Shown here piece after piece: positions 1-64,000 of a stretch of DNA of 64,000 nt. Position numbers and translations under genes: made by a program. Source of the stretch: Desulfobulbaceae bacterium (GTDB taxonomy: Bacteria > Desulfobacterota > Desulfobulbia > Desulfobulbales > Desulfocapsaceae). The stretch spans positions 62,001 through 126,000 of the forward strand of contig JAABSV010000002.1 in the NCBI GenBank assembly GCA_011390165.1. The letters run 5' to 3'. The notes below the pieces were generated by a model. It was given only the letters and a program-made list of their open reading frames with translations, was not told where the DNA came from and made no database searches. How positions within the stretch are numbered: the stretch's first letter is position 1; the number at the start of each line of letters is the position of its first letter.

Positions 1-126
1 CCGGTGGGTGACCAGGGCTGTCAGCAGCTGGAGCTTGTTGAAAAGCGTGGCGGCGAGCTCTCGGTATCGCCGCTGGTTTCGGTCCGTTTTGTTGACCTGG
101 TGGGAGAACATGGCTGGAGTATCTGA
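1..126 (+). CDS. pcm: Protein-L-isoaspartate O-methyltransferase, C-terminal end (partial)
   Basis: The first 41 codons read in frame 1 to a TGA at 124-126. They contain PVGDQ, LELVEK and a terminal VRFVDLVGEHGW, the characteristic C-terminus of protein-L-isoaspartate(D-aspartate) O-methyltransferase, which uses SAM to start repair of isomerised aspartyl residues in aged cytoplasmic proteins. The N-terminal SAM-binding part lies outside the window. The stop overlaps the start of the next gene by 17 bases, so the two are probably translationally coupled. Identification rests on the C-terminal motif only. Confidence 0.8.
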   Translation, partial: PVGDQGCQQLELVEKRGGELSVSPLVSVRFVDLVGEHGWSI

Positions 127-727
127 GGGTTCCCCCTCACCCGGGGCGCTGCGCCGCCTCTACGACCGGTGCATGGGCTGGATCAGCGGTCGGCACGGAG
201 AATGGGCGTTATTTCTGATCGCCTTTGTCGAGTCCTCCTTTTTCCCGATTCCCCCCGATGTTTTTCTCATTGCGATGTGTGTGGCCATCCCGGCTAAATC
301 GTTCCGCTACGCGGCCATCTGTGCCGTCGGTTCGGTGCTTGGCGGGGGCTTCGGCTATGGTCTTGGTTTCTGGTTCATGGACAGTGTCGGGATGACCATT
401 GTCAACTGGTACGGGCTGACCGAAAAGTACCAGCTGGCCCAGCGCTACTTTCTCGACTACGATGTCTGGATCGTCGGAACCGCCGGTTTTACCCCCATTC
501 CCTATAAGCTGTTCACCATTACCGCCGGTTTTGCCAAGTCGAACTTCCTCACCTTCATGCTGGTCTCGCTCCTCTCCCGCTCCGCCCGTTTTTTCCTGGT
601 TGCCGCCCTGATCTGGAAATTCGGGCCACAGATCAGAAAATGTATCGACCGGTACTTCAACCTTCTCTCGATTCTCTTCATCGTCCTGCTGGCCGGTGGT
701 TTTCTGCTGATCAAGCTGGTTTTGTAA
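110..727 (+). CDS. YqaA/DedA-type (VTT domain) inner-membrane protein
   Basis: A 205-residue membrane protein with several hydrophobic segments. The stretch ALFLIAFVESSFFPIPPDV near the N-terminus, a glycine-rich GSVLGGGFGYGLG segment and AGFTPIPYKLFTITAG are the hallmarks of the YqaA branch of the DedA/VTT family. Relatives act in membrane homeostasis and in some cases move lipids across the membrane; the substrate here is unknown. I chose the ATG at 110 because a GGGAG ribosome site precedes it and because the region further upstream codes for the end of pcm in another frame. A longer reading from base 8 is therefore unlikely. Confidence 0.85.
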   Translation: MAGVSEGSPSPGALRRLYDRCMGWISGRHGEWALFLIAFVESSFFPIPPDVFLIAMCVAIPAKSFRYAAICAVGSVLGGGFGYGLGFWFMDSVGMTIVNWYGLTEKYQLAQRYFLDYDVWIVGTAGFTPIPYKLFTITAGFAKSNFLTFMLVSLLSRSARFFLVAALIWKFGPQIRKCIDRYFNLLSILFIVLLAGGFLLIKLVL

Positions 728-759
728 AGTTCGAGGGAATTTTCTTGTGGAAGGAGAAG

Positions 760-1179
760 ATGGCAGCTGTTGTGGAGCAGGAGGTGAAAGCTTTTCTGGA
801 TGGCTGGCCGGCAGAGGCTGAGTCCCTGCGCGGCTGGTTCGTCCGCTTTTATGAAGAGTTACGGGCGATGGCCGGGGTGCAACTGCAATTTGTTGCCCGG
901 CCCGGGGTGAGTTACTCTCTTCGGCCCCGACACCTACGGCAGAGTGGCCGACAGCTCTTTGCCATTGTCGACGTGATCGACGACGATCCGGCTGCCCGCT
1001 GGCTGTCGATCTGCTTTTACGGCGATATGATCACCGATCCGGAAGGGCGGGGAGAGCTGATCCCGGGCGGCCTCGGCGGAGAAGACGGCTACTGTTTCGA
1101 TTTCTCCGAGGAGGAGGCCGCTCTCGGCAACTACCTCCTCGCCCGTCTGGCTGAGGCGGCGGCCAGCGCCGCGGCCTGA
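760..1179 (+). CDS. Conserved hypothetical protein, 139 aa
   Basis: A small soluble protein, rich in aromatic and acidic residues, with no signal peptide or membrane segment. I do not recognise the family. The ATG at 760 has an AAGGAG ribosome site seven bases upstream and lies 32 bases after the VTT membrane protein, so it is probably the last gene of that operon. The middle part (residues about 35-110) alternates short beta-like stretches such as QLFAIVDVIDDD and RWLSICFYGDMI, as in a compact alpha/beta domain. The alanine-rich tail resembles an open helix. No function is assigned. Confidence 0.65.
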   Translation: MAAVVEQEVKAFLDGWPAEAESLRGWFVRFYEELRAMAGVQLQFVARPGVSYSLRPRHLRQSGRQLFAIVDVIDDDPAARWLSICFYGDMITDPEGRGELIPGGLGGEDGYCFDFSEEEAALGNYLLARLAEAAASAAA

Positions 1180-1204
1180 TCAGGTTTTTTGGTTGCGGAG
1201 AGTT

Positions 1205-1231
1205 CCGGGCAGGTATTACAAACCTGCCCGG
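1205..1231. terminator. Hairpin between convergent genes
   Basis: A perfect 10-bp inverted repeat (CCGGGCAGGT and ACCTGCCCGG) with a 7-base loop sits between the convergent ends of the 139-residue protein and the UPF0210 gene. The position suggests a shared bidirectional terminator. There is no clean T-run directly after the stem on either side. Confidence 0.55.
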
Positions 1232-1261
1232 CCCGAACCGAGGTTGATGGAAGCGGTCCGG

Positions 1262-2644
1262 TCAGTTTTTAAAGCTGTGCAGAGGGGCCGGCATCCTTCC
1301 CCCCCAGGCAATGAAGCGGCTTGACTTGCCGACATTACGCACCGCCATGATCGGGCTGGCACCGAACAGTCCACCGAAACTGACCTCTTCACCGGCCTCT
1401 TTTCCCGGTACTGGGATCAGGCGGGCGGCCGTGGTCTTGCTGTTGATCACTCCCATGGCCATCTCGTCGGCGATGATGGCGGCGATGGTATCGGCGTCCA
1501 CCGAGCCGGGAATCGCCACCATGTCCAGACCCACCGAACAGACTGCGGTCATCGCCTCCAGCTTTTCCAGGCAGAGGCTGCCGTCACCAACTGCTTCCGC
1601 CAGCAGGGCATCCTCCATTACCGGGATAAAGGCACCGCTCAGCCCGCCGACAGTCTTACTGGCGAAGATTCCCCCTTTCTTTACGGCATCGTTGAGCATT
1701 GCCAGGATGGCGGTGGACCCCGGGGCGCCGATGGCGTCGATGCCGAGAATCCGGAAAATCTCGCCGACACTGTCACCAATGGTTGGGGTCGGGGCAAGGG
1801 AGAGGTCAACCACCCCGAAGTCGATCCCCATGGCCCGGGAGACCGCCCGGCCGATCAGCTCTCCGCAGCGAGTGACCCGGAAGGTGGTCTGTTTGATCTC
1901 TTCGGCCAGTTCGTCGAAGCGGAGGCTGCCGGGGCTGGAGTGGTTGCTGATCAGCCGCTCCAGAGCCCGGGCGATTACCCCCGGGCCGCTCACGCCGACG
2001 TTGAGGACTGCATCCCCCTCACCCAGGCCATGGATAGCCCCGGCCATGAAGGGGTTGTCACCGGGCTGGTTGCAGAAGACCACGAACTTGGCGGCCCCGA
2101 AGCCACCCCGATCGGCAGTCCGTTCAGCCAGTTCCTTGACGGTGTGCCCCATCATCGCCAGGGCGTCCATGTTGATTCCCTGGCCGGTGGTGGCAATATT
2201 CACCGAGGCGCAGATCTTCTCGGTTACCGCCAGGGCCTCGGGGATGGCCGCGATCAGTTCCCGGTCGGTGGCGGTCATCCCCTTCTCCACCTGGGCGGAA
2301 AAACCACCAAGGATGTCCACCCCGACATTGCCGGCCGCCCGGTCGAGGGTCTGGGCGATACGGACAAAATCGTGGCGCCCGTAGCCGGCGCCGACAAAGG
2401 CGATGGGGGTGACCGCGATCCGCTTGTTCACCACCGGGATCCCGTAACGGCGGCTCATCGCCTCGCAGCTGGCGACAAAGTTGCCGGCGACCTGTTCGAT
2501 TCTGGCGGCAATATTGTCGCAGCAGCTTTTGATCCCCTCCCCTCTGGTATCGAGGAGGTTGATCCCCATGGTGACCGTCCGGACATCGAGATTTTCCTTC
2601 TGGATCATCTCGACGGTGGCGAGAATCTGGTCTGAGCGTAACAT
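1262..2644 (-). CDS. PFL family protein (UPF0210/DUF711)
   Basis: A 460-residue protein of the UPF0210 family, often named PFL-like because its fold is related to pyruvate formate-lyase/anaerobic ribonucleotide reductase barrels. Family signatures include the start MLRSDQILATVEMIQKENLD and the glycine-rich GVSGPGVIARALE segment. The catalytic activity of the family is unknown. Length matches the usual 450-460 residues. The gene lies 50 bases downstream of an ACT-domain gene on the same strand; this UPF0210/ACT pair is conserved in many bacteria, which suggests that the ACT protein binds an amino acid and regulates this protein. Confidence 0.85.
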   Translation of the reverse strand: MLRSDQILATVEMIQKENLDVRTVTMGINLLDTRGEGIKSCCDNIAARIEQVAGNFVASCEAMSRRYGIPVVNKRIAVTPIAFVGAGYGRHDFVRIAQTLDRAAGNVGVDILGGFSAQVEKGMTATDRELIAAIPEALAVTEKICASVNIATTGQGINMDALAMMGHTVKELAERTADRGGFGAAKFVVFCNQPGDNPFMAGAIHGLGEGDAVLNVGVSGPGVIARALERLISNHSSPGSLRFDELAEEIKQTTFRVTRCGELIGRAVSRAMGIDFGVVDLSLAPTPTIGDSVGEIFRILGIDAIGAPGSTAILAMLNDAVKKGGIFASKTVGGLSGAFIPVMEDALLAEAVGDGSLCLEKLEAMTAVCSVGLDMVAIPGSVDADTIAAIIADEMAMGVINSKTTAARLIPVPGKEAGEEVSFGGLFGASPIMAVRNVGKSSRFIAWGGRMPAPLHSFKN

Positions 2645-2694
2645 CGTGTCTCCTCTTCCCCATCGGCAAAAGGGGGCGGATTGTGGTTGGCGGG

Positions 2695-3255
2695 TCAGTG
2701 CAGGGCCACCTCGTTGGTGACCTGGAAGATATCGTTGTGCTGGATCATCACCGTCAGGTCGGTGCTGGCGGCGTAGTCGGTCAGATCTTTCTGCAACTGG
2801 TCGATGGACAGGGTGCAGCCGCGCAGGTCAAGTTGCAGAGCCATGGTATACTGGCTGTTGCGAAGACTGGTGGCGAGATCGAGGATATTGATGTTCCGTT
2901 CGAAACAAAACTGGCTGACGCCATGGACGATACCCGCCTTGTTCGGTCCCTGGACGGTGAGGATATAGCTCTCTTCCGGCGGGGCTAGCTGGGTTGCCGG
3001 TTCCGCCGGTCCCGGTTCCTTGATCGAGACCTCGAAGCGGCAGTCGGTTTTGATATGGGAGATGGCGGCGAGGAGGTCCTCTCTGGTCACCTCGGGATCG
3101 AAGGTGGCGCTGAGGATCATGGTCAGGTAGCCGCAGAGCACGGTCTGGTTGAGGTCGGCGACATCGCCGCCGAGGCGGTAGATGGCCCCGGTGATATTGG
3201 CAACAATCCCCGGCCGGTCCTTCGACATCACCGAAATGATCATCTGTTTCTGCAT
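2695..3255 (-). CDS. Double ACT-domain protein (UPF0237/GcvR-like)
   Basis: A 186-residue cytoplasmic protein with two ACT domains. The first (residues about 4-75) opens with IISVMSKDRPGIVANI and the second (about 105-180) with YILTVQGPNKAGIVHGVSQ; the repeated DRPGIV/NKAGIV turns are the amino-acid-binding motif of the fold. Such proteins are usually amino-acid sensors or regulators rather than enzymes. The start at 3255 is set by an AGGAGAG ribosome site; an upstream in-frame extension has no such site and is not protein-like. It is the first gene of a pair with the UPF0210 gene. Confidence 0.85.
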   Translation of the reverse strand: MQKQMIISVMSKDRPGIVANITGAIYRLGGDVADLNQTVLCGYLTMILSATFDPEVTREDLLAAISHIKTDCRFEVSIKEPGPAEPATQLAPPEESYILTVQGPNKAGIVHGVSQFCFERNINILDLATSLRNSQYTMALQLDLRGCTLSIDQLQKDLTDYAASTDLTVMIQHNDIFQVTNEVALH

Positions 3256-3587
3256 CGTCTCTCTCCTGCTGCAATGTGGCGCATCGCCCTGGTAAGGTGG
3301 TCCCGGCCGCCCTGGCGGCAGGAAAATTGTCCAATATTTCACACTTTCCTCGAATCGGCAAGGGGGAAAATCGGCCCGCGCCGGTGACCCAGTGTCGGTA
3401 GCCTTCTGCCGGAGACCATCGCCTCCTCGTCCGGAGGGTGATTGTAGGGGTAATTTTTCCGCTTTGCCAGTATACTCAAGGCGCCGGCAAGAGGAGAACG
3501 GCGGTCTGGGGCCGTCGGTGCGAGGTCGATGGAAGAGGTCGACCACCGGTTGCCGCCACCGGGATACATGTGCAGGAGTCTGCCGCA
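3256..3587. promoter_or_regulatory. Divergent intergenic region between the ACT gene and holB
   Basis: This 332-base gap carries the 5' regions of two divergent operons. A TATACT sequence at 3471-3476 is a good -10 element for holB, but its -35 partner is weak. No -10/-35 pair stands out on the minus strand. I see no RNA gene or repeat in it; short reading frames here look like chance. Confidence 0.4.
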
Positions 3588-4601
3588 ATGACCGAATTGC
3601 CCCCCCTCTGTTTTACCCGCCTGCTCGGCCAGGAGAAGGGTAAACGGATACTTCTCCGCTCCCTTGCCGCCGGTCGCATCCCCCACGCCCTCCTTTTTCG
3701 GGGTCCGGATGGGGTGGGCAAGGCGCTGTTCGCCCGGGGGCTGGCGGCTGTGCTCAACTGCCGGGATCAGGCAGCTGGTGCCGCCTGCGGCCGTTGCCCC
3801 TCCTGTCGGAAACTGGCCGCCATGAACCACCCGGATTTTCTCGTCGTTCGTCCAGAAAAGGGGGCATTGAAGATCGAGCAGATCCGCCGCTTGAGCCGGG
3901 AACTGAGTTACCCACCCTACGAGTCGAAGCGACGGGTGGTGGTACTGGAAGATATCCAGACGATGCGGCGGGAGGCGGCCAACAGCCTGTTGAAAACGCT
4001 TGAAGAGCCACCGGCCGACAACCTGTTGGTGCTCACCGCCGATGCCTCCCGGGAGATTCTCCCCACCCTGGTTTCCCGGTGCCAGGTGGTCCCATTCGTG
4101 CCGCTCTCCCTTGTCGACACCGTCACCCTGCTCCAGCAACATGGGGTGGATGCAGTGGCTGCCCCCCTCCTGGCCCGGCTTTCTGAAGGCAGTCCCGGCC
4201 GGGCCCTCCTCTTTCACCGCCAGGAGATGGTCGGGTTGTGGCGGGAAGTGGTTACCCTTCTTGTCGGGGCCGGTGAAGACCCGGACCGGGAGGTCCTGCC
4301 CCTGTTGCACATGGCCGAGCGGATGGCGGCCCTGCAGGAGGCCCTGCCATCCTTGCTCGGTCTGTTGAAAATTTGGCTTCGCGACCTGCTTTGTGTCGAC
4401 CTCGCCCCGGACTCCGGTGGGGAGCTGCCAATCCGGCCGACGAAAAGCTGGAGTTCCGGCCAACTATTTGCTAGATTGCAGGCGATTGCGCTGGCTGAAG
4501 AGCAGCTGGCCCGGAATTGCAACCGGGCCCTGGTCGCGGAAGTGCTCCTCTTTGCCCTGCAGGGGGGCATAGAATCACCCCGGCGATTTTCTATAAGATA
4601 A
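3588..4601 (+). CDS. holB: DNA polymerase III delta' subunit
   Basis: A 337-residue AAA+ clamp-loader subunit. It has a Walker A motif FRGPDGVGKA (residues about 39-48), a zinc module CGRCPSCRK with an earlier Cys (about 57-80), and an LVSRCQVV sensor-1/SRC stretch. In the clamp loader, delta' works with delta and the DnaX product to place the beta clamp on DNA. The ATG at 3588 is preceded by AGGAG; an in-frame upstream extension is poor in protein features. The gene starts the holB-PSP1-metG cluster, an arrangement common in deltaproteobacterial lineages. The C-terminal collar region is diverged, as is usual. Confidence 0.9.
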   Translation: MTELPPLCFTRLLGQEKGKRILLRSLAAGRIPHALLFRGPDGVGKALFARGLAAVLNCRDQAAGAACGRCPSCRKLAAMNHPDFLVVRPEKGALKIEQIRRLSRELSYPPYESKRRVVVLEDIQTMRREAANSLLKTLEEPPADNLLVLTADASREILPTLVSRCQVVPFVPLSLVDTVTLLQQHGVDAVAAPLLARLSEGSPGRALLFHRQEMVGLWREVVTLLVGAGEDPDREVLPLLHMAERMAALQEALPSLLGLLKIWLRDLLCVDLAPDSGGELPIRPTKSWSSGQLFARLQAIALAEEQLARNCNRALVAEVLLFALQGGIESPRRFSIR

Positions 4602-4610
4602 GGATCCGCT

Positions 4611-5492
4611 ATGACGGAAAGTGTCGCAGAGGGCGGTGATGGTGCCGCCGGGCAGGAAAATTTTTACCGCATCCGCTTCCGCCGGGATGGCCAGCTGGCC
4701 ACTGCCGTCGGCCCCGTCCCGGGGCTGACCAGGGGCGAGGTGGTGCTGGTCGGCACCGACCATGGTGCCGAACCGGCCGAAATTGCCGGCAACAGCCCCA
4801 TCTGTGGCTGCCACGGCGAGAGGCGACAGGCCGGCCTGCTGATCGAGCGGCTGGCGACTGCCGCCGAAAAGGAAAAGTACCTTGCCCTTGGCGAGGCCGA
4901 GGAGCGGGCCTTCACCGTCTGTCGTGGCCTGATCGACAAGCACCGGTTGAGCATGCACCTGGTTCGGGTAGAACGGTTTTTCAACGGCAGCAAGATGATC
5001 TTCTACTTCACCGCCGACAGTCGGGTCGATTTTCGTGCCCTGGTAAAAGATCTGGTTCAGGAGTTTCGAACCAGGGTGGAGATGCGCCAGGTGGGGGTTC
5101 GCCACGAGACCAAAATGATCGGCGGCATCGGCACCTGCGGGCGGGAGCTTTGCTGCTCTTCCTATATCCAAAATTTTGATTCGGTCTCCATCAAGATGGC
5201 CAAGGAGCAGGATTTGCCGCTCAACCCGGCCAAGATCTCCGGGGTGTGCAACCGTCTGCTCTGCTGCCTTACCTATGAATACGAGACCTACCGGCGACGG
5301 CGAAAAAACATGCCGAAGTCCGGCAAACGGATTACCATTGACGGAGAACGTTTCCTGGTCAAGCGCCAGATTCCGCTCCAGGATGCGGTGGTGGTGGAAA
5401 ACAGTGCCGGAGAGGAGCAGATTCTCGACAAACACCAGTGGAAGAATTTTCAGCCCCTGAAAAAAGAGACTGCCGACCAGAAAAAGGAGTAA
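4611..5492 (+). CDS. PSP1 domain protein (RicT/YaaT family)
   Basis: A 293-residue protein with the PSP1 C-terminal domain, marked by FYFTADSRVDFRALVKDL, GRELCCSSY and GVCNRLLCCLTYEYE. In Bacillus the homologue RicT (YaaT) forms a Y-complex with RicA and RicF that carries iron-sulfur clusters and affects RNA processing; the partners are not visible here, so the role in this organism is inferred only. The cysteines of CGRELCC and CCLTYE are the conserved ligands. The gene follows holB by nine bases and precedes metG, a common order across bacteria. Confidence 0.88.
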   Translation: MTESVAEGGDGAAGQENFYRIRFRRDGQLATAVGPVPGLTRGEVVLVGTDHGAEPAEIAGNSPICGCHGERRQAGLLIERLATAAEKEKYLALGEAEERAFTVCRGLIDKHRLSMHLVRVERFFNGSKMIFYFTADSRVDFRALVKDLVQEFRTRVEMRQVGVRHETKMIGGIGTCGRELCCSSYIQNFDSVSIKMAKEQDLPLNPAKISGVCNRLLCCLTYEYETYRRRRKNMPKSGKRITIDGERFLVKRQIPLQDAVVVENSAGEEQILDKHQWKNFQPLKKETADQKKE

Positions 5493-5561
5493 AAACGACT
5501 GAATCGCCGCGCCACCTCCCGGTTGCATCCAGCGCCGGGCCCCTTCAGCCGAATAGCCGAG

Positions 5562-7487
5562 ATGACCACCTACATCACCACCCCGATATACTACGTCAAT
5601 GCCCAGCCGCACCTCGGGCATGCCTACACCACCATGGTTGCCGATACCTACAGCCGCTTCAAGCGGCTCTGCGGGGATCGGGTCCGTTTCCAGACCGGAA
5701 CCGACGAACACGGCGACAAAATCGTCAAGGCGGCCGAGGGGGAGAATCTGCCTCCCCGCGACTACGTCGACCGGATCAGCCGGATGTTTCGGGATACCTG
5801 GCCGTTGCTGGTGGTGGAACCGGACCATTTTATCCGGACCACCGACCCCGAGCATATAGCCGTGGTGCGGAACATTCTCCAGAAGGTCTATGACCAGGGC
5901 GATATCTACTTCGACGAGTATACCGGGCTCTACTGTCAGGGGTGTGAACGCTACCTGACCGAGAAGGAACTGGTCGACGGCAACTGCCCGGACCATCTGC
6001 AACCGCCCCGGGAGATTGCCGAAAAGAACTATTTTTTTCGGATGTCCAGGTACCAGCAGCCGCTGATCGACCATATCCGGGCTAATCCGGAGTTCATCAC
6101 CCCCGAGCGCTACCGCAACGAGGTGCTCTCCTTCCTCTCCGAACCCCTGGAGGACCTCTGTATCTCCAGGCCGAAGTCCCGGCTCACCTGGGGGATAGAA
6201 CTCCCCTTCGACGCCGCTTTTGTCACCTATGTCTGGTTTGATGCCCTGATCAACTACCTGACCGGCATCGGCTACCCGGACGGGAACGATTTTGCCACGT
6301 TCTGGCCGGTGGCCGAGCACCTGATCGCCAAGGATATCCTCAAGCCCCATGCCATCTATTGGCCGACCATGCTCCTGGCCGCCGGCATTCCCCTCTACCA
6401 GCGGCTTCACGTGCACGGCTACTGGAACGTCGACGATACCAAGATGTCGAAAAGTATCGGTAATGTGGTCCGCCCTGCCGAACTGGTGGCCGAGTACGGT
6501 GCCGATACCCTGCGCTATTTCACCCTGCGGGAGATGTCCTTTGGCCTCGATTCGTCCTTTTCCTCTGCCGCCATCGTCAGCCGCTATAACGCCGACCTGG
6601 CCAACGACCTCGGCAACCTCTACAGCCGGGTCATGGCGATGGTACGAAAGTATCGTGGCGGCCGGGTGCCCGAGGCAGGCGGCGGGGACGATGATCGGCT
6701 GCTGGCCGAAGCCGCTGGCGTTATGCTTGCCGCCTACCGCAGCAATATGGCCGGGTTCCGTTTTCACCTGGCCCTGCAGGCGGTCTGGGAGTTTGTCGGC
6801 CTGACCAACCGCTATATCGTTGAGAATCAACCCTGGCAGCTTGCCGCCGAGCCGGAGCGAGCGGTTCGGCTTGACCAGGTGCTCTACAACTCCCTGGAGG
6901 CTCTCCGCCTGCTTACCCTGGTGCTTCGGCCGATTCTGCCGGAAAAGAGTGTGGTGATGGGCCAGGGCCTGGGATTGGCAGCAGATGACAGGCGGGTTTC
7001 CGACCTGGCTGTCGGGGCTCTCTGGGGAGGGCTCACTGCCGGCAGCGAACTGGTCGCCGTCGACAACCTCTTTCCGCGTCTAGAAAAGCAGCCGGCGGCT
7101 TCAGCGGCCCCGGGGCCGGCGGAGGCGGTCGCCGACTTGACCGATTCGGCAGTGACGCTGGTCAGTCTCGAACAGTTTCGGCAGGTCGATGTGCGGGTGG
7201 CCGAGATAGTTGCCGCCCGGCCGGTAAAAAAGTCGACCAGACTGCTCCACCTGACCGTTCGCCTCCCCGAGGAGCGAACCATCGTTGCCGGTATTGCCGA
7301 ACACTACCGTCCCGAGGAACTCATCGGGCGGCAGGTCCTGGTCGTTGCCAATCTCAAACCAGTGAAGATCATGGGTATCAGTTCCCAGGGGATGGTGCTG
7401 GTGGCCAAAAAGATGGAGGCGGGGCGGGAACGGTTGGTTCTGGCCGGAATCAGCGAAGAAGTCTCCCCCGGTAGCCGGCTCAGCTGA
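5562..7487 (+). CDS. metG: Methionyl-tRNA synthetase
   Basis: A class I aminoacyl-tRNA synthetase of 641 residues that charges tRNA-Met. It shows the HIGH-type motif HLGH at residues 17-20 and KMSKS at 294-298. One zinc knuckle (CQGCERYL followed by CPDH) is present, and the C-terminus from about residue 540 is an EMAPII/Arc1p-type tRNA-binding domain (VDVRVAEIVAARPV, VVANLKPVKIMGISSQGM). I chose the ATG at 5562 because MTTYITTPIYYVNA is the conserved N-terminus; no strong ribosome site is visible. It lies in the holB operon. Confidence 0.97.
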   Translation: MTTYITTPIYYVNAQPHLGHAYTTMVADTYSRFKRLCGDRVRFQTGTDEHGDKIVKAAEGENLPPRDYVDRISRMFRDTWPLLVVEPDHFIRTTDPEHIAVVRNILQKVYDQGDIYFDEYTGLYCQGCERYLTEKELVDGNCPDHLQPPREIAEKNYFFRMSRYQQPLIDHIRANPEFITPERYRNEVLSFLSEPLEDLCISRPKSRLTWGIELPFDAAFVTYVWFDALINYLTGIGYPDGNDFATFWPVAEHLIAKDILKPHAIYWPTMLLAAGIPLYQRLHVHGYWNVDDTKMSKSIGNVVRPAELVAEYGADTLRYFTLREMSFGLDSSFSSAAIVSRYNADLANDLGNLYSRVMAMVRKYRGGRVPEAGGGDDDRLLAEAAGVMLAAYRSNMAGFRFHLALQAVWEFVGLTNRYIVENQPWQLAAEPERAVRLDQVLYNSLEALRLLTLVLRPILPEKSVVMGQGLGLAADDRRVSDLAVGALWGGLTAGSELVAVDNLFPRLEKQPAASAAPGPAEAVADLTDSAVTLVSLEQFRQVDVRVAEIVAARPVKKSTRLLHLTVRLPEERTIVAGIAEHYRPEELIGRQVLVVANLKPVKIMGISSQGMVLVAKKMEAGRERLVLAGISEEVSPGSRLS

Positions 7488-7504
7488 ATGGAAAGGAGAA
7501 AAGG

Positions 7505-7804
7505 ATGTTTGTTGTCAACAACTTCATGATGGCCATTGCCCAGATACTTGATTTTCTGCTCACCATCTACATGTGGATCATCATCGGCAGGGCGGTGATT
7601 TCCTGGGTCAATGCCGACCCCTATAACCCGATTGTCCGGTTCCTCTTCGAAGCTACCGAGCCGGTACTCAGCCGCATTCGCCGGTTCCTGCCCCTGCACT
7701 TCGGGGGGATCGATTTTTCCCCGATGATACTGATCCTGGGGATCATGTTTCTCCAGAGTTTTCTCGTCCGTACCCTGAAACAGATCGCTGTCGGGATGGG
7801 ATAG
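7505..7804 (+). CDS. yggT: YggT family membrane protein
   Basis: A 99-residue inner-membrane protein of the YggT/YlmG family with two hydrophobic segments (about residues 10-30 and 75-92) flanking the family motif ISWVNADPYNPIVRFL and EPVLSRIRRFLP. Family members are linked to cell division, osmotic response and membrane protein assembly; none has a defined enzymatic activity. It is followed by a DivIVA gene, and yggT-divIVA pairing is conserved in many bacteria, including Gram-positives, which supports a role at the division or polar site. An AAGGAG-like site precedes the ATG. Confidence 0.9.
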   Translation: MFVVNNFMMAIAQILDFLLTIYMWIIIGRAVISWVNADPYNPIVRFLFEATEPVLSRIRRFLPLHFGGIDFSPMILILGIMFLQSFLVRTLKQIAVGMG

Positions 7805-7846
7805 AGGGAGTGGTCTGTCGCCAACTTTCAACCAGGGAGAGCAGTC

Positions 7847-8698
7847 ATGCTGACCGCACAGGCAATCAAGGATCAGGAGTTTCAGATCAAGTTCCGGGGC
7901 TACGATGCAATTGAGGTGAAGGCCTACCTCGAGCAACTGGCCGAAGACTTCTTTGAACTGGGGGAACAGAACCGGGTCCAGGCCGAGGAGATCGAGGCCC
8001 TTCTTGCCGAGCAGCAGGCGCTGCAGCAGGAAAAGGAGAATCTGGTGACCGGGTACCAGTACCACCAGTCTGAGTTTGCCGGTGAGGAGATTGTCACCCC
8101 AGCCGACCAGGAGCAGCTGGCCTTTGTGTCCGCGGAGTTGGAGGCGACCCGGGCCGATCTGGCCAGAGTGGAAGAGGAGAACCGCACCGTTCGACAGCGG
8201 CTGGCCGAACTTGAATCCAGACCGGCGGAAATGGTGAGACCGGTGGAAATGGCCCCACAGGAGCCGGAAGAAATGGCCAGATTGCGGGCCCGCCTGGAGA
8301 TGGTTGAGGAGCAGAACCGCGAACTGAAGCAGGAAGGGATCGACTTCAAAAGCACCATCGTTGCCGCCCAGAAGTTTGCCGACACCCTGCGCCAGTCTGC
8401 CGAAGAGGAGGCCCGGCAACTGCTCGGTGAGGCGAAGGTTGAAGTGGAACAGTTCCGCCACCAGGCCGAGGAGGAATTGGCGCGGCTACCCAAAGAGATC
8501 GAGGCCCTGCGCCAGCAGAAAATGAAAGTGAAAAAAGAGCTGAAGGCGGTACTCCTCTCCTATCTCAGCTCCCTGGAAGAGACTGCCGACTCGGGCCTTG
8601 AGGTTCTGGACGAGTACTCTGAGCTGTTTCAGTCTATTCAGCTGCCCGGAGACGATGCCGGCCGTCCCGACACCAACGAGTCGGGCGAAAAACCTTAG
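7847..8698 (+). CDS. DivIVA domain protein
   Basis: A 283-residue protein beginning with a DivIVA N-terminal domain (residues about 3-40; IKDQEFQIKFRGYDAIEVKA matches the membrane-curvature-binding FxxxxxGYDxxEVxxYL pattern). The rest is almost wholly heptad coiled coil rich in Glu, Gln, Ala and Leu, with a tail after about residue 255 that is more variable. In Gram-positive bacteria DivIVA marks poles and septa; in deltaproteobacteria the homologues are less studied. The stop codon is immediately followed by the ATG of the DUF167 gene, so the two are co-translated. Confidence 0.85.
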   Translation: MLTAQAIKDQEFQIKFRGYDAIEVKAYLEQLAEDFFELGEQNRVQAEEIEALLAEQQALQQEKENLVTGYQYHQSEFAGEEIVTPADQEQLAFVSAELEATRADLARVEEENRTVRQRLAELESRPAEMVRPVEMAPQEPEEMARLRARLEMVEEQNRELKQEGIDFKSTIVAAQKFADTLRQSAEEEARQLLGEAKVEVEQFRHQAEEELARLPKEIEALRQQKMKVKKELKAVLLSYLSSLEETADSGLEVLDEYSELFQSIQLPGDDAGRPDTNESGEKP

Positions 8699-9019
8699 AT
8701 GGCCTACGCCCTCACCCTGGCTGATGGCCGCGTCCAACTCCGCCTCCATGTCCAGCCCAGGGCCGTGCGGAGCCGGTTGCTTGGCCTCCATGACGGCTGT
8801 TTGAAAGTGGCCGTGGCGTCCCCCCCCGTCGATGGCCGTGCCAACCTTGCCGTGTGCCGATTTCTTGCCGATCTGCTTGGGGTGGCGCCCCGTGACGTTG
8901 TCCTTGACAGTGGGACCCAGGCAAGAAAAAAACGGGTTGTGGTGGCCAATATCGATGAACCAACACTGCGGGCGCGGCTTGCGGCCGCTCTTCCCCCTAC
9001 TGGTGGAGAAAAACGATGA
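8699..9019 (+). CDS. DUF167/UPF0235 (YggU) family protein
   Basis: A 106-residue protein of the YggU family. The motifs LRLHVQPRAVRSRLLG and VASPPVDGRANLAVCRFLADLL are diagnostic. Structures of the family show a small alpha/beta domain; the function is unknown. It begins on the base after the DivIVA stop and its own stop overlaps the next ATG (ATGA), so it is tightly coupled inside the yggT-divIVA cluster. This neighbourhood is the usual one for the family. Confidence 0.88.
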   Translation: MAYALTLADGRVQLRLHVQPRAVRSRLLGLHDGCLKVAVASPPVDGRANLAVCRFLADLLGVAPRDVVLDSGTQARKKRVVVANIDEPTLRARLAAALPPTGGEKR

Positions 9020-9735
9020 CCTTCTGGCTGATTGCCAACTGGAAATGCCATAAGAGCAGCGATGACGGACGTCGCTGGTTCGACCATTTTGCCCGGCTCT
9101 ATCGCCCGCACCCGCAGCTGCAGGTGGTTATCGCCCCACCGGTGGTGGCCCTGGAAAATCTGGCCGGCCACCTGCACGGTCTGGGGCTGGCTGGCGTTGC
9201 CCTGGCTTCCCAGGATATCTCCCCCTTCCCCCGTGGGGGCTATACCGGGGCGATTGCCGCCGATATGGTCAGCCCCTTTGCCGACTATGTGCTCGTTGGC
9301 CACAGTGAGCGGCGGCGGTACTTTCACGAGAGTGACCGGGAGGTGGTGAACAAGGTGGGTGAGGCGGTGGAGTTCGGCCTGCGGCCAATCGTCTGTGTGG
9401 AGCCGGACAACCGCCTCGCCCGGCTTGCTCCGTTACACGATATTGCCGATGGGGCGGCTGAACTGATCATCGCCTATACCCCAGTTTCGGCTATGAATTT
9501 TCGGATTCCCGAGACTCCGGCCCGGGTCGCCGAGGCGGTTGCCGAACTGCGCCGGCAGAACCCGGCCTGGCCGGTGGTCTACGGTGGTTCGCTGCGTCCG
9601 GACATGGTCGACCCGTATCTGGAAATCCCCGGCCTCCAGGGACTTTTCATCGGTGCGGCCAGCCTTGACGCCGATGATTTTGCCGCCATCTCCACCAGCT
9701 GTCAGGCCTTTCTGGCCAGTTCTGGGCGGACCTGA
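9016..9735 (+). CDS. Triosephosphate isomerase homologue lacking the catalytic glutamate
   Basis: A 239-residue protein with the whole TIM architecture: substrate-binding IANWK (Asn8, Lys10), the catalytic histidine loop VLVGHSERR (His96) and the phosphate-binding YGGS and IGAASL loops. The catalytic-base loop, normally AYEPVWAIGTG, reads AYTPVSAMNFR, so the expected Glu is Thr155. The codon is ACC; two or more base changes from GAA/GAG are needed, so a single sequencing error does not explain it. Known TIMs lose almost all activity without this residue. I therefore call it a TIM-fold paralogue that may bind a sugar phosphate but is unlikely to isomerise it. A functional tpiA would have to lie elsewhere in the genome. 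The start overlaps the DUF167 stop. Confidence 0.85.
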   Translation: MTFWLIANWKCHKSSDDGRRWFDHFARLYRPHPQLQVVIAPPVVALENLAGHLHGLGLAGVALASQDISPFPRGGYTGAIAADMVSPFADYVLVGHSERRRYFHESDREVVNKVGEAVEFGLRPIVCVEPDNRLARLAPLHDIADGAAELIIAYTPVSAMNFRIPETPARVAEAVAELRRQNPAWPVVYGGSLRPDMVDPYLEIPGLQGLFIGAASLDADDFAAISTSCQAFLASSGRT

Positions 9736-9751
9736 GCCTGGCCGGCGTTCG

Positions 9752-9838
9752 TGCCCGGCTGAACTGCGCCGGTCCCTGCCCGGCTGAACTGCGCCGGTCC
9801 CTGCCCGGCTGAACTGCGCCGGTTCCTGCCCAGTTGAG
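9752..9838. repeat. 25-bp tandem repeat, about 3.5 copies
   Basis: The unit TGCCCGGCTGAACTGCGCC plus six bases occurs at 9752-9776, 9777-9801 and 9802-9826, the third with one base change, followed by a degenerate partial unit to 9838. It begins 16 bases after the stop of the TIM homologue. Each unit contains a TGA, so it does not extend a protein in that frame. Confidence 0.9.
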
Positions 9839-9853
9839 CGGAGCACCTTGCCC

Positions 9854-10037
9854 GGGCGGTTGGCCCTTCCTGTCGGCTGCGCCGCTTCGGCCTGATCGTC
9901 AGGGCGGAGAGGCCGGCAGACGGGCCATCCCTGGCCCGACCGCCGGTTGCCGACATCCCTGTCGGCAACCCTGTGGGCCCTGTTCTCCGCCCTGCCGGGC
10001 CTTTCGCGATGCAGCCGACAGGAAGGGCCAACCGCCC
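9854..10037. repeat. Large palindromic element with nested hairpins
   Basis: Perfect 27-bp inverted repeats lie at 9854-9880 and 10011-10037, with further imperfect pairing inside (a shared CAGGGCGGAGA block). Between the arms are two smaller perfect hairpins that share the same TCCC loop: 9921-9938 (7-bp stem) and 9945-9970 (11-bp stem). No open reading frame of interest is inside. The size of about 184 bp and the nested symmetry fit a non-autonomous mobile element or a REP/BIME-like structure, but no target-site duplication was identified. Confidence 0.8.
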
Positions 10038-10101
10038 ATCGACCACCTCGCAATATTTTTCATCGATACCGGGCTCGGATGGGTAAACAGTTCATGGACG
10101 C

Positions 10102-10524
10102 TTGGTTGATTACAAATTGATGTTTTATTTTCAGTGGTTTCAGGCAGTTCTGATTTTTTTAATAATTCCTTGTGGTGGAAAGTCATTTCAATACAATAAA
10201 AGAGGTTGTTTTGTTGGTCTGGGTTGGTACCTGGGAACAGGTTTTTCTGGGAAGTGGAAAAATTTGGCAGACAGTTTTAAAGGACAATTAGTTGGCGTTG
10301 AAGCTATTGTTTTGGCCTCAATTACAACCTATGAGGATGGTACCCCCGATTATTTTGGCTTCTCCTTCAGGATTGTGGATACGAAATCAGGGGTGGTTAT
10401 TTGGACAGGAAATCATTCGCTGCACAGTGGACCGATTTCTGTCCCTGATACACTAGATTCACTCGTGCCATATACGATTCGTGAGCTTATAGATCAGTGT
10501 ATTGCAAGTATGAACAAAATTTGA
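10102..10524 (+). pseudogene. CsgG/LpoB-like envelope protein, probably N-terminally truncated
   Basis: This AT-rich reading frame stands out from the GC-rich surroundings. Its C-terminal two thirds, with GVEAIVLASITTYEDGTP, FGFSFRIVDTKSGVVIWTG and a following NHS, resembles the CsgG/LpoB/FlgO type of outer-membrane-associated lipoproteins, in which a variable 'GVDAVVxGxV' strand precedes a 'RxVDxxTGxVxW' strand. The start is a TTG at 10102 or an ATG at 10120. The hydrophobic N-terminus ends in IIPCGG, which is not a convincing lipobox, and the usual domain start is missing. I infer a transferred gene that lost its 5' end; a short intact protein cannot be excluded. Confidence 0.5.
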
Positions 10525-10587
10525 GTATCTATTGGAATTACTCGTGAAACGTTCACCAGCCCCCAAAGCAGGGGGGATGATACCACT

Positions 10588-10746
10588 GTGTCCCGCTCAC
10601 TGGCCACCCAATCGAACATGGCCAATCAATGGCTAAAGAGTCGAGGTTTGCTTTCTGTCAAAGATCTCTGGGTAAACATCCATTACCCGGCTAGCTCGGT
10701 AGCTCTTGGGAACCGCCTGGTGCGGACCCGCATGCTACGCATGTAA
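10588..10746 (+). pseudogene. 3' remnant of a group II intron (maturase C-terminus and start of domain V region)
   Basis: The frame from 10588 reads NQWLKSRGLLSVKDLWVNI followed by HYPA, the usual end of a class of bacterial group II intron reverse transcriptase/maturases. The DNA then runs into GGGAACCGCCTGGTGCGGAC plus CCGCATGC, which is the typical intron sequence just after such maturase genes. The terminal codons after HYPA are altered by a small deletion relative to the usual ending. The reverse transcriptase domain is absent and the intron 3' end breaks off near 10730. This is a decayed fragment with no activity. Identification is from memory of the family. Confidence 0.6.
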
Positions 10747-10809
10747 CTTCGAATACGAATTTTAGCAAGGTACGAATTAGCCGACTGCCGGTTATTGATG
10801 GAAAGGTGA

Positions 10810-10965
10810 TCATACGTTGACCGCCACTTTTTGCACACCAATAAATTCATTCGAAATAGGCTTTTCTACCTCAAGGCTCAGCTCAATGGCCTCTTTAATT
10901 CTCTTCATTAATGTATCAAGAGATTTTGCCTGCGTATGACAGGTGTAAGTCAGCGATAACCGGAA
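10810..10965 (-). pseudogene. HicB-type antitoxin, C-terminal fragment
   Basis: Read on the minus strand from about 10965 to a TGA at 10810-10812, the 51 codons include CHTQAKSLDTLMKRIKEAIE and EFIGVQKVAV, the pattern of HicB-family antitoxins (PGCHTQGxTxxEAxxNIxEAIExxLE and EFVGVQ). The N-terminal half and start codon are missing: the frame ends at a sharp junction near 10963-10968 where GC content rises and another gene fragment begins on the opposite strand. No HicA toxin reading frame is next to it. Confidence 0.6.
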
Positions 10966-11120
10966 AGCACGCCTTGGTGGCGGCGGGCGATATCCCCATC
11001 TCCGAGTCGGCGCTGCACCGGGCGATCAGCGAGAAGTCCAAGGCCGCCTTCGTCGGCGCCTACATCGAGTGCTTCGATGAGGGCATGGCGGTTGCCGGCC
11101 GGCAGGGGGTGGCGGCATGA
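10965..11120 (+). pseudogene. C-terminal fragment of the gene upstream of the acyl-CoA synthetase (possibly 2-oxoacid oxidoreductase gamma/IorB-like)
   Basis: About 51 codons in the high-GC style of the next gene end at a TGA that overlaps its ATG (ATGA at 11117-11120). The text IPISESALHRAISEKSKAAF and FDEGMAVAGR looks like the end of a gamma-type domain of 2-oxoacid:ferredoxin oxidoreductases such as IorB, in which a similar 'lP.s..al..ai....k.kf...n..aF..G' pattern occurs. The match is weak and the family assignment uncertain. The fragment is cut at about 10965, exactly where the HicB fragment starts on the other strand. Confidence 0.4.
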
Positions 11121-13519
11121 GCGGCACGTCTATTCAGCTCTCCATCGATTTTACGGCGATCACCGCGCTCTTTGCTGCGGCGGCGCAGGCCGGGCGGGAT
11201 ACGCTCTTTGAGCACGAGACCTATGAGCTGCTGCAGAAAAGCGGCGCCGAGACCCCGCCGCGTACCAACTTTCTGGCCAAGGGCAGCCGTCCCTCGGACG
11301 AGGAGCTGCTGGCCATGTCGGGGGCCAAGGTGGTGTTGAAGATCGTCTCGCCGACCATCATCCACAAGACCGAGGTCGGCGGGGTCAAGGTGGTTGAAAA
11401 AAGCGTCGAGAAGATACGCTCCGCCTGGCGGCGCATGCTCTTCGAGGTGCCGGAAAACTATGCCCGCAATCTCGAGCGCGACCCCGGCCACGGGCCGGAG
11501 CTCTATCGCGGGCTCTCGGGAGAACCATTGGTGCAGGCGATCTCCCGCGACATCGAAGGGGTGCTGCTGGTGCAGTTCATGCCGCCTGACTCCGAGGCCT
11601 TCGGCAACGAGATGATCGTCGGCATCCGCAACACCCGCGAGTTCGGGATGATCATCAGCGCCGGCCTGGGCGGCACCGACACCGAACTCTACGCCAAGCG
11701 CTTCCGCAAGGGCCAGGCGATCGTCGCCGCCGCCACCGCGCTCATCTCCGGCTGGGACTTCTTCCAGCTCTTTCGCAAGACCATCTCCTACCGCAAGCTC
11801 GCCGGGCTTACCCGGGGGCAGCGGCGTATCGTCACCGACGAGCAGATCATCGAGTGCTTTTCCTCGCTGATTGAGCTGGCCAACTTCTATTCGCCGGTCA
11901 AACCCCAGGCCCCCTTCGTTATCGAGGAACTGGAGATCAACCCCTTTGCCTTCACCGACTTTCTGATGGTGCCGCTCGACGGCATGTGTCGCTTCGGCGA
12001 GCCCCGCCGGCAAGCGGTGGCCCGGCCGCGCGCCAAGATCGGCAAGCTGCTCAAGCCCGCGACCATCGGCCTCGTCGGGGTGTCGACCTCTCGCCCCAAC
12101 TTCGGCCGGGTGATCCTCGACAATATCCTCGCCGCCGGCTTTGCCCCGGAACAGATCCGCATGATCAAGCCGGGCATGGAGAGCTTTGCGGGTGTGCCTT
12201 GCCTCCCAGATCTCGCTGCCCTTGATTGCAAGCTCGACCTCTTTGTGGTTGCCGTTGCCTCGGCTCAGGTGGGGGAGATCGTCGACGAGGTGCTGCGCCT
12301 TGACGCCGCCGAATCGGTGATGCTCATCGCCGGCGGCATGGGCGAGACCGGCGACAGCGTCGGCCGCGCCTCCGAGCTGATGGCCAAGATCCGCGAGGCC
12401 CACGGCCGGGGCGACGGCGGGCCGGTGTTTCTGGGCGGCAACTGCCTGGGAGTGGTCTCGCATCCCGGCAAATACGACACCCTCTTCATCCCCGAAGACA
12501 AATTGCCCAAGTCGCGGGGCGGGCATCGCCGCGACACCGCCTTCGTCAGCCAATCCGGGGCCTTTATGATCACCCGGCTGAGCAAGCTGCCGGAGATCGA
12601 CCCGGCCTATATGATCTCGGTCGGCAACCAGAACGACCTGAGTCTGGGCGACATCCTCGGCTACCTCAAGGACGACCCGGAAATCGAGGTCATCGGCGTC
12701 TACGCCGAGGGCTTTCAGGACCTCGACGGCCTGAATTTTGCCACGGCGGTGCGCGAGGCGGTGCGGGCCGGCAAGGAGGTGGTCTTCTACAAGGCGGGAC
12801 GCACCCCGGAAGGCAAGACCGCCACCTCCGGCCACACCGCCTCGCTGGCCGGCGACTATATGGTCTGCGCCAGTTGCATTCGCCAGGCCGGGGGCATGGT
12901 CACCGAGACGTTTTCCGAGTTCGAGAACCTGCTGATGCTGGCCCAGCGCCTGCACGGCAAGAAGATCCTCGGCAATCGCCTCGCGGCGGTGAGCGGGGCC
13001 GGTTTCGAGGCGGTGGGCATGGCCGACAACATCCAGTCCGACGATTTTCAGATGAAGATGGCCTCCTTCGGGCCGGCCACCGTCGAGAGCGTCCGCCAGA
13101 TCCTGCGCGACAAGGGGCTGGAGGGGCTGGTCGAGGTCAAAAATCCCCTCGATATCAACCCCGGCGCCGACGACGAGGCCCATGTCAAGGTGGTCGAGGC
13201 CCTGAGCGCCGATGCCAACGTCGATGCCCTGGTGATCGGTCTCGATCCCCTGTCGCCGGCGATGCGGACACTGGCCGACACTTCATCGGCGCGCTATTCC
13301 CTGAGCGACCCGTCAAGCATCGCCAGCCTCCTCCCCAAGGTGGTGGCGGCGCTTGAGACGCCGGTGGTCGGGGTGGTCGACGGTGGCCGCCTCTACGATC
13401 CCCTGGTCGACGAACTCACCCGCGGCGGCATGGCGGTATTCCGCTCCTCGGACAGTGCTATCCGTACCCTGGCCCTCTATATCGAGGGGCGGCTCTATGC
13501 CGAGCTGTTGCGAGGGTGA
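11117..13519 (+). CDS. ADP-forming acyl/acetyl-CoA synthetase, fused beta-alpha type
   Basis: An 800-residue cytoplasmic enzyme that interconverts acyl-CoA, ADP and phosphate with acid, CoA and ATP. The N-terminal third is an ATP-grasp domain (VVLKIVSPTIIHKTEVGGV; the metal-site-like EELEINPFAF near residue 275). Then follow a CoA-binding Rossmann domain (ATIGLVGVSTSRPNFGR, about 314) and a succinyl-CoA-ligase-like domain with the phosphohistidine loop SGHTASLAG; His573 is the expected phosphorylated residue. Domain order is beta then alpha, the reverse of many archaeal enzymes. GC content is higher than in adjacent genes. It begins by overlapping a truncated upstream gene, so its native promoter is probably gone. 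Confidence 0.85.
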   Translation: MSGTSIQLSIDFTAITALFAAAAQAGRDTLFEHETYELLQKSGAETPPRTNFLAKGSRPSDEELLAMSGAKVVLKIVSPTIIHKTEVGGVKVVEKSVEKIRSAWRRMLFEVPENYARNLERDPGHGPELYRGLSGEPLVQAISRDIEGVLLVQFMPPDSEAFGNEMIVGIRNTREFGMIISAGLGGTDTELYAKRFRKGQAIVAAATALISGWDFFQLFRKTISYRKLAGLTRGQRRIVTDEQIIECFSSLIELANFYSPVKPQAPFVIEELEINPFAFTDFLMVPLDGMCRFGEPRRQAVARPRAKIGKLLKPATIGLVGVSTSRPNFGRVILDNILAAGFAPEQIRMIKPGMESFAGVPCLPDLAALDCKLDLFVVAVASAQVGEIVDEVLRLDAAESVMLIAGGMGETGDSVGRASELMAKIREAHGRGDGGPVFLGGNCLGVVSHPGKYDTLFIPEDKLPKSRGGHRRDTAFVSQSGAFMITRLSKLPEIDPAYMISVGNQNDLSLGDILGYLKDDPEIEVIGVYAEGFQDLDGLNFATAVREAVRAGKEVVFYKAGRTPEGKTATSGHTASLAGDYMVCASCIRQAGGMVTETFSEFENLLMLAQRLHGKKILGNRLAAVSGAGFEAVGMADNIQSDDFQMKMASFGPATVESVRQILRDKGLEGLVEVKNPLDINPGADDEAHVKVVEALSADANVDALVIGLDPLSPAMRTLADTSSARYSLSDPSSIASLLPKVVAALETPVVGVVDGGRLYDPLVDELTRGGMAVFRSSDSAIRTLALYIEGRLYAELLRG

Positions 13520-13667
13520 CGGGGGGCTATCGGTGCGCTGTCCCCGGCCAGCGGAGGAAAATTTTCAGCGGAGGGGTAAGGGAAGGTTAGCCTTCGTCGG
13601 TGAGCGAGCCTCTGCTCGGAAGAAAATTCACCGTTAAGGGCGTTGACCGCTGCAGCTAAAAAACTTT

Positions 13668-14185
13668 TTGTTTGACATACTTTACCGCCACTGGCTGCGG
13701 CAAAACGCCTATTTTCTCGACACTGAGACCACCGGCCTTGATGCGCAGGCGGAGATTGTCGAGGTCGCGGTACTGAACAGTGCCGGTGATCTGGTAGGCG
13801 CTGATCCGTCCGCAATTCCCCATTCCCGTACGGGTAATCGCCATTCATGGCATCACTGACGCCATGGTGGCTGATGTCCCGTGCTTCCCGCAATGTCATG
13901 AAGAGCTGCGCGAGATCCTGGGCGGATGTGCTCATCGCCTTCGGCGCCGTTTTTGATTCCCGGATGATCAAGCAGAGCTGTATGCGTTATAACCTGCCGC
14001 AGATCGTTGCTGACTGGGGCTGCGCCATGGAGATGTATCGAGTGCATGCCGGCCAGAGGAAACGGATGTCGCTGGCCAACGCCACCCTGCAATGCCAGGT
14101 GCACAACCTGCAGAAGTACCGGGCTCGGGGCGATGCCGAGGCGACCCTTGGGGTGGTGCAGGCTGTTGCCGGCTATGGGCGGTGA
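13668..14185 (+). pseudogene. DEDDh 3'-5' exonuclease (DnaQ-like), frameshifted
   Basis: Three successive frames make up one exonuclease. The first carries the Exo I motif FLDTETTGLD; near 13790-13801 the frame shifts and the second reads IHGITDAMVADVP with a following LREILGG; near 13918-13930 it shifts again to DVLIAFGAVFDSRMIKQ and SLANATLQCQVHN, ending in the Exo III-like tail. Intact relatives use the DEDDh acidic residues to remove 3' nucleotides. With two frameshifts no full-length protein can be made. Start by homology is near 13668 (TTG); true 5' sequence may extend further upstream. The damage fits the decayed state of this region. Confidence 0.75.
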
Positions 14186-14192
14186 GAGAGAT

Positions 14193-14609
14193 TCAGTCCC
14201 AAGGATTGAGTATCGGAACGCCTGTCCTTTTGAAATCATCGACATTGCGAGTGACAACAACCATACCGTGGACCAGGGCCGTTGCCGCGATGAGTCCATC
14301 CCGGACCGGGTGAGGATTCGGAACGTGTAATAAAGCACTTTTTAGAGCGACCGCCAGGTCGACCGGGAGAATGCGGCCCTGGAAGGCCGGCAGGACATGG
14401 CTGTTAAGCCATGTTCGGAAAATGGCCCCTTTTTCAGCATCGCGTCGTTCGACAAGAAGCACCCCGAGTTCTAATTCCTGTATCGTTATCACCGAAAGAT
14501 AGAGGTCGGGGGTTGCGACACTGTCTGCCCACTTGGCAACATTTTCATCGGCCTTGCCGAGACGGATTTTTCTGAGCTCCGAGACCACATTCGTGTCAAG
14601 AATAAACAT
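14193..14609 (-). CDS. vapC: PIN-domain toxin (VapC/FitB-like)
   Basis: A 138-residue PIN-domain ribonuclease toxin. The acidic metal-binding residues are visible: Asp5 in ILDTNVVSE, Glu45 in ITIQELELG, Asp104 in VRDGLIAATA, and an Asp at about 124 in TRNVDDF. The N-terminal FILDTNVVSE and the C-terminal NVDDFKRTGVPILNPW match the FitB/VapC group. Such toxins cleave tRNA or rRNA and are silenced by the antitoxin made just before them. The start codon overlaps the antitoxin stop (TAATG), the normal arrangement. All key residues are present, so it may be active. Confidence 0.92.
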   Translation of the reverse strand: MFILDTNVVSELRKIRLGKADENVAKWADSVATPDLYLSVITIQELELGVLLVERRDAEKGAIFRTWLNSHVLPAFQGRILPVDLAVALKSALLHVPNPHPVRDGLIAATALVHGMVVVTRNVDDFKRTGVPILNPWD

Positions 14610-14866
14610 TATGAAAGCCCAGTAGCAGGTCGTGGCAGTTCACGCATCTGGGGGATATCCAAGTCAAGGGATTCGATGCCGGGCATAGCCAGAAGATCGG
14701 CAATCTTCTGCCTGCTACCGGAAAGCTGTTGATACTCTTGCATGCTCAAGAGAACATGGGCCGGACGGCCTCTATCGGTGATAAACACAGGGCCTTTGTT
14801 TGCGGCCTTTTTTGCTTCGCTGATATGTTGATTGAATTCACGGCTGGATATGGTTGTGACGGTCAT
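14609..14866 (-). CDS. Phd/YefM-type antitoxin
   Basis: An 85-residue antitoxin. The N-terminal ISSREFNQHISEAKKAA and VFITDRGRPAHVLLSMQEYQ are typical of the Phd/YefM family, which binds DNA through a dimeric beta-alpha fold and neutralises the partner toxin with a C-terminal tail (here LDLDIPQMRELPRPATG). It is the first gene of the pair, as is usual for autoregulated modules. A near-perfect 20-bp palindrome 35 bases upstream is the likely operator. GC content is lower than that of the neighbouring genes, which suggests transfer. Confidence 0.9.
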   Translation of the reverse strand: MTVTTISSREFNQHISEAKKAANKGPVFITDRGRPAHVLLSMQEYQQLSGSRQKIADLLAMPGIESLDLDIPQMRELPRPATGLS

Positions 14867-14900
14867 AATGCACCCCCTTGCGAGATTATAGCGAGATTAC

Positions 14901-14920
14901 ATGTAGCAACGTTACTACAT
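14901..14920. promoter_or_regulatory. Palindromic operator of the toxin-antitoxin operon
   Basis: The 20 bases ATGTAGCAACGTTACTACAT form a palindrome with only one mismatched pair. They lie just upstream of the antitoxin start, where Phd-type antitoxins bind to repress their own promoter. The flanking sequence to 15144 is AT-rich up to about 15010 and holds no gene I can support. Confidence 0.6.
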
Positions 14921-15144
14921 ATTGCGCCGTTATGCAAGGAAATGTCTCAATTATTTATTATTTATACATATTTTTTGTCCTTGGAACTAATCAATACTGC
15001 TCCGTGCTTGTTTTCAGCCCGATACTGGAGGTCGGCAATGTAACCGAAAATCGACAAAGCGACCTACGCCGCAGCGATCGGCAAACCCGTGCCATCGGCC
15101 CAAGATGACACGGGCGGTAGCCGGATGGCGGCCTAGGATTCAGG

Positions 15145-16833
15145 TTACTTATGCCGTCGCGGCAACAGGTAGGAGATGACGAAGGCGGCGGTGTTTACCC
15201 CGGCCAGCACCAGGCCGAGGAGTCCGAGGGTGCCGATGAAGCCGTGTTCGGCGCCGATGCGGTCGGCAAGGATGAGGATCGACGAGCCGACGATCAGGGC
15301 GGCGATGATCATCGCGATCCCCATGATCCGGCTGGAGCTGTCGATCCGTTCTGAGAGGTGTTCGATCCGCTTCAACTCCAGGTTGAGGGTGAAGCGGCTG
15401 TGCCGGGCGTGGTCGAGGAAGCGCTGCAGGTCACCGGGGAGATCTTCCGCCAGTTCCAGGGCGCTGGTGAGAGTTTTCACAACTCTCTTGCGGATTGCCG
15501 CCAGGCTGTGGCGGTTCTCGACGATCTCTTCAATCTGTGGCTCGACGTGGGCGAGGACGTCAAAGCTGGGATCGAAGTGGGCGGCAACCCCTTCGATGGT
15601 GGTCAAAGCCTTGGTGAGGAGGAGCAGGTCTCCCGGGCACTGGATACGGTAGCGCTGCAGCATGCCGAAAAAATCGGCAAGCAGCCCGGCTATGTGGAGA
15701 TGCTGCAGATCGGTGTTCTGAAACTGCTCGGCCAGTTGGCGCAGTTCGAGGCGAAAGTCGCGGCCATCGGTAACCGCCGGGTCGACATCGGTCAGTTCGA
15801 TGACCACCCGGCAGAGCCGGTCAATATCGCCCCGGACCACTCCGGCCACCAGGTCGATCAGCTGGTCGGTGGTTCGGCGGTCGAGCTGGCCGGTCATCCC
15901 GCAGTCGATAAAGCAGAGCCTGTTTCCTGGCAGGAGGAAGATGTTGCCGGGGTGGGGGTCGGCGTGAAAAAAACCGAAGCGCAGGCACTGTTTGAACACC
16001 GCATCGGTACCGCTGGCAACAATTGTCCGTCGCTCGGTCGGGCTCAACTGCTCGGGAGAGACCGTAGAGAGAAGCCGTCCCCGTATCTCCTCCATGGTCA
16101 GGACGTTGCGGGTGGTTGCCGCCCAGAATACCTTCGGGAAGCTTATCTTCGGGTCGTCCTCGAAGTAGCGGCGCAGCCGTTCGGTGGACTGTCCTTCCAC
16201 CACCAGGTTGATCTCTTTAAGAATCTCCCGGGAGAACTCCTTGCTCACCGCCGTCGGGCTGTAGCCGAGGTCGGAAAAGTACTGTTCCAGGAGTTGGGCC
16301 AGGCTCTCCACCAGGGCCATGTCTTCTTCGATAAGGGCCCGGGCGCCGGGTCGGATCACTTTGACCACCGCCGCCGTACCGTCGGCCAGGGTGGCCCGAT
16401 GGACCTGGGCGATGGAGGCGGCGGCCAGGGGGGCCTCGTCGATGGAACGGAAGAGCAGTTCCAGGCGGCCGGGAAACTCCCGGTTCAGGACCTGTTCGAT
16501 CTCAGCAAAGGGGACCTGGCGGCAGTTGTCCTGCAGTTTCTTCAGTTCCTGAGCCCATTCCGGTGGGATCAGGTCGGGGCGGGTGGAGAGGGTCTGCCCG
16601 AGTTTGATAAAGGTTGGACCCAGTTCTTCGAGCACCATCCGCACCCGCACCGGCCGTGGCAGGGTGCTGTCGCCGTTGCCGGCGGCACCGGGCCAATCCT
16701 CCCGGTTGCCTAGCAGGCGATGCAGACCGGTGTCGACCACCAGCTGGCGGAAACCAAATTTTGACAGAACCGCGATTATTTCGGCAAAGCGCTTGGTGTT
16801 GCTGATGGTCCGTTTGAGGGCGGTAATCTTCAT
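15145..16833 (-). CDS. AarF/UbiB-family (ABC1/ADCK) atypical kinase
   Basis: A 562-residue protein of the UbiB/ABC1 atypical kinase family. The KxGQ motif lies in TFIKLGQTLSTRPDLIP, the alanine-rich nucleotide loop is AAASIAQVHRA, the catalytic-loop-like HADPHPGNIF and the metal-binding DCGMTG follow. The C-terminus has two transmembrane segments (about residues 500-555), as in UbiB. Known members assist quinone biosynthesis or lipid transport; which applies here is not known. It is the last gene of an operon and its ATG overlaps the HDOD stop by four bases. Confidence 0.9.
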   Translation of the reverse strand: MKITALKRTISNTKRFAEIIAVLSKFGFRQLVVDTGLHRLLGNREDWPGAAGNGDSTLPRPVRVRMVLEELGPTFIKLGQTLSTRPDLIPPEWAQELKKLQDNCRQVPFAEIEQVLNREFPGRLELLFRSIDEAPLAAASIAQVHRATLADGTAAVVKVIRPGARALIEEDMALVESLAQLLEQYFSDLGYSPTAVSKEFSREILKEINLVVEGQSTERLRRYFEDDPKISFPKVFWAATTRNVLTMEEIRGRLLSTVSPEQLSPTERRTIVASGTDAVFKQCLRFGFFHADPHPGNIFLLPGNRLCFIDCGMTGQLDRRTTDQLIDLVAGVVRGDIDRLCRVVIELTDVDPAVTDGRDFRLELRQLAEQFQNTDLQHLHIAGLLADFFGMLQRYRIQCPGDLLLLTKALTTIEGVAAHFDPSFDVLAHVEPQIEEIVENRHSLAAIRKRVVKTLTSALELAEDLPGDLQRFLDHARHSRFTLNLELKRIEHLSERIDSSSRIMGIAMIIAALIVGSSILILADRIGAEHGFIGTLGLLGLVLAGVNTAAFVISYLLPRRHK

Positions 16834-17720
16834 GAGGCAACGAAGATCCTCAGGATGTCCTCCTTTTTCTCCCGTTGCTCCTGCAAAGCGGAGAACCAGT
16901 TGCCCGGCTCGCCGCTCTGCCAGTAAAGGCCATGCCTGGCCCAGAGAGGCTGGGTTTCGGGAAGGAAATCGGCGAAGATCTTCTCCGCATCCCAGGGTCC
17001 GGAGATATCGGCACAGCAGTAGAGCAGAGAGAGGATATCGGCAACCTGCATGATCAGGGGGTAGCGGCGGTGTGCAGGGGCCACCTCCGGGTTATGGTGG
17101 TAGCCGATGGCGGCGACCAGTTGTCCCGGTAGTCGCCAGTGTTCGGCCAGTTGCCGGCCAACCACATCATGGCTGGTGGCGAACTGGAGCTGTTCCTGTC
17201 CCGGGTTGTGGAAATGGTTCGGGTCAGCCAACTCCTGCAGGAGCGGGTAGTCGTGGGGAAATTCCATCAACATTGCCAGCCGGCCGATATCATGGATCAG
17301 CCCGGCAATGAAAAATTCGTTACCGGAAAGGTGAAAATGGTCGGCAATGATTTTTGCCGCCAGGCCGCAGGTGAAGCTGTGCTCCCAGAACAGGCCGAGC
17401 TTTTCCCGGTTGCTGCCGCTCATTTTTGGAAAGGCGGCAAACAGTGCCTTGCCGATGACGATGTTTTTCACCTCCTCCTGGCCGAGGACCACCAGTGCCC
17501 GATCAAGGCTGCCAACTTGGCTTGGGAGACCAAAAAAGGCCGAGTTGGCAAGTTGCAGCAGTGCCGAGCACATGCTCTGGTCCGGCTGGATTGCCCGCAT
17601 CAGGTCGCTGATGCCGCACTCCGGATCGGCGGTGACCGCCATCACCCGGGAAACGGTGGCCGGCAGGGCGGGAAGGGAATCAATCCGGATATGGATGGAG
17701 CGCTGGTGGCGGGGAGTCAT
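16830..17720 (-). CDS. HDOD domain protein
   Basis: A 296-residue protein dominated by an HDOD domain (LPALPATVSRVMAV at about 15-28, LQLANSAFFGLP, then VVLGQEEVKNIVIG and a central HDIGRLAMLM region). HDOD domains resemble HD phosphohydrolases but often lack activity and act in signalling, for example in chemotaxis or cyclic di-GMP networks. Here the HD pair in FIAGLIHDIGR is present. The gene is flanked by overlapping genes for a GGDEF/HD-GYP-like protein and UbiB, so the three are co-translated. Confidence 0.88.
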   Translation of the reverse strand: MTPRHQRSIHIRIDSLPALPATVSRVMAVTADPECGISDLMRAIQPDQSMCSALLQLANSAFFGLPSQVGSLDRALVVLGQEEVKNIVIGKALFAAFPKMSGSNREKLGLFWEHSFTCGLAAKIIADHFHLSGNEFFIAGLIHDIGRLAMLMEFPHDYPLLQELADPNHFHNPGQEQLQFATSHDVVGRQLAEHWRLPGQLVAAIGYHHNPEVAPAHRRYPLIMQVADILSLLYCCADISGPWDAEKIFADFLPETQPLWARHGLYWQSGEPGNWFSALQEQREKKEDILRIFVAS

Positions 17721-19330
17721 GGCGACACAACTGGGAAAGAGTTGTGTACTTCGGCTCGACTGGCCTGGAGTGCCTCCGGGTCCAGGGGAAGAAGTTTTTT
17801 GTTTTCGATAACTTCAAGGAGACGGATGACCAAGTCCGGGTCAAACTGGCGGCCGGCCTGGTTTTTCAGTTCGGTGATGATCTCCATGGCGGTCAAGGGG
17901 CGGCGGTAGGGGCGGGAGCCGACCATTGCCGCCAGCGAGTTGGCCAGGTTAAAGATCCGTGCCCCCAGAGGAATCTCATCGCCGCGCAGCCCAAAGGGCT
18001 TGCCGGTCCCGTCATAACGCTCGGCGTGGCATTGCAGAAGCTGGTTCTCCTCGGAAAAATAATGAAACATATCTGTTATTTCAGATATTTTCAAGGGCAG
18101 TTCGGCAATGCCCTGCTTTTCGTCGGCGGTCAGTTCGCCTGGTTTTCCGCTCAGGTCGTTGTGGAGGAGGAGGCGGAAGCTGTGGTAAAGGGTGATTGAG
18201 TTCTGGAAGGTTTGCAGATGGTGTTCCGACAGGCCGAGATGTTCGCCGAGCAGGTTGATATAGCTGGATACGGTGTCGATGTGGGTCTGATGCTCGGGGC
18301 CGGCGGTGTTTCTCGCCAGCAGTTCCAGGGAGTCGATTACTGACTGCCGGGTCTTGTCGAGTATCCTATGCAGGCTCTCCCGCAGTGAACGGTGGGAGTG
18401 CTGGGTCGTGTCTTCCGGGGAGCGCGGCTGGTAACTGCAGACCCGGTTACGGCCTCCGGCTTTGGCGGAGAAGAGTGCCGCCTGGGCCATGCCCAGCAGC
18501 CGTTCGTGGCTTTCCGGCTGGTGCGCGCAAAGAGAGGCGGTGCCGATGGAGATGGTGACCTGCCGGCTCTCGTTGCCGTCGGAAAAGGGTTTGCCGGCAC
18601 AATTTCGGCAGATTTCCGTGGCGGTGGCGGTGGCGGTGGCGGTGTCGGCCCCGGGGAGCACCACGACAAACTCCTCGCCGGAAAAACGGTAACAGGACGC
18701 CCCCTCATGAACCATGCTGGTCAGCCGGGCGGCCATTTCGTTTAGAATCAGATCGCCGAAAGCAAGGCCGAGAGCTTTGTTGATGCTGCTGAAATAATCG
18801 ATATTGAGCAACAGGACGGAGAGGTCACGGTTGTCGTTGCAGGCATTCTGGAACAGTTCTCCCAGCCGGATGGTGAGCTGGCGGCGGTTATAGAGGCCGG
18901 TCAGCCCGTCGCGGTTGAACAGGGCGTCGAGTTGGCGGCTGACGCTTTGCGCATGGCCCTGGTTTTCCGCAGCGAGTAGCTGTATCCGGAGGAGCAGTGC
19001 CAGGCGGTGCTGAAGGAGGCCGGCTTCGACCGGCAGGGAAAGGTAGTCGGTGATCCGTCCGCTGATTTCCGGAGCTGTGGTTGTTGTCGGCGGGGAAGAA
19101 CCGAGAAAGAGCAGGGGGGTGGTGGTTGGCACTTCGCTGTCATTGATCAGGGCGGAAAACTGCTCGGGCCGGGCATCGGTAACCAGGAGCCGGGCGTTGC
19201 TTCGTTCCCCGGCTGTTCCTCGGTTTCCAGAGAGTAGCCAGAGAACCTCCCTGGCTGCCACACCGCTCAAAGCACGGCGAACCGGTTCATTGAGGAGGTC
19301 GGCGGTGGTAATGATGTGGTTTTCGCTCAT
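17717..19330 (-). CDS. Degenerate GGDEF and HD-GYP-like signalling protein
   Basis: A 537-residue protein. Residues about 1-130 may be a receiver-like or unknown sensory region, about 135-300 a GGDEF domain (DGLTGLYNRRQL and LNIDYFSSIN; signature loop reads SGEEF at about 219 instead of GGDEF/GGEEF), and 340-520 an HD-GYP-like domain. The latter keeps ERYDGTGKP and LGARIFNLAN but has lost the catalytic HD pair (YHSFR where HDIGK is expected) and has GKP for GYP. Both catalytic centres are therefore weakened; it may bind cyclic di-GMP or GTP rather than turn it over. A (Thr-Ala)n run follows the GGDEF loop. First gene of the operon. Confidence 0.8.
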   Translation of the reverse strand: MSENHIITTADLLNEPVRRALSGVAAREVLWLLSGNRGTAGERSNARLLVTDARPEQFSALINDSEVPTTTPLLFLGSSPPTTTTAPEISGRITDYLSLPVEAGLLQHRLALLLRIQLLAAENQGHAQSVSRQLDALFNRDGLTGLYNRRQLTIRLGELFQNACNDNRDLSVLLLNIDYFSSINKALGLAFGDLILNEMAARLTSMVHEGASCYRFSGEEFVVVLPGADTATATATATEICRNCAGKPFSDGNESRQVTISIGTASLCAHQPESHERLLGMAQAALFSAKAGGRNRVCSYQPRSPEDTTQHSHRSLRESLHRILDKTRQSVIDSLELLARNTAGPEHQTHIDTVSSYINLLGEHLGLSEHHLQTFQNSITLYHSFRLLLHNDLSGKPGELTADEKQGIAELPLKISEITDMFHYFSEENQLLQCHAERYDGTGKPFGLRGDEIPLGARIFNLANSLAAMVGSRPYRRPLTAMEIITELKNQAGRQFDPDLVIRLLEVIENKKLLPLDPEALQASRAEVHNSFPVVSP

Positions 19331-19406
19331 TGCTGGTGCGAACCTGTAGGTTTAGCTGCTAGGCCAAAGACTGCTTACAAGCGTTGGGCACGTCCATAAC
19401 TTCCAC

Positions 19407-19436
19407 AGTATACAGGTTCGATACCGGAAAGAGCAA
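19407..19436 (-). promoter_or_regulatory. Sigma-70 type promoter of the GGDEF-HDOD-ubiB operon
   Basis: On the minus strand TTGCTC (19431-19436) and TATACT (19407-19412) are separated by 18 bases, upstream of the operon's first gene. A perfect 9-bp inverted repeat, GAACCTGTA at 19340-19348 and TACAGGTTC at 19411-19419, overlaps the promoter spacer and could be an operator. Confidence 0.5.
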
Positions 19437-19470
19437 ATTTTTCCTCTCCTGTATTTGCCGGGACCGCTTT

Positions 19471-20196
19471 TCAGCGGTCGACGAGGGGGGCCAGGGTCGA
19501 AGTGTGCCGGCTGTACACAGCCTTAAGGATCGGGGTGAGCCGGGCCTTGATCTGGGCCAGCGGCACCGGGGCGGGGAGTTCCGGCATCTTTGACTCCACT
19601 GCGGCAGGCGGGGCAAGGCGGAGTTGCTGTTCCAGCCCCACCCCTCCCAACCGGGGTATTTCCCCCTGAAGAATTCCTGCCTGCCAGTTACCGGCTCTCT
19701 CCATTTCACGAAAAAAGCCGAGTATCCCGGAAAGATCGTTCTGACGCTCGAAGGCGTGGATATCGTCGACAAGGTCGGCGTGCCAGCGCCTCAGCTTGGC
19801 CCGGTGTATCCGATACTCCTCAATGTCTGTAGTAAGGCTCTGGCAGGCCCGGTAGACCGTATTACGGTAGCGGCCGACCCTGGTCAGCCCGTGGCCACGG
19901 CAGCTGCGGCAAAGTTCGACGGCGGTCAGCTGCCCCTCTTTCGACGGGAAGAACTGGCGCAAGTCGTCGCTCAGCCCGAGGAGGCCGCAGCAGGCGAGAA
20001 AAGAGCGCTCTTCCGGGAGGAGGAGGCGCAGTCGTTGCAAATCTTCGCCGATCCTGGCAGAGTAGTTTGCGCTCTCTTTGTCAAGGCACTGGAGGTAATT
20101 CTTGGATTGCTCTTCAATCCGCCGGCGGTCGCCGAAATAGCGTTCGGCGATGTCTCGTTTGAGCTCGTAGGCGATGGCGTCAGCGATATTGCTCAT
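19471..20196 (-). CDS. Conserved hypothetical protein, 241 aa
   Basis: A soluble, mostly helical protein with no signal peptide. The N-terminal part (DAIAYELKRDIAERYFGDRR) and a central CRSCRGHGLTRVGRYRNTVY containing a CxxC pair are its most notable features; the CxxCxG-type element could bind zinc. I do not recognise the family. It lies alone on the minus strand between the GGDEF operon and dnaG, and its start is 170 bases from the divergent dnaG start. Codon use is like that of the neighbours, so I judge it a real gene. Confidence 0.65.
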   Translation of the reverse strand: MSNIADAIAYELKRDIAERYFGDRRRIEEQSKNYLQCLDKESANYSARIGEDLQRLRLLLPEERSFLACCGLLGLSDDLRQFFPSKEGQLTAVELCRSCRGHGLTRVGRYRNTVYRACQSLTTDIEEYRIHRAKLRRWHADLVDDIHAFERQNDLSGILGFFREMERAGNWQAGILQGEIPRLGGVGLEQQLRLAPPAAVESKMPELPAPVPLAQIKARLTPILKAVYSRHTSTLAPLVDR

Positions 20197-20366
20197 ACAG
20201 AGTGAAGAGTAAAGAGTACGAAGTGCTTTCTCTAGGAAAAAGTGGTGGTTGGCTGCTTTTCCCTGTTACCGTGAAGGCGGGCCGGGAGGGCGGACATCGC
20301 TGCTCCCGGTGGTCAGTATAGTATGGATAGCGTGAAGAATCACCTTCTTTTCCATGGATATCGAGT

Positions 20367-22166
20367 ATGGCTGGCAGCGAGTCTCGCGACGAGGTAACCG
20401 CACGGATCAAAGAACAGGCCGATATTGTCCAGATTGTTGGCGAACATGTCGAATTGCGGCGCAGCGGCAGCCGCTATCTCGGCCTTTGTCCCTTCCATGG
20501 TGAAAAGACCCCCTCTTTTTCGGTTCAGGCTGATCCCGGTCTGTTTTACTGTTTTGGTTGCGGTGAGTCGGGTGATGTCTTCAGCTTCCTGATGAAGTTC
20601 CATCAGATCGACTTTCCCACCGCCCTGCAGCAGCTGGCTGAACGGTACCACATCGCTTTGCCGGAACGGCGGCTTTCCCGGGAGGAGGAGCAGCGCCGGG
20701 AGCGGCGGGAACAGCTCTATGCGGTCAACCAGCAGGCAGCTGAACTGTACCAGCGCTATCTCCGCGAGGCGGCCCGGGCCAAGCCGGCCAGGGAGTATCT
20801 GTACCGCCGGGGGGTGGCCGAACCGCTCCAGGCGCGGTTCGGAATAGGCTACGCGCCGTCGGTGGAGGCGGAGGGGTGGAATTTTCTCGGCAACCGGCTG
20901 GGCCATTCGGCCCAGCCGGCGGCCAGGGCTGCCGGTTTGCTGGTGGAAAAGGAAGAGGGAGGCAGCTATGACCGCTTCCGCGATCGCATTGTCTTCCCGA
21001 TCTTTGACAACCGTGGCCGGGTCTGTGGTTTCGGGGGGAGAATTGTTGGTGAGGGGCAGCCCAAATACCTCAACTCACCGGAAAGTGAGATCTTTGTCAA
21101 AGGAAAGATGCTCTTTGGTCTCTACCAGGCCAGGGACGAAATCCGCCGACAGAAGCGAGTGATTGTCGTGGAGGGTAATTTTGACCTGATTTCTCTGGTC
21201 GGCAGTGGTCTTGCCCCGGTGGTGGCGCCACTGGGTACGGCCCTGACCCGGGATCAACTTGGTCTGTTGAAGCGTCTGGTCGACAAGGTAATTCTCCTCT
21301 TTGACGCCGACGCCGCCGGCAGCGCCGCGGCCGTCCGCGCGGCAGCACTGTTTTTTGCCGAACAACTGCCGGCCCTGGTTGCTCTGCTGCCAGCAGGGCA
21401 TGACCCGGACACTTTTGTCCGGGAGCAGGGACTGCCCGCCCTCAACGAGCTTCTTGACCAGGCTCGGGACCTCCCGGAATTTGTTTTCCAGCACTGGGCC
21501 GAACGGCACGGCCTCGGCCTGGCCGGCAAGGGGAAAATTGTCGAAGAACTGCGCCCCCTGGTGGCTGCCGCCGCTTCACCACTGCAGCGCTCCCTCTGCC
21601 TGGCCCATTTTGCCGAAAAGCTTGGACTTCCGGTGGCGGAGCTCGAGCAGCATTTTCGTCTGCCGACTGCCGGGGTCGAGGTCTCACCCTCCCGGCCCAC
21701 CGCTCAGCGGCCGACCTCGAACCCGGCTGTTCCGCTGACCATTGCCCAGAAACCGCTGGTGGAGTACATGGTTCTCAATCCCGGCCAGTACCAGCGACTT
21801 GCCGAAGAGGGTATTCGTGCCTGCCTGGCCGGCAGTGTCGGCGAAATTCTCTTCCTGCACCTCGGCCGGCTCCTGGAACAGAACCCGGCAACAGAACCGG
21901 AGGAGCTGCTCAGCACGTTGGCCGAAGGACCGGAACGGGCCCTGGTCGCGGCTCTGCTGGTCGGAGCCTCATCGGAGCGGGCCGCCGGCTCGGGCGGTGG
22001 AGGCCGGGATCTGGCCGATCTCCTCGCCTACCTGGAGAACTGTCGGCAAATCGAAAAAAAACGGCAGATTCTCGCTCGGATGGAGCGGGCAGAACAGCAA
22101 GGTGATCTGTCTCTTCTTGGCCAGTTGCTTGCCGACCTGCAACAGATACGGCAAGCAGATGGCTGA
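20367..22166 (+). CDS. dnaG: DNA primase
   Basis: A 599-residue primase that makes RNA primers for replication. The N-terminal CHC2 zinc-binding domain has the ligands CPFH (about 41-44) and CFGCGESGDVFSFLM (about 62). The TOPRIM catalytic core shows VVEGNFDLISL (the family's EGYxDxI, with Asn for Tyr/His) and the acidic LFDADAAGSAA. The C-terminal DnaB-interacting part (about 430-599) is helical and variable. It precedes rpoD, the classic macromolecular-synthesis operon order. Start at ATG 20367 matches the conserved beginning; the ribosome site is weak. Confidence 0.96.
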   Translation: MAGSESRDEVTARIKEQADIVQIVGEHVELRRSGSRYLGLCPFHGEKTPSFSVQADPGLFYCFGCGESGDVFSFLMKFHQIDFPTALQQLAERYHIALPERRLSREEEQRRERREQLYAVNQQAAELYQRYLREAARAKPAREYLYRRGVAEPLQARFGIGYAPSVEAEGWNFLGNRLGHSAQPAARAAGLLVEKEEGGSYDRFRDRIVFPIFDNRGRVCGFGGRIVGEGQPKYLNSPESEIFVKGKMLFGLYQARDEIRRQKRVIVVEGNFDLISLVGSGLAPVVAPLGTALTRDQLGLLKRLVDKVILLFDADAAGSAAAVRAAALFFAEQLPALVALLPAGHDPDTFVREQGLPALNELLDQARDLPEFVFQHWAERHGLGLAGKGKIVEELRPLVAAAASPLQRSLCLAHFAEKLGLPVAELEQHFRLPTAGVEVSPSRPTAQRPTSNPAVPLTIAQKPLVEYMVLNPGQYQRLAEEGIRACLAGSVGEILFLHLGRLLEQNPATEPEELLSTLAEGPERALVAALLVGASSERAAGSGGGGRDLADLLAYLENCRQIEKKRQILARMERAEQQGDLSLLGQLLADLQQIRQADG

Positions 22167-22216
22167 TTCGGGCGGTCCCCCGGTGGCGGCTTTTTTACCG
22201 GAGGTCTTCATTTTTC

Positions 22217-22245
22217 TTGACATTTTCTTCACTTTCGTTTGTGTA
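22217..22245 (+). promoter_or_regulatory. Possible internal promoter before rpoD
   Basis: TTGACA at 22217-22222 is followed after 17 bases by TGTGTA (22240-22245) in the 206-base gap between dnaG and rpoD. The -35 is perfect but the -10 is poor. An extra promoter for rpoD is known in other bacteria and would be expected here. Confidence 0.4.
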
Positions 22246-22372
22246 AGGAGCAGGTTGCTCTGCGCTTTTGCCGCTTTCAGACGGCTGTATGCCAAGAGAG
22301 GCCAGGTGCTGGCTGGCAGGCCCGGTTTCTGGCCGGGGATTGCTGGGTAGGGTTTGATCTGAGGAGAAGTTG

Positions 22373-24016
22373 ATGCCGTTGACCGGAAATGATGACGAAC
22401 TGATCGAAGAGGGCCCCTTCGAGATCGATCAGGAGCAGGGCTTGGGCTATGGTCTTGCTGACGAGTTTCCAGGGGTGCTTGCCGCCGGGGTTGGGGCAGT
22501 GGTGCCGGACGGGGACCGCGAAGAGAGCACCTTCCCCCTTGCCGACCGACGCACCGGTTCGCGAAGCGACCGGCGGAAGTGTGACCGGCGTCGCGCCACC
22601 CGCTACAGTGAAGAGGGCGAGAGCCAGACGAAAAATCGCCTCTCCACCGACCCGATGAATATCTATCTCCGTGAGATGGGGACGTTGACCCTGCTTAGCC
22701 AGGCCGAAGAGCTGGAACTGGCGCAAAGGATGGAAGAGGGGAAACAGCGGGTTCAGAACGCAGTGCTCAAGGCACCGCTGGCCATTGCCGCCCTCGCCGA
22801 ACTGGTCAAGGGGCTGGAGGAGAACAACGATAAAATCCTCCAGATCATCTCCGGGATCACCGAAAACAAACCGAGCCTGCTGCTCCGGGAAAGCTCTGAG
22901 CTCCTGGCTCTGCTTGCCCAGGCGACGGCTCTCGAACAGCGCCGGAACGTGATTCTTGTCCGCTACCTGCAGTTGAGCCCGGAGAGTGGTGAGGCCGTAC
23001 GGCTGCTCTCCGATATCGATATGCTCAGTGAACAGGTGGCAGCACTGTTCGCCGGGAAAATGATCTGCGCCGACTGTATCAAAGCCATCGCCACGTCACT
23101 GGAAGAGCTCTCCAGGCGCTTTCGCAAGGTCTTCGTCGAGATCATGGGCGGGCAGGCCGGTGCTGCCGGCGCGACAAGTCCGGAAGCCATCGAACGGCTG
23201 GTGAACCGGCAGATGCTCGCCGAATCTGGTATTGACAGCACTCGATTGCAGGAAATTCTCGATGAGGTTGACGCGGGCTGGGAGCTGTACAAGCAGGCCA
23301 AGGAGGGGTTGGTTCGGGCCAATTTGCGGCTGGTCATCTCGGTATCGAAAAAATTTATCAACCGGGGGCTGCAGTTCTCCGATCTGATCCAGGAGGGCAA
23401 TATCGGCTTGATGAAGGCGGTGGAAAAATTTGATTACCACCGCGGCTACAAGTTCAGTACCTACGCCACCTGGTGGATCAGGCAGGCCATCACCAGAGGG
23501 ATTGCCGACCAGGGCAGGACCATCCGGCTGCCGGTTCACATGATCGAGACGATTAACCGACTGCTCCGGGTTTCCAAGGATTTTTTGCTCGAAGAGCATC
23601 GCGAACCGACCCCGGAGGAGATGGCGGCACAGTTAGGTACCGAGGTAGGTAAGGTCAAGTCGGCCCTGAAGATCGCCAAGGATGCGATTTCCCTGGATAC
23701 CCCGGTGGGTGACGATGGCGAAACTTTTCTCGGTGACTTTATTGAGGACAAGGAGAGAATCGGCCCGGACCAGGCCTCCATGGTTGCCAGTCTTCGCGAG
23801 TGCCTCAACCAGGTGATCTCCTCTCTTTCGCCGCGCGAGGCAAAAATTCTCCAGATGCGCTATGGAATCAACGTCGACTGCGACCATACCCTGGAAGAGG
23901 TGGGCAAATGTTTTGCGGTGACCCGTGAGCGGATCAGGCAGATTGAGGCCCAGGCTATCATGAAGCTCAAGCACCCCTCGCGGGTGGAGGAACTTCGCGT
24001 CTTTATGAGCGATTGA
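22373..24016 (+). CDS. rpoD: RNA polymerase primary sigma factor (sigma-70)
   Basis: A 547-residue primary sigma factor. Region 1.2 begins at [18 protein letters not shown] (about 94), the core recognition helices of region 2 contain [20 protein letters not shown] and [20 protein letters not shown], and region 4.2 near the end reads [20 protein letters not shown]. The first about 90 residues do not look like the usual region 1.1: they are acidic at first, then Arg-rich ([20 protein letters not shown]). The ATG at 22373 lies two codons from an alternative TTG and follows a GAGGAGAAG site. It drives housekeeping transcription, and its recognition of TTGACA/TATAAT sites fits the promoters seen here. 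Confidence 0.96.
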
Positions 24017-24051
24017 GAGCGGCCGCCGGCCACGGCAGCAATGGAGAGCAG

Positions 24052-25149
24052 ATGCTGGTTGATTGGGTGGCGCTCAGCCTGGTACCAGGGCTCGGACCGG
24101 TTGGTTGTCGCCGGTTGCTTGATCATTTTCACACCCCTCGGGCTGTTCTTTCCGCCTCTCCGGCCGAACTCTCCAGGGTGGCCGGGGTGCAGGCAAGACA
24201 GCTGAATAACCTTTCTACCGTTGACGAGTGGCGTCGGCAGGGCGAGCGGCAACTGCAGGCCCTGGCCGCTGCCGGGGCCTGCGCCCTTCCCCTGGACGAT
24301 CCGGCCTACCCGGACCGCCTCAGGCAACTCCCCGACCCCCCGGTGGTCCTTTACCTGCGCGGCAATCCGGCCCTCCTCTCCGCACCGGGGATTGCCGTGG
24401 TCGGCTCCCGGGCGGCCACCAGCTACGGGCGGCGGATCGCCTTCTCTCTGGCCGGGGGGGTGGCCGGGGCGGGGCTGACGGTGACCTCGGGCCTCGCCTT
24501 GGGAATCGATAGCGAGGCCCACGCCGGGGCGCTGGCGGTGGCGGGGAACACGGTGGCGGTGCTTGGTTGCGGCCTTGACATCTTCTACCCGCCGGCCAAC
24601 CGGCAACTGGCCCAGAAAATCGCCGAACAGGGGGCCCTGGTAAGTGAATACCCATTGGGAACCACGCCGGAAAGTTTCCGTTTTCCGGCCCGAAACCGAA
24701 TCATTGCCGGCCTGGCCCAGGGTGTTTTGGTGGTCGAAGCGACCAAACGATCAGGCTCGTTGATCACCGCCCAGATCGCCCTGGACTTGAACCGTGAGGT
24801 ATTCGCCGTTCCCGGACAGGTCGATTCCGGAAAGAGTGAAGGGTGCCACTGGCTCCTCCAGCAGGGCGCCAAACTGGTTCAGCGGGTTGACGATATCCTG
24901 GTGGAAATCGGCCCAGCTTCAGGGCAGCGGGAAAGGCCGGCCCCTGCACCCGTGTCGTTGCCGGCGGGGTTCGATCCGGCCGCCACCGCCCTTTTCGAAT
25001 TGCTCGAACCCTATCCCCAGACCCGGGACGAACTGTTGGCCCGCTCAGGTCTTGCCCCGGCCAGGCTGAGTGAGTTGCTCCTTATCCTCGAACTGGAGGG
25101 GGTGGCGGCACTGCTGCCCGGTGATCGGGTTGAGAGAACCGGCCGTTGA
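24052..25149 (+). CDS. dprA: DNA-processing protein DprA
   Basis: A 365-residue DprA/Smf protein. The Rossmann-like core carries VVGSRAATSYGRRIA, VTSGLALGIDSEAHAGAL, TVAVLGCGLDIFYPP and FRFPARNRIIAGL, all family hallmarks. DprA binds incoming single-stranded DNA and loads RecA during natural transformation; it is also kept by many bacteria not known to be competent. A C-terminal winged-helix-like region follows residue 300. I chose the ATG at 24052 (GGAGAG upstream) over a TTG at 24013 that would overlap rpoD. Confidence 0.93.
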   Translation: MLVDWVALSLVPGLGPVGCRRLLDHFHTPRAVLSASPAELSRVAGVQARQLNNLSTVDEWRRQGERQLQALAAAGACALPLDDPAYPDRLRQLPDPPVVLYLRGNPALLSAPGIAVVGSRAATSYGRRIAFSLAGGVAGAGLTVTSGLALGIDSEAHAGALAVAGNTVAVLGCGLDIFYPPANRQLAQKIAEQGALVSEYPLGTTPESFRFPARNRIIAGLAQGVLVVEATKRSGSLITAQIALDLNREVFAVPGQVDSGKSEGCHWLLQQGAKLVQRVDDILVEIGPASGQRERPAPAPVSLPAGFDPAATALFELLEPYPQTRDELLARSGLAPARLSELLLILELEGVAALLPGDRVERTGR

Positions 25150-25199
25150 CCGATCGACACAAGGCGGCCACAAGAGGGGATCAGCCCTTGGAGAAAATC

Positions 25200-25883
25200 A
25201 TGCAGAGCACAATCAAGATTGCCCCGTCGATTCTGTCCGCCGACTTCGCTGCCCTTGGAGCGGAAGTGGCGGCGGTGGTGGCCGGTGGTGCCGACCTTAT
25301 CCACGTTGATGTGATGGATGGACACTTCGTCCCCAACATCACCATAGGCCCAATGGTGGTGTCGGCGCTGCGGAGGGTGACCGACAAAGTTCTTGATGTG
25401 CACCTGATGGTCAGTGACGCTGACCGCTCTCTTGAGGCCTTTGCCGCTGCCGGAGCCGACTGGATCACCGTCCACGTTGAGGCCTGCCCGCACCTCCACC
25501 GCACGGTGTCCCGCATCCGGGAACTTGGCAAAAAGGCCGGGGTGGTGCTCAACCCGGCCACACCGCTGACCAGCCTCGACTGCATTCTTACCGAAGTTGA
25601 CCTGGTGATGCTGATGTCGGTCAACCCCGGCTTTGGCGGCCAGTCTTTTATTCCGGCGACCCTTGCCAAGATTCGGGCGCTGCGGCAGATGATTGAAGCC
25701 CGTCGGTTGCGGGTGGCAATCGAGGTGGATGGCGGCATGTCCGCCGAGACCATCGGGGCGACTGCAGAGGCCGGGGCGACCATCTTTGTGGCCGGATCGG
25801 CGGTGTACGGCAGCTCCGATTATGCCGCCACCATTGCCATGCTGCGCAGTCGCGCTGAAGCCGGCGCCGCTCGCTATCGCTGA
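25200..25883 (+). CDS. rpe: Ribulose-phosphate 3-epimerase
   Basis: A 227-residue TIM-barrel enzyme that interconverts ribulose 5-phosphate and xylulose 5-phosphate in the pentose-phosphate pathway. Conserved metal and catalytic segments are visible: IAPSILSADF, HVDVMDGHFVPNITIGP, LDVHLMV, MSVNPGFGGQSF and EVDGGM. The ATG at 25200 has a GGAG site 12 bases upstream; an alternative TTG at 25146 would overlap dprA and adds unconserved residues. The gene is followed after 13 bases by pgi, so the two sugar-phosphate enzymes are co-transcribed. Confidence 0.95.
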   Translation: MQSTIKIAPSILSADFAALGAEVAAVVAGGADLIHVDVMDGHFVPNITIGPMVVSALRRVTDKVLDVHLMVSDADRSLEAFAAAGADWITVHVEACPHLHRTVSRIRELGKKAGVVLNPATPLTSLDCILTEVDLVMLMSVNPGFGGQSFIPATLAKIRALRQMIEARRLRVAIEVDGGMSAETIGATAEAGATIFVAGSAVYGSSDYAATIAMLRSRAEAGAARYR

Positions 25884-25896
25884 TCAGGAGAGTGGT

Positions 25897-27495
25897 ATGG
25901 AATGTACCAGCCTGTGGCGGACCACCGCCCACCAGAAATTGCTTGCCCTGGCGCAACACCCCTATGACCTCACTGCCCCCGGGGCCCTTCTGGCCGACGA
26001 CCGGCTGGCCCGGTACCGGTGCTCCTCGGCCATGCTGCGCCTCCATTACGCCACCCAGCGGGTAGATGACCGGGTACTTGACGCCTTGCAGGAGCTGGCA
26101 GACGAGCTGGCCCTGGTGGAACAGTTTCGTAAGATGCGCCGCGGTGCCGTTATGAACCGGATCGTCGGTCAGGAAAGTGAAAACCGTCAGGTCCTCCACA
26201 CCGCCTGCCGTGACCTCTTCCATGCCGAGCCGGCTGCCCCCGCTGCCACCGCCCAGGCCAGAGAACAACTGGCGCGGCTGCAGACTTTTCTGGCCGATCT
26301 GGGTTCCGGCCGACTCGACAATGGCCGTGGAGAATCCTTTACCACCCTGATCAATATCGGTATCGGTGGCTCCGATCTCGGCCCCCGTTCAATTCTGGAA
26401 GCCCTCCGCAGCGACATGTTGCCTGACCGGCAGGTGCACTGTATCGCCAATGTCGACCCGGACGACGCAGCCAGAGTGCTAGGTGGGGTACATCTGCCCA
26501 CCACTCTGGTGAGCATCGTGTCAAAGAGCGGCACAACCCTGGAAACCCTCACCAACGAGGAGTTGGTTCGTGCCGCCCTGGTTCGAGCTGGTCTTGAGCC
26601 GTCCCGCCACTGCATCGCGGTCACCGGTGCGAACAGCCCGATGGACGACCCGGAACGGTACCTGGCCTGCTTCCACATGTACGATTCCATCGGCGGCCGT
26701 TTCAGCAGCAGTTCGATGGTGGGGATGGTGATGCTTGCTTTCGCCCTTGGCTATGAGCGGGCAGTGGCTTTCCTCCGTGGCGCGGCGACCGTCGACCGGG
26801 AGGCGGAGGGGGCAGATATCCGTGGCAACCTTCCGCTGCTCCTTGCCTTGATCGGGATCTGGAACCACAACTACCTCGGCTATCCCACCCTGGCCGTCTT
26901 GCCCTACAGCCAGGCCTTGCACCGTTTTCCCGCCCATCTGCAACAGTGCGATATGGAGAGTAACGGCAAGTCCTGCGACCGGCTGGGTCATCCCGTTGCA
27001 GGCCCCACCGGGCCGGTGCTCTGGGGCGAGCCGGGCACCAATGGTCAGCACGCCTTCTACCAGCTGCTCCACCAGGGGACAGAAATTGTCCCGGTGGAGT
27101 TCATCGGCTTTCACCACAGCCAGTACGGAGTGGATCTCGAGGTTCAGGGGTCGACTTCGCAGCAGAAGCTGCTTGCCAATCTCTATGCCCAGATGGTCGC
27201 CTTGGCCACCGGTCAGCAGTCGGCCAACCCTAACCGGGTCTTCCCCGGCAACCGCCCCTCTTCCCTCCTTCTCGGCCGGCAGCTCACCCCGGAGGTGATG
27301 GGCGCCCTGCTGGCGGTCTATGAGGCAAAGATTGTTTTTCAAGGCTTTGCCTGGAACATCAACTCCTTTGACCAGGAGGGGGTGCAGCTGGGGAAGAGGC
27401 TGGCCAGTCGATTTCTCGCCGCGATGGCTGGCAGTCCGTCGGGGGTCGATTCCCTCACCGAAACCTTTCTCACCAAGATGGCGGAAAGCCCCTGA
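25897..27495 (+). CDS. pgi: Glucose-6-phosphate isomerase
   Basis: A 532-residue isomerase converting glucose 6-phosphate and fructose 6-phosphate. Segments of the SIS fold and active site include NIGIGGSDLGPRSILEAL, VSIVSKSGTTLETLTNE, and the C-terminal QSNGKSCDR-like MESNGKSCDR with a later GTNGQHAFYQLLHQGT; the last carries the catalytic His region. Length fits the family (about 530-550). The ATG at 25897 has an AGGAGAG site. It is the last gene of the rpoD-dprA-rpe-pgi group. Together with the glycogen synthase and GAPDH elsewhere in the window it supports glycogen and hexose metabolism. Confidence 0.95.
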   Translation: MECTSLWRTTAHQKLLALAQHPYDLTAPGALLADDRLARYRCSSAMLRLHYATQRVDDRVLDALQELADELALVEQFRKMRRGAVMNRIVGQESENRQVLHTACRDLFHAEPAAPAATAQAREQLARLQTFLADLGSGRLDNGRGESFTTLINIGIGGSDLGPRSILEALRSDMLPDRQVHCIANVDPDDAARVLGGVHLPTTLVSIVSKSGTTLETLTNEELVRAALVRAGLEPSRHCIAVTGANSPMDDPERYLACFHMYDSIGGRFSSSSMVGMVMLAFALGYERAVAFLRGAATVDREAEGADIRGNLPLLLALIGIWNHNYLGYPTLAVLPYSQALHRFPAHLQQCDMESNGKSCDRLGHPVAGPTGPVLWGEPGTNGQHAFYQLLHQGTEIVPVEFIGFHHSQYGVDLEVQGSTSQQKLLANLYAQMVALATGQQSANPNRVFPGNRPSSLLLGRQLTPEVMGALLAVYEAKIVFQGFAWNINSFDQEGVQLGKRLASRFLAAMAGSPSGVDSLTETFLTKMAESP

Positions 27496-27869
27496 TCGGC
27501 GGGTCCTCTGGCTGAATGGCGGTTCAGTAACGGACTTTGCCGGCTATGGTTTTTTGTTGACAAATGGCCAGCGCAAAGATATCCTCCTTCGCTGAATGTA
27601 AATTCATAATCCCGATCAGTTTAAGCGATCAGTTCAATGGATCGAATCCAGCGATTAGTCCAGTAGTTAACCCTCCCGGTTGTCCCGCTTGATTCCCCGG
27701 GAAAATGGGGAGACGGTTCAGTTGCGGTGGGTATGTCGCTCAGTTCCCCGGGAAAGCGGGCAGACGGTTGCGATACGAAGAGTAAGCCGCCTGGGCGGCG
27801 CACAGTTTTTAGTAACGAGTATGAGTAATGTAATGGTGCAGTATTAAGAGCAATTCAAAGGAGGAAATC
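27496..27869. promoter_or_regulatory. Leader region of dsrAB with a direct repeat
   Basis: This 374-base gap precedes dsrA. It contains a 26-bp direct repeat: TTCCCCGGGAAA and a following GGG/AGACGGTT part at 27693-27718 and again at 27744-27769, 23 of 26 bases identical and 51 bases apart. Each copy has an internal palindromic TTCCCCGGGAA. The repeats may be binding sites for a regulator of sulfite reductase, but this is inference. The ribosome site AAGGAGG lies just before the dsrA start. No RNA gene was found. Confidence 0.5.
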
Positions 27870-29150
27870 ATGGCAAAACATGAGACGCCCTTGTTGGACC
27901 AGTTGGAGACCGGCCCCTGGCCGAGCTTCGTAACCGATCTCAAGCGTCAGGCGGAGACCAAACCTGAGTGCTGGGATATTCTGGGGATTCTGGAACTTTC
28001 CTACAAGGACAGAATCACCCACTGGAAGCACGGTGGTATAGTCGGTGTCTTCGGCTACGGCGGTGGTATCGTCGGCCGCTATGCCGATATGCCCAAACAG
28101 TTTCCAGGTGTTGAGCATTTCCATACCATCCGCGTTGCCCAGCCGGCGTCGAAATACTACTCCACCGCCAACCTGCGCCAGCTCATGGCTCTCTGGGAGA
28201 AACATGGCTCCGGAATGACCAACTTCCATGGCTCCACCGGTGATATCATCCTCCTTGGCACCCGTACGGAAAATCTTGAGCCCTTCTTCTGGGATCTCAC
28301 CCACGACATGGGCCAGGATCTTGGTGGCTCCGGCTCCAACCTCCGTACCCCGGCCAACTGCATCGGCATGTCCCGTTGCGAGTGGTCCTGTTACGACACC
28401 GAGGAAGCCTGCCACCATCTCACCATGACGTATCAGGATGAGATCCACCGCCCGGCCTTCCCCTACAAGTTCAAGTTCAAGTTCTCCGGTTGCCCGAACG
28501 ACTGTGTCGCCGCCATCGCCCGCTCCGACATATCCGTTATCGGCACCTGGCGCGACAACATCCGTATCGACCAGGCCGCCGTCAAGGAGTACATCGCCGG
28601 GAACTACCCATCCAACGGCGGCGCCCACAGCGGCCGCGACTGGGGCAAATTCGATATCGAGAAAGAGGTAATCGCCCTCTGCCCGACCAACTGCATGTGG
28701 ATGGAGGGGGGCGAACTGAAGATTGACGACAAGGAGTGCACCCGCTGCATGCACTGCATAAACGTCCTGCCTCGAGCCCTGCGCCCCGGCGCGGACCAAG
28801 GCGCTTCGGTATGTGTCGGCGCCAAGGCCCCGATTCTTGACGGTGCCCAGTTCTCCACTCTGATCCTGCCCTTCATCAAGGTCACCAAGGATAACGACTT
28901 CGAAGAACTCATCGAGTTCATCGAGAAGGTCTGGGATTGGTGGATGGAAGTGGGTAAAAACCGCGAGCGGGTTGGTGAGACCATGCAGCGAGTTGGCCTG
29001 CCCACCTTCCTCTCGGTGATGGGCGTTGAGCCGATACCCCAGCATATCAAGGAGCCGCGGAGCAATCCTTACGTATTCTGGAAAGAAGAAGAGGTTGAAG
29101 GTGGTTTTGAGCGTGATATTCGCGAATTCCGTGCTCGCCACGCCGCCTGA
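27870..29150 (+). CDS. dsrA: Dissimilatory sulfite reductase alpha subunit
   Basis: A 426-residue subunit of the cytoplasmic DsrAB complex, which reduces sulfite in six-electron steps using sirohaem and [4Fe-4S] clusters, the final stage of sulfate respiration. Cysteine motifs fit the sirohaem-coupled cluster (CIGMSRCEWSC and CPNDCVAAIARSD) and an inserted ferredoxin domain (CPTNCM, and CTRCMHC). The N-terminus MAKHETPLLDQLETGPWPSF is typical of the Desulfobacterota type. Residues and length show no damage. The strong AAGGAGG site fits a highly expressed gene. dsrB follows after 49 bases and dsrD after that. Confidence 0.98.
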   Translation: MAKHETPLLDQLETGPWPSFVTDLKRQAETKPECWDILGILELSYKDRITHWKHGGIVGVFGYGGGIVGRYADMPKQFPGVEHFHTIRVAQPASKYYSTANLRQLMALWEKHGSGMTNFHGSTGDIILLGTRTENLEPFFWDLTHDMGQDLGGSGSNLRTPANCIGMSRCEWSCYDTEEACHHLTMTYQDEIHRPAFPYKFKFKFSGCPNDCVAAIARSDISVIGTWRDNIRIDQAAVKEYIAGNYPSNGGAHSGRDWGKFDIEKEVIALCPTNCMWMEGGELKIDDKECTRCMHCINVLPRALRPGADQGASVCVGAKAPILDGAQFSTLILPFIKVTKDNDFEELIEFIEKVWDWWMEVGKNRERVGETMQRVGLPTFLSVMGVEPIPQHIKEPRSNPYVFWKEEEVEGGFERDIREFRARHAA

Positions 29151-29199
29151 TTTCGAACTGTAACACGTTTTATTACCCAACTATATAAGGAGATTTGCC

Positions 29200-30327
29200 A
29201 TGGGTTACAATCCGCAGAAACCAATGGAAGGCCGCATATCCGATCTTGGTCCACCCCACTATGAGCAGTTTTTCCCGCCGGTGATCAAGGCCAACAAGGG
29301 CAAGTGGCTCTGGCACGAGATCACCCAGCCGGGTGTCCTTATGCATAAGTCGGAGACCGGGGACGAGGTCTATTCGATTCGGGTCGGCAGCCCCCGTCTG
29401 GTCTCTGTCGAATATATCCGTGAGGTGTGTGACATTGCCGACAAGCACTGTGACGGCTTCCTCCGCTTCACTACCCGCAACAACATCGAGTTCATGGTCG
29501 ATTCGAAGGAGAAGGTGCAGCCTCTGCTCGATACGCTGGCCAGCTACGGCAACAAGTACCCCGTTGGTGGTACTGGCGCCGGGGTGACCAACATCGTCCA
29601 CACTCAGGGCTGGGTCCACTGCCATACTCCGGCCACCGACGCCTCCGGTGTGGTCAAAGCGGTGATGGATGAGCTGTTCGATTACTTCACCTCCATGACC
29701 CTGCCGGCCCAGGTGCGGATCGCTCTGGCCTGCTGCCTGAACATGTGCGGTGCGGTGCACGCCTCCGACATCGCTATCCTCGGTATCCACCGCAAACCGC
29801 CGATGATTGACAACGAGCGGATCACCGGGGTGTGCGAGCTGCCCTTGGCCATCGCCTCCTGTCCTCTTGGCGCCGTCAAACCGGCCAAGGTGGAAGTGGA
29901 TGGGAAAGAGATCAAATCGGTCAAGGTGAATGTTGAACGCTGTATGTTCTGCGGTAACTGCTACACCATGTGTCCTGCCATGCCTCTGGCCGATCCTGAA
30001 GGCGACGGTATAGCCATCCTGGTGGGCGGAAAGGTTTCCAACAGCCGGACCGCACCGAAATTCTCCAAACTGGTCATTCCCTTCCTGCCCAACAACACCC
30101 CGCGCTGGCCGGAAACGGTGCAGGCGGTCAAGAAAATTCTGGTCGCCTATGCAAACGACGCCCATAAGTATGAGCGTGTGGGCGAGTGGGCTGAACGGAT
30201 CGGCTGGGAGAGGTTTTTCGAGAAGTGCGATATCCCGTTCACCGAGAAAAGCATCGACGACTATCGTCTTGCGTACACTACCTGGCGTACGACCGTGCAG
30301 TTCAAGTACACCAGCCATATCAAGTAA
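29200..30327 (+). CDS. dsrB: Dissimilatory sulfite reductase beta subunit
   Basis: A 375-residue subunit that pairs with DsrA in the alpha2beta2 enzyme. The sirohaem/cluster region contains [14 protein letters not shown] and [16 protein letters not shown], and a ferredoxin domain is inserted ([15 protein letters not shown] with [12 protein letters not shown]). In known enzymes the active sirohaem is held mainly by DsrB. Translation starts at ATG 29200 with an AAGGAG site. A strong hairpin follows the stop, before dsrD. The reading frame is intact and the AAs of both cluster regions are conserved, so the enzyme should be functional. Confidence 0.98.
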
Positions 30328-30349
30328 GCAAGTTAGATGATGAGTGGCC

Positions 30350-30376
30350 AGCCAGGCAGCCTCGTGCTGCCTGGCT
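30350..30376 (+). promoter_or_regulatory. Intercistronic hairpin between dsrB and dsrD
   Basis: A perfect 11-bp stem (AGCCAGGCAGC with GCTGCCTGGCT) closes a 5-base loop. It lies in the 95-base gap after dsrB, is not followed by a T-run and so is unlikely to be a simple terminator. It more probably shields the dsrAB message from 3' exonucleases or lowers read-through into dsrD. Confidence 0.65.
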
Positions 30377-30422
30377 ACCGTGATGCTTTCTTCTGAAAAC
30401 TACTTTTGCAGGGAGTTCAATT

Positions 30423-30653
30423 ATGGCATTGAGTAAGGAAGAATTAAAAGACGCCATTGAGGAGAAAGCAAAAAAATCTCCTAAACCCCAGCTCTACATT
30501 AAGGATTTTTACGCCTGCGACCCGGATACCAAGCCGCGGGATATGAAGAATGTCGCCAACGAAATGGTGCGTGAGGGGCGTCTGGCCTTCTGGTCTTCAG
30601 GCTCGACCACCATGTATGGCATACCGTCAAGGATTCAGAACGAGGAGCATTGA
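30423..30653 (+). CDS. dsrD: DsrD, sulfite reductase accessory protein
   Basis: A 76-residue winged-helix-like protein with the family's opening ALSKEELKDAIEEKAKKS and KPQLYIKDFYACDPDTK. DsrD is specific to sulfate reducers; biochemical work has shown that it activates DsrAB allosterically and promotes DsrC trisulfide formation. The helix-turn-helix-like fold does not act on DNA as far as is known. It has its own GGGAG ribosome site 11 bases upstream and is followed by a strong terminator hairpin. Its presence confirms a reductive, not oxidative, Dsr system. Confidence 0.97.
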   Translation: MALSKEELKDAIEEKAKKSPKPQLYIKDFYACDPDTKPRDMKNVANEMVREGRLAFWSSGSTTMYGIPSRIQNEEH

Positions 30654-30687
30654 TTTCTTCGCTATTCTGCGCAAGTCCAGAATAAAA

Positions 30688-30731
30688 CAACAAGGGCCCA
30701 GCCGGTGTCACCACCAGCCGGGCCCTTGTTG
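30688..30731 (+). terminator. Terminator of the dsr operon
   Basis: A long stem of CAACAAGGGCCC with GGGCCCTTGTTG, plus a few more pairs beyond a single mismatch, closes an 11- to 13-base loop 35 bases after dsrD. The 3' arm ends in CTTGTTG. The stem is very stable and placed at the end of the operon; the T-run after it is weak. Confidence 0.75.
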
Positions 30732-30764
30732 TATGCAAACGTTATTTAGCCCGTTACGCATTTT

Positions 30765-30858
30765 GGGCGGCCGGCCGGTCGCCCCTACATTCGTTCCTGC
30801 GGTTTGCCATGGTTTTCTTCACCTGCTGCGCACCGTAGGGGCGCCCGGCCGGTCGCCC
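30765..30858. repeat. REP/BIME-like inverted repeat pair
   Basis: GGGCGGCCGGCCGGTCGCCC and a following CTAC (30765-30788) is the near-perfect reverse complement of 30835-30858 (22 of 24 positions), with 46 bases between. Each arm is also partly self-complementary. Such CTAC/GTAG-flanked CGGCCGG palindromes are typical of intergenic REP elements. It lies between the ends of dsrD (+) and ahcY (-). Confidence 0.7.
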
Positions 30859-30899
30859 TTACATCGGTCGGCTCAGCAAAACATCCGCCACGCCAATCC

Positions 30900-32198
30900 T
30901 TAATACCGGTAATATTCGGGCTTATATGGCCCGCCAACCGGTACCCCGATGTATTTGGCCTGCTCCTGGGAGAGGGTGGTTAGCCTGGCACCGATCTTTT
31001 CCAGGTGGAGCCTGGCCACCATCTCGTCCAGGGCCTTTGGTAGAAAGTAGACCTTCTTCTCGTACTTTTCCGCCGACTGCCAGAGCTCAATCTGGGCCAA
31101 CACCTGATTGGAGAAGGAGTTGCTCATCACAAAGCTTGGGTGGCCTGTGGCGCAGCCAAGGTTGACCAGGCGCCCTTCGGCAAGAATTATGATCCGTTTC
31201 CCGTCCGGGAAGATAACGTGGTCGACCTGCGGCTTGATGTTTTCCCAGGGAAGGGTGCGGATGCCGGCAATATCGATCTCTGAGTCGAAGTGGCCGATAT
31301 TGCAAACGATGGCCTGGTCGGGCATCCGTTCCATATGTGCCCGGGTAATGACCCGGAGGTTGCCGGTGCAGGTGACAAAGATATTGCCGATTGCGGCAAT
31401 ATCATCCATGGTGACCACCCGGTACCCCTCCATGGCTGCCTGCAGGGCACAGATCGGGTCGATCTCGCAGACAAAAACAGTTGCTCCCATCCCCCGGAGG
31501 GCCTGGGCACAGCCTTTTCCGACGTCGCCATAGCCGATGACCACACAGTTTTTACCGGCAATCATGACATCGGTGGCTCGCTTTATTCCGTCAATCAGCG
31601 ACTCGCGACAGCCGTAGAGATTGTCAAATTTCGATTTGGTCACCGAATCGTTGACATTGAAGGCCGGGCAGGCGAGGGTGCCGGCCGCCGCCATTTCATT
31701 CAAACGGTGGACGCCGGTGGTGGTTTCTTCGGTAATCCCACGGATAGCCTGCAATTCCCGGTGGTATTTCTGATGCAGAACAAGGGTGAGGTCACCACCA
31801 TCGTCAAGAACCATATTGGGATGCCAGTCGTTGGGTCCAAAGATGGTCTGGTCAATGCACCACCAGAACTCCTCTTCGCTCTCGCCCTTCCAGGCAAAGG
31901 TGGGGATACCGCCGGCGGCGACGGCGGCGGCAGCGTGGTCCTGAGTGGAAAAGATGTTGCAACTGGACCAGCGCAGTTCAGCGCCAAGGGCAACCAGGGT
32001 TTCCATCAGAACCGCAGTCTGGATGGTCATATGCAGGCAGCCGCCAATCCGCGCCCCGCGCAGGGGTTGCTCGGCGGCAAACTTTTCGCGTAGGGCCATC
32101 AGACCAGGCATTTCGGTCTCGGCGATGGCAATCTCCTTACGGCCCCAACTGGCCAGACTGATGTCAGCTACTTTGTAATCGGTGTTGCGTGTTGTCAT
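30900..32198 (-). CDS. ahcY: Adenosylhomocysteinase (S-adenosylhomocysteine hydrolase)
   Basis: A 432-residue NAD-dependent enzyme that splits S-adenosylhomocysteine into adenosine and homocysteine, clearing the product of SAM methylation. Motifs include the substrate region [13 protein letters not shown], the Rossmann [13 protein letters not shown] for NAD, and a C-terminal KPEYYRY, which is the universal end of the family. I placed the start at [14 protein letters not shown] (32198); a longer in-frame reading upstream is not conserved. metK lies upstream on the same strand with a 149-base gap, so the two methyl-cycle genes may share a transcript. No SAH riboswitch pattern was found in that gap. 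Confidence 0.96.
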
Positions 32199-32347
32199 GA
32201 TTCCGTTCCGTTGATGAAAAAAACAGGGTCCCCGCCAGGCTGTGCGCGGGGTGCAGAGCAACTCAGATACTATACGAGCAGTATGGCCCGAGGGAAAGGG
32301 CCGTTGTGTTCGTTCCGACGGATCCCGGACTCACAGCCGGGGGCCCC

Positions 32348-33514
32348 TCAGCGAAGGCCGGCTGCCTCGCGGAGAGTGGCGGCGCGGTCGGTCTTTTCCC
32401 AGGTGAAGGCTTCCAGTTCCCGGCCAAAATGGCCATAGGCGGCGGTTTGCAGGTAAATTGGCCGTAGGAGGTTGAGCTGCTGAATAATGGCTTTGGGGCG
32501 GAGATCAAAAAATTCGGTAATCAGCTGTTTGATCCTTTGGTCGGAGATTTTGCCGGTCCCGAAACTGTTGACGGTGATCGACACCGGTTTACTGATACCA
32601 ATGGCGTAGGCCACCTGCACCTCGATTTCATCGGCAATTCCCGCTGCCACCAGGTTCTTGGCGACATAGCGGCCGTAGTAGGAACTGGAGCGGTCCACCT
32701 TGGAGGGATCCTTACCGGAGAAGGCACCGCCGCCATGGGAGCCTTTGCCGCCATAGGTGTCGACGATAATCTTCCGACCAGTTACGCCGCAGTCGCCCAC
32801 CGGCCCGCCAATAACGAAGCGGCCGGTGGGGTTAATGAAAAATTTGGTATCCTTGTCAACCATTCCGGCCGGGAGAATCGGTTTGATGATTTCTTCCATC
32901 ACCCCTTCCCGCAAATCATGGTAACCCACCGACTCTTCATGCTGGGTAGAGAGAACCACTGCCTCGATCCGTTTCGGCAGCCGGTTCTGGTACTCGATGG
33001 TTACCTGACTCTTCGCATCCGGGCGGAGCCAGGGGAGGACTCGCGCCTTGCGGACCTCTGCCTGCCGCTTGGTCAAGCGATGGGCAATGGTGATCGGCAT
33101 CGGCATCAGCACCTCGGTTTCGTTGTTGGCGTAGCCAAACATCAGCCCCTGGTCACCGGCACCCTGGTCGAGATCAAGGCCAGTGCCTTCATTGACACCC
33201 TGGGCAATGTCGGGAGATTGCTTATCGATGGAGGTAATAACGGCACAGGATTGCCAGTCAAAGCCCATGTCAGAGGAGTTATAGCCGATATTGCGGATTG
33301 TGCTGCGGACTACCTCGGGCATATCGACCCAGGCAGTCGTGGTAATTTCACCGGCGATGATAGCCATACCGGTGGTAACCAGGGTTTCACAGCCGACCCG
33401 GGCGACCGGGTCCTGAGTGAGGATAGCGTCCAATATTGCATCGGAAATCTGGTCGGCGACCTTATCGGGGTGGCCTTCAGAGACGGATTCTGAGGTAAAA
33501 AGATATTCTGACAT
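32348..33514 (-). CDS. metK: S-adenosylmethionine synthetase
   Basis: A 388-residue enzyme that makes SAM from methionine and ATP. Diagnostic motifs are the N-terminal [20 protein letters not shown], the hexapeptide-like [12 protein letters not shown], and the P-loop-like [16 protein letters not shown]. The gene begins with an ATG preceded by an ACGGAGA site. It is 5' of ahcY on the same strand, which couples SAM supply to SAH removal. The 406-base region upstream shows no SAM riboswitch motif that I can recognise. The protein appears complete. Confidence 0.97.
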
Positions 33515-33920
33515 GTGTTCTCCGTTGTTTGGCTGAACTCTTCCTGGAAAAAGATAAAGGGGATACGGTTGAATACGAGGGCGTGTTTGTCCGGCCCGGC
33601 CGGCAGCGGCGATACAAGTGCTTTTTTTGAAGTGCTGATTTGGTCTTTGGTTAGAGTGGTGCGCCTCAGAGCAACGCAGTGTGAGGGTACCCCTCTGGCC
33701 GGCAGGAATGCTTGTCTGAAAATATACTCAAAAGGATGGCATTATATCCCAATTGCGATGAAATAGGTTGAGAAAATGTAAGGTCGGTAATTTTTTCCTG
33801 CAAATTTTTGTGGCGGAGGAGTAGTATGCGGCGGCAATTACCGGCCGATTGCCGGTTGCCAGTTCGTTCGAGGCGAAAACTACACCGGGGATTCCGGTTT
33901 CGATTAGTGGAGAGTAAACG
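33515..33920. other. Intergenic region between divergent metK and kdsD
   Basis: No full-sized gene was found here. It contains the 20-base string TACCCCTCTGGCCGGCAGGA at 33688-33707, repeated with one change at 37275-37294, and a 32-codon reading frame near the kdsD start (listed separately). The stretch 33715-33810 is AT-rich and could hold the kdsD promoter. A SAM riboswitch was looked for on the minus strand and not seen. Confidence 0.4.
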
Positions 33921-33924
33921 ATGA
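33826..33924 (+). CDS. Possible arginine-rich leader peptide of kdsD, 32 aa
   Basis: An ATG at 33826 has a good GGAGGAG site six to seven bases upstream and opens a 32-codon frame rich in Arg and Lys (about 12 basic residues). Its TGA overlaps the kdsD ATG (ATGA), the arrangement of translationally coupled genes. It resembles no family known to me. The overlap and ribosome site make translation plausible; a chance reading frame is equally possible, and a regulatory role as an upstream coding frame is only inference. Confidence 0.3.
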   Translation: MRRQLPADCRLPVRSRRKLHRGFRFRLVESKR

Positions 33925-34892
33925 CGGTTGAAGCGGCGAAAGAGGTATTGCTGATTGAAGAAGAGGGGCTTGCCGCGGTTCGGGAGCGGATCGGTGACGA
34001 GTTTGTTCAGGCGGTGGAGACCATTCTTGCCGGCGGCGGTCGATTGGTGATAACCGGGATCGGTAAATCAGGGCTGGTCGGACAGAAAATTGCCGCCACC
34101 CTCAACAGTACGGGCACCGCCTCGTTTTTCCTCCATCCGGTTGAGGCGATGCACGGTGATCTCGGCATGGTGATGGCCGAAGATGTGATTCTGGCGATCT
34201 CCTATTCCGGGGAGACGGCAGAGTTGAACAGCCTGCTGATCAGCCTGAAAAAGCGAGGGAACCGGATTATCGCGATGACCGGGGGTGAGAACTCCTCTCT
34301 CGCTGCCGCCGCCGATATTGTTCTTAATATTCAGGTACCGCGGGAAGCCTGCCCCCTCGGTCTGGCACCGACGGCCAGCACCACCGCGACCCTGGCGATG
34401 GGTGATGCCTTGTCGGTGGTGCTCCTCAACCGGAAAAAATTTCAGGTGGAAGATTTTCGTCAGAACCACCCCGGCGGCAGCCTTGGTCAACGACTGAAGG
34501 TGCGAGTCACCGAGGTGATGCTGAGCGGTGCGGAGATTCCGGCGATCAAACCGGATGCCCGCGCCACTCAGGCCGTGCGGGAATTGAATGAAAAGAACAA
34601 GGGGGTGGTTGTCGTTGTCGGTTCCGATGGCGAGGTACTGGGTATTGTCACCGACGGTGACGTCCGCCGGGCGGTGGTGACCGGTCGGGAGTTAAAGGAT
34701 GCGGCCGTCACCGAGTTGATGACCCCGAATCCGATCTGTATCCTCCCCGACCGGCTGGCTGCCGATGCCTTAAGCATCATGCAGCGTCACGAGATAACCG
34801 CCCTGCCGGTGATTGATGCCGGCAAGCGGCTGCTCGGCCTGCTGCACCTCCATGATCTGCTGGGCAAAGGGGAGTTTCGCTTCCTGGTTTAG
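33921..34892 (+). CDS. kdsD: Arabinose-5-phosphate isomerase (KpsF/GutQ type)
   Basis: A 323-residue enzyme with an N-terminal SIS domain (VITGIGKSGLVGQKIAATLN and ISYSGETAELNSLL) and two C-terminal CBS domains (from about residue 210; VVVVVGSDGEVLGIVTDGDV and ITALPVIDAGKRLLG). It converts ribulose 5-phosphate to arabinose 5-phosphate, the first step toward Kdo in lipopolysaccharide. The motif TASTTATLAMGDALSVVLL is conserved. Ribulose 5-phosphate is also the substrate of Rpe (25200-25883) in this window. CBS domains may bind a nucleotide effector. Start follows a GGAG site. Confidence 0.95.
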   Translation: MTVEAAKEVLLIEEEGLAAVRERIGDEFVQAVETILAGGGRLVITGIGKSGLVGQKIAATLNSTGTASFFLHPVEAMHGDLGMVMAEDVILAISYSGETAELNSLLISLKKRGNRIIAMTGGENSSLAAAADIVLNIQVPREACPLGLAPTASTTATLAMGDALSVVLLNRKKFQVEDFRQNHPGGSLGQRLKVRVTEVMLSGAEIPAIKPDARATQAVRELNEKNKGVVVVVGSDGEVLGIVTDGDVRRAVVTGRELKDAAVTELMTPNPICILPDRLAADALSIMQRHEITALPVIDAGKRLLGLLHLHDLLGKGEFRFLV

Positions 34893-34936
34893 GCAGCCTT
34901 TCCCTCTCGGTCGGCCAGTCAGTGGATTTCGGGCCT

Positions 34937-37177
34937 TCAGGAGCCCCCTTCAGTGTGGAGGCGCCACGTTTCCTTAACCCGGTCATAGTGGTAAAACATC
35001 ACCAGGGTTAGGGGACGTCCAGAACCGGTTTCGGTACACTGCATTCTGAAGAGGAGTTCCGTGTCGCTTTGCCTGGCCAACTTCACCTGGAAATTCGTCA
35101 AACTGTCCGGGTTGACGGTGGGGTAATGGGCGGCAAAGAGGTCGCGAAAATGCTCGCGCAGATGCCCCTCCCTCGCCGCGAGGTAGCTGCGGCTGGTCAA
35201 TTCCTCAATGGCTGCAGTTAATTCCACCCGGGTAGAGTGGAACTCTGCCTCGTCGGTGAAGCCGCTGCCGGTGATGGCATCGATGATGCGCTGGTAGCTG
35301 GCACGGGCAGCCGAGAGGTTGTTCTCCTGCAGGGCGCTGGCAGCGGACTGGCGTTCCTGAATGATGGCGGCCTGGAGGATGATCCGCTCAATTTTACGCC
35401 TGCTGGCAGCTGAATCGGTGCCGGCGAGAAGGTCCTGGTGGCTCGTCAGGAGATCGGCAGCCTGCTGGTAGGCCGCAATTGCCTCCTCCCATCTGCCTCC
35501 GGCGAAGGCCAGATTGGCACGGTCGACGGTGCTGTAGAGTTCCGCCCGCTGCAGACGTTCCTGCAAGGGGGGTATGGTTGTCTGCGGCGGGGAGGCAGCT
35601 TCCTCCACCATGGCCAGAGCGGCCCGGTAGGCCTCGGCCGCCTGCGACCAGCTGCTGGCGGCAAATAACTGGTCGGCCGCGGCGACCGCCAGCTCAAGTT
35701 GGCAGTGTTGCCGGAGAGCGGTAAGCTGCGGCCGATGACGGTCCCCCTCCGCCACCATGCCGGAAGCAAGAAGTTCTGCCGCTGCGTCGATCTCGGCCAG
35801 TGCTGCCGCCCACTGCCTCTCGTCATGCAGTTTACGGGCTGTGGCGTGGGTCTGGTGGAAAAGGGCGGTGTCCAGTTTTCCCTGCAAGTCGTGCAGAGAC
35901 TGATCGTCTTGGTGCAGGCGAGACTGGTCGAGGAGGTCACGGTAGATGGCAGTTGCCGCTGCCCACTGACCGGTGCTGACCAGTTGTTGGGCTTCATCCA
36001 GGCCGGCAGACAGCCTCTGCTGAAACGCCAGTTTTTCCCGTTCGACGTAGGTACCGTCGACCAGCACCTTCCCCTGTAGTCCCTGACGAAGCTCTTCCGA
36101 CTGAAGAATTCGATCAACGGTAGCCAGCAGGTTTTGTACCTGCTGCCGCTGGCGGAAGGGAATGGCCTCCAGGGTTAACCGGGTCGACTGGCAGAGCGAT
36201 TCGGCGGCGGAGAAATCGCCGCCGGCAAGCAGCGACCGGCAGCGGTCGATTTCGGTCTCTGCGGCAGCCAGCTGGCGACTTTGCGACACGTAGAGGTAGC
36301 CGCCGCCGGCTGCGACAGTAATAGCCGGCAGGAGGAAAAGAGCCAGCCACAGCGAGCGACGCCGGCTGGATGGCTTTGCCTGGGGCGGTTGGTATGAGGA
36401 GAGCGTCCGGTGGCGGCGTTTGGGGCGCTCCTCACCGCTCTCTTGTCGCTGACGATTTGCTGCCGGCGGTGGCACTTCGGCCGGGGCGGTTGGGGAAGAG
36501 GTGGCTGCTGCTGCCGGAGAGGGGTCGATTGCCGGGCTGAGGGAAGCGGCTTCGCTGAAGGCACCGGCGTCGTCGACGTCGAGCTGTGCTACCGCCTCTT
36601 GTGCCGCGTCGTCATCGCCATCCTCGTCAACTTCGAGACTGAGGTAGTCTAAGTCGGCATGAAGGTCGGCATCTTCAAGAATGTCGATCGTCTCGTCGGG
36701 TGTAGGCTGGCCGGCCGCAGGTCGGATCCAGAGCAGTTGGGCGAGGGGGAAGCGTTGGCGGTGCTCTGCGTACCAGGAGGCGGCCTGCTCGTTGAAGGCG
36801 TTGCCGGTGGTAAACAGTTCTCCATTGATCATTTTGCCAAGATGGATGATCAACTCCGGCAGGGAGGGGGTATGGGTCCAGAAATCACCGAGGCAGATGG
36901 CAGCCGGGTCAAAATCCGGATGGAAAATGGGGCTTTTCGGCTTGCAGTTCGGTGGGAAATGGGGGAAGCCGAAGGGGATTGCCAGCTCGACCCTATGTTC
37001 GTCCACGGTAACGATCTCTCCCTGGGGGGTCTGGCTGAGACCGGCAAGGAGATAGGTGATAAGGTAGCTGTCAGGCGGCTGCCCGTGGTCGGGGGTGACC
37101 CTGATCAACGGATGGGCAGAAAAGGTTGCTTCAATCTGCCGGTGGATATCCTCCAGGTGGTCAGTGGCAAATGACAT
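34937..37177 (-). CDS. Membrane protein with N-terminal ubiquitin-conjugating (E2)-like domain and repeat region
   Basis: A 746-residue protein of unusual build. Residues about 1-150 look like an E2/UBC fold: a beta-meander (HRVELAIPFGFPHFPPN), the 'HPN' position as HPDF (86-89), then AICLG with Cys95 at the position of the catalytic cysteine, TPSLPELIIHLGKMI and NAFNEQAASWYAEH, the equivalent of the E2 C-terminal helices. Residues 155-272 are an acidic, then Pro/Ala-rich linker. A transmembrane segment follows (about 276-298), and the rest is helical repeats (TPR/coiled-coil-like; several 'A...W..A...Y..' repeats). The C-terminus, with YHYDRVKETWRLHTEG, may be a small beta domain. No E1, ubiquitin-like or deubiquitinase gene adjoins it. 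Family and role unknown; the E2-like call is from motif pattern, not from a search. Confidence 0.6.
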   Translation of the reverse strand: MSFATDHLEDIHRQIEATFSAHPLIRVTPDHGQPPDSYLITYLLAGLSQTPQGEIVTVDEHRVELAIPFGFPHFPPNCKPKSPIFHPDFDPAAICLGDFWTHTPSLPELIIHLGKMINGELFTTGNAFNEQAASWYAEHRQRFPLAQLLWIRPAAGQPTPDETIDILEDADLHADLDYLSLEVDEDGDDDAAQEAVAQLDVDDAGAFSEAASLSPAIDPSPAAAATSSPTAPAEVPPPAANRQRQESGEERPKRRHRTLSSYQPPQAKPSSRRRSLWLALFLLPAITVAAGGGYLYVSQSRQLAAAETEIDRCRSLLAGGDFSAAESLCQSTRLTLEAIPFRQRQQVQNLLATVDRILQSEELRQGLQGKVLVDGTYVEREKLAFQQRLSAGLDEAQQLVSTGQWAAATAIYRDLLDQSRLHQDDQSLHDLQGKLDTALFHQTHATARKLHDERQWAAALAEIDAAAELLASGMVAEGDRHRPQLTALRQHCQLELAVAAADQLFAASSWSQAAEAYRAALAMVEEAASPPQTTIPPLQERLQRAELYSTVDRANLAFAGGRWEEAIAAYQQAADLLTSHQDLLAGTDSAASRRKIERIILQAAIIQERQSAASALQENNLSAARASYQRIIDAITGSGFTDEAEFHSTRVELTAAIEELTSRSYLAAREGHLREHFRDLFAAHYPTVNPDSLTNFQVKLARQSDTELLFRMQCTETGSGRPLTLVMFYHYDRVKETWRLHTEGGS

Positions 37178-37540
37178 ATCTCATCCCGGGCTGCGCCGGC
37201 GCGGTTGGCTGAATTGTCTGACGAGGTCTCATAAGGTTTGGTGAGGTTGTACGACCACCCATGAGATCTAACGATACCCCTCCGGCCGGCAGGATCACCC
37301 GGTGGAACGGCATGCTGCCGCTGGCGAACTTCCGGTGGAAATGCTCCTGTTCTGTGTTACTATACCAGCATCTTCTGGTAACGACAAAAAAAAGTTGCCA
37401 CCGGAGTTGCCGGCGTGCGAAACTGACAAAAACACTGGCGACGGGCGGCTCAAGCTGGAAACCGATATCGCTGTCGCCGTGGAGGAAAGAGCAGAGGAAT
37501 CCCGAAATGTGTCGAATATGGAGTGGAAAAGAGGAAGCCG
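37178..37540. other. Divergent intergenic region between the E2-like gene and the cyclic-nucleotide protein
   Basis: It contains the second copy of the TACCCCTC/GGCCGGCAGGA string (37275-37294, one mismatch). A frame of up to 80 codons (37302-37544) reaches the next gene's start with an ATGA overlap, but its codon use and composition do not stand out, so I do not call it. The stretch 37355-37400 is AT-rich and is the best place for a promoter of the gene to the right. Confidence 0.4.
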
Positions 37541-38596
37541 ATGAACCATTTTCACGCCACATTCAAAATCACCGCTGACCGCAACTGCCCACTCTACGAC
37601 GAAGAGGAGAGGCTGCAGCTGACCGAAAAGACCATTACCTGCCCGCCGGGAAAGGAGGCCTGCCTGATTCTGGTGCGGGATATGACGGAACTGCTCTTCC
37701 AGCTGCTTCGCAGGCTGCCTGAGCATCTTGATACCGACAGAGTTTTCAACTGCAGCGGTTGCAGCGGCCTGATCAAGTTTCAATTGGAGCGTTCTCCCCT
37801 AAAGGATGAGGGCGATACGGGCGTTGTGGTCCAGGCCCGCTCCGACTCCGGAAAGAGTCGGCTTCGGTCGGCGCTGGCACGCTGTTCCCTCTTTACCGGC
37901 GTGCCGGCCGGCCGGCTCGACACCCTTCAGGAGCACTTCCGGGAAATGGAGGTGGAGGCCGGTGGCCTGCTGTTCCGACGAGGCGACCAGAACCGCAACA
38001 TCTATATCGTTATCGATGGGGCAGCGTACGTTGGCGAAGGGGAGCAGTCGATCACGCTGGGGCCGGGGGAGGTTTGTGGCGAGATGAGTTATCTGGGCCC
38101 GGATTTGGCTGTGGCAACCGTCCGGGCCAGAGAGAAAAGCCTCTTCCTGGCGATGCCCGGAGAGGCCTTTGGCCGGCTGCTCGGCGACATCCCGGGGGTG
38201 CAGGCAGAGATGGCCAGACTGCTGGCTGCCCGGTTGCGGCGGAGCAGTGCGGTCAGGGCTGGCGAGGTGGAGGCGTGCATGACCGGCAGAATTGCCGAAA
38301 TCGTCCCGGCGGAACTGCTGCAGATTTTTCACATGCACCAGAAGACCGGCATGCTGACCCTGGAACTCCCGGGCGGGATCGGCAAGATTGCCTTCCGGGA
38401 GGGGTGTATCATTAACGCCAGTTACGGCCAGTTGCGCAGCCAGAAGGCGATCTTCTCGGTTCTGGCGGAAAAGGAGGGGCGCTACCGGTTCACCTCCGGT
38501 CTCTCTCCACAGGACATGAAGGCGGCCGAGATCGGTGATTTCATGATGCTGCTGATGGAGGGGATACGCAGGGTTGACGAGGGGTTGAGCGATTAG
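37541..38596 (+). CDS. Cyclic-nucleotide-binding domain and DUF4388/PATAN regulatory protein
   Basis: A 351-residue protein in three parts. Residues 1-90 form a Cys-bearing unknown domain (ITADRNCPLYDEEERL; VFNCSGCSGLI with CxxC). Residues about 110-230 are a Crp-like cNMP-binding domain (LFRRGDQNRNIYIVIDG, GEMSYLGPD). Residues about 240-351 match the DUF4388 (PATAN) type: HMHQKTGMLTLELPGGIGKI and FREGCIINASYG. There is no DNA-binding helix-turn-helix, so it probably works by protein contacts; in other deltaproteobacteria such proteins sit in signalling networks. ATG at 37541 has a GAGGAAG site. Confidence 0.8.
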   Translation: MNHFHATFKITADRNCPLYDEEERLQLTEKTITCPPGKEACLILVRDMTELLFQLLRRLPEHLDTDRVFNCSGCSGLIKFQLERSPLKDEGDTGVVVQARSDSGKSRLRSALARCSLFTGVPAGRLDTLQEHFREMEVEAGGLLFRRGDQNRNIYIVIDGAAYVGEGEQSITLGPGEVCGEMSYLGPDLAVATVRAREKSLFLAMPGEAFGRLLGDIPGVQAEMARLLAARLRRSSAVRAGEVEACMTGRIAEIVPAELLQIFHMHQKTGMLTLELPGGIGKIAFREGCIINASYGQLRSQKAIFSVLAEKEGRYRFTSGLSPQDMKAAEIGDFMMLLMEGIRRVDEGLSD

Positions 38597-39255
38597 CTGG
38601 CGGTCCGCCCGGCCGCATCACCACCGTTGAGCAGGGCAGCCAGCGGTGGCAGGCGAAGAATCTCCTGAAAACTGCTGACGTGGAAGGCGGCCGGCAGTTC
38701 CCGATTCTTGAAGGCGATGAAGGGGACCCGGCACCCTCCGGCGTGGGCGACGTCAACGGTCGAGTCACCGACATAGATCGCCTCAGCGGGCTGGCAGCGG
38801 TAGTGGGCGAGGATCTCTTCCAGGGCATCCGGGGCCGGCTTGGGTCGGCGGGCCGTGGCTGCGGTCATCACCTTGCCGAAGTAGTCGCTGAGGCCGTAGT
38901 GGTTGAGCAGGGGAAAGATGCTGTCGGTGCGGTTGGTGGAGATGGCCAGGTGGCAATGCCGGCGAGTCTGCTCAAGAAAATCGCGAAGGTCCGGCTCCAT
39001 CCGCATCAAGGCGAGAAAGGGCTGATAGTCGCTCTGCCGGCGGAGTTCCTCGACCTCGGCCAAGGTCGGCTGCCGGTAGTGGTGAAAGATCTCCCGGAGT
39101 GACTCGCCGACACTGTGCATGTGGACGTAGTCCTCCTCCTCCCGCCCCATGGGTGGCAGGGAAAAATGGCCGAGCAACTGGTTGTAGAAGGCTATGTTGG
39201 CCTGCCGGGAATCAAACATCACCCCATCGCAGTCAAGGACAATCAATTTCAGCAT
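38593..39255 (-). CDS. HAD-superfamily hydrolase (phosphoglycolate phosphatase-like)
   Basis: A 220-residue HAD phosphatase. Motif I is VLDCDGVMFDS (nucleophile Asp near residue 9), motif II is CHLAISTNRT, motif III has the Lys in RPKPAPDALEEIL, and motif IV is YVGDSTVDVAHA. A helical cap (residues about 20-90) places it in the beta-phosphoglucomutase/phosphoglycolate group; the substrate is not known. It begins inside the last codons of the YkgJ gene (7-base overlap), and its stop overlaps that of the convergent cNMP gene by four bases. The order secDF-ykgJ-HAD suggests one transcript. Confidence 0.88.
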   Translation of the reverse strand: MLKLIVLDCDGVMFDSRQANIAFYNQLLGHFSLPPMGREEEDYVHMHSVGESLREIFHHYRQPTLAEVEELRRQSDYQPFLALMRMEPDLRDFLEQTRRHCHLAISTNRTDSIFPLLNHYGLSDYFGKVMTAATARRPKPAPDALEEILAHYRCQPAEAIYVGDSTVDVAHAGGCRVPFIAFKNRELPAAFHVSSFQEILRLPPLAALLNGGDAAGRTAS

Positions 39256-40016
39256 GGTCCGTGTCGCTCTAGTCGAGTAAAGGAGAGGCCTCGGGGCAGA
39301 TCGGCAAAGAGCTGCCGTTCAACCTCGGCCATGGCGAAAGAGAGGAGGAACTCGTCGTCGGTGGCCAGGCGGGATTTTTCCTCGGTGCCGAGAGCGGTCG
39401 AGGCAAGGCAGTCGGCGCGGAAGAGGTCGAGGTCGTAGAGGGCGTGCAGGAAAAAGCCGTTCTGGCTCTGGTTGGGGATGAAGCCTTGGCGGATGGCCTG
39501 GTGCTGGAGTATTTCGGCCAGACGGTCGTTGGAGCGGTTGTAGCTGGCCAGCCCCTGTTCGCGGGTAAAGCTAGTGATGCTGTTGACCGCCGACTCGGCA
39601 AAGCCGCGGCAGTGTGGCTCGCGCAGCAGGACATGCTGTTCTGTCAGGCTGCCATCCTCTCGGCGACTGACGGCCCGCCCCAACGGGTAGCTGCGGCAGG
39701 CTGCCGGACGATGCGGGTAGACCCGGCAACCGCTAGCCGAGGCAAAGACACAACTGGCCCGGCCGTCATCGACCATGCTCAGATAGACCCGGGGAAATGG
39801 TTCACCGGCCTCCTGCTCGACGAGCAGATAGTCAGCAAGCAGTTGACTGGAATTGAGCCCGGTGGCTAAGCGTAACCGCAGGACATCATAAGGGGTCAGG
39901 GCCAGTTCGAGCAGCCGGCAGCACTCGGTGAAACAGGCCACACCGGGGTGGCAAGAGAAAGTGAAGCTCTCTTCTTTGCTAAGCCGGCTGACCTCTGCCG
40001 GCAGATCGGCCGTCAC
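39249..40016 (-). CDS. YkgJ-family cysteine-cluster protein
   Basis: A 255-residue member of the YkgJ/zinc- or iron-chelating family (CxxCxxxCC type). FSCHPGVACFTECCRLLELAL holds the N-terminal cysteine cluster; further cysteines follow at CVFA, GCRVYPHRPAACRSYPLG and CRGF, as is normal for this family. The function is unknown; these proteins are thought to bind an Fe-S cluster or metal. I chose a GTG start at 40016 with a GGAG site because the upstream frame overlaps the end of secDF. It lies between secDF and the HAD gene. Confidence 0.8.
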   Translation of the reverse strand: MTADLPAEVSRLSKEESFTFSCHPGVACFTECCRLLELALTPYDVLRLRLATGLNSSQLLADYLLVEQEAGEPFPRVYLSMVDDGRASCVFASASGCRVYPHRPAACRSYPLGRAVSRREDGSLTEQHVLLREPHCRGFAESAVNSITSFTREQGLASYNRSNDRLAEILQHQAIRQGFIPNQSQNGFFLHALYDLDLFRADCLASTALGTEEKSRLATDDEFLLSFAMAEVERQLFADLPRGLSFTRLERHGPC

Positions 40017-40032
40017 TGCCCCAACTCCGCAC

Positions 40033-42600
40033 TCAGACCCGCTTCTCACCCCAGAAGGTGAGGACCGGGCTGGCAATGAAGATTGACGAGTAGGTTCCGA
40101 TCAGTACCCCGATCAGCAACGTGAAGGCGAAATCGCGGATCACCGTACCACCGAACAGGAAGAGAGAAAGGAGCACGGCGGCGGTGGTCAGGGAGGTGAC
40201 GATGGTGCGACCTAGTACCTGGTTGACACTCTCGTTTATGGTCGAGGTGAGGGAGCTATTCTCCAGTTTACGGAGGTTTTCGCGGATCCGGTCGAAGACC
40301 ACCACCGAGTCGTTGATGGAATAGCCGGCCAGGGTAAGCAGGGCGGTGACGATCAGCAGGGTGATCTCGACATCCAGCAGCCAGCAGATGCCAAGGACCA
40401 CCAGTACGTCATGAAAGGTGGCTATGGCGGCGGCGAGGCCGAAGCGGATATCAAAACGGAGGGCAAGATAGACAATGACCCCCGCCAGGGAGATGAGTAT
40501 CGCCAAAATGGCCTTGTCGCGGAGCACTGAACTGACCGAGGCACCGATCTCCGACTGGCTCTCGATGACAAAATTTTTTCCCGGCAGTTCACTGGAGAAG
40601 ATCGCGCCGACGCTCTCGTCGAGGTTGGCCACCACCGCATCGGCCTTTTTGATCTTGACGATCAGTCGGTACTCGTTTTCGACCTTCTGCAGGTCGACAT
40701 CCCCCATGCCGTTGCGGGCCAGGGCCTGCCGCACCTCAGCCATGCTGAACTCTTCGCTGGCCCGGTACTGGAGAAGGGAGCCGCCGGTAAAGTCGACCCC
40801 GAGGTTGGCCTGGCCGCGGCTGATCTGGATAAAGGCGAGAAGGCCGATGGCCACCATCACCCCGGAGATGGCGTAGGTTATCTTGCGTATATTCAGGTAG
40901 TTGAGATTGGGCTTGCTGATGATCTGGAGGAAGCGGAGGCTATTGAGGGGGCGACGGTTGTTGATGGTGTCGAACATCAGCCGGGAGAAGAACAGCACGG
41001 CAAAGAGGTTGAAGATAATCCCCAGCGAGAGGGTGACGGCAAAGCCTTTGATCGGTCCGGTGCCGAAGAGAAACAGGGCGAGGGCGGTAATCAGGGTGGT
41101 AACCTGGGAGTCGACGATGGTGGAGAGGGCGTTGCCGTAGCCCCCCTCGATACTGGAACGGACCGATTTGCCCAGGCTGTACTCCTCGCGCATCCGCTCA
41201 TAGATGATCACGTTGGCGTCGACGGCCATGCCGATGGAGAGGATGATGCCGGCAATTCCCGGCAAGGTAAGGGTGGCGCTGAGAACTGCCAGGCCGGCAA
41301 AAAGCAGGAGTATGTTGAGGACCAGGGCGCTGTTGGCAATGATCCCCGAGAGCCGGTAATAGATGACCATGAAGGCGAGAACGATGATCGCCCCGAACAG
41401 CCCCGAAGCCATCCCCTTGTTGATCGAGTCCTGGCCGAGGGTGGCGCCCACCGTCATGTTCTGGACGATATCCACCGGTGCCGGCAGTGCTCCGACCCGG
41501 AGGACGATGGCCAGGTCGGCCGCCTCTTCATGACTGAAGTTGCCGGTAATCTGTGCCGAACCGCCAAGAATCCGCTCGCGGATCACCGGTGCCGAACGTA
41601 CCGTGTCGTCGAGGACGATGGCCATTCGCTTGCCGACGTTCCGTTCGGTGACCTGGCCAAAGACCTTGCCGCCGCGGTTGGTCATCTCAAGGCTGACGTA
41701 GGGTTCGTTGAAGGTGCCGCCGATCCGGACCTGGGCATCCTTGATCATTTCGCCGCTCATCAGGATCTTGTTATCCAGGAGCAGCGGGGTGAGACTCTCC
41801 CTGCCGGTCTGTTTGTCGGTCTCCTTCTCAAAGTGGATTGAGCTGTTGTCGGGCAGTCGGCTTTGCAGAACCCGGTTCAGCTTGGCGACACTCTCCCCAT
41901 CCTCCCACTGGCCGGTTGCCCGGGCCTGGGCGACCATTTCGTTGAGGTTGAGGCCGGCGCTATCGGCAACCAGGCGGAATTCGAGTTGAGCGGTGTCACC
42001 GAGCAGGCGCAGGGCCCGTTTCGGGTCCTTTACCCCGGGCAGTTGGATGACGATTTCGTCATCCCCCTGGCGGATGATCACCGGTTCGGCAACCCCGAAC
42101 TGGTCGATCCGGTTCCGCAGGATCTCCAGCGACTGGTCAACCGCATGCTGTTTGATATAGGCAATCTTTTCCTCACTGAGGCGGAGGAAAATTCTCGGAA
42201 AGCTTCCCTCTTTGGCCTCGACGGTGGCGTCAATATCCGGGAAGTCGTCGGTGATCATCTGCCCTACCCCGGCCACGGCGCTGCTGTTGGGCAGGGTGAA
42301 GATTACCGTGCCGGGGGTAGCCGAGGAGGTGCGGACGGCACTTATCGATTGGTCGGCGAGGGCGTCGCGCAGGTCGTTGGCGGCAAACTCCAGGGTATTC
42401 TCTTCAGCCTTGGGCAGATTGACCTTCAGTACCAGATGCATCCCCCCCTGCAGGTCCAGGCCGAGGCGGAGTCCTTCCGGCGCGAGATATTTTCGCCACC
42501 ACTCCGGGGTGCCGGCAAAAAATGAGGGGACAACCGTGGTGATGGCGAGAACGACGACCAGAAGCAGAAAGGTGAGTCTGAGTTTGAGTGCGGTAGTCAT
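40033..42600 (-). CDS. secDF: Protein translocase subunit SecDF (fusion)
   Basis: An 855-residue fusion of SecD and SecF, which use the proton gradient to help finish protein export through SecYEG. Expected features are the N-terminal membrane segment, GLDLQGGMHLVLKV, a large periplasmic domain, a first set of membrane helices with GIAGIILSIGMAVDANVIIYER (DAN(V/I)IIYER in SecD), and a SecF half from about residue 560 with the FTGGSLLQ and SINDSVVVFDRIREN motifs. The SecD/SecF fusion is common in Desulfobacterota. The YkgJ and HAD genes follow on the same strand. Confidence 0.96.
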   Translation of the reverse strand: MTTALKLRLTFLLLVVVLAITTVVPSFFAGTPEWWRKYLAPEGLRLGLDLQGGMHLVLKVNLPKAEENTLEFAANDLRDALADQSISAVRTSSATPGTVIFTLPNSSAVAGVGQMITDDFPDIDATVEAKEGSFPRIFLRLSEEKIAYIKQHAVDQSLEILRNRIDQFGVAEPVIIRQGDDEIVIQLPGVKDPKRALRLLGDTAQLEFRLVADSAGLNLNEMVAQARATGQWEDGESVAKLNRVLQSRLPDNSSIHFEKETDKQTGRESLTPLLLDNKILMSGEMIKDAQVRIGGTFNEPYVSLEMTNRGGKVFGQVTERNVGKRMAIVLDDTVRSAPVIRERILGGSAQITGNFSHEEAADLAIVLRVGALPAPVDIVQNMTVGATLGQDSINKGMASGLFGAIIVLAFMVIYYRLSGIIANSALVLNILLLFAGLAVLSATLTLPGIAGIILSIGMAVDANVIIYERMREEYSLGKSVRSSIEGGYGNALSTIVDSQVTTLITALALFLFGTGPIKGFAVTLSLGIIFNLFAVLFFSRLMFDTINNRRPLNSLRFLQIISKPNLNYLNIRKITYAISGVMVAIGLLAFIQISRGQANLGVDFTGGSLLQYRASEEFSMAEVRQALARNGMGDVDLQKVENEYRLIVKIKKADAVVANLDESVGAIFSSELPGKNFVIESQSEIGASVSSVLRDKAILAILISLAGVIVYLALRFDIRFGLAAAIATFHDVLVVLGICWLLDVEITLLIVTALLTLAGYSINDSVVVFDRIRENLRKLENSSLTSTINESVNQVLGRTIVTSLTTAAVLLSLFLFGGTVIRDFAFTLLIGVLIGTYSSIFIASPVLTFWGEKRV

Positions 42601-42756
42601 GAGTATCCCTGAAGTAGGCTCAACAAGCTGAGGATTCGATCAAAACTGGCAATTATACCTTACCGGCTGAATCTTGCAAGGTACAAAAAACAGGCGACTG
42701 AGGCCCTGCCGGCCAGCGCTTGGCGGGGTGAGGGCAGTCAGGCAGTTTGCCGCTGC

Positions 42757-43518
42757 TCAACGGGCACTCCGGCGGTTGATCGCCTCGGCCATGCAGGCGG
42801 CACCAAAGCCGTTGTCGATGTTCACCACCGCAACTCCGGGGGCACAACTGTTGAGCATGCCGAGCAGGGCGGCTATGCCACCGAAACTGGCACCATAGCC
42901 AATCGAGGTCGGCACGGCAATCACCGGGGCGCTGACCAGGCCGGCGACAACACTGGGCAATGCCCCCTCCATGCCGGCGACAACGATGATCACCTGTGCC
43001 CGGTGGAGAAGTTCCTGCCGGCTGAGCAGGCGGTGCAGGCCAGCCACTCCGGCATCGTAGAGGCGGGCAACCGGGTGACCAAGAGTGGCGAGAGTTACGC
43101 CGGCCTCTTCCGCCACCGGGATGTCGGTGGTTCCGGCACAGACGATCAGCGTCTCGCCATGGTAGCGGTGGGGGGCAATGGGGGCCGGGTTGGCGCTGAG
43201 GATCCGCGCTTCCGGGTGGTAGGTGAGGCTGGGGAGTTCCGCCAGGAGATGGCGCGCCTTCTCGGCATCGACCCTGGTGGCCAGCAGGGGGTAGTCCTGT
43301 TGGAGCATTGCCCGGGCAATGGTGGCGATCTGGTCGACCGTTTTTCCGGCTCCGTAGATCACTTCCGGGATACCGGTACGGAGTCGGCGCTGGTGGTCGA
43401 TGCACGCCAGGCCGAGGTTTTCTTCCGGAAAGCCTCGTAGCCGCTGCAGTGCTTCGCTTACCGGGAGGGTGCCCTGCTGCACTTGGTTGAGCAGGGTGGT
43501 GAGAGTCTCTTTCTGCAT
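42757..43518 (-). CDS. larB: Nickel-pincer cofactor biosynthesis protein LarB
   Basis: A 253-residue protein like PurE in its C-terminal part. The segments IVCAGTTDIPVAEEA, VAGMEGALPSVVAGLV and VPTSIGYGASFGGIAALLGML, and the N-terminal LNQVQQGTLPVSEALQRLRG, match LarB, which carboxylates and hydrolyses nicotinic acid adenine dinucleotide in the first step of the nickel-pincer nucleotide of lactate racemase. LarC, LarE and LarA are not in the window. It is a single gene on the minus strand, divergent from the NIL-ferredoxin gene. Its length is typical. Confidence 0.9.
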   Translation of the reverse strand: MQKETLTTLLNQVQQGTLPVSEALQRLRGFPEENLGLACIDHQRRLRTGIPEVIYGAGKTVDQIATIARAMLQQDYPLLATRVDAEKARHLLAELPSLTYHPEARILSANPAPIAPHRYHGETLIVCAGTTDIPVAEEAGVTLATLGHPVARLYDAGVAGLHRLLSRQELLHRAQVIIVVAGMEGALPSVVAGLVSAPVIAVPTSIGYGASFGGIAALLGMLNSCAPGVAVVNIDNGFGAACMAEAINRRSAR

Positions 43519-43718
43519 GGCGGCCTCAACTGAGTTGGCAGTGCTTTATGGTTGGTATGCTAAAGTTGGCAGTGCTGAGTGGAAAAAGGGGCTTGCCTTG
43601 GTTGGCGGGAGACGGTAATGTCCCGGCAGCCACCCGGAGGATGGGCCGCCGGAGAGGTGCTGATGGCCACACCAGCCGAAACCACAGCCAGCCGAAGTGT
43701 CAGCCGGAGGAACCGACG

Positions 43719-44165
43719 GTGTACACCCAGATCTATATCCTGCGCTTTCCAAAAGATACCAGTGACCAGCCCTATATCTATCGCCTGGTCAAGGAGTATG
43801 ACATCGAGTTCAATATTCTCAAGGCCGACATCCTCCTCCAGCGGGAGGGGTTGATGATCATCGAACTCAAGGGCAGCAGCAAGAACAACGTCAAGGCGGG
43901 GCTGGAGTATCTTCGTCAACTGGGGGTGAAGATCGAACGGCTGGCTGCCCGGATCCACCGGGATGACGACAATTGTTTTCAATGCGGCGCCTGTACCGGG
44001 GTCTGTCCGGTCGGCGCGCTCTCTATTCGTCGGCCGGAGATGCGGGTCATTTTCGACCCGGAAAAATGCACCGGTTGCAGCCTCTGTGTGCCAATCTGCC
44101 CAGTCCGGGCGATGGCGGTCTCCTTGGATGACAACTGGATGCTGGCCGCCGGACTCCCCTCCTGA
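43719..44165 (+). CDS. NIL domain and 4Fe-4S ferredoxin protein
   Basis: A 148-residue protein with an N-terminal NIL domain (about 1-78; YILRFPKDTSDQPYIYRLVK, IELKGSSKNNVKAGLEYLR) followed by two 4Fe-4S motifs of ferredoxin type (CFQCGACTGVCPVGAL and CTGCSLCVPICPVRAM). NIL-ferredoxin proteins of sulfate reducers are linked to methionine/homocysteine-related and anaerobic electron steps. I chose the GTG start at 43719 because of a GGAGG site (CCGGAGGAACCGAC); a longer frame from 43548 is not conserved-looking. It ends 12 bases from the convergent bamD stop. Confidence 0.88.
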   Translation: MYTQIYILRFPKDTSDQPYIYRLVKEYDIEFNILKADILLQREGLMIIELKGSSKNNVKAGLEYLRQLGVKIERLAARIHRDDDNCFQCGACTGVCPVGALSIRRPEMRVIFDPEKCTGCSLCVPICPVRAMAVSLDDNWMLAAGLPS

Positions 44166-44177
44166 TTGTGATCCCCT

Positions 44178-45002
44178 CTACTCCGGTACCGACTCGACGG
44201 TGCTGCTGCCGGCGGCCTCGGTATGGTTGGCCCCCCAACGGGGCAGGCGCAGTTTCGGGAACCAGGCGGCCAGCGGTGAGCGCGGCGGGTCGCCGGCCTC
44301 GAGGCGGCCCTTCAGTTCCGCTGCCTTGCCAGCGACCTGGCTCTTTGGATACATGGTGAGAAGATAATCCAGGCGCACCTTTGCCTGGTCGTATTTTTCC
44401 GAACGGACATAGAAGGTTGCCACGGCATATTCGTGGTCGGCAAGGAATTCACTGGCGGTGGTAATCCGTTTGCCGGCCTCTGCCGCATAGGGTGACTGGG
44501 GGTAGACCTTCAGCAATTGCCGGAAGAGGACGATGGCCTTCTCTGCGCCGCTGGTGTCACGGTCAATGCGATCGATCTGCTTGAAATTGCTCATACCCCT
44601 CTGGAAGAGGACATAGGGGATACTCTCGTTGGTGGGGTGGCGGTTTTCGAACTCCTCGTAGAGGAGGAGCGCCTCCTGGTAGCGGCCGAGATGGTAACTG
44701 CAGTCGGCCGCCTTCAACTCCGCCAGGGTCGCCTCCGGGCTGAAGGGGTAGCGGTTCAGTATCTCTTCGAAGAATTCGATGGCGGTAAAATATTTACCGA
44801 CACTGTAGTCGCTCATTCCCTGCAGAAGAAGTTCCTTGGCCGGCAACTCCAGGTCGTCGGAGGTGACGTTGCCCTCCTCGTCGATGGAGGTAAAGCCGAA
44901 GTTCTTCTTCAGGTCGGCGCAGCCGCCGAAGAGGAGCGGGGCCAGGAGGACGATACAGAACAGGCAGCGGAACAGCGGGGCGGAAGAGGTGGTTGAAGGC
45001 AT
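44178..45002 (-). CDS. bamD: Outer-membrane protein assembly factor BamD (lipoprotein)
   Basis: A 274-residue lipoprotein. A signal peptide with hydrophobic core and lipobox LFGGC (Cys about 28) is followed by a TPR-like array (YSVGKYFTAIEFFEEILNRY, AEATLAELKAADCSYHLGRY, PYVLFQRGMSNFKQIDR). BamD is the essential lipoprotein partner of BamA in outer-membrane protein insertion. Its presence confirms a Gram-negative envelope. It is the last of the trxA-trxB-bamD group on the minus strand, 69 bases after trxB. Length and lipobox fit the family. Confidence 0.93.
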   Translation of the reverse strand: MPSTTSSAPLFRCLFCIVLLAPLLFGGCADLKKNFGFTSIDEEGNVTSDDLELPAKELLLQGMSDYSVGKYFTAIEFFEEILNRYPFSPEATLAELKAADCSYHLGRYQEALLLYEEFENRHPTNESIPYVLFQRGMSNFKQIDRIDRDTSGAEKAIVLFRQLLKVYPQSPYAAEAGKRITTASEFLADHEYAVATFYVRSEKYDQAKVRLDYLLTMYPKSQVAGKAAELKGRLEAGDPPRSPLAAWFPKLRLPRWGANHTEAAGSSTVESVPE

Positions 45003-45071
45003 GGGCGTTCGCCGGGTTGTTCAGAGTTGGTACCATGCGAAACAGGGTCGCACGACAGGGACGTTGCAGAA

Positions 45072-46001
45072 CTACTTTAAACCTTGCAGATATTTTTCCG
45101 CCGCCAGGACGGCCACCGCCCCTTCACCGGCGGCATTGACGATTTGCCGGACATCCTTGCTGCAGATATCGCCAGCCGCCATGACGCCGGGAACGGCAGT
45201 GCGCGATTCGATATCGGTGGGGATGAATCCCCAGGTATCGGCCTTGAGCAGTTCCAGAGGGAGGCCGGCATTGTTCGGGGTGACACCGATCAGGATGAAG
45301 ACCCCTTCGACAGCCAGGCTCGCGCTCTGGCCGCCACTATCCACCAGTTCCAGACGCTCAACCCCCTTGTCACCCCGGATGGCCGTGACCTGGCTGTCCC
45401 AGATGAAGTCGATCTTGTCGTTGGCGAAGGCGATCTCCTGGATGATTCTGGTTGCCCGGAGTTCCCGGCGGCGGTGGATGACGGTGACTCTGGTGGCGAA
45501 TTTAGTGAGGTATTCCGCCTCCTGGATGGCGGTGTTGCCACCGCCGACCACCGCCACATGCATGTTCCGGTAGAAGGGGGCATCACAGGTCCCGCAGTAG
45601 GAGACCCCCTTGCCGCGCAATTCCAGTTCGCCGGGGACATTGAGGGTGTTGGCCCTGGCGCCGGTACAGAGAACCAGCGTATCGCAGCTCACCGTGCCGC
45701 CACCTTCGAGATGAAGTATTTTACGGCCGGCATCGCTCAGGTCCACTTCGCGGACAGTGGCCATGGCCTGGTTGAGGTCGAATCTTTGGGCGTGTCTGGT
45801 CATCCTTTCGACCAGATCAAAACCGGTCAGGCCCTCCGGAAATCCGGGGTAGTTGTCCACCCAGTCGGTGAGCAGGACCTGTCCTCCGGGGGCAGCCTGT
45901 TCAATGAGTACGTGGTCAAGGCGAGCCCTGGCGGCGTAGAGTCCGGCGGACAGGCCAGCCGGTCCACCACCGAGAATCACCAGTTCGTAGTGCTCTTTCA
46001 T
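45072..46001 (-). CDS. trxB: Thioredoxin reductase
   Basis: A 309-residue flavoprotein disulfide reductase. It has the FAD-binding LGGGPAGLSAGLYAAR near the N-terminus, the redox motif CGTCDAPFY (CGTC; the common form is CATC), the pyridine-nucleotide loop VVGGGNTAIQEAEYL, and the C-terminal GDICSKDVRQIVNAAGEGA. It reduces thioredoxin, which is encoded 78 bases upstream on the same strand. The hairpin between the two genes may tune expression. The start ATG at 46001 is preceded by a weak site. The redox active-site pair is intact. Confidence 0.95.
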   Translation of the reverse strand: MKEHYELVILGGGPAGLSAGLYAARARLDHVLIEQAAPGGQVLLTDWVDNYPGFPEGLTGFDLVERMTRHAQRFDLNQAMATVREVDLSDAGRKILHLEGGGTVSCDTLVLCTGARANTLNVPGELELRGKGVSYCGTCDAPFYRNMHVAVVGGGNTAIQEAEYLTKFATRVTVIHRRRELRATRIIQEIAFANDKIDFIWDSQVTAIRGDKGVERLELVDSGGQSASLAVEGVFILIGVTPNNAGLPLELLKADTWGFIPTDIESRTAVPGVMAAGDICSKDVRQIVNAAGEGAVAVLAAEKYLQGLK

Positions 46002-46031
46002 CTGTCGCCGAGGTAGGAAAAGCGGGAAACG

Positions 46032-46064
46032 GGCAGCCCGGGTCCGGTCCGGGCTCGGGCTGCC
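46032..46064 (-). terminator. Hairpin between trxA and trxB
   Basis: GGCAGCCCG (46032-46040) pairs with CGGGCTGCC (46056-46064), with additional imperfect pairing inside, directly after the trxA stop on the minus strand. There is no long T-run. It may act as a weak terminator or attenuator so that trxA is made in excess over trxB. Confidence 0.5.
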
Positions 46065-46079
46065 AGGCGCAGAGGAGGG

Positions 46080-46406
46080 CTATTTTGCCTTGTCGATGAG
46101 CGCGACGAGTTGGGTCTTGCCGACCGACCCGGTGATCTGGTCGACTACCTGGCCGTCTTTGAAGAGGATCAGGGTAGGGATGGCGCGGATGCCGAACTTA
46201 CCGGGAGTGGCTGGGTTTTCGTCGACATTCATCTTGGCGATGGTGACCTTGCCCTCGTACTCTCCGGCCAGTTCTTCAATGACCGGACCGATCGCCTTGC
46301 AGGGTCCGCACCACGGCGCCCAGAAATCCACCAGGGTGGGTTGCCCTGCTTGTATTACCTTGTCAAATTCGGCATCGTTCAGTTGCAGGACCTTGTCATT
46401 TGCCAT
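46080..46406 (-). CDS. trxA: Thioredoxin
   Basis: A 108-residue thioredoxin with the canonical active site WAPWCGPCKA at about residues 28-37, LVDFWAPWCGPCK, the cis-proline region IRAIPTLILFKDGQVV, and the C-terminal helix. It is the general cytoplasmic dithiol carrier used by ribonucleotide reductase and for protein repair. The start at 46406 is set by a GAGGAG site (the longer frame from 46442 is not needed). trxB follows on the same strand, so the pair makes a complete thioredoxin system. Confidence 0.96.
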   Translation of the reverse strand: MANDKVLQLNDAEFDKVIQAGQPTLVDFWAPWCGPCKAIGPVIEELAGEYEGKVTIAKMNVDENPATPGKFGIRAIPTLILFKDGQVVDQITGSVGKTQLVALIDKAK

Positions 46407-46628
46407 CGTCAACTCCTCGTTTGTTTTCGTCTGTTTGTTCACTGGTACGGTTCAGCCGGGCTCTCTCAGCCCGGGCCGGCGGTGCTCGGGGAGAACCATG
46501 GCGGCAGTTTACCTTCTGCTCCCCGTGCTGACAAGAAGAAAACGTTGGCAGCCGCTGCGTGGAGAGCTCTCCTCGCCATGGTGCCCTACCTTGCGCATTC
46601 CCGATGAAAAATCAAGGGGCGGGTGTTT

Positions 46629-46658
46629 GACAGCAAACCGGGCAGCGTGCTATAGTGC
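46629..46658 (+). promoter_or_regulatory. Strong sigma-70 promoter of hemL
   Basis: TTGACA (46629-46634) and TATAGT (46653-46658) are separated by 18 bases. The pair is close to the sigma-70 consensus. Transcription starting near 46665 would give an untranslated leader of about 415 bases before the hemL ATG. Confidence 0.75.
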
Positions 46659-46902
46659 AGGCCGATTGCCCGCCGTTGGTGGCTGCGGCCTGGAATATGC
46701 TGTCGGCGCCGCCGCTTCCGCCAGGGAATCTGTCGTCGAGCCGCTCCGGCCGGCACCATTTACGGAAACCTTGCCTCTGCAGCCTGTCGATTCCCGGTGG
46801 ATAAAAGCAGCCGGGTGTCCCGAGTCGGCCGGTGGCCGGGCCACCGTTTCGTACCACCGTTGCCGGTACTATTTTTGTAACCATTCACCAGCACCCCAGT
46901 TT

Positions 46903-47032
46903 TGCCCGGTCAGGCCACCGCATAGAGCCAACTCTAGCTCGACGGCCTGCCTGAACGAACCCGGGGAGCACTGACTGAACGGGTACAGCCCGAGTTCTGC
47001 AGCCTTCTGCTGCATGCCGGTGAATCATTACC
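46903..47032 (+). promoter_or_regulatory. Conserved leader element, copy A (upstream of hemL)
   Basis: This stretch is one of two copies of the same element; the other is at 62378-62522 upstream of the SAP-type protein. Shared blocks are GACC/GGCCACCGCATAGAGC, AACTCTAGCTC, CGGCCTGCCTGAACGAAC, GAGCAC, and a final hairpin. In copy A that hairpin is TGCAGC-CTTCT-GCTGCA, in copy B GGCAGC-CTTTT-GCTGCC, so the outer pair changes from T-A to G-C together. Both copies end about 50-70 bases before a start codon on the same strand. I infer a structured cis-regulatory RNA; no riboswitch family was recognised. Confidence 0.55.
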
Positions 47033-47079
47033 AATTTTTTTTGCTGCCGGCAGGCCCGGCCGCAGAGAAGGAGCAGAGA

Positions 47080-48372
47080 ATGGACCACGCAGTTTCCGCA
47101 CAACTCTTTACCCAGGCAAAAAAGTCCATCCCCGGTGGGGTGAACAGCCCTGTACGTGCCTGCCGCTCGGTGGGCTGTGACCCCGTATTTATCCGCAGCG
47201 CCACCGGGGCCACCCTGATCGATGTCGACGGCAACCGCTATCTTGATTTTGTCTCCTCCTGGGGGCCGATGATTGTTGGTCACGCGCACCCGAAAGTGGT
47301 TGCCGCGATCAATCGGGCGGCAGCTGCCGGTACCAGTTTCGGCGCCCCGACCGCCGCAGAGATCGAATTGGCCGAAATGGTTGTCGCGGCGGTTGACTCG
47401 GTGGAAAAAGTGCGATTTGTCAACTCCGGGACGGAGGCGACGATGAGTGCGGTTCGGTTGGCCAGAGGCTATACTGGCCGCAGTGGGGTGGTCAAGTTCG
47501 ACGGCTGCTACCACGGCCATGCCGACTCCTTTCTGGTCAAGGCGGGCTCCGGTGTCCTCACTCTCGGCATTCCGGGAAGCCCCGGGGTCCCCGACGACAT
47601 CGTCAAACATACCATTTCCATCCCTTATAACGATACAGCAGTGCTGGAAAAAACCCTGCGCGAAGGGCGCGAAAGCATTGCCTGTGTGATAGTCGAGCCG
47701 GTGGCCGGCAACATGGGGTGTGTTCCACCACGGCCGGGCTATCTGCAAAAATTACGGCAGCTGACCAGCGAACTGGGGATCGTGCTGATCTTTGACGAGG
47801 TGATTACCGGTTTTCGCCTGGCCTACGGTGGTGCTCAACAGCTGTACGGAGTACCGGCCGATCTCACCTGCTTCGGCAAGATTATCGGAGGCGGACTGCC
47901 GGTCGGCGCTTACGGTGGCCGGCGGGAGATCATGGACTGTATCGCCCCGGACGGACCGGTCTATCAGGCCGGCACCCTCTCCGGCAACCCCCTGGCGATG
48001 GCTGCCGGCATCGCCACCCTTCGGCTCCTCGGCCAGGGGGATTTTTATGCACGGCTCGAGGCCAAGGCGGCCGGCTTTGCCGCCGGCCTGGCCAGGGCGG
48101 CCGAGAAGACCGGGATGCCGGTCCAGCTGAACCGGGTCGGCAGCATGATGACCGCTTTTTTCACTGACCGGCCGGTGCACGATTTCGCCACGGCGATGGC
48201 CGCCGATACCGACCGCTACGCCTGCCATTACCGGCAGATGCTGGCGCAGGGAATCTATCTTGCTCCCTCCCAGTTTGAAGTGGCCTTCGTCTCCGCTGCA
48301 CAGAGTGAGGAAGAGCTTGCCAGGGCAGTGGAAATGACTGAATGGTCATTCAAAAAAATCCTCGAAAAGTGA
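47080..48372 (+). CDS. hemL: Glutamate-1-semialdehyde 2,1-aminomutase
   Basis: A 430-residue class III PLP aminotransferase making 5-aminolevulinate in the C5 tetrapyrrole route, which feeds sirohaem for DsrAB, haem and cobalamin. The N-terminal SIPGGVNSPVRAC, NSGTEATMSAVRLARGYTGR, and the PLP lysine (Lys267) in FGKIIGGGLPVGAYGGR, followed by GTLSGNPLAMAAG, are diagnostic. The ATG at 47080 has an AAGGAG site. A long leader with a conserved element and strong promoter suggests regulated expression. The ATP synthase membrane genes follow. Confidence 0.97.
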   Translation: MDHAVSAQLFTQAKKSIPGGVNSPVRACRSVGCDPVFIRSATGATLIDVDGNRYLDFVSSWGPMIVGHAHPKVVAAINRAAAAGTSFGAPTAAEIELAEMVVAAVDSVEKVRFVNSGTEATMSAVRLARGYTGRSGVVKFDGCYHGHADSFLVKAGSGVLTLGIPGSPGVPDDIVKHTISIPYNDTAVLEKTLREGRESIACVIVEPVAGNMGCVPPRPGYLQKLRQLTSELGIVLIFDEVITGFRLAYGGAQQLYGVPADLTCFGKIIGGGLPVGAYGGRREIMDCIAPDGPVYQAGTLSGNPLAMAAGIATLRLLGQGDFYARLEAKAAGFAAGLARAAEKTGMPVQLNRVGSMMTAFFTDRPVHDFATAMAADTDRYACHYRQMLAQGIYLAPSQFEVAFVSAAQSEEELARAVEMTEWSFKKILEK

Positions 48373-48458
48373 AATTTGATTGACTTTGCCGGGGAGGCGT
48401 GATACCAGACTCGGATAGATTGAGCAGGGGCCTGAGAGAGGCCTGGCAGGTGGACAGC

Positions 48459-48743
48459 ATGTCGGATGTAAAGAAAGAGTTTGTTCAGCTGCTGGCCAAT
48501 TACGGCCACATCGGGTTTACCTTTGTCTCGGCCATTCTCATCGGCCTCGGCGGGGGTATTTACCTCGATCAGAAGGTCTTTGACGGCCGAACGGCACCGT
48601 GGCTGACTTTTCTCGGTCTGGCCTTTGGTATCGCCGCCGGCTACAAGACCCTCTTCGAGGTGGTATGGCGTAACCGCCGGGCCGAAGAAAAAGAGCGGGC
48701 GGAAGCGGAAAAACGGGATGGTGGGGGTGGGTCGGGTGGCTGA
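48459..48743 (+). CDS. atpZ: AtpZ/AtpI-family protein (Fo accessory)
   Basis: A 94-residue membrane protein with two transmembrane segments (ILIGLGGGIYLDQKVF with a glycine-rich part, then APWLTFLGLAFGIAAGYKTLFEV) followed by a charged tail ending in KRDGGGGSGG. It matches the AtpZ family, small accessory proteins at the start of atp operons, thought to aid ion (Mg2+ or Ca2+) supply or rotor assembly. I chose the ATG at 48459 over a GTG at 48399 because of the start of the conserved part MSDVKKEFVQLL and an AGGTGG site. The end overlaps atpI. Confidence 0.82.
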   Translation: MSDVKKEFVQLLANYGHIGFTFVSAILIGLGGGIYLDQKVFDGRTAPWLTFLGLAFGIAAGYKTLFEVVWRNRRAEEKERAEAEKRDGGGGSGG

Positions 48744-49158
48744 TGAGGAACTGACCCTGCCGAGGATGCAGACTGCCAGCTTGCTGCTCCTGTTCCTCTT
48801 GACCCTCGCCTCGGCACTGCTTGTCTCACTGCCCTTTGCCCTGTCTGTACTGGCGGGGGGGGTGGTAGCCGTTGTCAGCTTCCGCCTGGCGGGGGCCGAT
48901 GTTCTGCGCTTGCTGGCCACAATATCCGCCCAGCCCGACCCCGAGGGGCGTCAGGCCATGGCGCGGCAGGGTCAGAGAGGCTATCTGGTAAAATTCTGGC
49001 TGCGGCTGTTGGTCATTGCACTTGTCCTGCTGGTGCTGATCAAGGGGCGGCTGGTCGACGTTTTTGGTTTGCTTGTCGGTTTGTCAACGGTGGCGCTGGC
49101 GATCACCTTCGTAGCCTTGAGTGTGGTTGGGCGCTCCATCTTCAGAGGGAGGAGGTAA
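48718..49158 (+). CDS. atpI: ATP synthase subunit I (AtpI)
   Basis: A protein of about 146 residues with several hydrophobic helices (LLLLFLLTLASALLVSL, LSVLAGGVVAVVSF, LRLLVIALVLLVLI and a fourth). It matches the AtpI type found before atpB, which is thought to help assemble the c-ring. The start is uncertain: ATG 48718 or GTG 48736, both inside the last codons of atpZ; the membrane-spanning part begins near 48778. The stop is seven bases before the atpB ATG. The overlapping frames point to co-translation with the ATP synthase genes. Confidence 0.78.
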   Translation: MVGVGRVADEELTLPRMQTASLLLLFLLTLASALLVSLPFALSVLAGGVVAVVSFRLAGADVLRLLATISAQPDPEGRQAMARQGQRGYLVKFWLRLLVIALVLLVLIKGRLVDVFGLLVGLSTVALAITFVALSVVGRSIFRGRR

Positions 49159-49165
49159 GGGGATT

Positions 49166-49888
49166 ATGGAACATCCGATATTGTTCATTTCGATCATCCT
49201 GGAAACACTTGGACTGCCGGTTCCCCACGGTCCGGTGGGCCACGGCCTTATCCAGCAGCTCTGCGCCCCCTACATGACCTACACCTGGTTGGTCATGGCC
49301 TTTCTCTTCCTGGTTGCCAAACTGACTCTCGGCAATCTTGAGCTTGTGCCCGGTAACGGCCAGAATTTCTGGGAGCTGCTGATTGGCGGCATGGACGATT
49401 TCTTCGCCGACAACATGGGTCGTGAATTGACCGACCGGTTCTTCCCGATGATCGCCACCTTTGCCCTCTACATTGCGGTGGCCAACCTGATCGGCCTTAT
49501 TCCCGGCTTCATGTCCCCCACTGCCAGCCTCAACACCACCTTGGCCCTGACCCTGATTGTCTGGGTGAGCCACCACCTTATCGGTTTGCGTGAGCATGGT
49601 TTGAGCTACTACAAGCATTTCATGGGGCCGGTCTGGTGGCTGGTGCCCCTGCTTCTCCCCATCGAGTTGATCAGCAACTTTGCCCGTCTGCTCTCTCTCT
49701 CCATACGTCTCTTTGGCAACATCATGGCCAAGGAAACCCTGCTGGCGATACTGTTCATGCTGGCCGGTGGTTTTTTTGCGCCGCTGCCGATCATGCTCCT
49801 CGGGGTATTGGTGTCGGTGGTCCAGGCGATGGTTTTTGTCCTGCTGACCGTGGTCTATTTTGCCCAGGCGCAGGAGCATGCCCATTGA
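49166..49888 (+). CDS. atpB: F-type ATP synthase subunit a
   Basis: A 240-residue integral membrane subunit of Fo. Six or so hydrophobic segments are visible; the conserved stator Arg is in SLSIRLFGNIMAKE and the ion-path residues in the last helix lie in SVVQAMVFVLLTVVYFAQA. Subunit a carries ions to and from the c-ring. Start is at ATG 49166 with a GGAGG site. It follows atpI, and atpE follows after 153 bases. The F1 genes and subunits b/delta are not adjacent, as in many Desulfobacterota where the Fo a/c genes sit apart. Confidence 0.95.
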   Translation: MEHPILFISIILETLGLPVPHGPVGHGLIQQLCAPYMTYTWLVMAFLFLVAKLTLGNLELVPGNGQNFWELLIGGMDDFFADNMGRELTDRFFPMIATFALYIAVANLIGLIPGFMSPTASLNTTLALTLIVWVSHHLIGLREHGLSYYKHFMGPVWWLVPLLLPIELISNFARLLSLSIRLFGNIMAKETLLAILFMLAGGFFAPLPIMLLGVLVSVVQAMVFVLLTVVYFAQAQEHAH

Positions 49889-50041
49889 ACGAAGCTGATC
49901 GGCAAGTGGCCTGAACCTGCCCCGACCTGCCCCGACAAAGTCGGCTGGCCGGGTGGGCGCGGTTCTCCAGCCGCTTGCCTGTTGATAGATTGCATTGCAT
50001 GAAGAAGGCCAAACAACCAACCCTATCTTAAGGAGAACACA

Positions 50042-50293
50042 ATGGAAGGAAATGTGATGTATGCCCTGGTCTGTATCGGTGCCGCCCTCTCCATCGGTCT
50101 TGCCGGCCTTGGTGCCGGTATTGGTATCGGTTCGGTCGGCAACGGCGCCTGCCAGGGCCTGGCCCGTAACCCGGAAGTGCAGCCGAAACTGATGGTGTTC
50201 ATGATCCTGGGCATGGCCCTTGCCGAGTCGGTGGCCATCTACGGGCTGGTTATCTCCCTGATCCTGCTCTACGCCAACCCTCTCATCGGGTAA
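50042..50293 (+). CDS. atpE: F-type ATP synthase subunit c
   Basis: An 83-residue two-helix hairpin forming the rotor ring. The first helix has the GxGxGxG pattern (GLGAGIGIGSVGNG), the loop reads ARNPE, and the second helix has the ion-binding Glu in MALAESVAIYG. Na+-type rings need a Gln in helix 1 and a Ser-Thr pair after the Glu; here the Gln position is Ile and the pair is Ser-Val, so a proton ring is more likely. The 153-base gap before it, in which atpB ends, may raise c expression. A strong terminator follows. Confidence 0.95.
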   Translation: MEGNVMYALVCIGAALSIGLAGLGAGIGIGSVGNGACQGLARNPEVQPKLMVFMILGMALAESVAIYGLVISLILLYANPLIG

Positions 50294-50336
50294 GGGCGCC
50301 AGAGGTACTCAACGGACCCCGTCGGGGCCGTTGCCG

Positions 50337-50369
50337 GGGGTCGCAGAGTTTCATCTGCGGCCCCTTTTT
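50337..50369 (+). terminator. Terminator of the atpZIBE operon
   Basis: A stem (GGGTCGCAGA with TCTGCGGCCC, one G-T pair) closes a 6-base loop and is followed by a run of five T. It ends about 75 bases after the atpE stop. This is a typical Rho-independent terminator. Confidence 0.9.
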
Positions 50370-50427
50370 CGTTGGCGGGCCAAGGGAGCCCCCCTCGCCA
50401 CTGCTGGCAAAGAATCGAGAGAAAGGG

Positions 50428-51171
50428 ATGACGCAGCATCAAGACGACAACATCATCATCCACCCCCGTCGTGGACGGGGGGAGAAATCCCTGCCGGAAA
50501 ATGGGCTGCTTTTCGTCAACCCGGCCGAGGCGGCCTCGGCCCTCACCACTCTCCGAAAAAAGGGTGGCAAAAAACGCAAACTCTTCCACTCCGGCCTGGT
50601 GGTGGCGCCTGAAGAGGAATTTTTCGCTGCCGGCCCGGCCATCGGGGCACCCATGGCTGTGTTGACTCTGGAAAAGCTGGTGGTGCTCGGGGTCAAACGG
50701 TTGGTTCTCTGCGGCTGGTGCGGCGCGGTTGCCTCGGAGTTGCGGATCGGTGATATCATTGTTCCGGAACTGGCTGAAGCAGGTGAGGGGACCTCCCCCT
50801 ATTACCCTGCCCCCCGACCGCTCCGACCACACCATGGTCTGCGCCGCGAACTGCTCGATCTGCTTCAGGAGCGGGGGCTGGCGGCTGCCGGCGGCACCCT
50901 CTGGTCCACCGATGCCCCCTATCGCGAAGAGCGGACGACCCTTGCCCGCCTGCACCACCAGCATGGGGTGGTGGCGGTGGATATGGAGTTCTCCGCCCTC
51001 TGCGCCGTGGCTGCGTTCCGTGGCATTGCCCTGGCAGCCGTACTGGTGGTCTCCGATGAACTCACCGGTGCGGCCTGGCGGCCTGGCTTTTCGATACCGC
51101 TGTTTCTCCGGCAAACCTCGGCAGTGCTGACGGCACTGCTCGATCAGGCAGGAAATTTACAGGAGGGGTGA
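50428..51171 (+). CDS. Nucleoside phosphorylase-like (PNP/UDP family) protein
   Basis: A 247-residue member of the nucleoside phosphorylase/nucleosidase superfamily. The fold's segments GPAIGAPMAVLTLEKLVVLG, LVLCGWCGAVASELRIGDIIV and VAVDMEFSALCAVA are clear; the last contains the MEF sequence that, with a following Glu/Ser, binds the ribose hydroxyls. Substrate is not predictable from this. The first about 60 residues are atypical. Its stop overlaps the start of rimO, so the two are translated together, an unusual pairing. Start at ATG 50428 has a GAAAGGGATG context with weak site. Confidence 0.82.
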   Translation: MTQHQDDNIIIHPRRGRGEKSLPENGLLFVNPAEAASALTTLRKKGGKKRKLFHSGLVVAPEEEFFAAGPAIGAPMAVLTLEKLVVLGVKRLVLCGWCGAVASELRIGDIIVPELAEAGEGTSPYYPAPRPLRPHHGLRRELLDLLQERGLAAAGGTLWSTDAPYREERTTLARLHHQHGVVAVDMEFSALCAVAAFRGIALAAVLVVSDELTGAAWRPGFSIPLFLRQTSAVLTALLDQAGNLQEG

Positions 51172-52538
51172 TGGCATCTTTTCACCTGGTCAGTCTCGGC
51201 TGTGCCAAAAATCTGGTCGACTCAGAGTTGATGCTCGGTTCGTTGCTGGCAGCTGATCATCGCTTGGTCGACACACCCGCACAGGCCGATATCCTGATCA
51301 TCAATACCTGCGGGTTCATCCAGCCGGCAGTGGAAGAGGCGATTGAGGAAATTCTTGCCCTGGTGGCCGTAAAAAACGAATTCCCTGAGAAAAAGATTGC
51401 TGTCGTCGGATGTCTGGTGCAGCGATATCGGGATGACCTGGTCGCTGAACTGCCGGAGGTCGATTTGTTTGTCGGAACTGAAGGAACGGCCGGTTTTGCC
51501 GATCTCCTGGCGAAAATGATCCGGGGGGAAAATCCCGGGCGGCTGGTATTGCCGGAACGATCGCTTATGGACAGTACCTTGCCCCGGGTACTGACCACTC
51601 CTCCCTTCCGGGCCTGGCTGAAGATAACTGAAGGGTGTGACAACCATTGCAGCTATTGCATGATTCCTTCCATCCGCGGACCCCTGCGCAGTCGACCGGT
51701 GAACGACCTGCTGCAGGAGGCGGTGCGGTTGGCGGCTGGCGGGGTCAAGGAACTTTCCCTGATTGCCCAGGACAGTTCAGCCTACGGCCGCGATCTTGCC
51801 GGTGCTGATCTGCCCACCCTCTTACAGGCCCTGCTCGCCGAGACGGATATTCCCTGGCTCCGCCTGCTCTATCTCTATCCATCCGGCATTACCCCGCTGT
51901 TGCTCGAATTGATTGCCGGCAATCGGCGAATAGTCCCCTATCTTGACATTCCGATGCAGCATGTCAGTGACCCTGTTCTTGCCGCGATGAACCGCCACTA
52001 CCGTCGTCGTGAACTGGAGTCGCTGATCGCAGTCAGCCGTCAGGTCCTGCCGGATGTTGCCCTGAGGACCACTTTTCTGGTCGGCTTTCCTGGTGAGGAT
52101 GAGGAGCAGTTTCTGGCCATCGAAGACTTCATGCGTCAACACCGCCTGGACCATGTTGGGGTCTTTGCCTACGCCAATGAAGAGGGGTGCGCGGCACAGG
52201 GGTTAGCCGGTCAGGTGCCGGCGGAAGAGGCCATCCGCCGCCGCGACCATCTGCTCAACGTGCAAGCGGAACTGGCTGCGGCTCGACAGCGGCAGTATCT
52301 TGGCCGAACGCTGGAGGTGCTGGTGGAAGGGGTTTCCGCCGAGACGGATCTGCTGCTTGAGGGGCGAAGTCGATATCAGGCCCCGGATGTGGACGGTTGC
52401 GTCTATATCAACGATGGTACTGCCAACCCGGGCGATTTGGTCCAAGTGCGTATTACCGACAGCCAGGTGTATGACCTGGTCGGAGAAATAGTACCGGATG
52501 TTGGTTTGGCTAAAGAGAAAAACACCGCCCGTGGGTAA
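51171..52538 (+). CDS. rimO: Ribosomal protein S12 methylthiotransferase
   Basis: A 455-residue radical-SAM methylthiotransferase that adds a methylthio group to Asp of ribosomal protein S12. The N-terminal UPF0004 cysteines are in SLGCAKN, NTCGF and GCLVQR (auxiliary cluster), the radical-SAM motif is CDNHCSYC (ISSUED as CxxxCxxC at about 155), and a C-terminal TRAM domain follows from about residue 375. This set separates RimO from MiaB-type enzymes by LVDSELMLG. The ATG at 51171 has an AGGAGG site; a GTG one codon earlier lacks spacing. Its stop lies in a hairpin that terminates the convergent gene. Confidence 0.95.
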   Translation: MASFHLVSLGCAKNLVDSELMLGSLLAADHRLVDTPAQADILIINTCGFIQPAVEEAIEEILALVAVKNEFPEKKIAVVGCLVQRYRDDLVAELPEVDLFVGTEGTAGFADLLAKMIRGENPGRLVLPERSLMDSTLPRVLTTPPFRAWLKITEGCDNHCSYCMIPSIRGPLRSRPVNDLLQEAVRLAAGGVKELSLIAQDSSAYGRDLAGADLPTLLQALLAETDIPWLRLLYLYPSGITPLLLELIAGNRRIVPYLDIPMQHVSDPVLAAMNRHYRRRELESLIAVSRQVLPDVALRTTFLVGFPGEDEEQFLAIEDFMRQHRLDHVGVFAYANEEGCAAQGLAGQVPAEEAIRRRDHLLNVQAELAAARQRQYLGRTLEVLVEGVSAETDLLLEGRSRYQAPDVDGCVYINDGTANPGDLVQVRITDSQVYDLVGEIVPDVGLAKEKNTARG

Positions 52539-52549
52539 GCGGGCGGTGT
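52512..52549 (-). terminator. Terminator of the HU/IHF gene
   Basis: On the minus strand a perfect 10-bp stem (ACACCGCCCG with CGGGCGGTGT) with an 8-base loop is followed by TTTTTCTCTTT. It lies just downstream of the hup-like gene and overlaps the 3' end of rimO on the other strand. Confidence 0.85.
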
Positions 52550-52576
52550 GTAGCCAGTCGAGGAAGGTGGCGCCGG

Positions 52577-52858
52577 TTATTTGCCGCTGTTGACCTTTTC
52601 CCGAAGATCCTTGCCAACCTTGAAGAAGGGAAGTTTCTTCGGTTTGACCTGAATTTTTTTGCCGGTTTTCGGGTTTCTTCCTTCGTAGGAATCGTATTTT
52701 TTGATCACAAAGCTGCCAAAACCACGAATTTCTATGCTCTCCCCCTTGGCCAGGGCCTCGGTCATGGTCTCAATGACAGTATTGGTTATTGCCGCCGCTT
52801 CACGGTGAGGAACGTTGATGTCCTGGGCCAATGCTTCGATGAGTTCTGACTTGTTCAT
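52577..52858 (-). CDS. HU/IHF-family DNA-binding protein
   Basis: A 93-residue histone-like protein. The N-terminal MNKSELIEALAQDINV and the DNA-arm part GFGSFVIKKYDSYEGRNPKT, with the following KIQVKPKKLPFFKVGKDLRE, match the HU/IHF fold; the arm's conserved Pro is in NPKTGKKI. It bends DNA and supports nucleoid structure and recombination. It could be an HU or an IHF subunit; the sequence alone does not settle which. Start at 52858 with AGGAGTGACG upstream. A palindromic 15-base element at 53020-53034 lies upstream. Confidence 0.92.
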   Translation of the reverse strand: MNKSELIEALAQDINVPHREAAAITNTVIETMTEALAKGESIEIRGFGSFVIKKYDSYEGRNPKTGKKIQVKPKKLPFFKVGKDLREKVNSGK

Positions 52859-53083
52859 ACGTCACTCCTGTCTCCGGGTAGCAAGTTAAGGTCTGAACTA
52901 GGCTCGCATTTTGCTTGGAACATGGCGCAAAGTTACAACCTGCAGAGCGACCTGGGCGGCGACTCTGGTGGAAAAAAGTATGTAATACAAAGTGGTTAGA
53001 GAGTAAAAGTGACGCATCAGGTTCGACTCGAACCCCTAACTAGTGAGATTTAATCAGCTATTTCACCGTTTGTAAAGAAAATT

Positions 53084-53794
53084 CTATAAAAATATTTTTT
53101 TTAAATCTGAGGGGTTAAGCTCTCTGAAACGGCCGATGGCAAGATCGCCGAGGGTAAGCCGGCCGTAGGCGGTCCGTCGGAGGTGGCGGACAGGATGGCC
53201 GACCAGGCGAAACATCATTTTTATCTGCCGTTTCCGCCCCTCGTGGATGGTGATTCGGATCAGGGTCTCCTCCCCCCTTTGCGCGAGGGGTTGGAGGCTG
53301 GCCGGGGCGGTCATTTTACCCTCCAGGGGGACACCCCGCTCCAGTTGGGCAATCGTGCCGGGGGATGGCCGGCCGGCAACCAGTGCCTCATAGGTCTTTT
53401 TCACGCCATGGCTGGGGTGCTGGATTTTTTGGGCCAGTTCACCGTCGTTGGTCAACAGGAGGGCCCCCTCGGTATCCAGATCGAGGCGACCAACCGGAAA
53501 GACCCGGGTCAGTACCTCCTTGAGCAGAGAGACAACTGTCGGTCTCCCCTGGGGATCGGCGAGGGTGGTGACATAGCCGGCCGGTTTGTTGAGGAGGTAG
53601 GTTACCGTCTGTTCGCCGGGGAGAACCGGCTGGCCGTCACAACTGACCTGGTGGAGCCCAGGGTCGATCTGGGTCCCCATGGCGGTCACCACCCGGCCGT
53701 CTACCATGACCCGGCCGGCGGCGATCAGTTCTTCCGCCCGGCGGCGGGAGCACAAACCACACTGGGCAAGATATTTCTGCAGGCGAAGCGTCAT
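53084..53794 (-). CDS. rRNA/tRNA pseudouridine synthase of the RsuA/RluB family
   Basis: A 236-residue pseudouridine synthase. The N-terminal S4 RNA-binding domain reads RLQKYLAQCGLCSRRRAEEL (residues 3-22) and the catalytic domain has the RsuA/RluB-type motif GRLDLDTEGALLLTNDG, in which the Asp is the nucleophile, followed by KTYEALV and HEGRKRQIKMMFRLVGHPV. RluB/RluE/RsuA target differs by species; the target here is unknown. The first ATG at 53794 fits. The 3' end is in AT-rich DNA. It lies alone on the minus strand between the HU gene and a hypothetical gene. Confidence 0.9.
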   Translation of the reverse strand: MTLRLQKYLAQCGLCSRRRAEELIAAGRVMVDGRVVTAMGTQIDPGLHQVSCDGQPVLPGEQTVTYLLNKPAGYVTTLADPQGRPTVVSLLKEVLTRVFPVGRLDLDTEGALLLTNDGELAQKIQHPSHGVKKTYEALVAGRPSPGTIAQLERGVPLEGKMTAPASLQPLAQRGEETLIRITIHEGRKRQIKMMFRLVGHPVRHLRRTAYGRLTLGDLAIGRFRELNPSDLKKIFL

Positions 53795-53882
53795 GCCCAG
53801 CCCTTCAAAGCAGGGTCCGTCGGTTCACTTTTTACCGAGGCAGCAAACCGGATCGGCCGGTGGACGGCTGGGGGCGTCCGGT

Positions 53883-54119
53883 TCAAGGAGGCGGCGGGCG
53901 GTCCCGCAGAAAAAGCTGGTGGTACTCTTTTTCACTCAGGTGCCGGCGCAACAAAAACATGATCTGGTCTGTGAGGTCGGCTATTTCCTCCGCTGAGAGG
54001 CGTGATGCCAGCACTTCGCTGAAGCGGCGGTCGCCGCAGAGTTGAAGAAAGAGGGCCACAGACTGCTGGTCCTGCTCCAGGGAGAGGCCAAAGCAGATTT
54101 GTCGGGGATCAGCCGCCAT
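53883..54119 (-). CDS. Hypothetical protein, 78 aa
   Basis: A small acidic helical protein (SLEQDQQSVALFLQL, RLSAEEIADLTDQIMFLLRR). No family is recognised. The ATG at 54119 has a GGAGG site six to seven bases upstream and starts inside the end of yjbQ (11-base overlap), which is the typical picture of a coupled gene; an ATG at 54131 is a second choice. Codon use is like the neighbours. I judge it a likely real gene of unknown function co-transcribed with yjbQ. Confidence 0.6.
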   Translation of the reverse strand: MAADPRQICFGLSLEQDQQSVALFLQLCGDRRFSEVLASRLSAEEIADLTDQIMFLLRRHLSEKEYHQLFLRDRPPPP

Positions 54120-54558
54120 CCCGGCCTCCATTCGGTGCCGGGATTATCGACTCCGGCGGGTCGAAAATCACCTTCCACTCGACAGTTCGGGTACGTGGCC
54201 CATCGAATTCACAAAAGAAGATAGCCTGCCAGGTACCAAGCAGCAGCCGGTGCCCGGTGAAAAAGATGGTCAGAGAACTGCCGGCCATACTGGCCATCAG
54301 ATGGGCTGGAGAGTTGCCCTCCAGATGATGGTAGTGAAGGTGCAGCGGGACAAGATGCTCCAGCGCCTTGATCATGTCGCGGGCAACGGCGGGGTCGGCA
54401 CCCTCGTTGACGGTGAGTCCGGCCGTGGTGTGGGGGTTGAACAGGCAGAGCAGACCCGAAGGGGCTGGCAGGCCGGCAACGAGTTCCGCGACGCTGGCGG
54501 TGATGTCGACCAGCTCTCGCTGGGCCCTGGTCTGCACGGTTACTGTCCCGCCGGTCAT
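54109..54558 (-). CDS. yjbQ: YjbQ family protein (secondary thiamine-phosphate synthase type)
   Basis: A 149-residue protein of the UPF0047/YjbQ family, marked by LFNPHTTAGLTVNEGADPAV, HHLEGNSPAHLMASMAGSS and GTWQAIFFCEFDGPRTR. E. coli YjbQ has weak thiamine-phosphate synthase activity, but its main role is unsettled; the family often occurs as a stand-alone enzyme with a metal site. Start at ATG 54558. It overlaps the small gene at 53883-54119. A length of about 135-150 residues is normal. Confidence 0.9.
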   Translation of the reverse strand: MTGGTVTVQTRAQRELVDITASVAELVAGLPAPSGLLCLFNPHTTAGLTVNEGADPAVARDMIKALEHLVPLHLHYHHLEGNSPAHLMASMAGSSLTIFFTGHRLLLGTWQAIFFCEFDGPRTRTVEWKVIFDPPESIIPAPNGGRDGG

Positions 54559-54924
54559 GGCTCACCTCTCAGTTTAGGGGCCGGTCTGGCCAGTCTGGCC
54601 GGCGCTGGTGGGTTCGGACGATCGGGCGACCGGGGAATACGGACAGAGCTGCCGAGGGCAGCAGTGCCCACCTTTTTCGCGCCAGTATAGGCCCTTTTCT
54701 GCAGACCGTCAATGTCGACGTGGTCGCCATCACCCTATCCTGGCCGACAGCTTGCCGGCTGGAGAGTCTAGCCGGCAGGGGAGCCGGGGAGGCGGACGGT
54801 CAAGTGGTTCACCTGGTCGTAGGCCGCTTGCCGCCAGGGCTCCCGGAGAGAGGCAGCCAGCCGCTTTTCATTGCCTGTTGTGCCTTGCGGTCATGAGAGG
54901 TATATATGAATAGGAGAATTTTTT
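54559..54924. other. Divergent intergenic region before the glycogen-synthase-like gene
   Basis: This 366-base region has no supported gene. It contains a small hairpin (TGCCGGCT at 54753-54760 with AGCCGGCA at 54770-54777) and a strong ribosome site AGGAG at 54912-54916 before the GTG start at 54925. A TATATAT stretch at 54900-54907 is close to the start codon; if it is a -10, the leader is very short. Confidence 0.35.
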
Positions 54925-56652
54925 GTGAACAGTCCTTGCCGAGGCGCCCCCACAAAGGGAACGGGGGAGCGCCCCCTGGCGGATACTGACCAGCTGAAAG
55001 GGAGAGTCGAGACGGGAACAGCAATGGTGGCAACGAAGAAATCGATCAAAAACGTCTGGATGCTCAGTCGTGAATACGGGGAAATAGCCGGCGTTGGCGG
55101 GGTGAAGGATGTCGTCTGTCAGCTGGCCGAGGTGTTGGCCCGCTGGAGTGGCAGAACGGTGCAGGTGGTGTTGCCCCGTTACGGCTTTCTTGACACGGTT
55201 GCTCTCGGGTTTCGACCGCTGGCTGATCCGGTCTGCGCCGACCGGGAACTCCGCCTGCAGGTTGAGATGAATCAGCCGGAACACTCTATTCGTGAGGAGG
55301 TGGGTTTTTTCCACCAGAGGATCAACCGGGTCAATCTCTACCTGGTGGATGGAGAACGTTTCCGACAGAAAACGGCGGTTTATACCTATAGTCGGGAAGA
55401 CGAGAGCCGGGTCTGGTGGCAGAAGCAGGGGACTGGCCATCATGACTATTTTGCCATGAATCTGTTGCTGCAGAAGGCTGCCCTGGAATTGATGATCGCC
55501 CTCGGCGAGAGGCCGGATTTGATCCACTGCCATGACGGCCATACTGCGGTGGTGGCGGCACTGATTCGGGAAAACGGTGGCTATCGGAGCTATTTCCGCG
55601 GCTGCGCCTCCCTGGTGACCATCCACAACGCCGGCCACGGCTACCACCAGGAGATCGATGATATCCCTTACGCCTGTTCGATAACCGGCCTCCCCACCCA
55701 TGTCGTCGACAACAATCAGCTCGACCACAAGTTCAACCCCTTTCTGCTGGCCGGCCAATACGGCCAGTTGAATACGGTCAGCGAGAACTATGCCCATGAG
55801 CTTCAGCACACCGACAATGACCGGTTGACCGGCTGGCTTGGCCATGAACTGCTCCACCGCGGGGTGGTGCTGGCCGGGGTGACCAACGGGATCTCGCCGA
55901 AGCAGTTTTCCCCGGCCGCCGAAGCCGTCGATCGCCGCTACCGTTTCGACCCGGGCAGCGAGACTGATCAGCTGGCCGGCAAGTTGCGTGGCAAGCAAGC
56001 CCTGCTTGACCAGTTGTCCGGGGTGAAGGTGCTACCTGGAGTAGAGCGGTATGGACACCTCGACACCATTCCCGCCGGTGTCCTGTTCACCTTTGTCGGC
56101 CGTCTCAGCGAGCAGAAGGGGATCGATATTCTTCTGGCGGTGCTGCCGGCTCTCCTGGCCGGAGAGGGTGGGGCTCAACTGCTGGTGCTTGGCAGTGGCG
56201 GAGCCGATATCGAAGCGCGGCTGACGGCCATGGCTGAGGAAAAGATGATGCGGGGCCGGCTCTGCTTTCTTCGCGGTTTCCATCCGGAACTGGCGGAGAG
56301 GATCTATGCTGCCGGTGATTTTCTGGTTGTTCCCTCCCGCTACGAGCCATGTGGGTTGACCGACTTTATTGCCCAGTTGTACGGCAATATCCCGGTGGTC
56401 CACCAGGTGGGTGGCCTGGTCAAGGTGCTCGACGGCCGCACCGGCATCGCCTATCAGGGCGAGAAGCCTGAAGATCTGCTTACCGCTCTGCAAAGGGCGC
56501 TGGAACTGACCCGCCAGCCGGAGCGGCGGCGGCTGATCCAGCGCCAGGCCGTGGCGGAAATTCATCAACGGTATACCTGGGAAAAAGTGGTTCAGCGGTA
56601 TCTGGAACTCTATCGGCAAGCCTGGTACCAGCAGGTCTGCCAGGAGGGCTGA
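54925..56652 (+). CDS. Glycogen/starch-synthase-like glycosyltransferase (GT5)
   Basis: A protein of 575 residues (or 542 from ATG 55024) in the GT5 family, which builds glycogen from ADP-glucose. Conserved parts are IHCHDGHTAVVAAL, LVTIHNAGHGYHQE, VTNGISPKQFSP, FVGRLSEQKGIDIL and PSRYEPCGLTDF, whose Glu is catalytic. The N-terminal K-X-G-G-L motif, normally with an ADP-glucose-contacting Lys, reads AGVGGVKDVV, so Lys is missing; the second such motif is VGGLVKV. Substrate could therefore differ. The GTG has a good AGGAG site, but residues before the ATG are not conserved. gap follows 90 bases later. Confidence 0.82.
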   Translation: MNSPCRGAPTKGTGERPLADTDQLKGRVETGTAMVATKKSIKNVWMLSREYGEIAGVGGVKDVVCQLAEVLARWSGRTVQVVLPRYGFLDTVALGFRPLADPVCADRELRLQVEMNQPEHSIREEVGFFHQRINRVNLYLVDGERFRQKTAVYTYSREDESRVWWQKQGTGHHDYFAMNLLLQKAALELMIALGERPDLIHCHDGHTAVVAALIRENGGYRSYFRGCASLVTIHNAGHGYHQEIDDIPYACSITGLPTHVVDNNQLDHKFNPFLLAGQYGQLNTVSENYAHELQHTDNDRLTGWLGHELLHRGVVLAGVTNGISPKQFSPAAEAVDRRYRFDPGSETDQLAGKLRGKQALLDQLSGVKVLPGVERYGHLDTIPAGVLFTFVGRLSEQKGIDILLAVLPALLAGEGGAQLLVLGSGGADIEARLTAMAEEKMMRGRLCFLRGFHPELAERIYAAGDFLVVPSRYEPCGLTDFIAQLYGNIPVVHQVGGLVKVLDGRTGIAYQGEKPEDLLTALQRALELTRQPERRRLIQRQAVAEIHQRYTWEKVVQRYLELYRQAWYQQVCQEG

Positions 56653-56742
56653 ACCCCGGCGCGGGAGTGTGTCTGACAATGCACTGCGGCACCCTGTAGC
56701 GGTCCCGCAGAAGAACTTTGAAACAGTCTGGAGAGGATGATT

Positions 56743-57747
56743 ATGACGATACGAATAGGGATAAACGGTTTTGGCAGGATCGGCAGGAACATTTTTCGCG
56801 CCATCGACAAGGATCCGGCCTTTGCCGACATTGAAGTGGTGGCGATCAATGACCTGACCGACAATGCCGTACTTGCCCACCTGCTCAAGTACGATTCGGT
56901 GATGGGTGTGTACGCCAGTTCCGTTGAGAGTAGCGAACAGGGTATCGTGGTCGATGGCCGGCAGGTGGCAGTTTCCAGCCACCGTAATCCGGCAGAGGTC
57001 CCCTGGGGAGATCTGGGGGTTGACTATGTTGCCGAATGTACCGGACGTTTTGTTGATGCTGAATCGGCTCAGGGCCACATCGATGCCGGCGCCGGCAAGG
57101 TGGTCATTTCCGCTCCGGCCAAGGGCTCCATCAAGACCTTCGTGATGGGGGTGAACGAGGACGAATATGATGCCACCCTCCACCACATCGTCTCCAACGC
57201 CTCCTGCACCACCAATTGCCTGGCCCCCTTTGCCAAGGTGATTCTGGATAATTTCGGGATCAAACGAGGATTGATGACCACCGTGCACGCCTATACCGGC
57301 GACCAGCGGCTGCTCGATTTTCCCCACACCGACCTGCGTCGGGCCCGGGCCGCTGCCATGTCGATGATCCCCACCAAGACCGGGGCGGCGGCAGCGGTAT
57401 CATTGGTCATTCCGGAGCTGAAGGGGAAATTTGATGGATTGGCAGTGCGGGTACCGACCCCGACCGTATCGCTCGTCGACGCGGTGATGGAGGTGGAGCG
57501 CGATACCACGGTGGCCGAAGTGAACCAGGCCCTCAAAGAGGCCGCCAACCGCTATCTCGGCTATTGTGAACTGCCGCTGGTTTCCATAGATTTCCAGGGG
57601 GACCCCCGCTCGTCGATTATCGATAGCCAGTCAACCAAGGTGATCGGTTCGTCGGTGAAGGTGATGAGCTGGTACGATAATGAGTGGGGCTATTCCAACC
57701 GGATGCTGGACCTGATACTCCATATGGAGGCGAACAAGGCGCTCTGA
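56743..57747 (+). CDS. gap: Glyceraldehyde-3-phosphate dehydrogenase
   Basis: A 334-residue type I GAPDH. The NAD-binding start is IRIGINGFGRIGRNIFRAI, the active site is SNASCTTNCLAP (catalytic Cys about 152), the catalytic His is in TVHAYTGDQRL, and the phosphate site in SMIPTKTGAAAAV. It oxidises glyceraldehyde 3-phosphate with NAD and phosphate. The ATG at 56743 is used because it begins the conserved domain and has a better-spaced GGAG site than the ATG at 56737. It lies between the glycogen-synthase-like and PPDK-like genes. Confidence 0.96.
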   Translation: MTIRIGINGFGRIGRNIFRAIDKDPAFADIEVVAINDLTDNAVLAHLLKYDSVMGVYASSVESSEQGIVVDGRQVAVSSHRNPAEVPWGDLGVDYVAECTGRFVDAESAQGHIDAGAGKVVISAPAKGSIKTFVMGVNEDEYDATLHHIVSNASCTTNCLAPFAKVILDNFGIKRGLMTTVHAYTGDQRLLDFPHTDLRRARAAAMSMIPTKTGAAAAVSLVIPELKGKFDGLAVRVPTPTVSLVDAVMEVERDTTVAEVNQALKEAANRYLGYCELPLVSIDFQGDPRSSIIDSQSTKVIGSSVKVMSWYDNEWGYSNRMLDLILHMEANKAL

Positions 57748-57818
57748 CCTGCGCCACTCTGGCCGGGTTGAGCAGGGGCAACTCCGGAAAAAATTCCTGC
57801 CGGCCGGACATCAACCGG

Positions 57819-57844
57819 GCCTTGCCGGCGGAACCGGCAAAGGC
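57819..57844 (+). terminator. Hairpin after gap
   Basis: GCCTTGCCGG (57819-57828) pairs imperfectly with CCGGCAAAGGC (57834-57844), 72 bases after the gap stop. No T-run follows. It may stop or slow transcription between gap and the PPDK-like gene. Confidence 0.4.
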
Positions 57845-57973
57845 CGGCTGCAACAATGTCTCTGGAAATCTGGCGGAGTGAGGCGGCGGCGGAGGACCCT
57901 GGCCGGTCGCTTCGCTGCGCCGGCGCCTGGGGCAAGTTGGTATGGTCCCGGAAGGCTCAAGAGTGGAGGGCTG

Positions 57974-60900
57974 ATGGATGCGAACAATGAGGTCAGGGTG
58001 ATTGAGTCCGATGCCCTGAAGGCGAACCTGCTGGAGACAGCCGGTGAGGTGGAGATAGAGCCGGAACTTCGCCTGCTGCTGACCGTCGTCGAGAATTACA
58101 ACGGCCTCCACTCGACCCTTGAAAAGCTGCTGCTCGAGGTGTGCCACCCGTTCCGCAACTGGAAGATCATCCTGCCAAGCCTGCGCAGTTTCGCCCTGAA
58201 GAATATCCACCACTATCGCCTCCATCCCCGCGGACCGGAAACCTTTCGACTCTTTGCCGGCCTTTTTCTCGAGGCCATTGTCGACAGCCAGCGCGATCCG
58301 GCCCTGCTCGGTCAGGCGGTGGCAGCAAAAATGGTCTGGCTGGACCGGATGGTCGAGCGGTTCGACACTGCCGATCTCGATCGTTTTGGCCCGGAACTGA
58401 ATCGGGTCTTTTCCCGCTTCGTCGACCTTGACCGCAATGATCGCCCGGTCTTCATGCATCTCGTGCAGGGCCAGCATCAGCCAGGCAGACTTGCCGGCCG
58501 GATTCTCGCCATTGCCGGCAATGACTTCCCCCTCTTCCCCCTGGCCGAACTGATGCGGACGGTCCTCAGCCGCTGCTATGAGTACTGGCTGCGTGAGGAT
58601 GACCCGTTGCCCTGGTTTCTTGACCGCTGCGCCATACCGGTGGCCGATTTCACCTCATCCCAGCTCTTCCAGGCCATTTCCCATGCCCAGATGCGCGAAC
58701 ACCTCGGCCAGTTGCGGCAGATGGACCTGGCCGCTGCGCCAAAGGCCAGCCTGGAACGAATGCTGACCCTGCCCGACCATATCGCCACCGTCAAGTACTA
58801 TCGGGAGATGCCCAACAAACTTGGCGAGGCGGAAGAGGCCTTCAGCCGGCTGGAACAGCCTGGCCGGCAGCCCCTGCACCATTTCCGCGAAAACCGCAAG
58901 CTGCTTTTCCTCTTCAAGATCATGGATACCAAGGGGCTCCAGCTGATCCACGAGGAGACCCTCAGAGAGATCAACCGCAGTCTGGTGCAGCTTATCCGCC
59001 AGCAGAGTTTCGAAGAGATTGAGGAGTTTCTGCTCACTACCTTCGCCCTGCTCAAGGCCAACGTCAAGCAGTATCCCCACACCTCCCTGCAGTGCATTCA
59101 GGTTCTCGGTGGTGAGGTGTTTGACCGGGGCAACAGCCGGATGGTCGAGGCCTTTCTCTGGGGGGTGGTGCGCTTCGGTTTTCAGCATGCCAGTGTCGTC
59201 GGGGTCGACGAGAACTGGCAGCCCCTGGCCAACCCTGCCCATCTCGCCAACATCCGGGTCTGGCTCCATCTCATCATGCGTGAACCGAAATGGTGCTCGA
59301 CCCTCTTTTCGGCACTGATCATCCATGTCAAGCTTTCCGGCACCTGCATCAAGGATACCGACCTCTTTCAGCGGGATATCACCCAGCTGCTCAACCACCC
59401 CATTGAACCGATCTACAATCTGGCAAAACAATTCACCAAGCTCATGCCGGTTTTCTTTAATGAAATCGGATCAGAAGGTGAGTTGCGGGATGTCTCGACC
59501 GAACTTGACGAGATCCATCGCCGTGGGGATGTGCTGATCCACTTCCTCCGTAAGCAGGGACATGTCGAGAGTTCCAACCTGATAGTCGATTTTATCCAAG
59601 CGATCTTTCTGTTCTGGAAGAGCCGCGACAAGACCCTGCTCATCCCCTTCATCCCGGAGGAGGTGTACAGCCAGATCCGGACCAGTGGCGAGTATATCGA
59701 CGAACAGTTTCAGCTCAGCCAGCGACTCTGGCGGGAGATGAGGATCGAGCGGGTTCAGGATCTGATCAACATCGATCATGAGCGGTTGACCAGCTTCTTC
59801 GCCTCCCAGGAAGATCTCCAGGCCAGCGAATTGCGCCGCTGCGAATTGCTCATCCGAATGTACCGGCTGCTCTATAAAAAGTACAAGCTCGGCTTCCAGC
59901 AACTCCACGCCGAGATCAGCCGGGCGGTGGCCGACGGTTTTCCGGAGATGGAGCGGCTGCTCGATGAGCTGAGCGAGGCCAATACCGAGCAGAGCCTCGA
60001 GGCCCTGCTGGTCGCCCTGGAAGGTCTGCAGGCGATCACCCTCTCCAAGGAGACCTTTCCGGCCCAGGAGGATATCTATTACAAACGGCATATCGCCGTT
60101 GATATCCCATCGGTGTACGGCCGCTACAAGGAAAAGAAGTTCGATGCCCTGAGCCTGACCTTCCGCCTGGAAAACCTGGCCAATCTCTATCTGGAAAAGC
60201 TGCCCGAGACAGTTAACCTGTCGATCATCACCCAGGCCACATTCTTCGGTATTGTCCGCTGTATCAAGATTTTCATGCGGGCACTGGCGGTGGACGGGAT
60301 CACCTCCCGGAAACTCTCCACCCACCTCTCCCTGCTGGAAAATTCTCTCAAGGTGAGACGGTTTTCCTACACCCAGTATCTGGATATCCTCCGCGGTATG
60401 TCGGAGGGGGTCAAGGATATCATCTACGCCTTTTATACCAATATCCATCAGAACAACCTCTCGATCATCATTCCCCAGATCACCAAGGAGAATATTCTGG
60501 AGAAATTCGCCACTCTCTATGACGAAGAGGAGATGGCGACCACCATTCAGCGTCTCTCCGAAGTCTTTCTGCGTGAGCTGATTGCCTCGACCTTCGGTCT
60601 GCAGCATCTGGACAACTTCATTCTCCGGATTCTCCAGACCCTGGAAAACCAGAAGGACCTTCTCGACCAGAAAAAGCTCGACCTGCTGATGACCTATAAC
60701 CCGGAACGGGCCCTGTCGCTCCTCCACCGCCCCAACCCATTCACCAACAACCTCATCCACCTGGGCAACAAGGGGTTCAATCTGGCCACCCTGATCGCCG
60801 ACGGCAAGCGGGTCCCGCCGGCCTTTGTGATCACCACCGAGGTGTTCCGCTGCCGGGAGATCGTCTTCGATTACCCGAAGACCCGCGAAGAGTTCATGCA

Positions 60901-62242
60901 GCGGGTGCGCGGGTCCCTCACCGAGTTGGAGGAACTGACCGGCCGAACCTTCGGTTCACCGGAACGGCCTCTGCTCTTGTCGGTGCGCAGCGGCGGGGCG
61001 ATATCCATGCCGGGGATGATGGCGACTGTCCACAACGTCGGCTTCAACGAAGAGCTCATCGGCGAATGTATTGCCAACCACGGTAATCCCTATCTCGCCT
61101 GGGATAACTATCGCCGTTTTCTCCAGTCCTGGGCGATGATCTCCGGGGTGGGGCGGGAGGATTTCCAGGTCCTGATGAATAAGGCCAAGGCGAAACACAA
61201 CGTTTCCCTGAAGCGACACTTCTCGCCGGCGCAGATGCAGGATCTGGCCCTCTCCTACCAGAGACTGATCCGACAACGTGGTCTGGGCATCCCCGACGAT
61301 CCCTGGCTGCAACTGGTCAATGCCATCGAATTGGTTCTCGACTCCTGGGAGACCAAAAAGGCGGTGGATTACCGAAAGATCATGGATGTTTCCGACTCCT
61401 GGGGGACGGCAGTGATCGTTCAGGCGATGGTCTTCGGTAACAAGAACGAGCAGTCCGGAGCCGGGGTTGTCTTTACCGCCCATCCCTACCGGAAGGTGCA
61501 GCGGGTTGCCCTGTGGGGTGATTACGCCTACGGCGATCAGGGTGAGGATATTGTCTCCGGGCTGGTCTCCAGCTGTGCGGTATCGGTGGAACAGGCGAAG
61601 ATCGACGGCCGTTCGGTGGAGGATACCCTGGAACTGCGCTTTCCGAAAATCTATGCCCGCCTGCTGGAGATATCCCGCGAACTGGTGTACGACAAGCGCT
61701 GGAACCCCCAGGAGATCGAGTTCACCTTCGAGGGGGCGGCGGCGGATAAGCTCTTTATCCTGCAGACCCGGGACATGATTACGATTAAAAAGAAGGAACA
61801 TCTGAACGTCTTCGTCGAGTCGCCGGCTCTTGCTGCCGCTCATCTCGGCCGGGGGGTCGGGGTCTCCGGTTCCGCCCTTTCGGGTCGGGCGGTCTTTACC
61901 GAAGAGAACATCCGCATCCTGCGGCGGGAGGATCCGGACACTTCACTCATCCTGATCCGTCAGGATACTGTCCCGGAGGATATCAAGGCGGTGAGCCAGG
62001 CCGATGGCCTGCTTACCTCACGGGGCGGACAGACCTCGCACGCCTCGGTGGTGGCTGTCCGTCTGGAAAAAACCTGTGTCGTCGGCTGTCGCAGCCTGAA
62101 GGTCTATGAGGCGGAGAACTACTGTGAGATAGCCGGGGTGCGGATCGGCTTTGGTGACCCGGTCTCCATCGACGGTAGAAACGGCCAGTTGTTACGCGGA
62201 GCCCACCAGATTATTGAAGAGTACCATATATTGCCCATCTGA
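57974..62242 (+). CDS. PPDK-like protein: unknown N-terminal region, ATP-grasp domain, phosphohistidine domain
   Basis: A 1422-residue protein. Residues 1 to about 920 are a mostly helical region with no domain I recognise. From about 925 (HLGNKGFNLATLIADGKRVP, SVRSGGAISMPGMMATVHNV, QMVFG-like IVQAMVFGNKN, GAGVVFTAHP) to about 1265 (FILQTRDM) lies a PPDK-type nucleotide-binding domain. A swivelling phosphohistidine domain follows with TSRGGQTSHASVVAVRLE; His1356 is the expected phosphorylated residue. The chain ends 66 residues later, so the pyruvate/PEP-binding barrel of PPDK and PEP synthase is absent. It can thus transfer phosphate from ATP to an unknown acceptor, perhaps bound by the N-terminal region. 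ATG 57974 has a GGAGGG site. gap precedes it. Confidence 0.8.
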   Translation: MDANNEVRVIESDALKANLLETAGEVEIEPELRLLLTVVENYNGLHSTLEKLLLEVCHPFRNWKIILPSLRSFALKNIHHYRLHPRGPETFRLFAGLFLEAIVDSQRDPALLGQAVAAKMVWLDRMVERFDTADLDRFGPELNRVFSRFVDLDRNDRPVFMHLVQGQHQPGRLAGRILAIAGNDFPLFPLAELMRTVLSRCYEYWLREDDPLPWFLDRCAIPVADFTSSQLFQAISHAQMREHLGQLRQMDLAAAPKASLERMLTLPDHIATVKYYREMPNKLGEAEEAFSRLEQPGRQPLHHFRENRKLLFLFKIMDTKGLQLIHEETLREINRSLVQLIRQQSFEEIEEFLLTTFALLKANVKQYPHTSLQCIQVLGGEVFDRGNSRMVEAFLWGVVRFGFQHASVVGVDENWQPLANPAHLANIRVWLHLIMREPKWCSTLFSALIIHVKLSGTCIKDTDLFQRDITQLLNHPIEPIYNLAKQFTKLMPVFFNEIGSEGELRDVSTELDEIHRRGDVLIHFLRKQGHVESSNLIVDFIQAIFLFWKSRDKTLLIPFIPEEVYSQIRTSGEYIDEQFQLSQRLWREMRIERVQDLINIDHERLTSFFASQEDLQASELRRCELLIRMYRLLYKKYKLGFQQLHAEISRAVADGFPEMERLLDELSEANTEQSLEALLVALEGLQAITLSKETFPAQEDIYYKRHIAVDIPSVYGRYKEKKFDALSLTFRLENLANLYLEKLPETVNLSIITQATFFGIVRCIKIFMRALAVDGITSRKLSTHLSLLENSLKVRRFSYTQYLDILRGMSEGVKDIIYAFYTNIHQNNLSIIIPQITKENILEKFATLYDEEEMATTIQRLSEVFLRELIASTFGLQHLDNFILRILQTLENQKDLLDQKKLDLLMTYNPERALSLLHRPNPFTNNLIHLGNKGFNLATLIADGKRVPPAFVITTEVFRCREIVFDYPKTREEFMQRVRGSLTELEELTGRTFGSPERPLLLSVRSGGAISMPGMMATVHNVGFNEELIGECIANHGNPYLAWDNYRRFLQSWAMISGVGREDFQVLMNKAKAKHNVSLKRHFSPAQMQDLALSYQRLIRQRGLGIPDDPWLQLVNAIELVLDSWETKKAVDYRKIMDVSDSWGTAVIVQAMVFGNKNEQSGAGVVFTAHPYRKVQRVALWGDYAYGDQGEDIVSGLVSSCAVSVEQAKIDGRSVEDTLELRFPKIYARLLEISRELVYDKRWNPQEIEFTFEGAAADKLFILQTRDMITIKKKEHLNVFVESPALAAAHLGRGVGVSGSALSGRAVFTEENIRILRREDPDTSLILIRQDTVPEDIKAVSQADGLLTSRGGQTSHASVVAVRLEKTCVVGCRSLKVYEAENYCEIAGVRIGFGDPVSIDGRNGQLLRGAHQIIEEYHILPI

Positions 62243-62591
62243 GCACCCTCTGCAGATAGTCAGGCAGCTGTTATTTTACGTGCATTTTCAAATCAATGGA
62301 GTACAATATCGGGTTGCCGTAGCCGCTGCTCCGGATTGTCCGGAGGCGCTGCAGGGTAGCCGTTCAGTGTGGTTCATTTTCGCCCGAACAGACCACCGCA
62401 TAGAGCAAACGCATTGAGCGAACTCTAGCTCTGCGGCCTGCCTGAACGAACCTGGAGCACAGAATGGACGGGTGCGGCGCCGGGTAAGGCAGCCTTTTGC
62501 TGCCCACTGGGGAAAGATTACGCTGCAGGACTGGCTGGCAGCATTGTCACTGCTGCAGAAAGGGTCCTGCGGGAGGCAATGAGGGGAGAAT
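62243..62591. other. Leader region before the SAP-type small protein
   Basis: The region includes a TACAAT at 62302-62307 that could be a -10 element without a clear -35, the second copy of the hemL-type leader element (62378-62522), and the ribosome site GGGGAG before the start at 62592. No other gene was found. Confidence 0.45.
62378..62522 (+). promoter_or_regulatory. Conserved leader element, copy B (upstream of the SAP-type gene)
   Basis: This is the second copy of the element at 46903-47032. It shares CCACCGCATAGAGC, GAACTCTAGCTC, CGGCCTGCCTGAACGAAC, GAGCAC, GACGGGT and a terminal hairpin GGCAGC-CTTTT-GCTGCC. Compared with copy A it has about 13 extra bases after CATAGAGC and a compensated change in the outer base pair of the terminal stem. 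An internal pairing (CCGCA..GAGC with GCTCTGCGG) could form the body. It ends 69 bases before the ATG. Confidence 0.55.
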
Positions 62592-62816
62592 ATGTCGCAG
62601 AAAGAATTCAAAAAAGGTCCAAAACTCTTTTCCCTGGCCAGAAAAAAGGCGCTCATGCTGGGTATCCCGCAGGAAAAAGGGGTGAAACTGGCTGAACTGA
62701 TCGGTCGTATTCAGTTGAATGAGGGAAACCAGCCCTGCTTCGGCCAGCGCAGCAGCTGTGCCGAAGTCAACTGCTGTTGGCAGGCCTCCTGCAACGTGAA
62801 GATGGTCAGGGAGTAG
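62592..62816 (+). CDS. Small SAP-like protein with C-terminal cysteine cluster
   Basis: A 74-residue protein. Residues about 15-50 form a SAP-like helix-extended loop-helix (ARKKALMLGIPQEKGVKLAE then LIGRIQ), and the tail has a cysteine cluster (CFGQRSSCAEVNCCWQASC; five to six Cys). The pattern LIxxIQxxEGNxxCFG...C..xxCCWxxxC is shared by a family of small proteins of anaerobic bacteria, function unknown; the cysteines may bind an iron-sulfur cluster or zinc. It has a GGGGAG site. The leader element in front suggests that it is regulated together with or like hemL. Confidence 0.7.
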   Translation: MSQKEFKKGPKLFSLARKKALMLGIPQEKGVKLAELIGRIQLNEGNQPCFGQRSSCAEVNCCWQASCNVKMVRE

Positions 62817-62823
62817 GAAATTC

Positions 62824-63036
62824 TCAGCGGCGGTGTTCCGGTACACCCAGCCTTTTCAAGATCAACCCCAGGGGGCAAAAACCGGAAAAGCCGAACTGAA
62901 AGAGGTTGAGGCCGACGAAGGTGGTCAGGAAAAGCCAGTAGCTGCTGTGAAAAATCGGGCTGCTCTCTACCCCAAGAGCAAGAGAGATGAGGATGATGGA
63001 GCCGGCGATTACATGTATCCAGTCGGTGATACCCAT
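62824..63036 (-). CDS. DUF2892 membrane protein
   Basis: A 70-residue membrane protein with two hydrophobic segments and the family motif FSGFCPLGLILKRLG near its C-terminus. DUF2892 is the membrane part of YgaP (rhodanese-DUF2892) in E. coli, which takes part in sulfane-sulfur handling. The gene lies 53 bases after an ArsR-family gene of the persulfide-sensor type on the same strand, the counterpart of the E. coli ygaV-ygaP pair. The Cys in FCPLG may carry persulfide. The protein is complete in length for the stand-alone family. Confidence 0.85.
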   Translation of the reverse strand: MGITDWIHVIAGSIILISLALGVESSPIFHSSYWLFLTTFVGLNLFQFGFSGFCPLGLILKRLGVPEHRR

Positions 63037-63089
63037 GACATATTATCCCTGTGCGCTTGCCGGTGCCCTTCAATCAATCCGTTCCCCGA

Positions 63090-63377
63090 TCAAAACTCAG
63101 GGCAGAAGAGCACTCGCATCTTCTGGATCAACTCAAGAATACGCCGGTCGGTGATTTTATTGTAGATGAAATTGGCGTCCTTGCGGTAATCAATAATCCC
63201 CTGACCACGCAGGATGTTCAGATGCTGAGAGACGTTAGCGTTGGTTGTCTGCACCTGATCGCGTATCTCACCCACCGAGAGTTCACTGTCTTGAAGGAGA
63301 CAGAGGATTTTTAATCGAATCGGATGGGACATCGATTTGAGGAGTTTAGACATTGCCTCTATCTGTTCGTCTCGCAT
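63090..63377 (-). CDS. ArsR-family repressor of the BigR/SqrR persulfide-sensor type
   Basis: A 95-residue winged-helix repressor (HPIRLKILCLLQD, SVGEIRDQVQTTNANVSQHL, NILRGQGIIDYRKDANFIY). Two cysteines, Cys26 in KILC and Cys92 in LFCPE, are 66 residues apart, the same spacing as Cys41-Cys107 in SqrR; in that group the pair forms a tetrasulfide bridge on persulfide exposure and releases DNA. I infer a sulfide/persulfide sensor. Start at 63377 with GGGGAG upstream. DUF2892 follows in the same operon; acs lies divergently. Not an arsenic sensor of the ArsR Cys-x-Cys type. Confidence 0.82.
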   Translation of the reverse strand: MRDEQIEAMSKLLKSMSHPIRLKILCLLQDSELSVGEIRDQVQTTNANVSQHLNILRGQGIIDYRKDANFIYNKITDRRILELIQKMRVLFCPEF

Positions 63378-63393
63378 CTGTTCTCCCCGTGAT

Positions 63394-63419
63394 GGTATTT
63401 TACCTTTTAGTTTAATACC
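63394..63419. promoter_or_regulatory. Possible operator of the ArsR-type repressor
   Basis: GGTATTTTAC (63394-63403) and GTTTAATACC (63410-63419) form an imperfect inverted repeat (8 of 10 positions) with a 6-base centre. It lies 17-42 bases upstream of the repressor start, a position fitting autoregulation. The rest of the gap to 63637 shows no gene. Confidence 0.4.
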
Positions 63420-63637
63420 TCTGCTGATCTTGTAAAGGATTTTCCGCCTTGTCCGTGTTATTTTTCTAAGGTAAGGTCCAGGAGGGAAAAAAACAGAGCT
63501 ACCATACTGTTCGGGACGCCAGGAATGCAATAGATATTTTTTGCCTCGAAGGATGTCGGCGGTGTGCCGGCGGGCGCCCCCGGCAGGGCAGGCCGGTGGT
63601 CTGTTGCTGTTCCGGGGAAAAGGCTGAGGAGGGCCAT

Positions 63638-64000
63638 ATGGCAGGAGAGAAGGGCACGTTACCATCACTTCGGCAGTATTGGGCCACCCAGGCGAATGAA
63701 CTGCTCCATTGCTCCCGTCGCTGGGAGCAGGTTGTCCGGGGAGACTTTACTACTACACCAACGGTGGAGTGGCTGGTCAACGGCGAACTGAACGCGGCGG
63801 TTCATTGTGTTGATCGGCACCTCACCACTGGTCGTCGCAACAAGGCGGCCCTGATCTGGCAGGGGGAACGGGACCATGAGGTGCGGGTGTACACCTACCA
63901 GATGTTGTTCTCGGAGGTGTGCCGGTTAGCCAACGTCATGAAAAAAAAAGGTATCGGCAGGGGCGATTGTGTGGCCATCTACCTGCCGATGGTGCCCGAG
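63638..64000 (+). CDS. acs: Acetyl-CoA synthetase (AMP-forming), N-terminal part (partial)
   Basis: The 121 codons present match the start of acyl/acetyl-CoA synthetase: RQYWATQANELLHCSRRWEQ, the region around TVEWLVNGELNAAVHCVDRH, KAALIWQGERD, YTYQMLFSEVCRLANVMKKK and GIGRGDCVAIYLPMVPE. The full enzyme activates acetate through acetyl-AMP. The catalytic and C-terminal domains lie beyond the window end. The ATG at 63638 has a GAGGAGG site. With the ADP-forming enzyme at 11117-13519 the organism has two routes between acetate and acetyl-CoA. Confidence 0.95.
   Translation, partial: MAGEKGTLPSLRQYWATQANELLHCSRRWEQVVRGDFTTTPTVEWLVNGELNAAVHCVDRHLTTGRRNKAALIWQGERDHEVRVYTYQMLFSEVCRLANVMKKKGIGRGDCVAIYLPMVPE

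Follow-up and report, generated by a model that had tools for sequence, protein, structure and literature searches.

A membrane-anchored E2-fold protein family of the Desulfobulbales, probably a non-catalytic adaptor

In bacteria, the fold of ubiquitin-conjugating (E2) enzymes is known from operons with Ubl or JAB genes and from those of defence systems. The stretch of DNA analysed here, 64,000 nucleotides from a Desulfobulbaceae bacterium (contig JAABSV010000002.1, positions 62,001 to 126,000; hereafter the window), encodes a membrane protein that seemed to carry an E2-like domain outside any such operon. A preceding interpretation of the same DNA, made from its letters and here called the sequence-only reading, had proposed that the protein starts with an E2-like domain bearing an active-site cysteine. 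Is this protein a membrane-bound conjugating enzyme, or has the E2 fold been put to another use? No description of a membrane-anchored, non-operonic E2-fold family was found in the open-access literature.

The open reading frame of 746 amino acids at 34937-37177 (minus strand) is real. The motifs quoted earlier as following the order of E2 enzymes are all present in it: PFGFPHFPPN, HPDF, AICLG with Cys95, W100 and, for the closing helices, NAFNEQAASWYAEH. The locus is composed of the following features:

34937..37177, minus strand: predicted bitopic membrane protein of 746 aa, with E2-like domain, acidic linker, transmembrane (TM) helix, TPR-like solenoid and C-terminal beta domain
36734..37177, minus strand: UBC/E2-fold domain, residues 1-148 (UQ_con, PDB sequence matches, AlphaFold2 pLDDT 90, Foldseek)
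36950..36973, minus strand: FGFPHFPP loop, residues 69-76, the best-conserved stretch of the domain in the alignment of homologues
36944..36946, minus strand: Cys78, without variation in the window's family and sister family f3, Val or Ala in sister family f12
36914..36922, minus strand: His-Pro-Asp, residues 86-88, corresponding to the HPN motif of E2s
36893..36895, minus strand: Cys95, where E2s have their active-site residue; relatives have Arg, Lys, Ala, Pro, Ser or His here
36368..36733, minus strand: acidic Ala/Pro-rich linker, residues 149-270 (from sequence)
36290..36355, minus strand: lone transmembrane helix, residues 275-296, with RRR in front; N-terminus predicted inside
35153..36286, minus strand: TPR-like solenoid, residues 298-675, predicted periplasmic
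34940..35152, minus strand: C-terminal four-stranded domain, residues ~676-746, conserved; no named family matched
37178..37522, strand not assigned: upstream region common to the divergent E2-like and PATAN genes
37523..38596, plus strand: divergent neighbour, with N-terminal region, cNMP-binding domain and DUF4388 (PATAN) (Pfam)

Residues 1-150 can safely be assigned to the UBC/E2 superfamily, because UQ_con, PDB profile, AlphaFold2 and Foldseek results all point to E2s. With the whole protein as query, Pfam UQ_con matches residues 60-143 with 19.3 bits and is followed downstream by weak TPR matches; residues 1-152 alone score 23.1 bits (E=6e-5), below the curated cut-off of 27. UQ_con is matched by all 31 of the 31 aligned homologues (best 4e-8), and its curated cut-off is exceeded by a paralogue (L077, 33.5 bits) and by the relatives L121 (30.4 bits) and L122 (29.2 bits). 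Among the PDB matches listed, nearly all of those obtained with the domain sequence, and all of those obtained with the family profile (best 5.2e-5), are E2s. An AlphaFold2 model of the domain, built from the family alignment, reached pLDDT 90.3 and pTM 0.87; each of its best 50 Foldseek matches in PDB is an E2 or a complex that contains one (probability 1.00, TM ~0.60-0.69), and the best viral matches are likewise E2s. A chance resemblance is ruled out by the UQ_con matches of homologues, the PDB profile matches and Foldseek. The fold proposed by the sequence-only reading is thus borne out, model and Foldseek clearly returning E2s.

The proposal of a membrane anchor and helical repeats holds as well, with one TM helix (residues 275-296), while the small C-terminal beta domain had been overlooked. 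Each family member checked possesses one comparable TM helix. Judged by the positive-inside rule, the N-terminus is in and the E2-like domain is predicted to be cytoplasmic. Structure prediction divides the C-terminal part into a TPR-like solenoid and a separate four-stranded domain (pLDDT 91), and the sequence and fold matches of the part behind the TM helix are mostly TPR or TPR-like proteins. For the C-terminal beta domain, Foldseek returned TPR-driven matches only and no named family. Solenoid and C-terminal domain are both conserved across the families aligned.

The identity of residue 95 is central to the question of catalysis. In the window's own family (f1), this position is occupied by Cys in 64/67 sequences, by Ser in 2/67 and by His in 1/67; in sister lineages and paralogues that retain the remaining fold it is Arg, Lys, Ala or Pro. 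Family f12 has Arg (34/36) or Ala (2/36), f3 has Cys (7), Lys (12, of which ~7 are distinct since some loci were fetched twice) or Arg (2), and paralogues have Arg or Pro; all these counts are approximate, as exact duplicate slices only were removed. The expectation that Cys95 would be conserved in homologues therefore largely fails at the level of the order, where Arg in f12 (34/36), Lys throughout one clade of f3 (the Lys clade) and the paralogues all depart from it. Cys is also found at position 95 in family f6 and in the outlier L122. Within the main family the Cys state changed at least 2 times (tree of 49 rows), and all residue-95 states changed at least 8 times on a wider tree, whose root is unreliable owing to a very long outgroup branch. 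H86, P87, W100 and N129 are nearly invariant throughout, including where Cys95 is replaced, and the remainder of the protein is conserved in lineages without it. The strongest invariance lies in the FGFPHFPP, HPD and W segments of the domain. Cys78 is retained without Cys95 in the Lys clade. The E2 fold without catalytic cysteine is hence a property of f12, the Lys clade and the paralogues; the sequence in the window itself has Cys95.

The surroundings of the cysteine are also unusual. HPD instead of HPN is present in f1, f3 and nearly all of f12, which makes E2 activity less likely without excluding it, because some real E2s deviate from HPN too. Measured against the generally known loop lengths of canonical E2s, the spacing from HPD to Cys is 1 residue shorter and that from Cys to Trp 3 residues shorter.

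Some relatives deserve separate mention. Lysine at the E2 active-site position in L065, L066, L067, L069, L071, L072 and L073 represents a natural Cys-to-Lys change; the same change is made in the laboratory to obtain stable E2-ubiquitin conjugates, for example 6jb6, which is among the Foldseek matches. In L077 (4394-8923) and L079 (6821-11891), the gene of a Cys-less paralogue comes immediately after a ClpA-like gene and a ClpS-looking gene of 102 aa. As a hallmark of paralogues this ClpS-ClpA neighbourhood was rejected, for it is absent in L078, where RecD2 is found instead. The outlying E2-like protein of L122 (6451-11106, genome G576) combines Cys with zinc-ribbon-like cysteines, and its gene is located near genes for an FHA-domain membrane protein and a DnaJ plus zinc-ribbon protein.

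A conjugating enzyme needs to be seen together with its possible partners. No E1, Ubl or JAB gene is present in the neighbourhood of the E2-like gene, as the sequence-only reading had stated; the neighbours in the window encode a SIS-CBS protein, MetK, SAH hydrolase, the PATAN protein, a HAD protein and SecDF. Prok-JAB gave no match in the window's genome (91% complete). ThiF searches of this genome yielded two full matches and one sub-threshold match; by NCBIfam, one of the two ThiF proteins is nearest TcdA and the other nearest MoeB/ThiF, both far below equivalog cut-offs. In many genomes bearing the E2-like protein, this MoeB/ThiF-like E1 had no match at 1e-30; examples are G034, G087, G113 and G129, from one genus whose sampled members have Cys95.

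The locus does not belong to an E1-E2-JAB, Bil or CBASS-II operon, since neither E1 and JAB nor a CD-NTase is encoded alongside. PADLOC returned no E2 match. A role in defence was rejected: the protein yields only TPR noise, and the PADLOC hits of its divergent neighbour cover the cNMP-binding region of the latter. On contig 56 of G012, a genome of the window's genus, three consecutive genes make up a soluble conjugation-type cassette: E1 (ThiF), an E2 that has HPN and Cys, then JAB (L076, 3425-5997). G012 carries this cassette besides the E2-like membrane protein, and the soluble E2 matches the profile of the membrane family weakly (1e-5). As its soluble E2 (HPN, Cys) placed between E1 and JAB shows, an operon of the usual kind can be recognised where it occurs.

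The E2-like membrane protein was found in 158 of the 243 sampled genomes of the order Desulfobulbales. Outside the order, 2 convincing cases (G272 and G576) and three marginal hits were obtained in a sample of 395 from the phylum. Most of the named records belong to the Desulfobulbales, with Desulfocapsaceae or Desulfocapsa frequent among them; the one whole family that keeps Cys95 is Desulfocapsaceae by most of its named records. A recurrent gene order is SecDF, a CxxCxxCC gene, HAD, the divergent PATAN gene, the E2-like gene, a SIS/CBS gene, MetK and SAH hydrolase; f12 loci retain part of it. In the window (40033-42600), SecD and SecF apparently form a single 855-aa polypeptide.

The cNMP/DUF4388 neighbour noticed before was confirmed by Pfam, DUF4388 being presumably equivalent to PATAN. 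This gene is divergent and adjacent at 53/70 loci, including f3 loci with otherwise different neighbours, and absent at 17/70, including whole subclades; the 70 loci comprise the soluble E2 of L076 (1) and paralogues (3). PATAN is thus not obligatory. The neighbour often carries a fused cyclic-nucleotide domain. This domain is present at Cys-type loci (31) and absent at Arg/Lys-type loci (16), with two exceptions; a link between Cys state and cNMP domain was dropped, as there are only two independent pairs and the neighbour differs in neither.

The protein can be compared with several known systems. With canonical E2s (UQ_con PF00179; UBE2D, UBE2L3, UBE2M/Ubc12, UBE2C) it shares the UBC fold, the PxxPP segment, the HP dipeptide, the Trp that follows the active site, the closing helices and, in the window's family, the place of the Cys. 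It differs from them in HPD for HPN, in the shorter spacings, in a Cys that is not kept family-wide, in fusion to TM helix and TPR, and in a neighbourhood without E1 or Ubl gene. In UEV, RWD and other inactive E2-fold domains (TSG101, Mms2, AKTIP/FTS) the catalytic cysteine is replaced and the domain serves as a binding module. Such domains resemble part of our family in their E2 fold without catalytic Cys, and the FTS-Hook complex (8qat) is among the Foldseek matches; contrary to these eukaryotic proteins, the family partly keeps the cysteine and is anchored in the membrane, with a predicted periplasmic TPR part. Bacteria also have inactive E2/RWD-like domains, described from polyUbl operons (Iyer et al. 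2006, PMC1779556), which again show a bacterial E2 fold without Cys; polyUbl, E1 and JAB genes accompany those, and none of these accompanies the window protein. The E1-E2-JAB and Bil/CBASS-II systems (BilB is described in PMC11354881) have in common with it an E2 domain in bacteria, but they possess catalytic Cys and have E1 and JAB alongside, whereas the window protein carries a TM helix and is encoded next to neither. As to the divergent gene, cyanobacterial PATAN response regulators are reported, or have been proposed, to target the machinery of type IV pili, with PixE acting on the motor PilB1 (PMC7690835). The PATAN domain of PixE, PixG and LsiR (PMC7690835) is presumably also that of the window's neighbour (DUF4388), where it is fused to a cNMP domain, not to CheY. 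No pilus genes were seen adjoining it and no pilus link was found.

We propose that the E2-like region is a UEV/RWD-like non-catalytic binding domain on a bitopic inner-membrane adaptor, a reading that we consider probable. As related bacteria have lost the would-be catalytic cysteine, the domain is probably a docking module and not an enzyme. The UBC/E2-fold domain, on the cytoplasmic side, would bind as UEV and RWD domains do, with no transfer of ubiquitin-like proteins. Its FGFPHFPP segment, which we take to align with the L4 loop contacting E3s in canonical E2s, would bind a cytoplasmic partner through this same E2 face. The TM helix would join the domain to the TPR-like solenoid and small beta domain in the periplasm, and these probably bind envelope partners. 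On the grounds of synteny, the divergently encoded PATAN protein is a candidate partner, which would relay a signal from the cytoplasm, cyclic-nucleotide or other, to the adaptor complex; divergent gene pairs can have nothing but a control region in common.

Against binding alone counts the strong retention of Cys95 in one whole family, since pure binding does not require cysteine. It may be that Desulfocapsaceae have an active membrane-tethered E2-like enzyme, to whose Cys95 a small Ubl of ThiS/MoaD type would be passed from the MoeB/ThiF-like E1 and from there to membrane or partner proteins, the chemistry having been lost and the fold kept in sister families. The window's genome does encode such an E1, H86-P87 of the HPN motif are retained, Cys95 stands at the active-site position in 64/67 of the family, and Cys may be ancestral, since some f3 sequences, f6 and L122 have it too. 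We nevertheless regard this enzyme as unlikely: Asp replaces the HPN Asn, the active-site loop is shortened, the genome lacks JAB and the neighbourhood Ubl, E1 and JAB, the ThiF-like E1 is unmatched in many genomes having the protein, and lineages that have lost the Cys still conserve everything else in the protein. The conjugating activity implied by the sequence-only reading is not borne out on the same grounds of lost Cys95, HPD, shorter loop and missing JAB. An ordinary E2 whose operon is missing is disfavoured by the lack of family-wide Cys, of JAB and of a consistent E1. A mixed state, in which Desulfocapsaceae have an active E2 that sits in the inner membrane, is controlled by cyclic nucleotides and conjugates a so far unrecognised Ubl, and the sister lineages have a non-catalytic adaptor, seems improbable.

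The cysteines might also have a purpose of their own. Cys95 together with Cys78 could be a redox or sulfur-chemistry, ligand or modification site in Cys-bearing families, the fold being only its carrier; neither the window's family nor f3 varies at Cys78, Cys95 is nearly invariant in the family, and hosts are sulfur-cycle anaerobes by named records. This is quite doubtful, for the Lys clade keeps Cys78 alone, so that the two form no obligate pair, and no redox partner gene is consistently linked. Alternatively, the E2-like domain could serve a periplasmic TPR assembly protein as a structural cap or for dimerisation and have no partner in signalling, PATAN being a mere neighbour under a common control region. 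The loss of PATAN at 17/70 loci and the conserved solenoid and C-terminal domain suit this explanation; the invariance concentrated in the FGFPHFPP/HPD/W segments of the E2-like domain, and the persistence of the divergent pair where all other synteny is lost, do not, and we hold it to be rather unlikely.

In this family the E2 fold stands outside any conjugation operon, on a membrane protein that most sampled members of the order carry as a regular part of their chromosome. It also carries a warning that UQ_con-like hits in bacteria need not imply conjugation. The sister lineages with and without the Cys would offer a natural set for asking how E2 folds shift between catalysis and binding.

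Follow-up and report, generated by a model that had tools for sequence, protein, structure and literature searches.

A PPDK-like dikinase without the PEP/pyruvate barrel is encoded in the window, the 64,000-nucleotide stretch of Desulfobulbaceae DNA that was analyzed here, and it represents a conserved family whose partner throughout the phylum is not GlgA but a paralogue of GAPDH, GapL. We propose that the dikinase probably acts on or beside GapL rather than on pyruvate or glycogen. Our literature searches found no paper describing this dikinase or the dikinase-GapL pair. The features discussed below are collected in Table 1.

Table 1. Features of the dikinase (P0001) and of the genes upstream of it, in window coordinates
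Feature	Coordinates	Strand	Basis and remarks
Divergent GlgA-like glycosyltransferase, two genes upstream	54925..56652	+	TIGR02095, 254 bits (cut-off, 328)
Canonical GAPDH, 226 bp upstream of the dikinase	56737..57747	+	Pfam, NCBIfam
PPDK-like dikinase without PEP barrel (P0001)	57974..62242	+	1422 aa, ATG start
Alpha-solenoid-like N-terminal part, residues ~25-499	58046..59470	+	AF2 model, Foldseek, VIA-align; fold class only
Predicted middle helical domain with beta-hairpin, residues ~500-925	59471..60748	+	Model; no confident structural match
Invariant patch 1, residues 499-533	59468..59572	+	E501, R505, T509, D512, E513, R526, K527, H530, E532, 136/136 rows
Invariant patch 2, residues 699-733	60068..60172	+	Hairpin with flexible loop in the model; E699, K704, R705, H706, I711, P712, S713, Y715, G716, Y718, E720, K722, R731, E733, 136/136 rows
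PPDK-type ATP-grasp, residues 927-1275	60752..61798	+	Pfam, PDB alignment, residue conservation
Phosphohistidine swivel domain, residues 1325-1404	61946..62185	+	Pfam
His1356 codon (equivalent of C. symbiosum PPDK H455)	62039..62041	+	PDB alignment, 136-row conservation

The start codon has a GGAG just 5' of it, and an alternative, longer frame would begin with a GTG at 57878. By Pfam, the best PPDK_N stretch covers residues 972 to 1275 (E, 1.8e-26) and the PEP-utilizers mobile domain matches the swivel (E, 7.4e-16), while the barrel (PEP-utilizers_C, PF02896) is absent and 18 residues remain past the swivel match. In a PDB search, residues 927 to 1410 aligned with residues 18 to 509 of C. symbiosum PPDK (1KBL; E, 1.8e-73), and the equivalence of H1356 and H455 follows the numbering of this alignment. 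As in PPDK, the ATP-grasp precedes the swivel, and the equivalents of K22, R92, E323, Q335, R337, and H455 are kept, residues with functional roles in PPDK. In contrast to PPDK, the dikinase has no barrel, carries about 925 extra N-terminal residues, shows Glu at the position of D321 in 134 of 136 aligned rows, and reaches 347 bits against TIGR01828, for which the cut-off is 843. A PF02896 search of the window's genome (assembly 91% complete) revealed no separate barrel gene, adjacent or orphan; its sole barrel lies within the 931-aa frame of a true PPDK on another contig.

Over 136 aligned dikinase rows, K933, R1005, E1249, Q1264, R1266, and H1356 were identical throughout, i.e., the catalytic His was never lost. 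Because the dikinase was also matched in all 57 genomes of Desulfobulbales, the window's order, the frame is neither a chance frame nor a dead gene, and the existence of a barrel-less PPDK-like dikinase is confirmed. In its long form, the protein occurs in 84 of 297 sampled genomes of Desulfobacterota. A tree of the shared domains (48 rows) placed 26 dikinases in a clade apart from 22 PPDKs, the latter being those of this phylum plus one PDB sequence, with a single separating branch supported at 100/100. AMP/PPi recycling in sulfate reducers was considered as a role and rejected: AprA does not track the dikinase in the 297 genomes (both, 60; dikinase only, 24; AprA only, 57; neither, 156), and 57 of the 117 AprA genomes are without the dikinase.

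The N-terminal region resembles no known family. Residues 1 to 909 alone matched zero Pfam families even at an E of 10, every best NCBIfam stretch on the dikinase begins at residue 929 or later, the best profile match to the PDB (E, 0.41) is at chance level, and the region had no match on plasmids. The preliminary description, which had claimed a PPDK-like enzyme with an ATP-grasp and a phospho-His swivel but no barrel and some 920 residues of no known family, is borne out on these points. It had also pointed to a non-PEP acceptor; for a dikinase that is derived from PPDK and lacks the PEP barrel, a non-PEP acceptor is therefore supported.

In structural models, the N terminus consists of two parts, an alpha-solenoid and, after it, a helical domain that bears a flexible hairpin. 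For the solenoid-like part, the AF2 model has a pLDDT of 86 and a pTM of 0.74. Its matches to importin/exportin-type solenoids are weak and indicate the fold class only: Foldseek gave an E of 4.4e-4 but a TM of 0.17 (all TM, ≤0.2), and the VIA-align Z scores of up to 9.6 fall under the tool's safe level for helical repeats. If modeled correctly, such a solenoid suits protein binding. For the middle domain, the best Foldseek E was 0.51, and helical-bundle matches by VIA (Z up to 10.3 over 107 residues) were not trusted. In this domain, the 25 residues that we checked, many of them K, R, H, D, or E, were identical in 136/136 rows. Such conservation is as strict as that of an active site, and it suits a small-molecule acceptor no less than a protein acceptor.

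GapL is a long GAPDH paralogue of about 419 aa that scores 332 bits against TIGR01534, under the cut-off of 367. In all 33 aligned rows, it retains both catalytic residues (Cys and His) along with the VR-PT motif Arg, has an Arg in the column before the NAD-type Asp, and has Leu in place of Pro before the T-x-TG motif. A clean NADP signature was not reached in these rows, as the NAD-type Asp column itself varies. Across the 297 genomes, the long dikinase and GapL were both present in 83 and both missing from 211, with one genome containing only the dikinase and two only GapL (Fisher P, 2e-70, with kinship ignored). In six families with both states, all 19 dikinase-negative genomes are also without GapL. 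The two GapL-positive genomes of a further family (79% and 62% complete) contain no dikinase N-terminal region even by profile.

This correlation has to be weighed against simple operon inheritance, i.e., an ancestral glycolytic cluster that was lost together, with the dikinase using an unrelated acceptor or regulating another enzyme in the manner of VadK (see below). The operon context is gap-dikinase-gapL-pgk-tpiA-secG, and of 71 pairs outside the order, 62 lie within 500 bp (53 on the same strand, 9 on opposite strands) and 2 more within 1.3 kb. Co-loss of these 64 adjacent pairs may thus have been a single event, and it carries less weight than the P value implies because one deletion could remove both genes. 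However, the adjacency persists although gene order and strand have changed (of the pairs within 1.3 kb, 53 share a strand and 11 are on opposite strands), and the remaining 7 pairs are on separate contigs, although some of these may reflect assembly breaks. In Desulfobulbales, the two genes are unlinked, yet both are kept in 12 of 12 cases with no loss seen. Moreover, other members of the cluster are found near the dikinase less regularly (pgk at 19 of the 36 loci examined outside the order, tpiA and secG at 14 each), and canonical gap is missing from 2 of 24 examined dikinase genomes. In these two complete genomes (G083 and G119), the dikinase follows GapL and not canonical GAPDH because GapL is the only GAPDH-like match. 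We therefore regard inheritance alone as an unlikely explanation.

The preliminary description rightly noted a GAPDH gene next to the dikinase, but this is the canonical enzyme, whereas gapL lies elsewhere in the genome, in a cluster with pgk. It had also suggested a glycogen or sugar acceptor, with conservation of glgA/gap synteny in Desulfobulbales as a check. This acceptor is not supported: of 54 Desulfobulbales loci, 34 do have a glgA-like gene close to the dikinase, but the linkage is nearly limited to that order (1 of 36 loci outside it), and no carbohydrate-binding module was found by Pfam in the full chain or in residues 1 to 909. Glucan water dikinase likewise combines a His domain with a large N-terminal part, but its CBM45 modules and its domain order, in which the His domain precedes the nucleotide domain, are not seen here. 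A dikinase for glycogen or another glucan is thus the most improbable of the options that we considered. Hardly more credible is a PTS-like chain, in which the dikinase would be the ATP-driven entry point and its swivel His would pass phosphate to an EIIA(Man)-like protein. Genes for such a protein, RapZ, and Hpf are located upstream of the dikinase in 10 to 14 of 36 loci outside the order, but the EIIA cluster is found at none of the 54 Desulfobulbales loci, and neither HPr nor an enzyme I barrel was found in the window's genome.

Our preferred explanation, which we put forward tentatively and at somewhat less than even confidence, is that the His-swivel dikinase and GapL operate jointly where GAPDH and PGK act in glycolysis and gluconeogenesis, with GapL itself as the most likely acceptor. 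Judging from the conserved residues, the ATP-grasp would phosphorylate His1356 from ATP, with release of AMP and, with phosphate, of PPi as in PPDK. The swivel might then bring the phosphoryl group to the middle domain, specifically to its invariant site rich in K, R, and H (residues ~499 to 533 and 699 to 733), which would stand in for the lost PEP barrel. GapL could dock onto the N-terminal solenoid, and its activity may be set through phosphorylation by the adenylate/PPi state of the cell. This behavior would be reminiscent of VadK (Rv1127c) of M. tuberculosis, a PPDK-derived protein that also lacks the PEP barrel and retains the His swivel with its catalytic His. VadK is reported to autophosphorylate its own His and to bind metabolic enzymes, which it is proposed to regulate through this binding (PMC13400623). 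VadK has a mass of about 50 kDa according to that paper and consists of ATP-grasp and swivel only, with the methylcitrate enzymes as partners, whereas the present dikinase adds some 920 to 925 N-terminal residues and has GapL as its conserved partner. Rifampin phosphotransferase and the two-component dikinase HpeHI share the ATP-grasp and His swivel and serve a non-PEP acceptor (PMC4844700 and PMC12167813). Their acceptor part is different, however, and the RPH model matches only residues 1115 to 1215 of the dikinase.

Alternatively, the acceptor could be a metabolite. In this case, the middle domain would bind 3-phosphoglycerate or a similar small phosphorylated acid, and the pair would constitute a PPi-linked bypass of PGK: the swivel His would phosphorylate the carboxylate to an acyl phosphate that is reduced by GapL, or the reverse would occur with AMP and PPi. 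Both the catalytic-site-like invariance of the charged middle domain and the retention of the Cys, His, and VR-PT Arg of GapL are consistent with this chemistry. A kinase that makes an acyl phosphate beside a dehydrogenase of the GAPDH fold is a classical pairing (PGK-GAPDH, LysC-Asd, and ArgB-ArgC), which dikinase and GapL would match. On the other hand, the step is already served by an ordinary pgk, both in the same operon and in the gapL cluster of the window's genome, a solenoid of about 475 residues seems needless for a small acceptor, and the dikinase is not tied to sulfate activation, from which AMP and PPi could have come, since 24 of the 84 dikinase genomes are without AprA. We consider a metabolite acceptor somewhat unlikely. 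The more specific proposal of a joint dikinase-GapL enzyme system is decidedly unlikely; in it, a PPi-linked dikinase for 3-phosphoglycerate/1,3-bisphosphoglycerate would be channeled to the GAPDH paralogue, and a new acceptor domain would replace the PEP barrel.

In conclusion, the link to GapL narrows the question of the acceptor to a test that takes one purification. A large group of anaerobes seems to have, in its central carbon metabolism, a conserved but uncharacterized dikinase that accompanies an uncharacterized form of GAPDH. If GapL is phosphorylated, this would be a new phosphohistidine-dikinase control of glycolysis and gluconeogenesis, parallel to VadK. If instead a metabolite is the acceptor, a new reaction would operate at one of the best-known steps of biochemistry, and a PPi-linked dikinase-GapL system, if true, would provide a third route over the PGK/GAPDH step, besides PGK and the bypass enzymes.

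The reading frame of the PPDK-like protein that lacks the PEP/pyruvate barrel (here, the dikinase or query) is genuine, and its ends are well defined. Residues 18 to 509 of C. symbiosum PPDK align with residues 927 to 1410 of the dikinase (E 1.8e-73), assigning to this part a PPDK-type ATP-grasp domain and a swivel domain that carries His1356. Likewise, Pfam matched PPDK_N and the mobile domain and returned no match to the PEP-utilizers_C barrel in this protein, and the single barrel found across the window's genome lies within that genome's true PPDK. K933, R1005, E1249, Q1264, R1266, and H1356 were unchanged in all 136 aligned rows (the query and 135 homologues). In a tree of the shared domains (48 rows), 26 dikinases and 22 PPDKs fell on opposing sides of one fully supported branch, which argues that the dikinases form an old lineage of their own and did not arise by recent breakage of a PPDK. 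A dikinase match was present in each of the 57 genomes of the order, Desulfobulbales, mostly near full length with some truncated at contig ends, and the long form occurred in 84 of 297 genomes sampled across Desulfobacterota (by our own cut-off). Named relatives were mostly labelled Desulfobulbaceae, Desulfocapsa, and kin, in a scan of named genomes whose patterns were drawn solely from the window's dikinase and which thus reached close relatives; plasmids contained no match to the dikinase N terminus. The dikinase is a conserved family and no relic.

Coordinates of the dikinase gene and other features (L, dikinase loci with flanks; G, sampled genomes)
Feature	Location	Strand	Remarks
Dikinase	window 57974-62242	+	1422 residues; ATG start; GGAG just 5' of the ATG
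AMP-nucleosidase/DeoD-like protein	window 50428-51171		scores far under every family cut-off
GlgA-like protein	window 54925-56652		575 aa; 254 bits against a glgA model cut-off of 328
glgA-family gene	L137:3873-5477		sole locus outside the order with such a gene near the dikinase
97-aa frame	L086:7980-8273		~1.5 kb 5' of a complete dikinase gene; aligns with query residues 10-92; may be a partial duplication
gapL, two equal-scoring copies	G155 (single contig), C1:505488-506711 and C1:1778716-1779939		only one adjoins the dikinase
Dikinase gene in two adjacent frames	G119:C1:682938-687069		652 and 809 aa; break near query residue 624

The gene order in the window is glgA-like, canonical gap, dikinase. 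Among 90 loci with flanks, glgA was near the dikinase in 34 of the 54 from Desulfobulbales versus 1 of the 36 from other orders, and a canonical GAPDH gene lay within 500 bp in 29/54 and 12/36, respectively. In the other orders, the constant neighbor is not canonical GAPDH but GapL, a long GAPDH paralogue, and full-length locus layouts read gap-dikinase-gapL-pgk-tpiA-secG. The window's genome has gapL on a separate contig, followed by genes for a GNAT-type acetyltransferase, pgk, and tpiA (these three named by eye from translations). Genes of the rpoN-hpf-rapZ-EIIA(Man)-rimI type precede the cluster in 10 to 14 of the 36 outside loci (upstream flanks L120-L157). GapL (~419 aa) scores 332 bits against a GAPDH-I cut-off of 367, retains both catalytic residues, Cys and His, in 33/33 rows, and has invariant residues and insertions of its own. 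It was the sole GAPDH-like match in two of 24 genomes examined (G083 and G119, both complete); these are small genomes of family f42, searched with a canonical GAPDH query at E 1e-20.

Of the 297 genomes, 83 had both dikinase and GapL and 211 had neither; the dikinase occurred alone in one (G167, 76% complete) and GapL alone in two (G061, 79%, and G132, 62% complete). A profile search with the dikinase N terminus found no match in these two or in six other dikinase-negative genomes, including G097. In six mixed families, all 19 dikinase-negative genomes also lacked GapL. The co-occurrence has a p value of 2e-70, computed without regard to kinship. It is a fair objection that joint deletion of linked genes could generate this pattern: outside the order, 62 of 71 pairs lie no more than 500 bp apart, and another 2 no more than 1.3 kb. 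However, 7 of these pairs are on different contigs, a few perhaps owing to assembly breaks, and inside the order all 12 pairs are unlinked with both genes retained; such unlinked pairs, together with orientation changes, argue against joint deletion as the whole story.

Residues 1 to 909 of the dikinase gave no Pfam match with the threshold relaxed to E 10, the best NCBIfam stretches all begin at residue 929 or beyond, and a profile of residues 10 to 928 (65 rows) matched the PDB at chance level only. The model of residues 10 to 928 (mean pLDDT 86, pTM 0.74) is nearly all helical, and over about its first half it is similar to solenoids of the importin/exportin type (Foldseek E 4.4e-4, TM 0.17; VIA Z up to 9.6), a predicted likeness that, being one of helical repeats, supports fold class, not kinship. 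Modelled separately, residues 470 to 928, which take in the middle domain, come out (pLDDT 86) as a helical domain plus a beta-hairpin with a poorly ordered loop, and structural comparison yielded no confident match. The middle domain's patches 499-533 and 699-733 match the dikinase site in invariance: the 25 residues checked (both patches plus K636 and Y637), many of them Lys, Arg, His, Asp, or Glu, were identical in 136/136 rows, while residues 101 to 300 are far more variable. We infer that the middle domain replaces the lost barrel as the destination of the phosphoryl group, assuming that the invariant residues cluster in space.

Sulfate activation as a source of AMP and PPi fails to account for the distribution of the dikinase, and a PTS chain is not supported as an explanation in the window's genome. 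Most likely, His1356 would be phosphorylated from ATP, the swivel domain would turn, and the middle domain would be where the phosphoryl group passes to an acceptor associated with GapL. Because the middle domain is so strictly conserved, a metabolite would be nearly as likely an acceptor as the one we favor, and HpeHI (PMC12167813) and rifampin phosphotransferase (PMC4844700) are described as small-molecule dikinases of the same fold. Our favored acceptor is GapL itself, as suggested by the predicted solenoid and by the precedent of VadK (Rv1127c of M. tuberculosis), like the dikinase a PPDK relative without the barrel, which is described as autophosphorylating on His and binding metabolic enzymes (PMC13400623).
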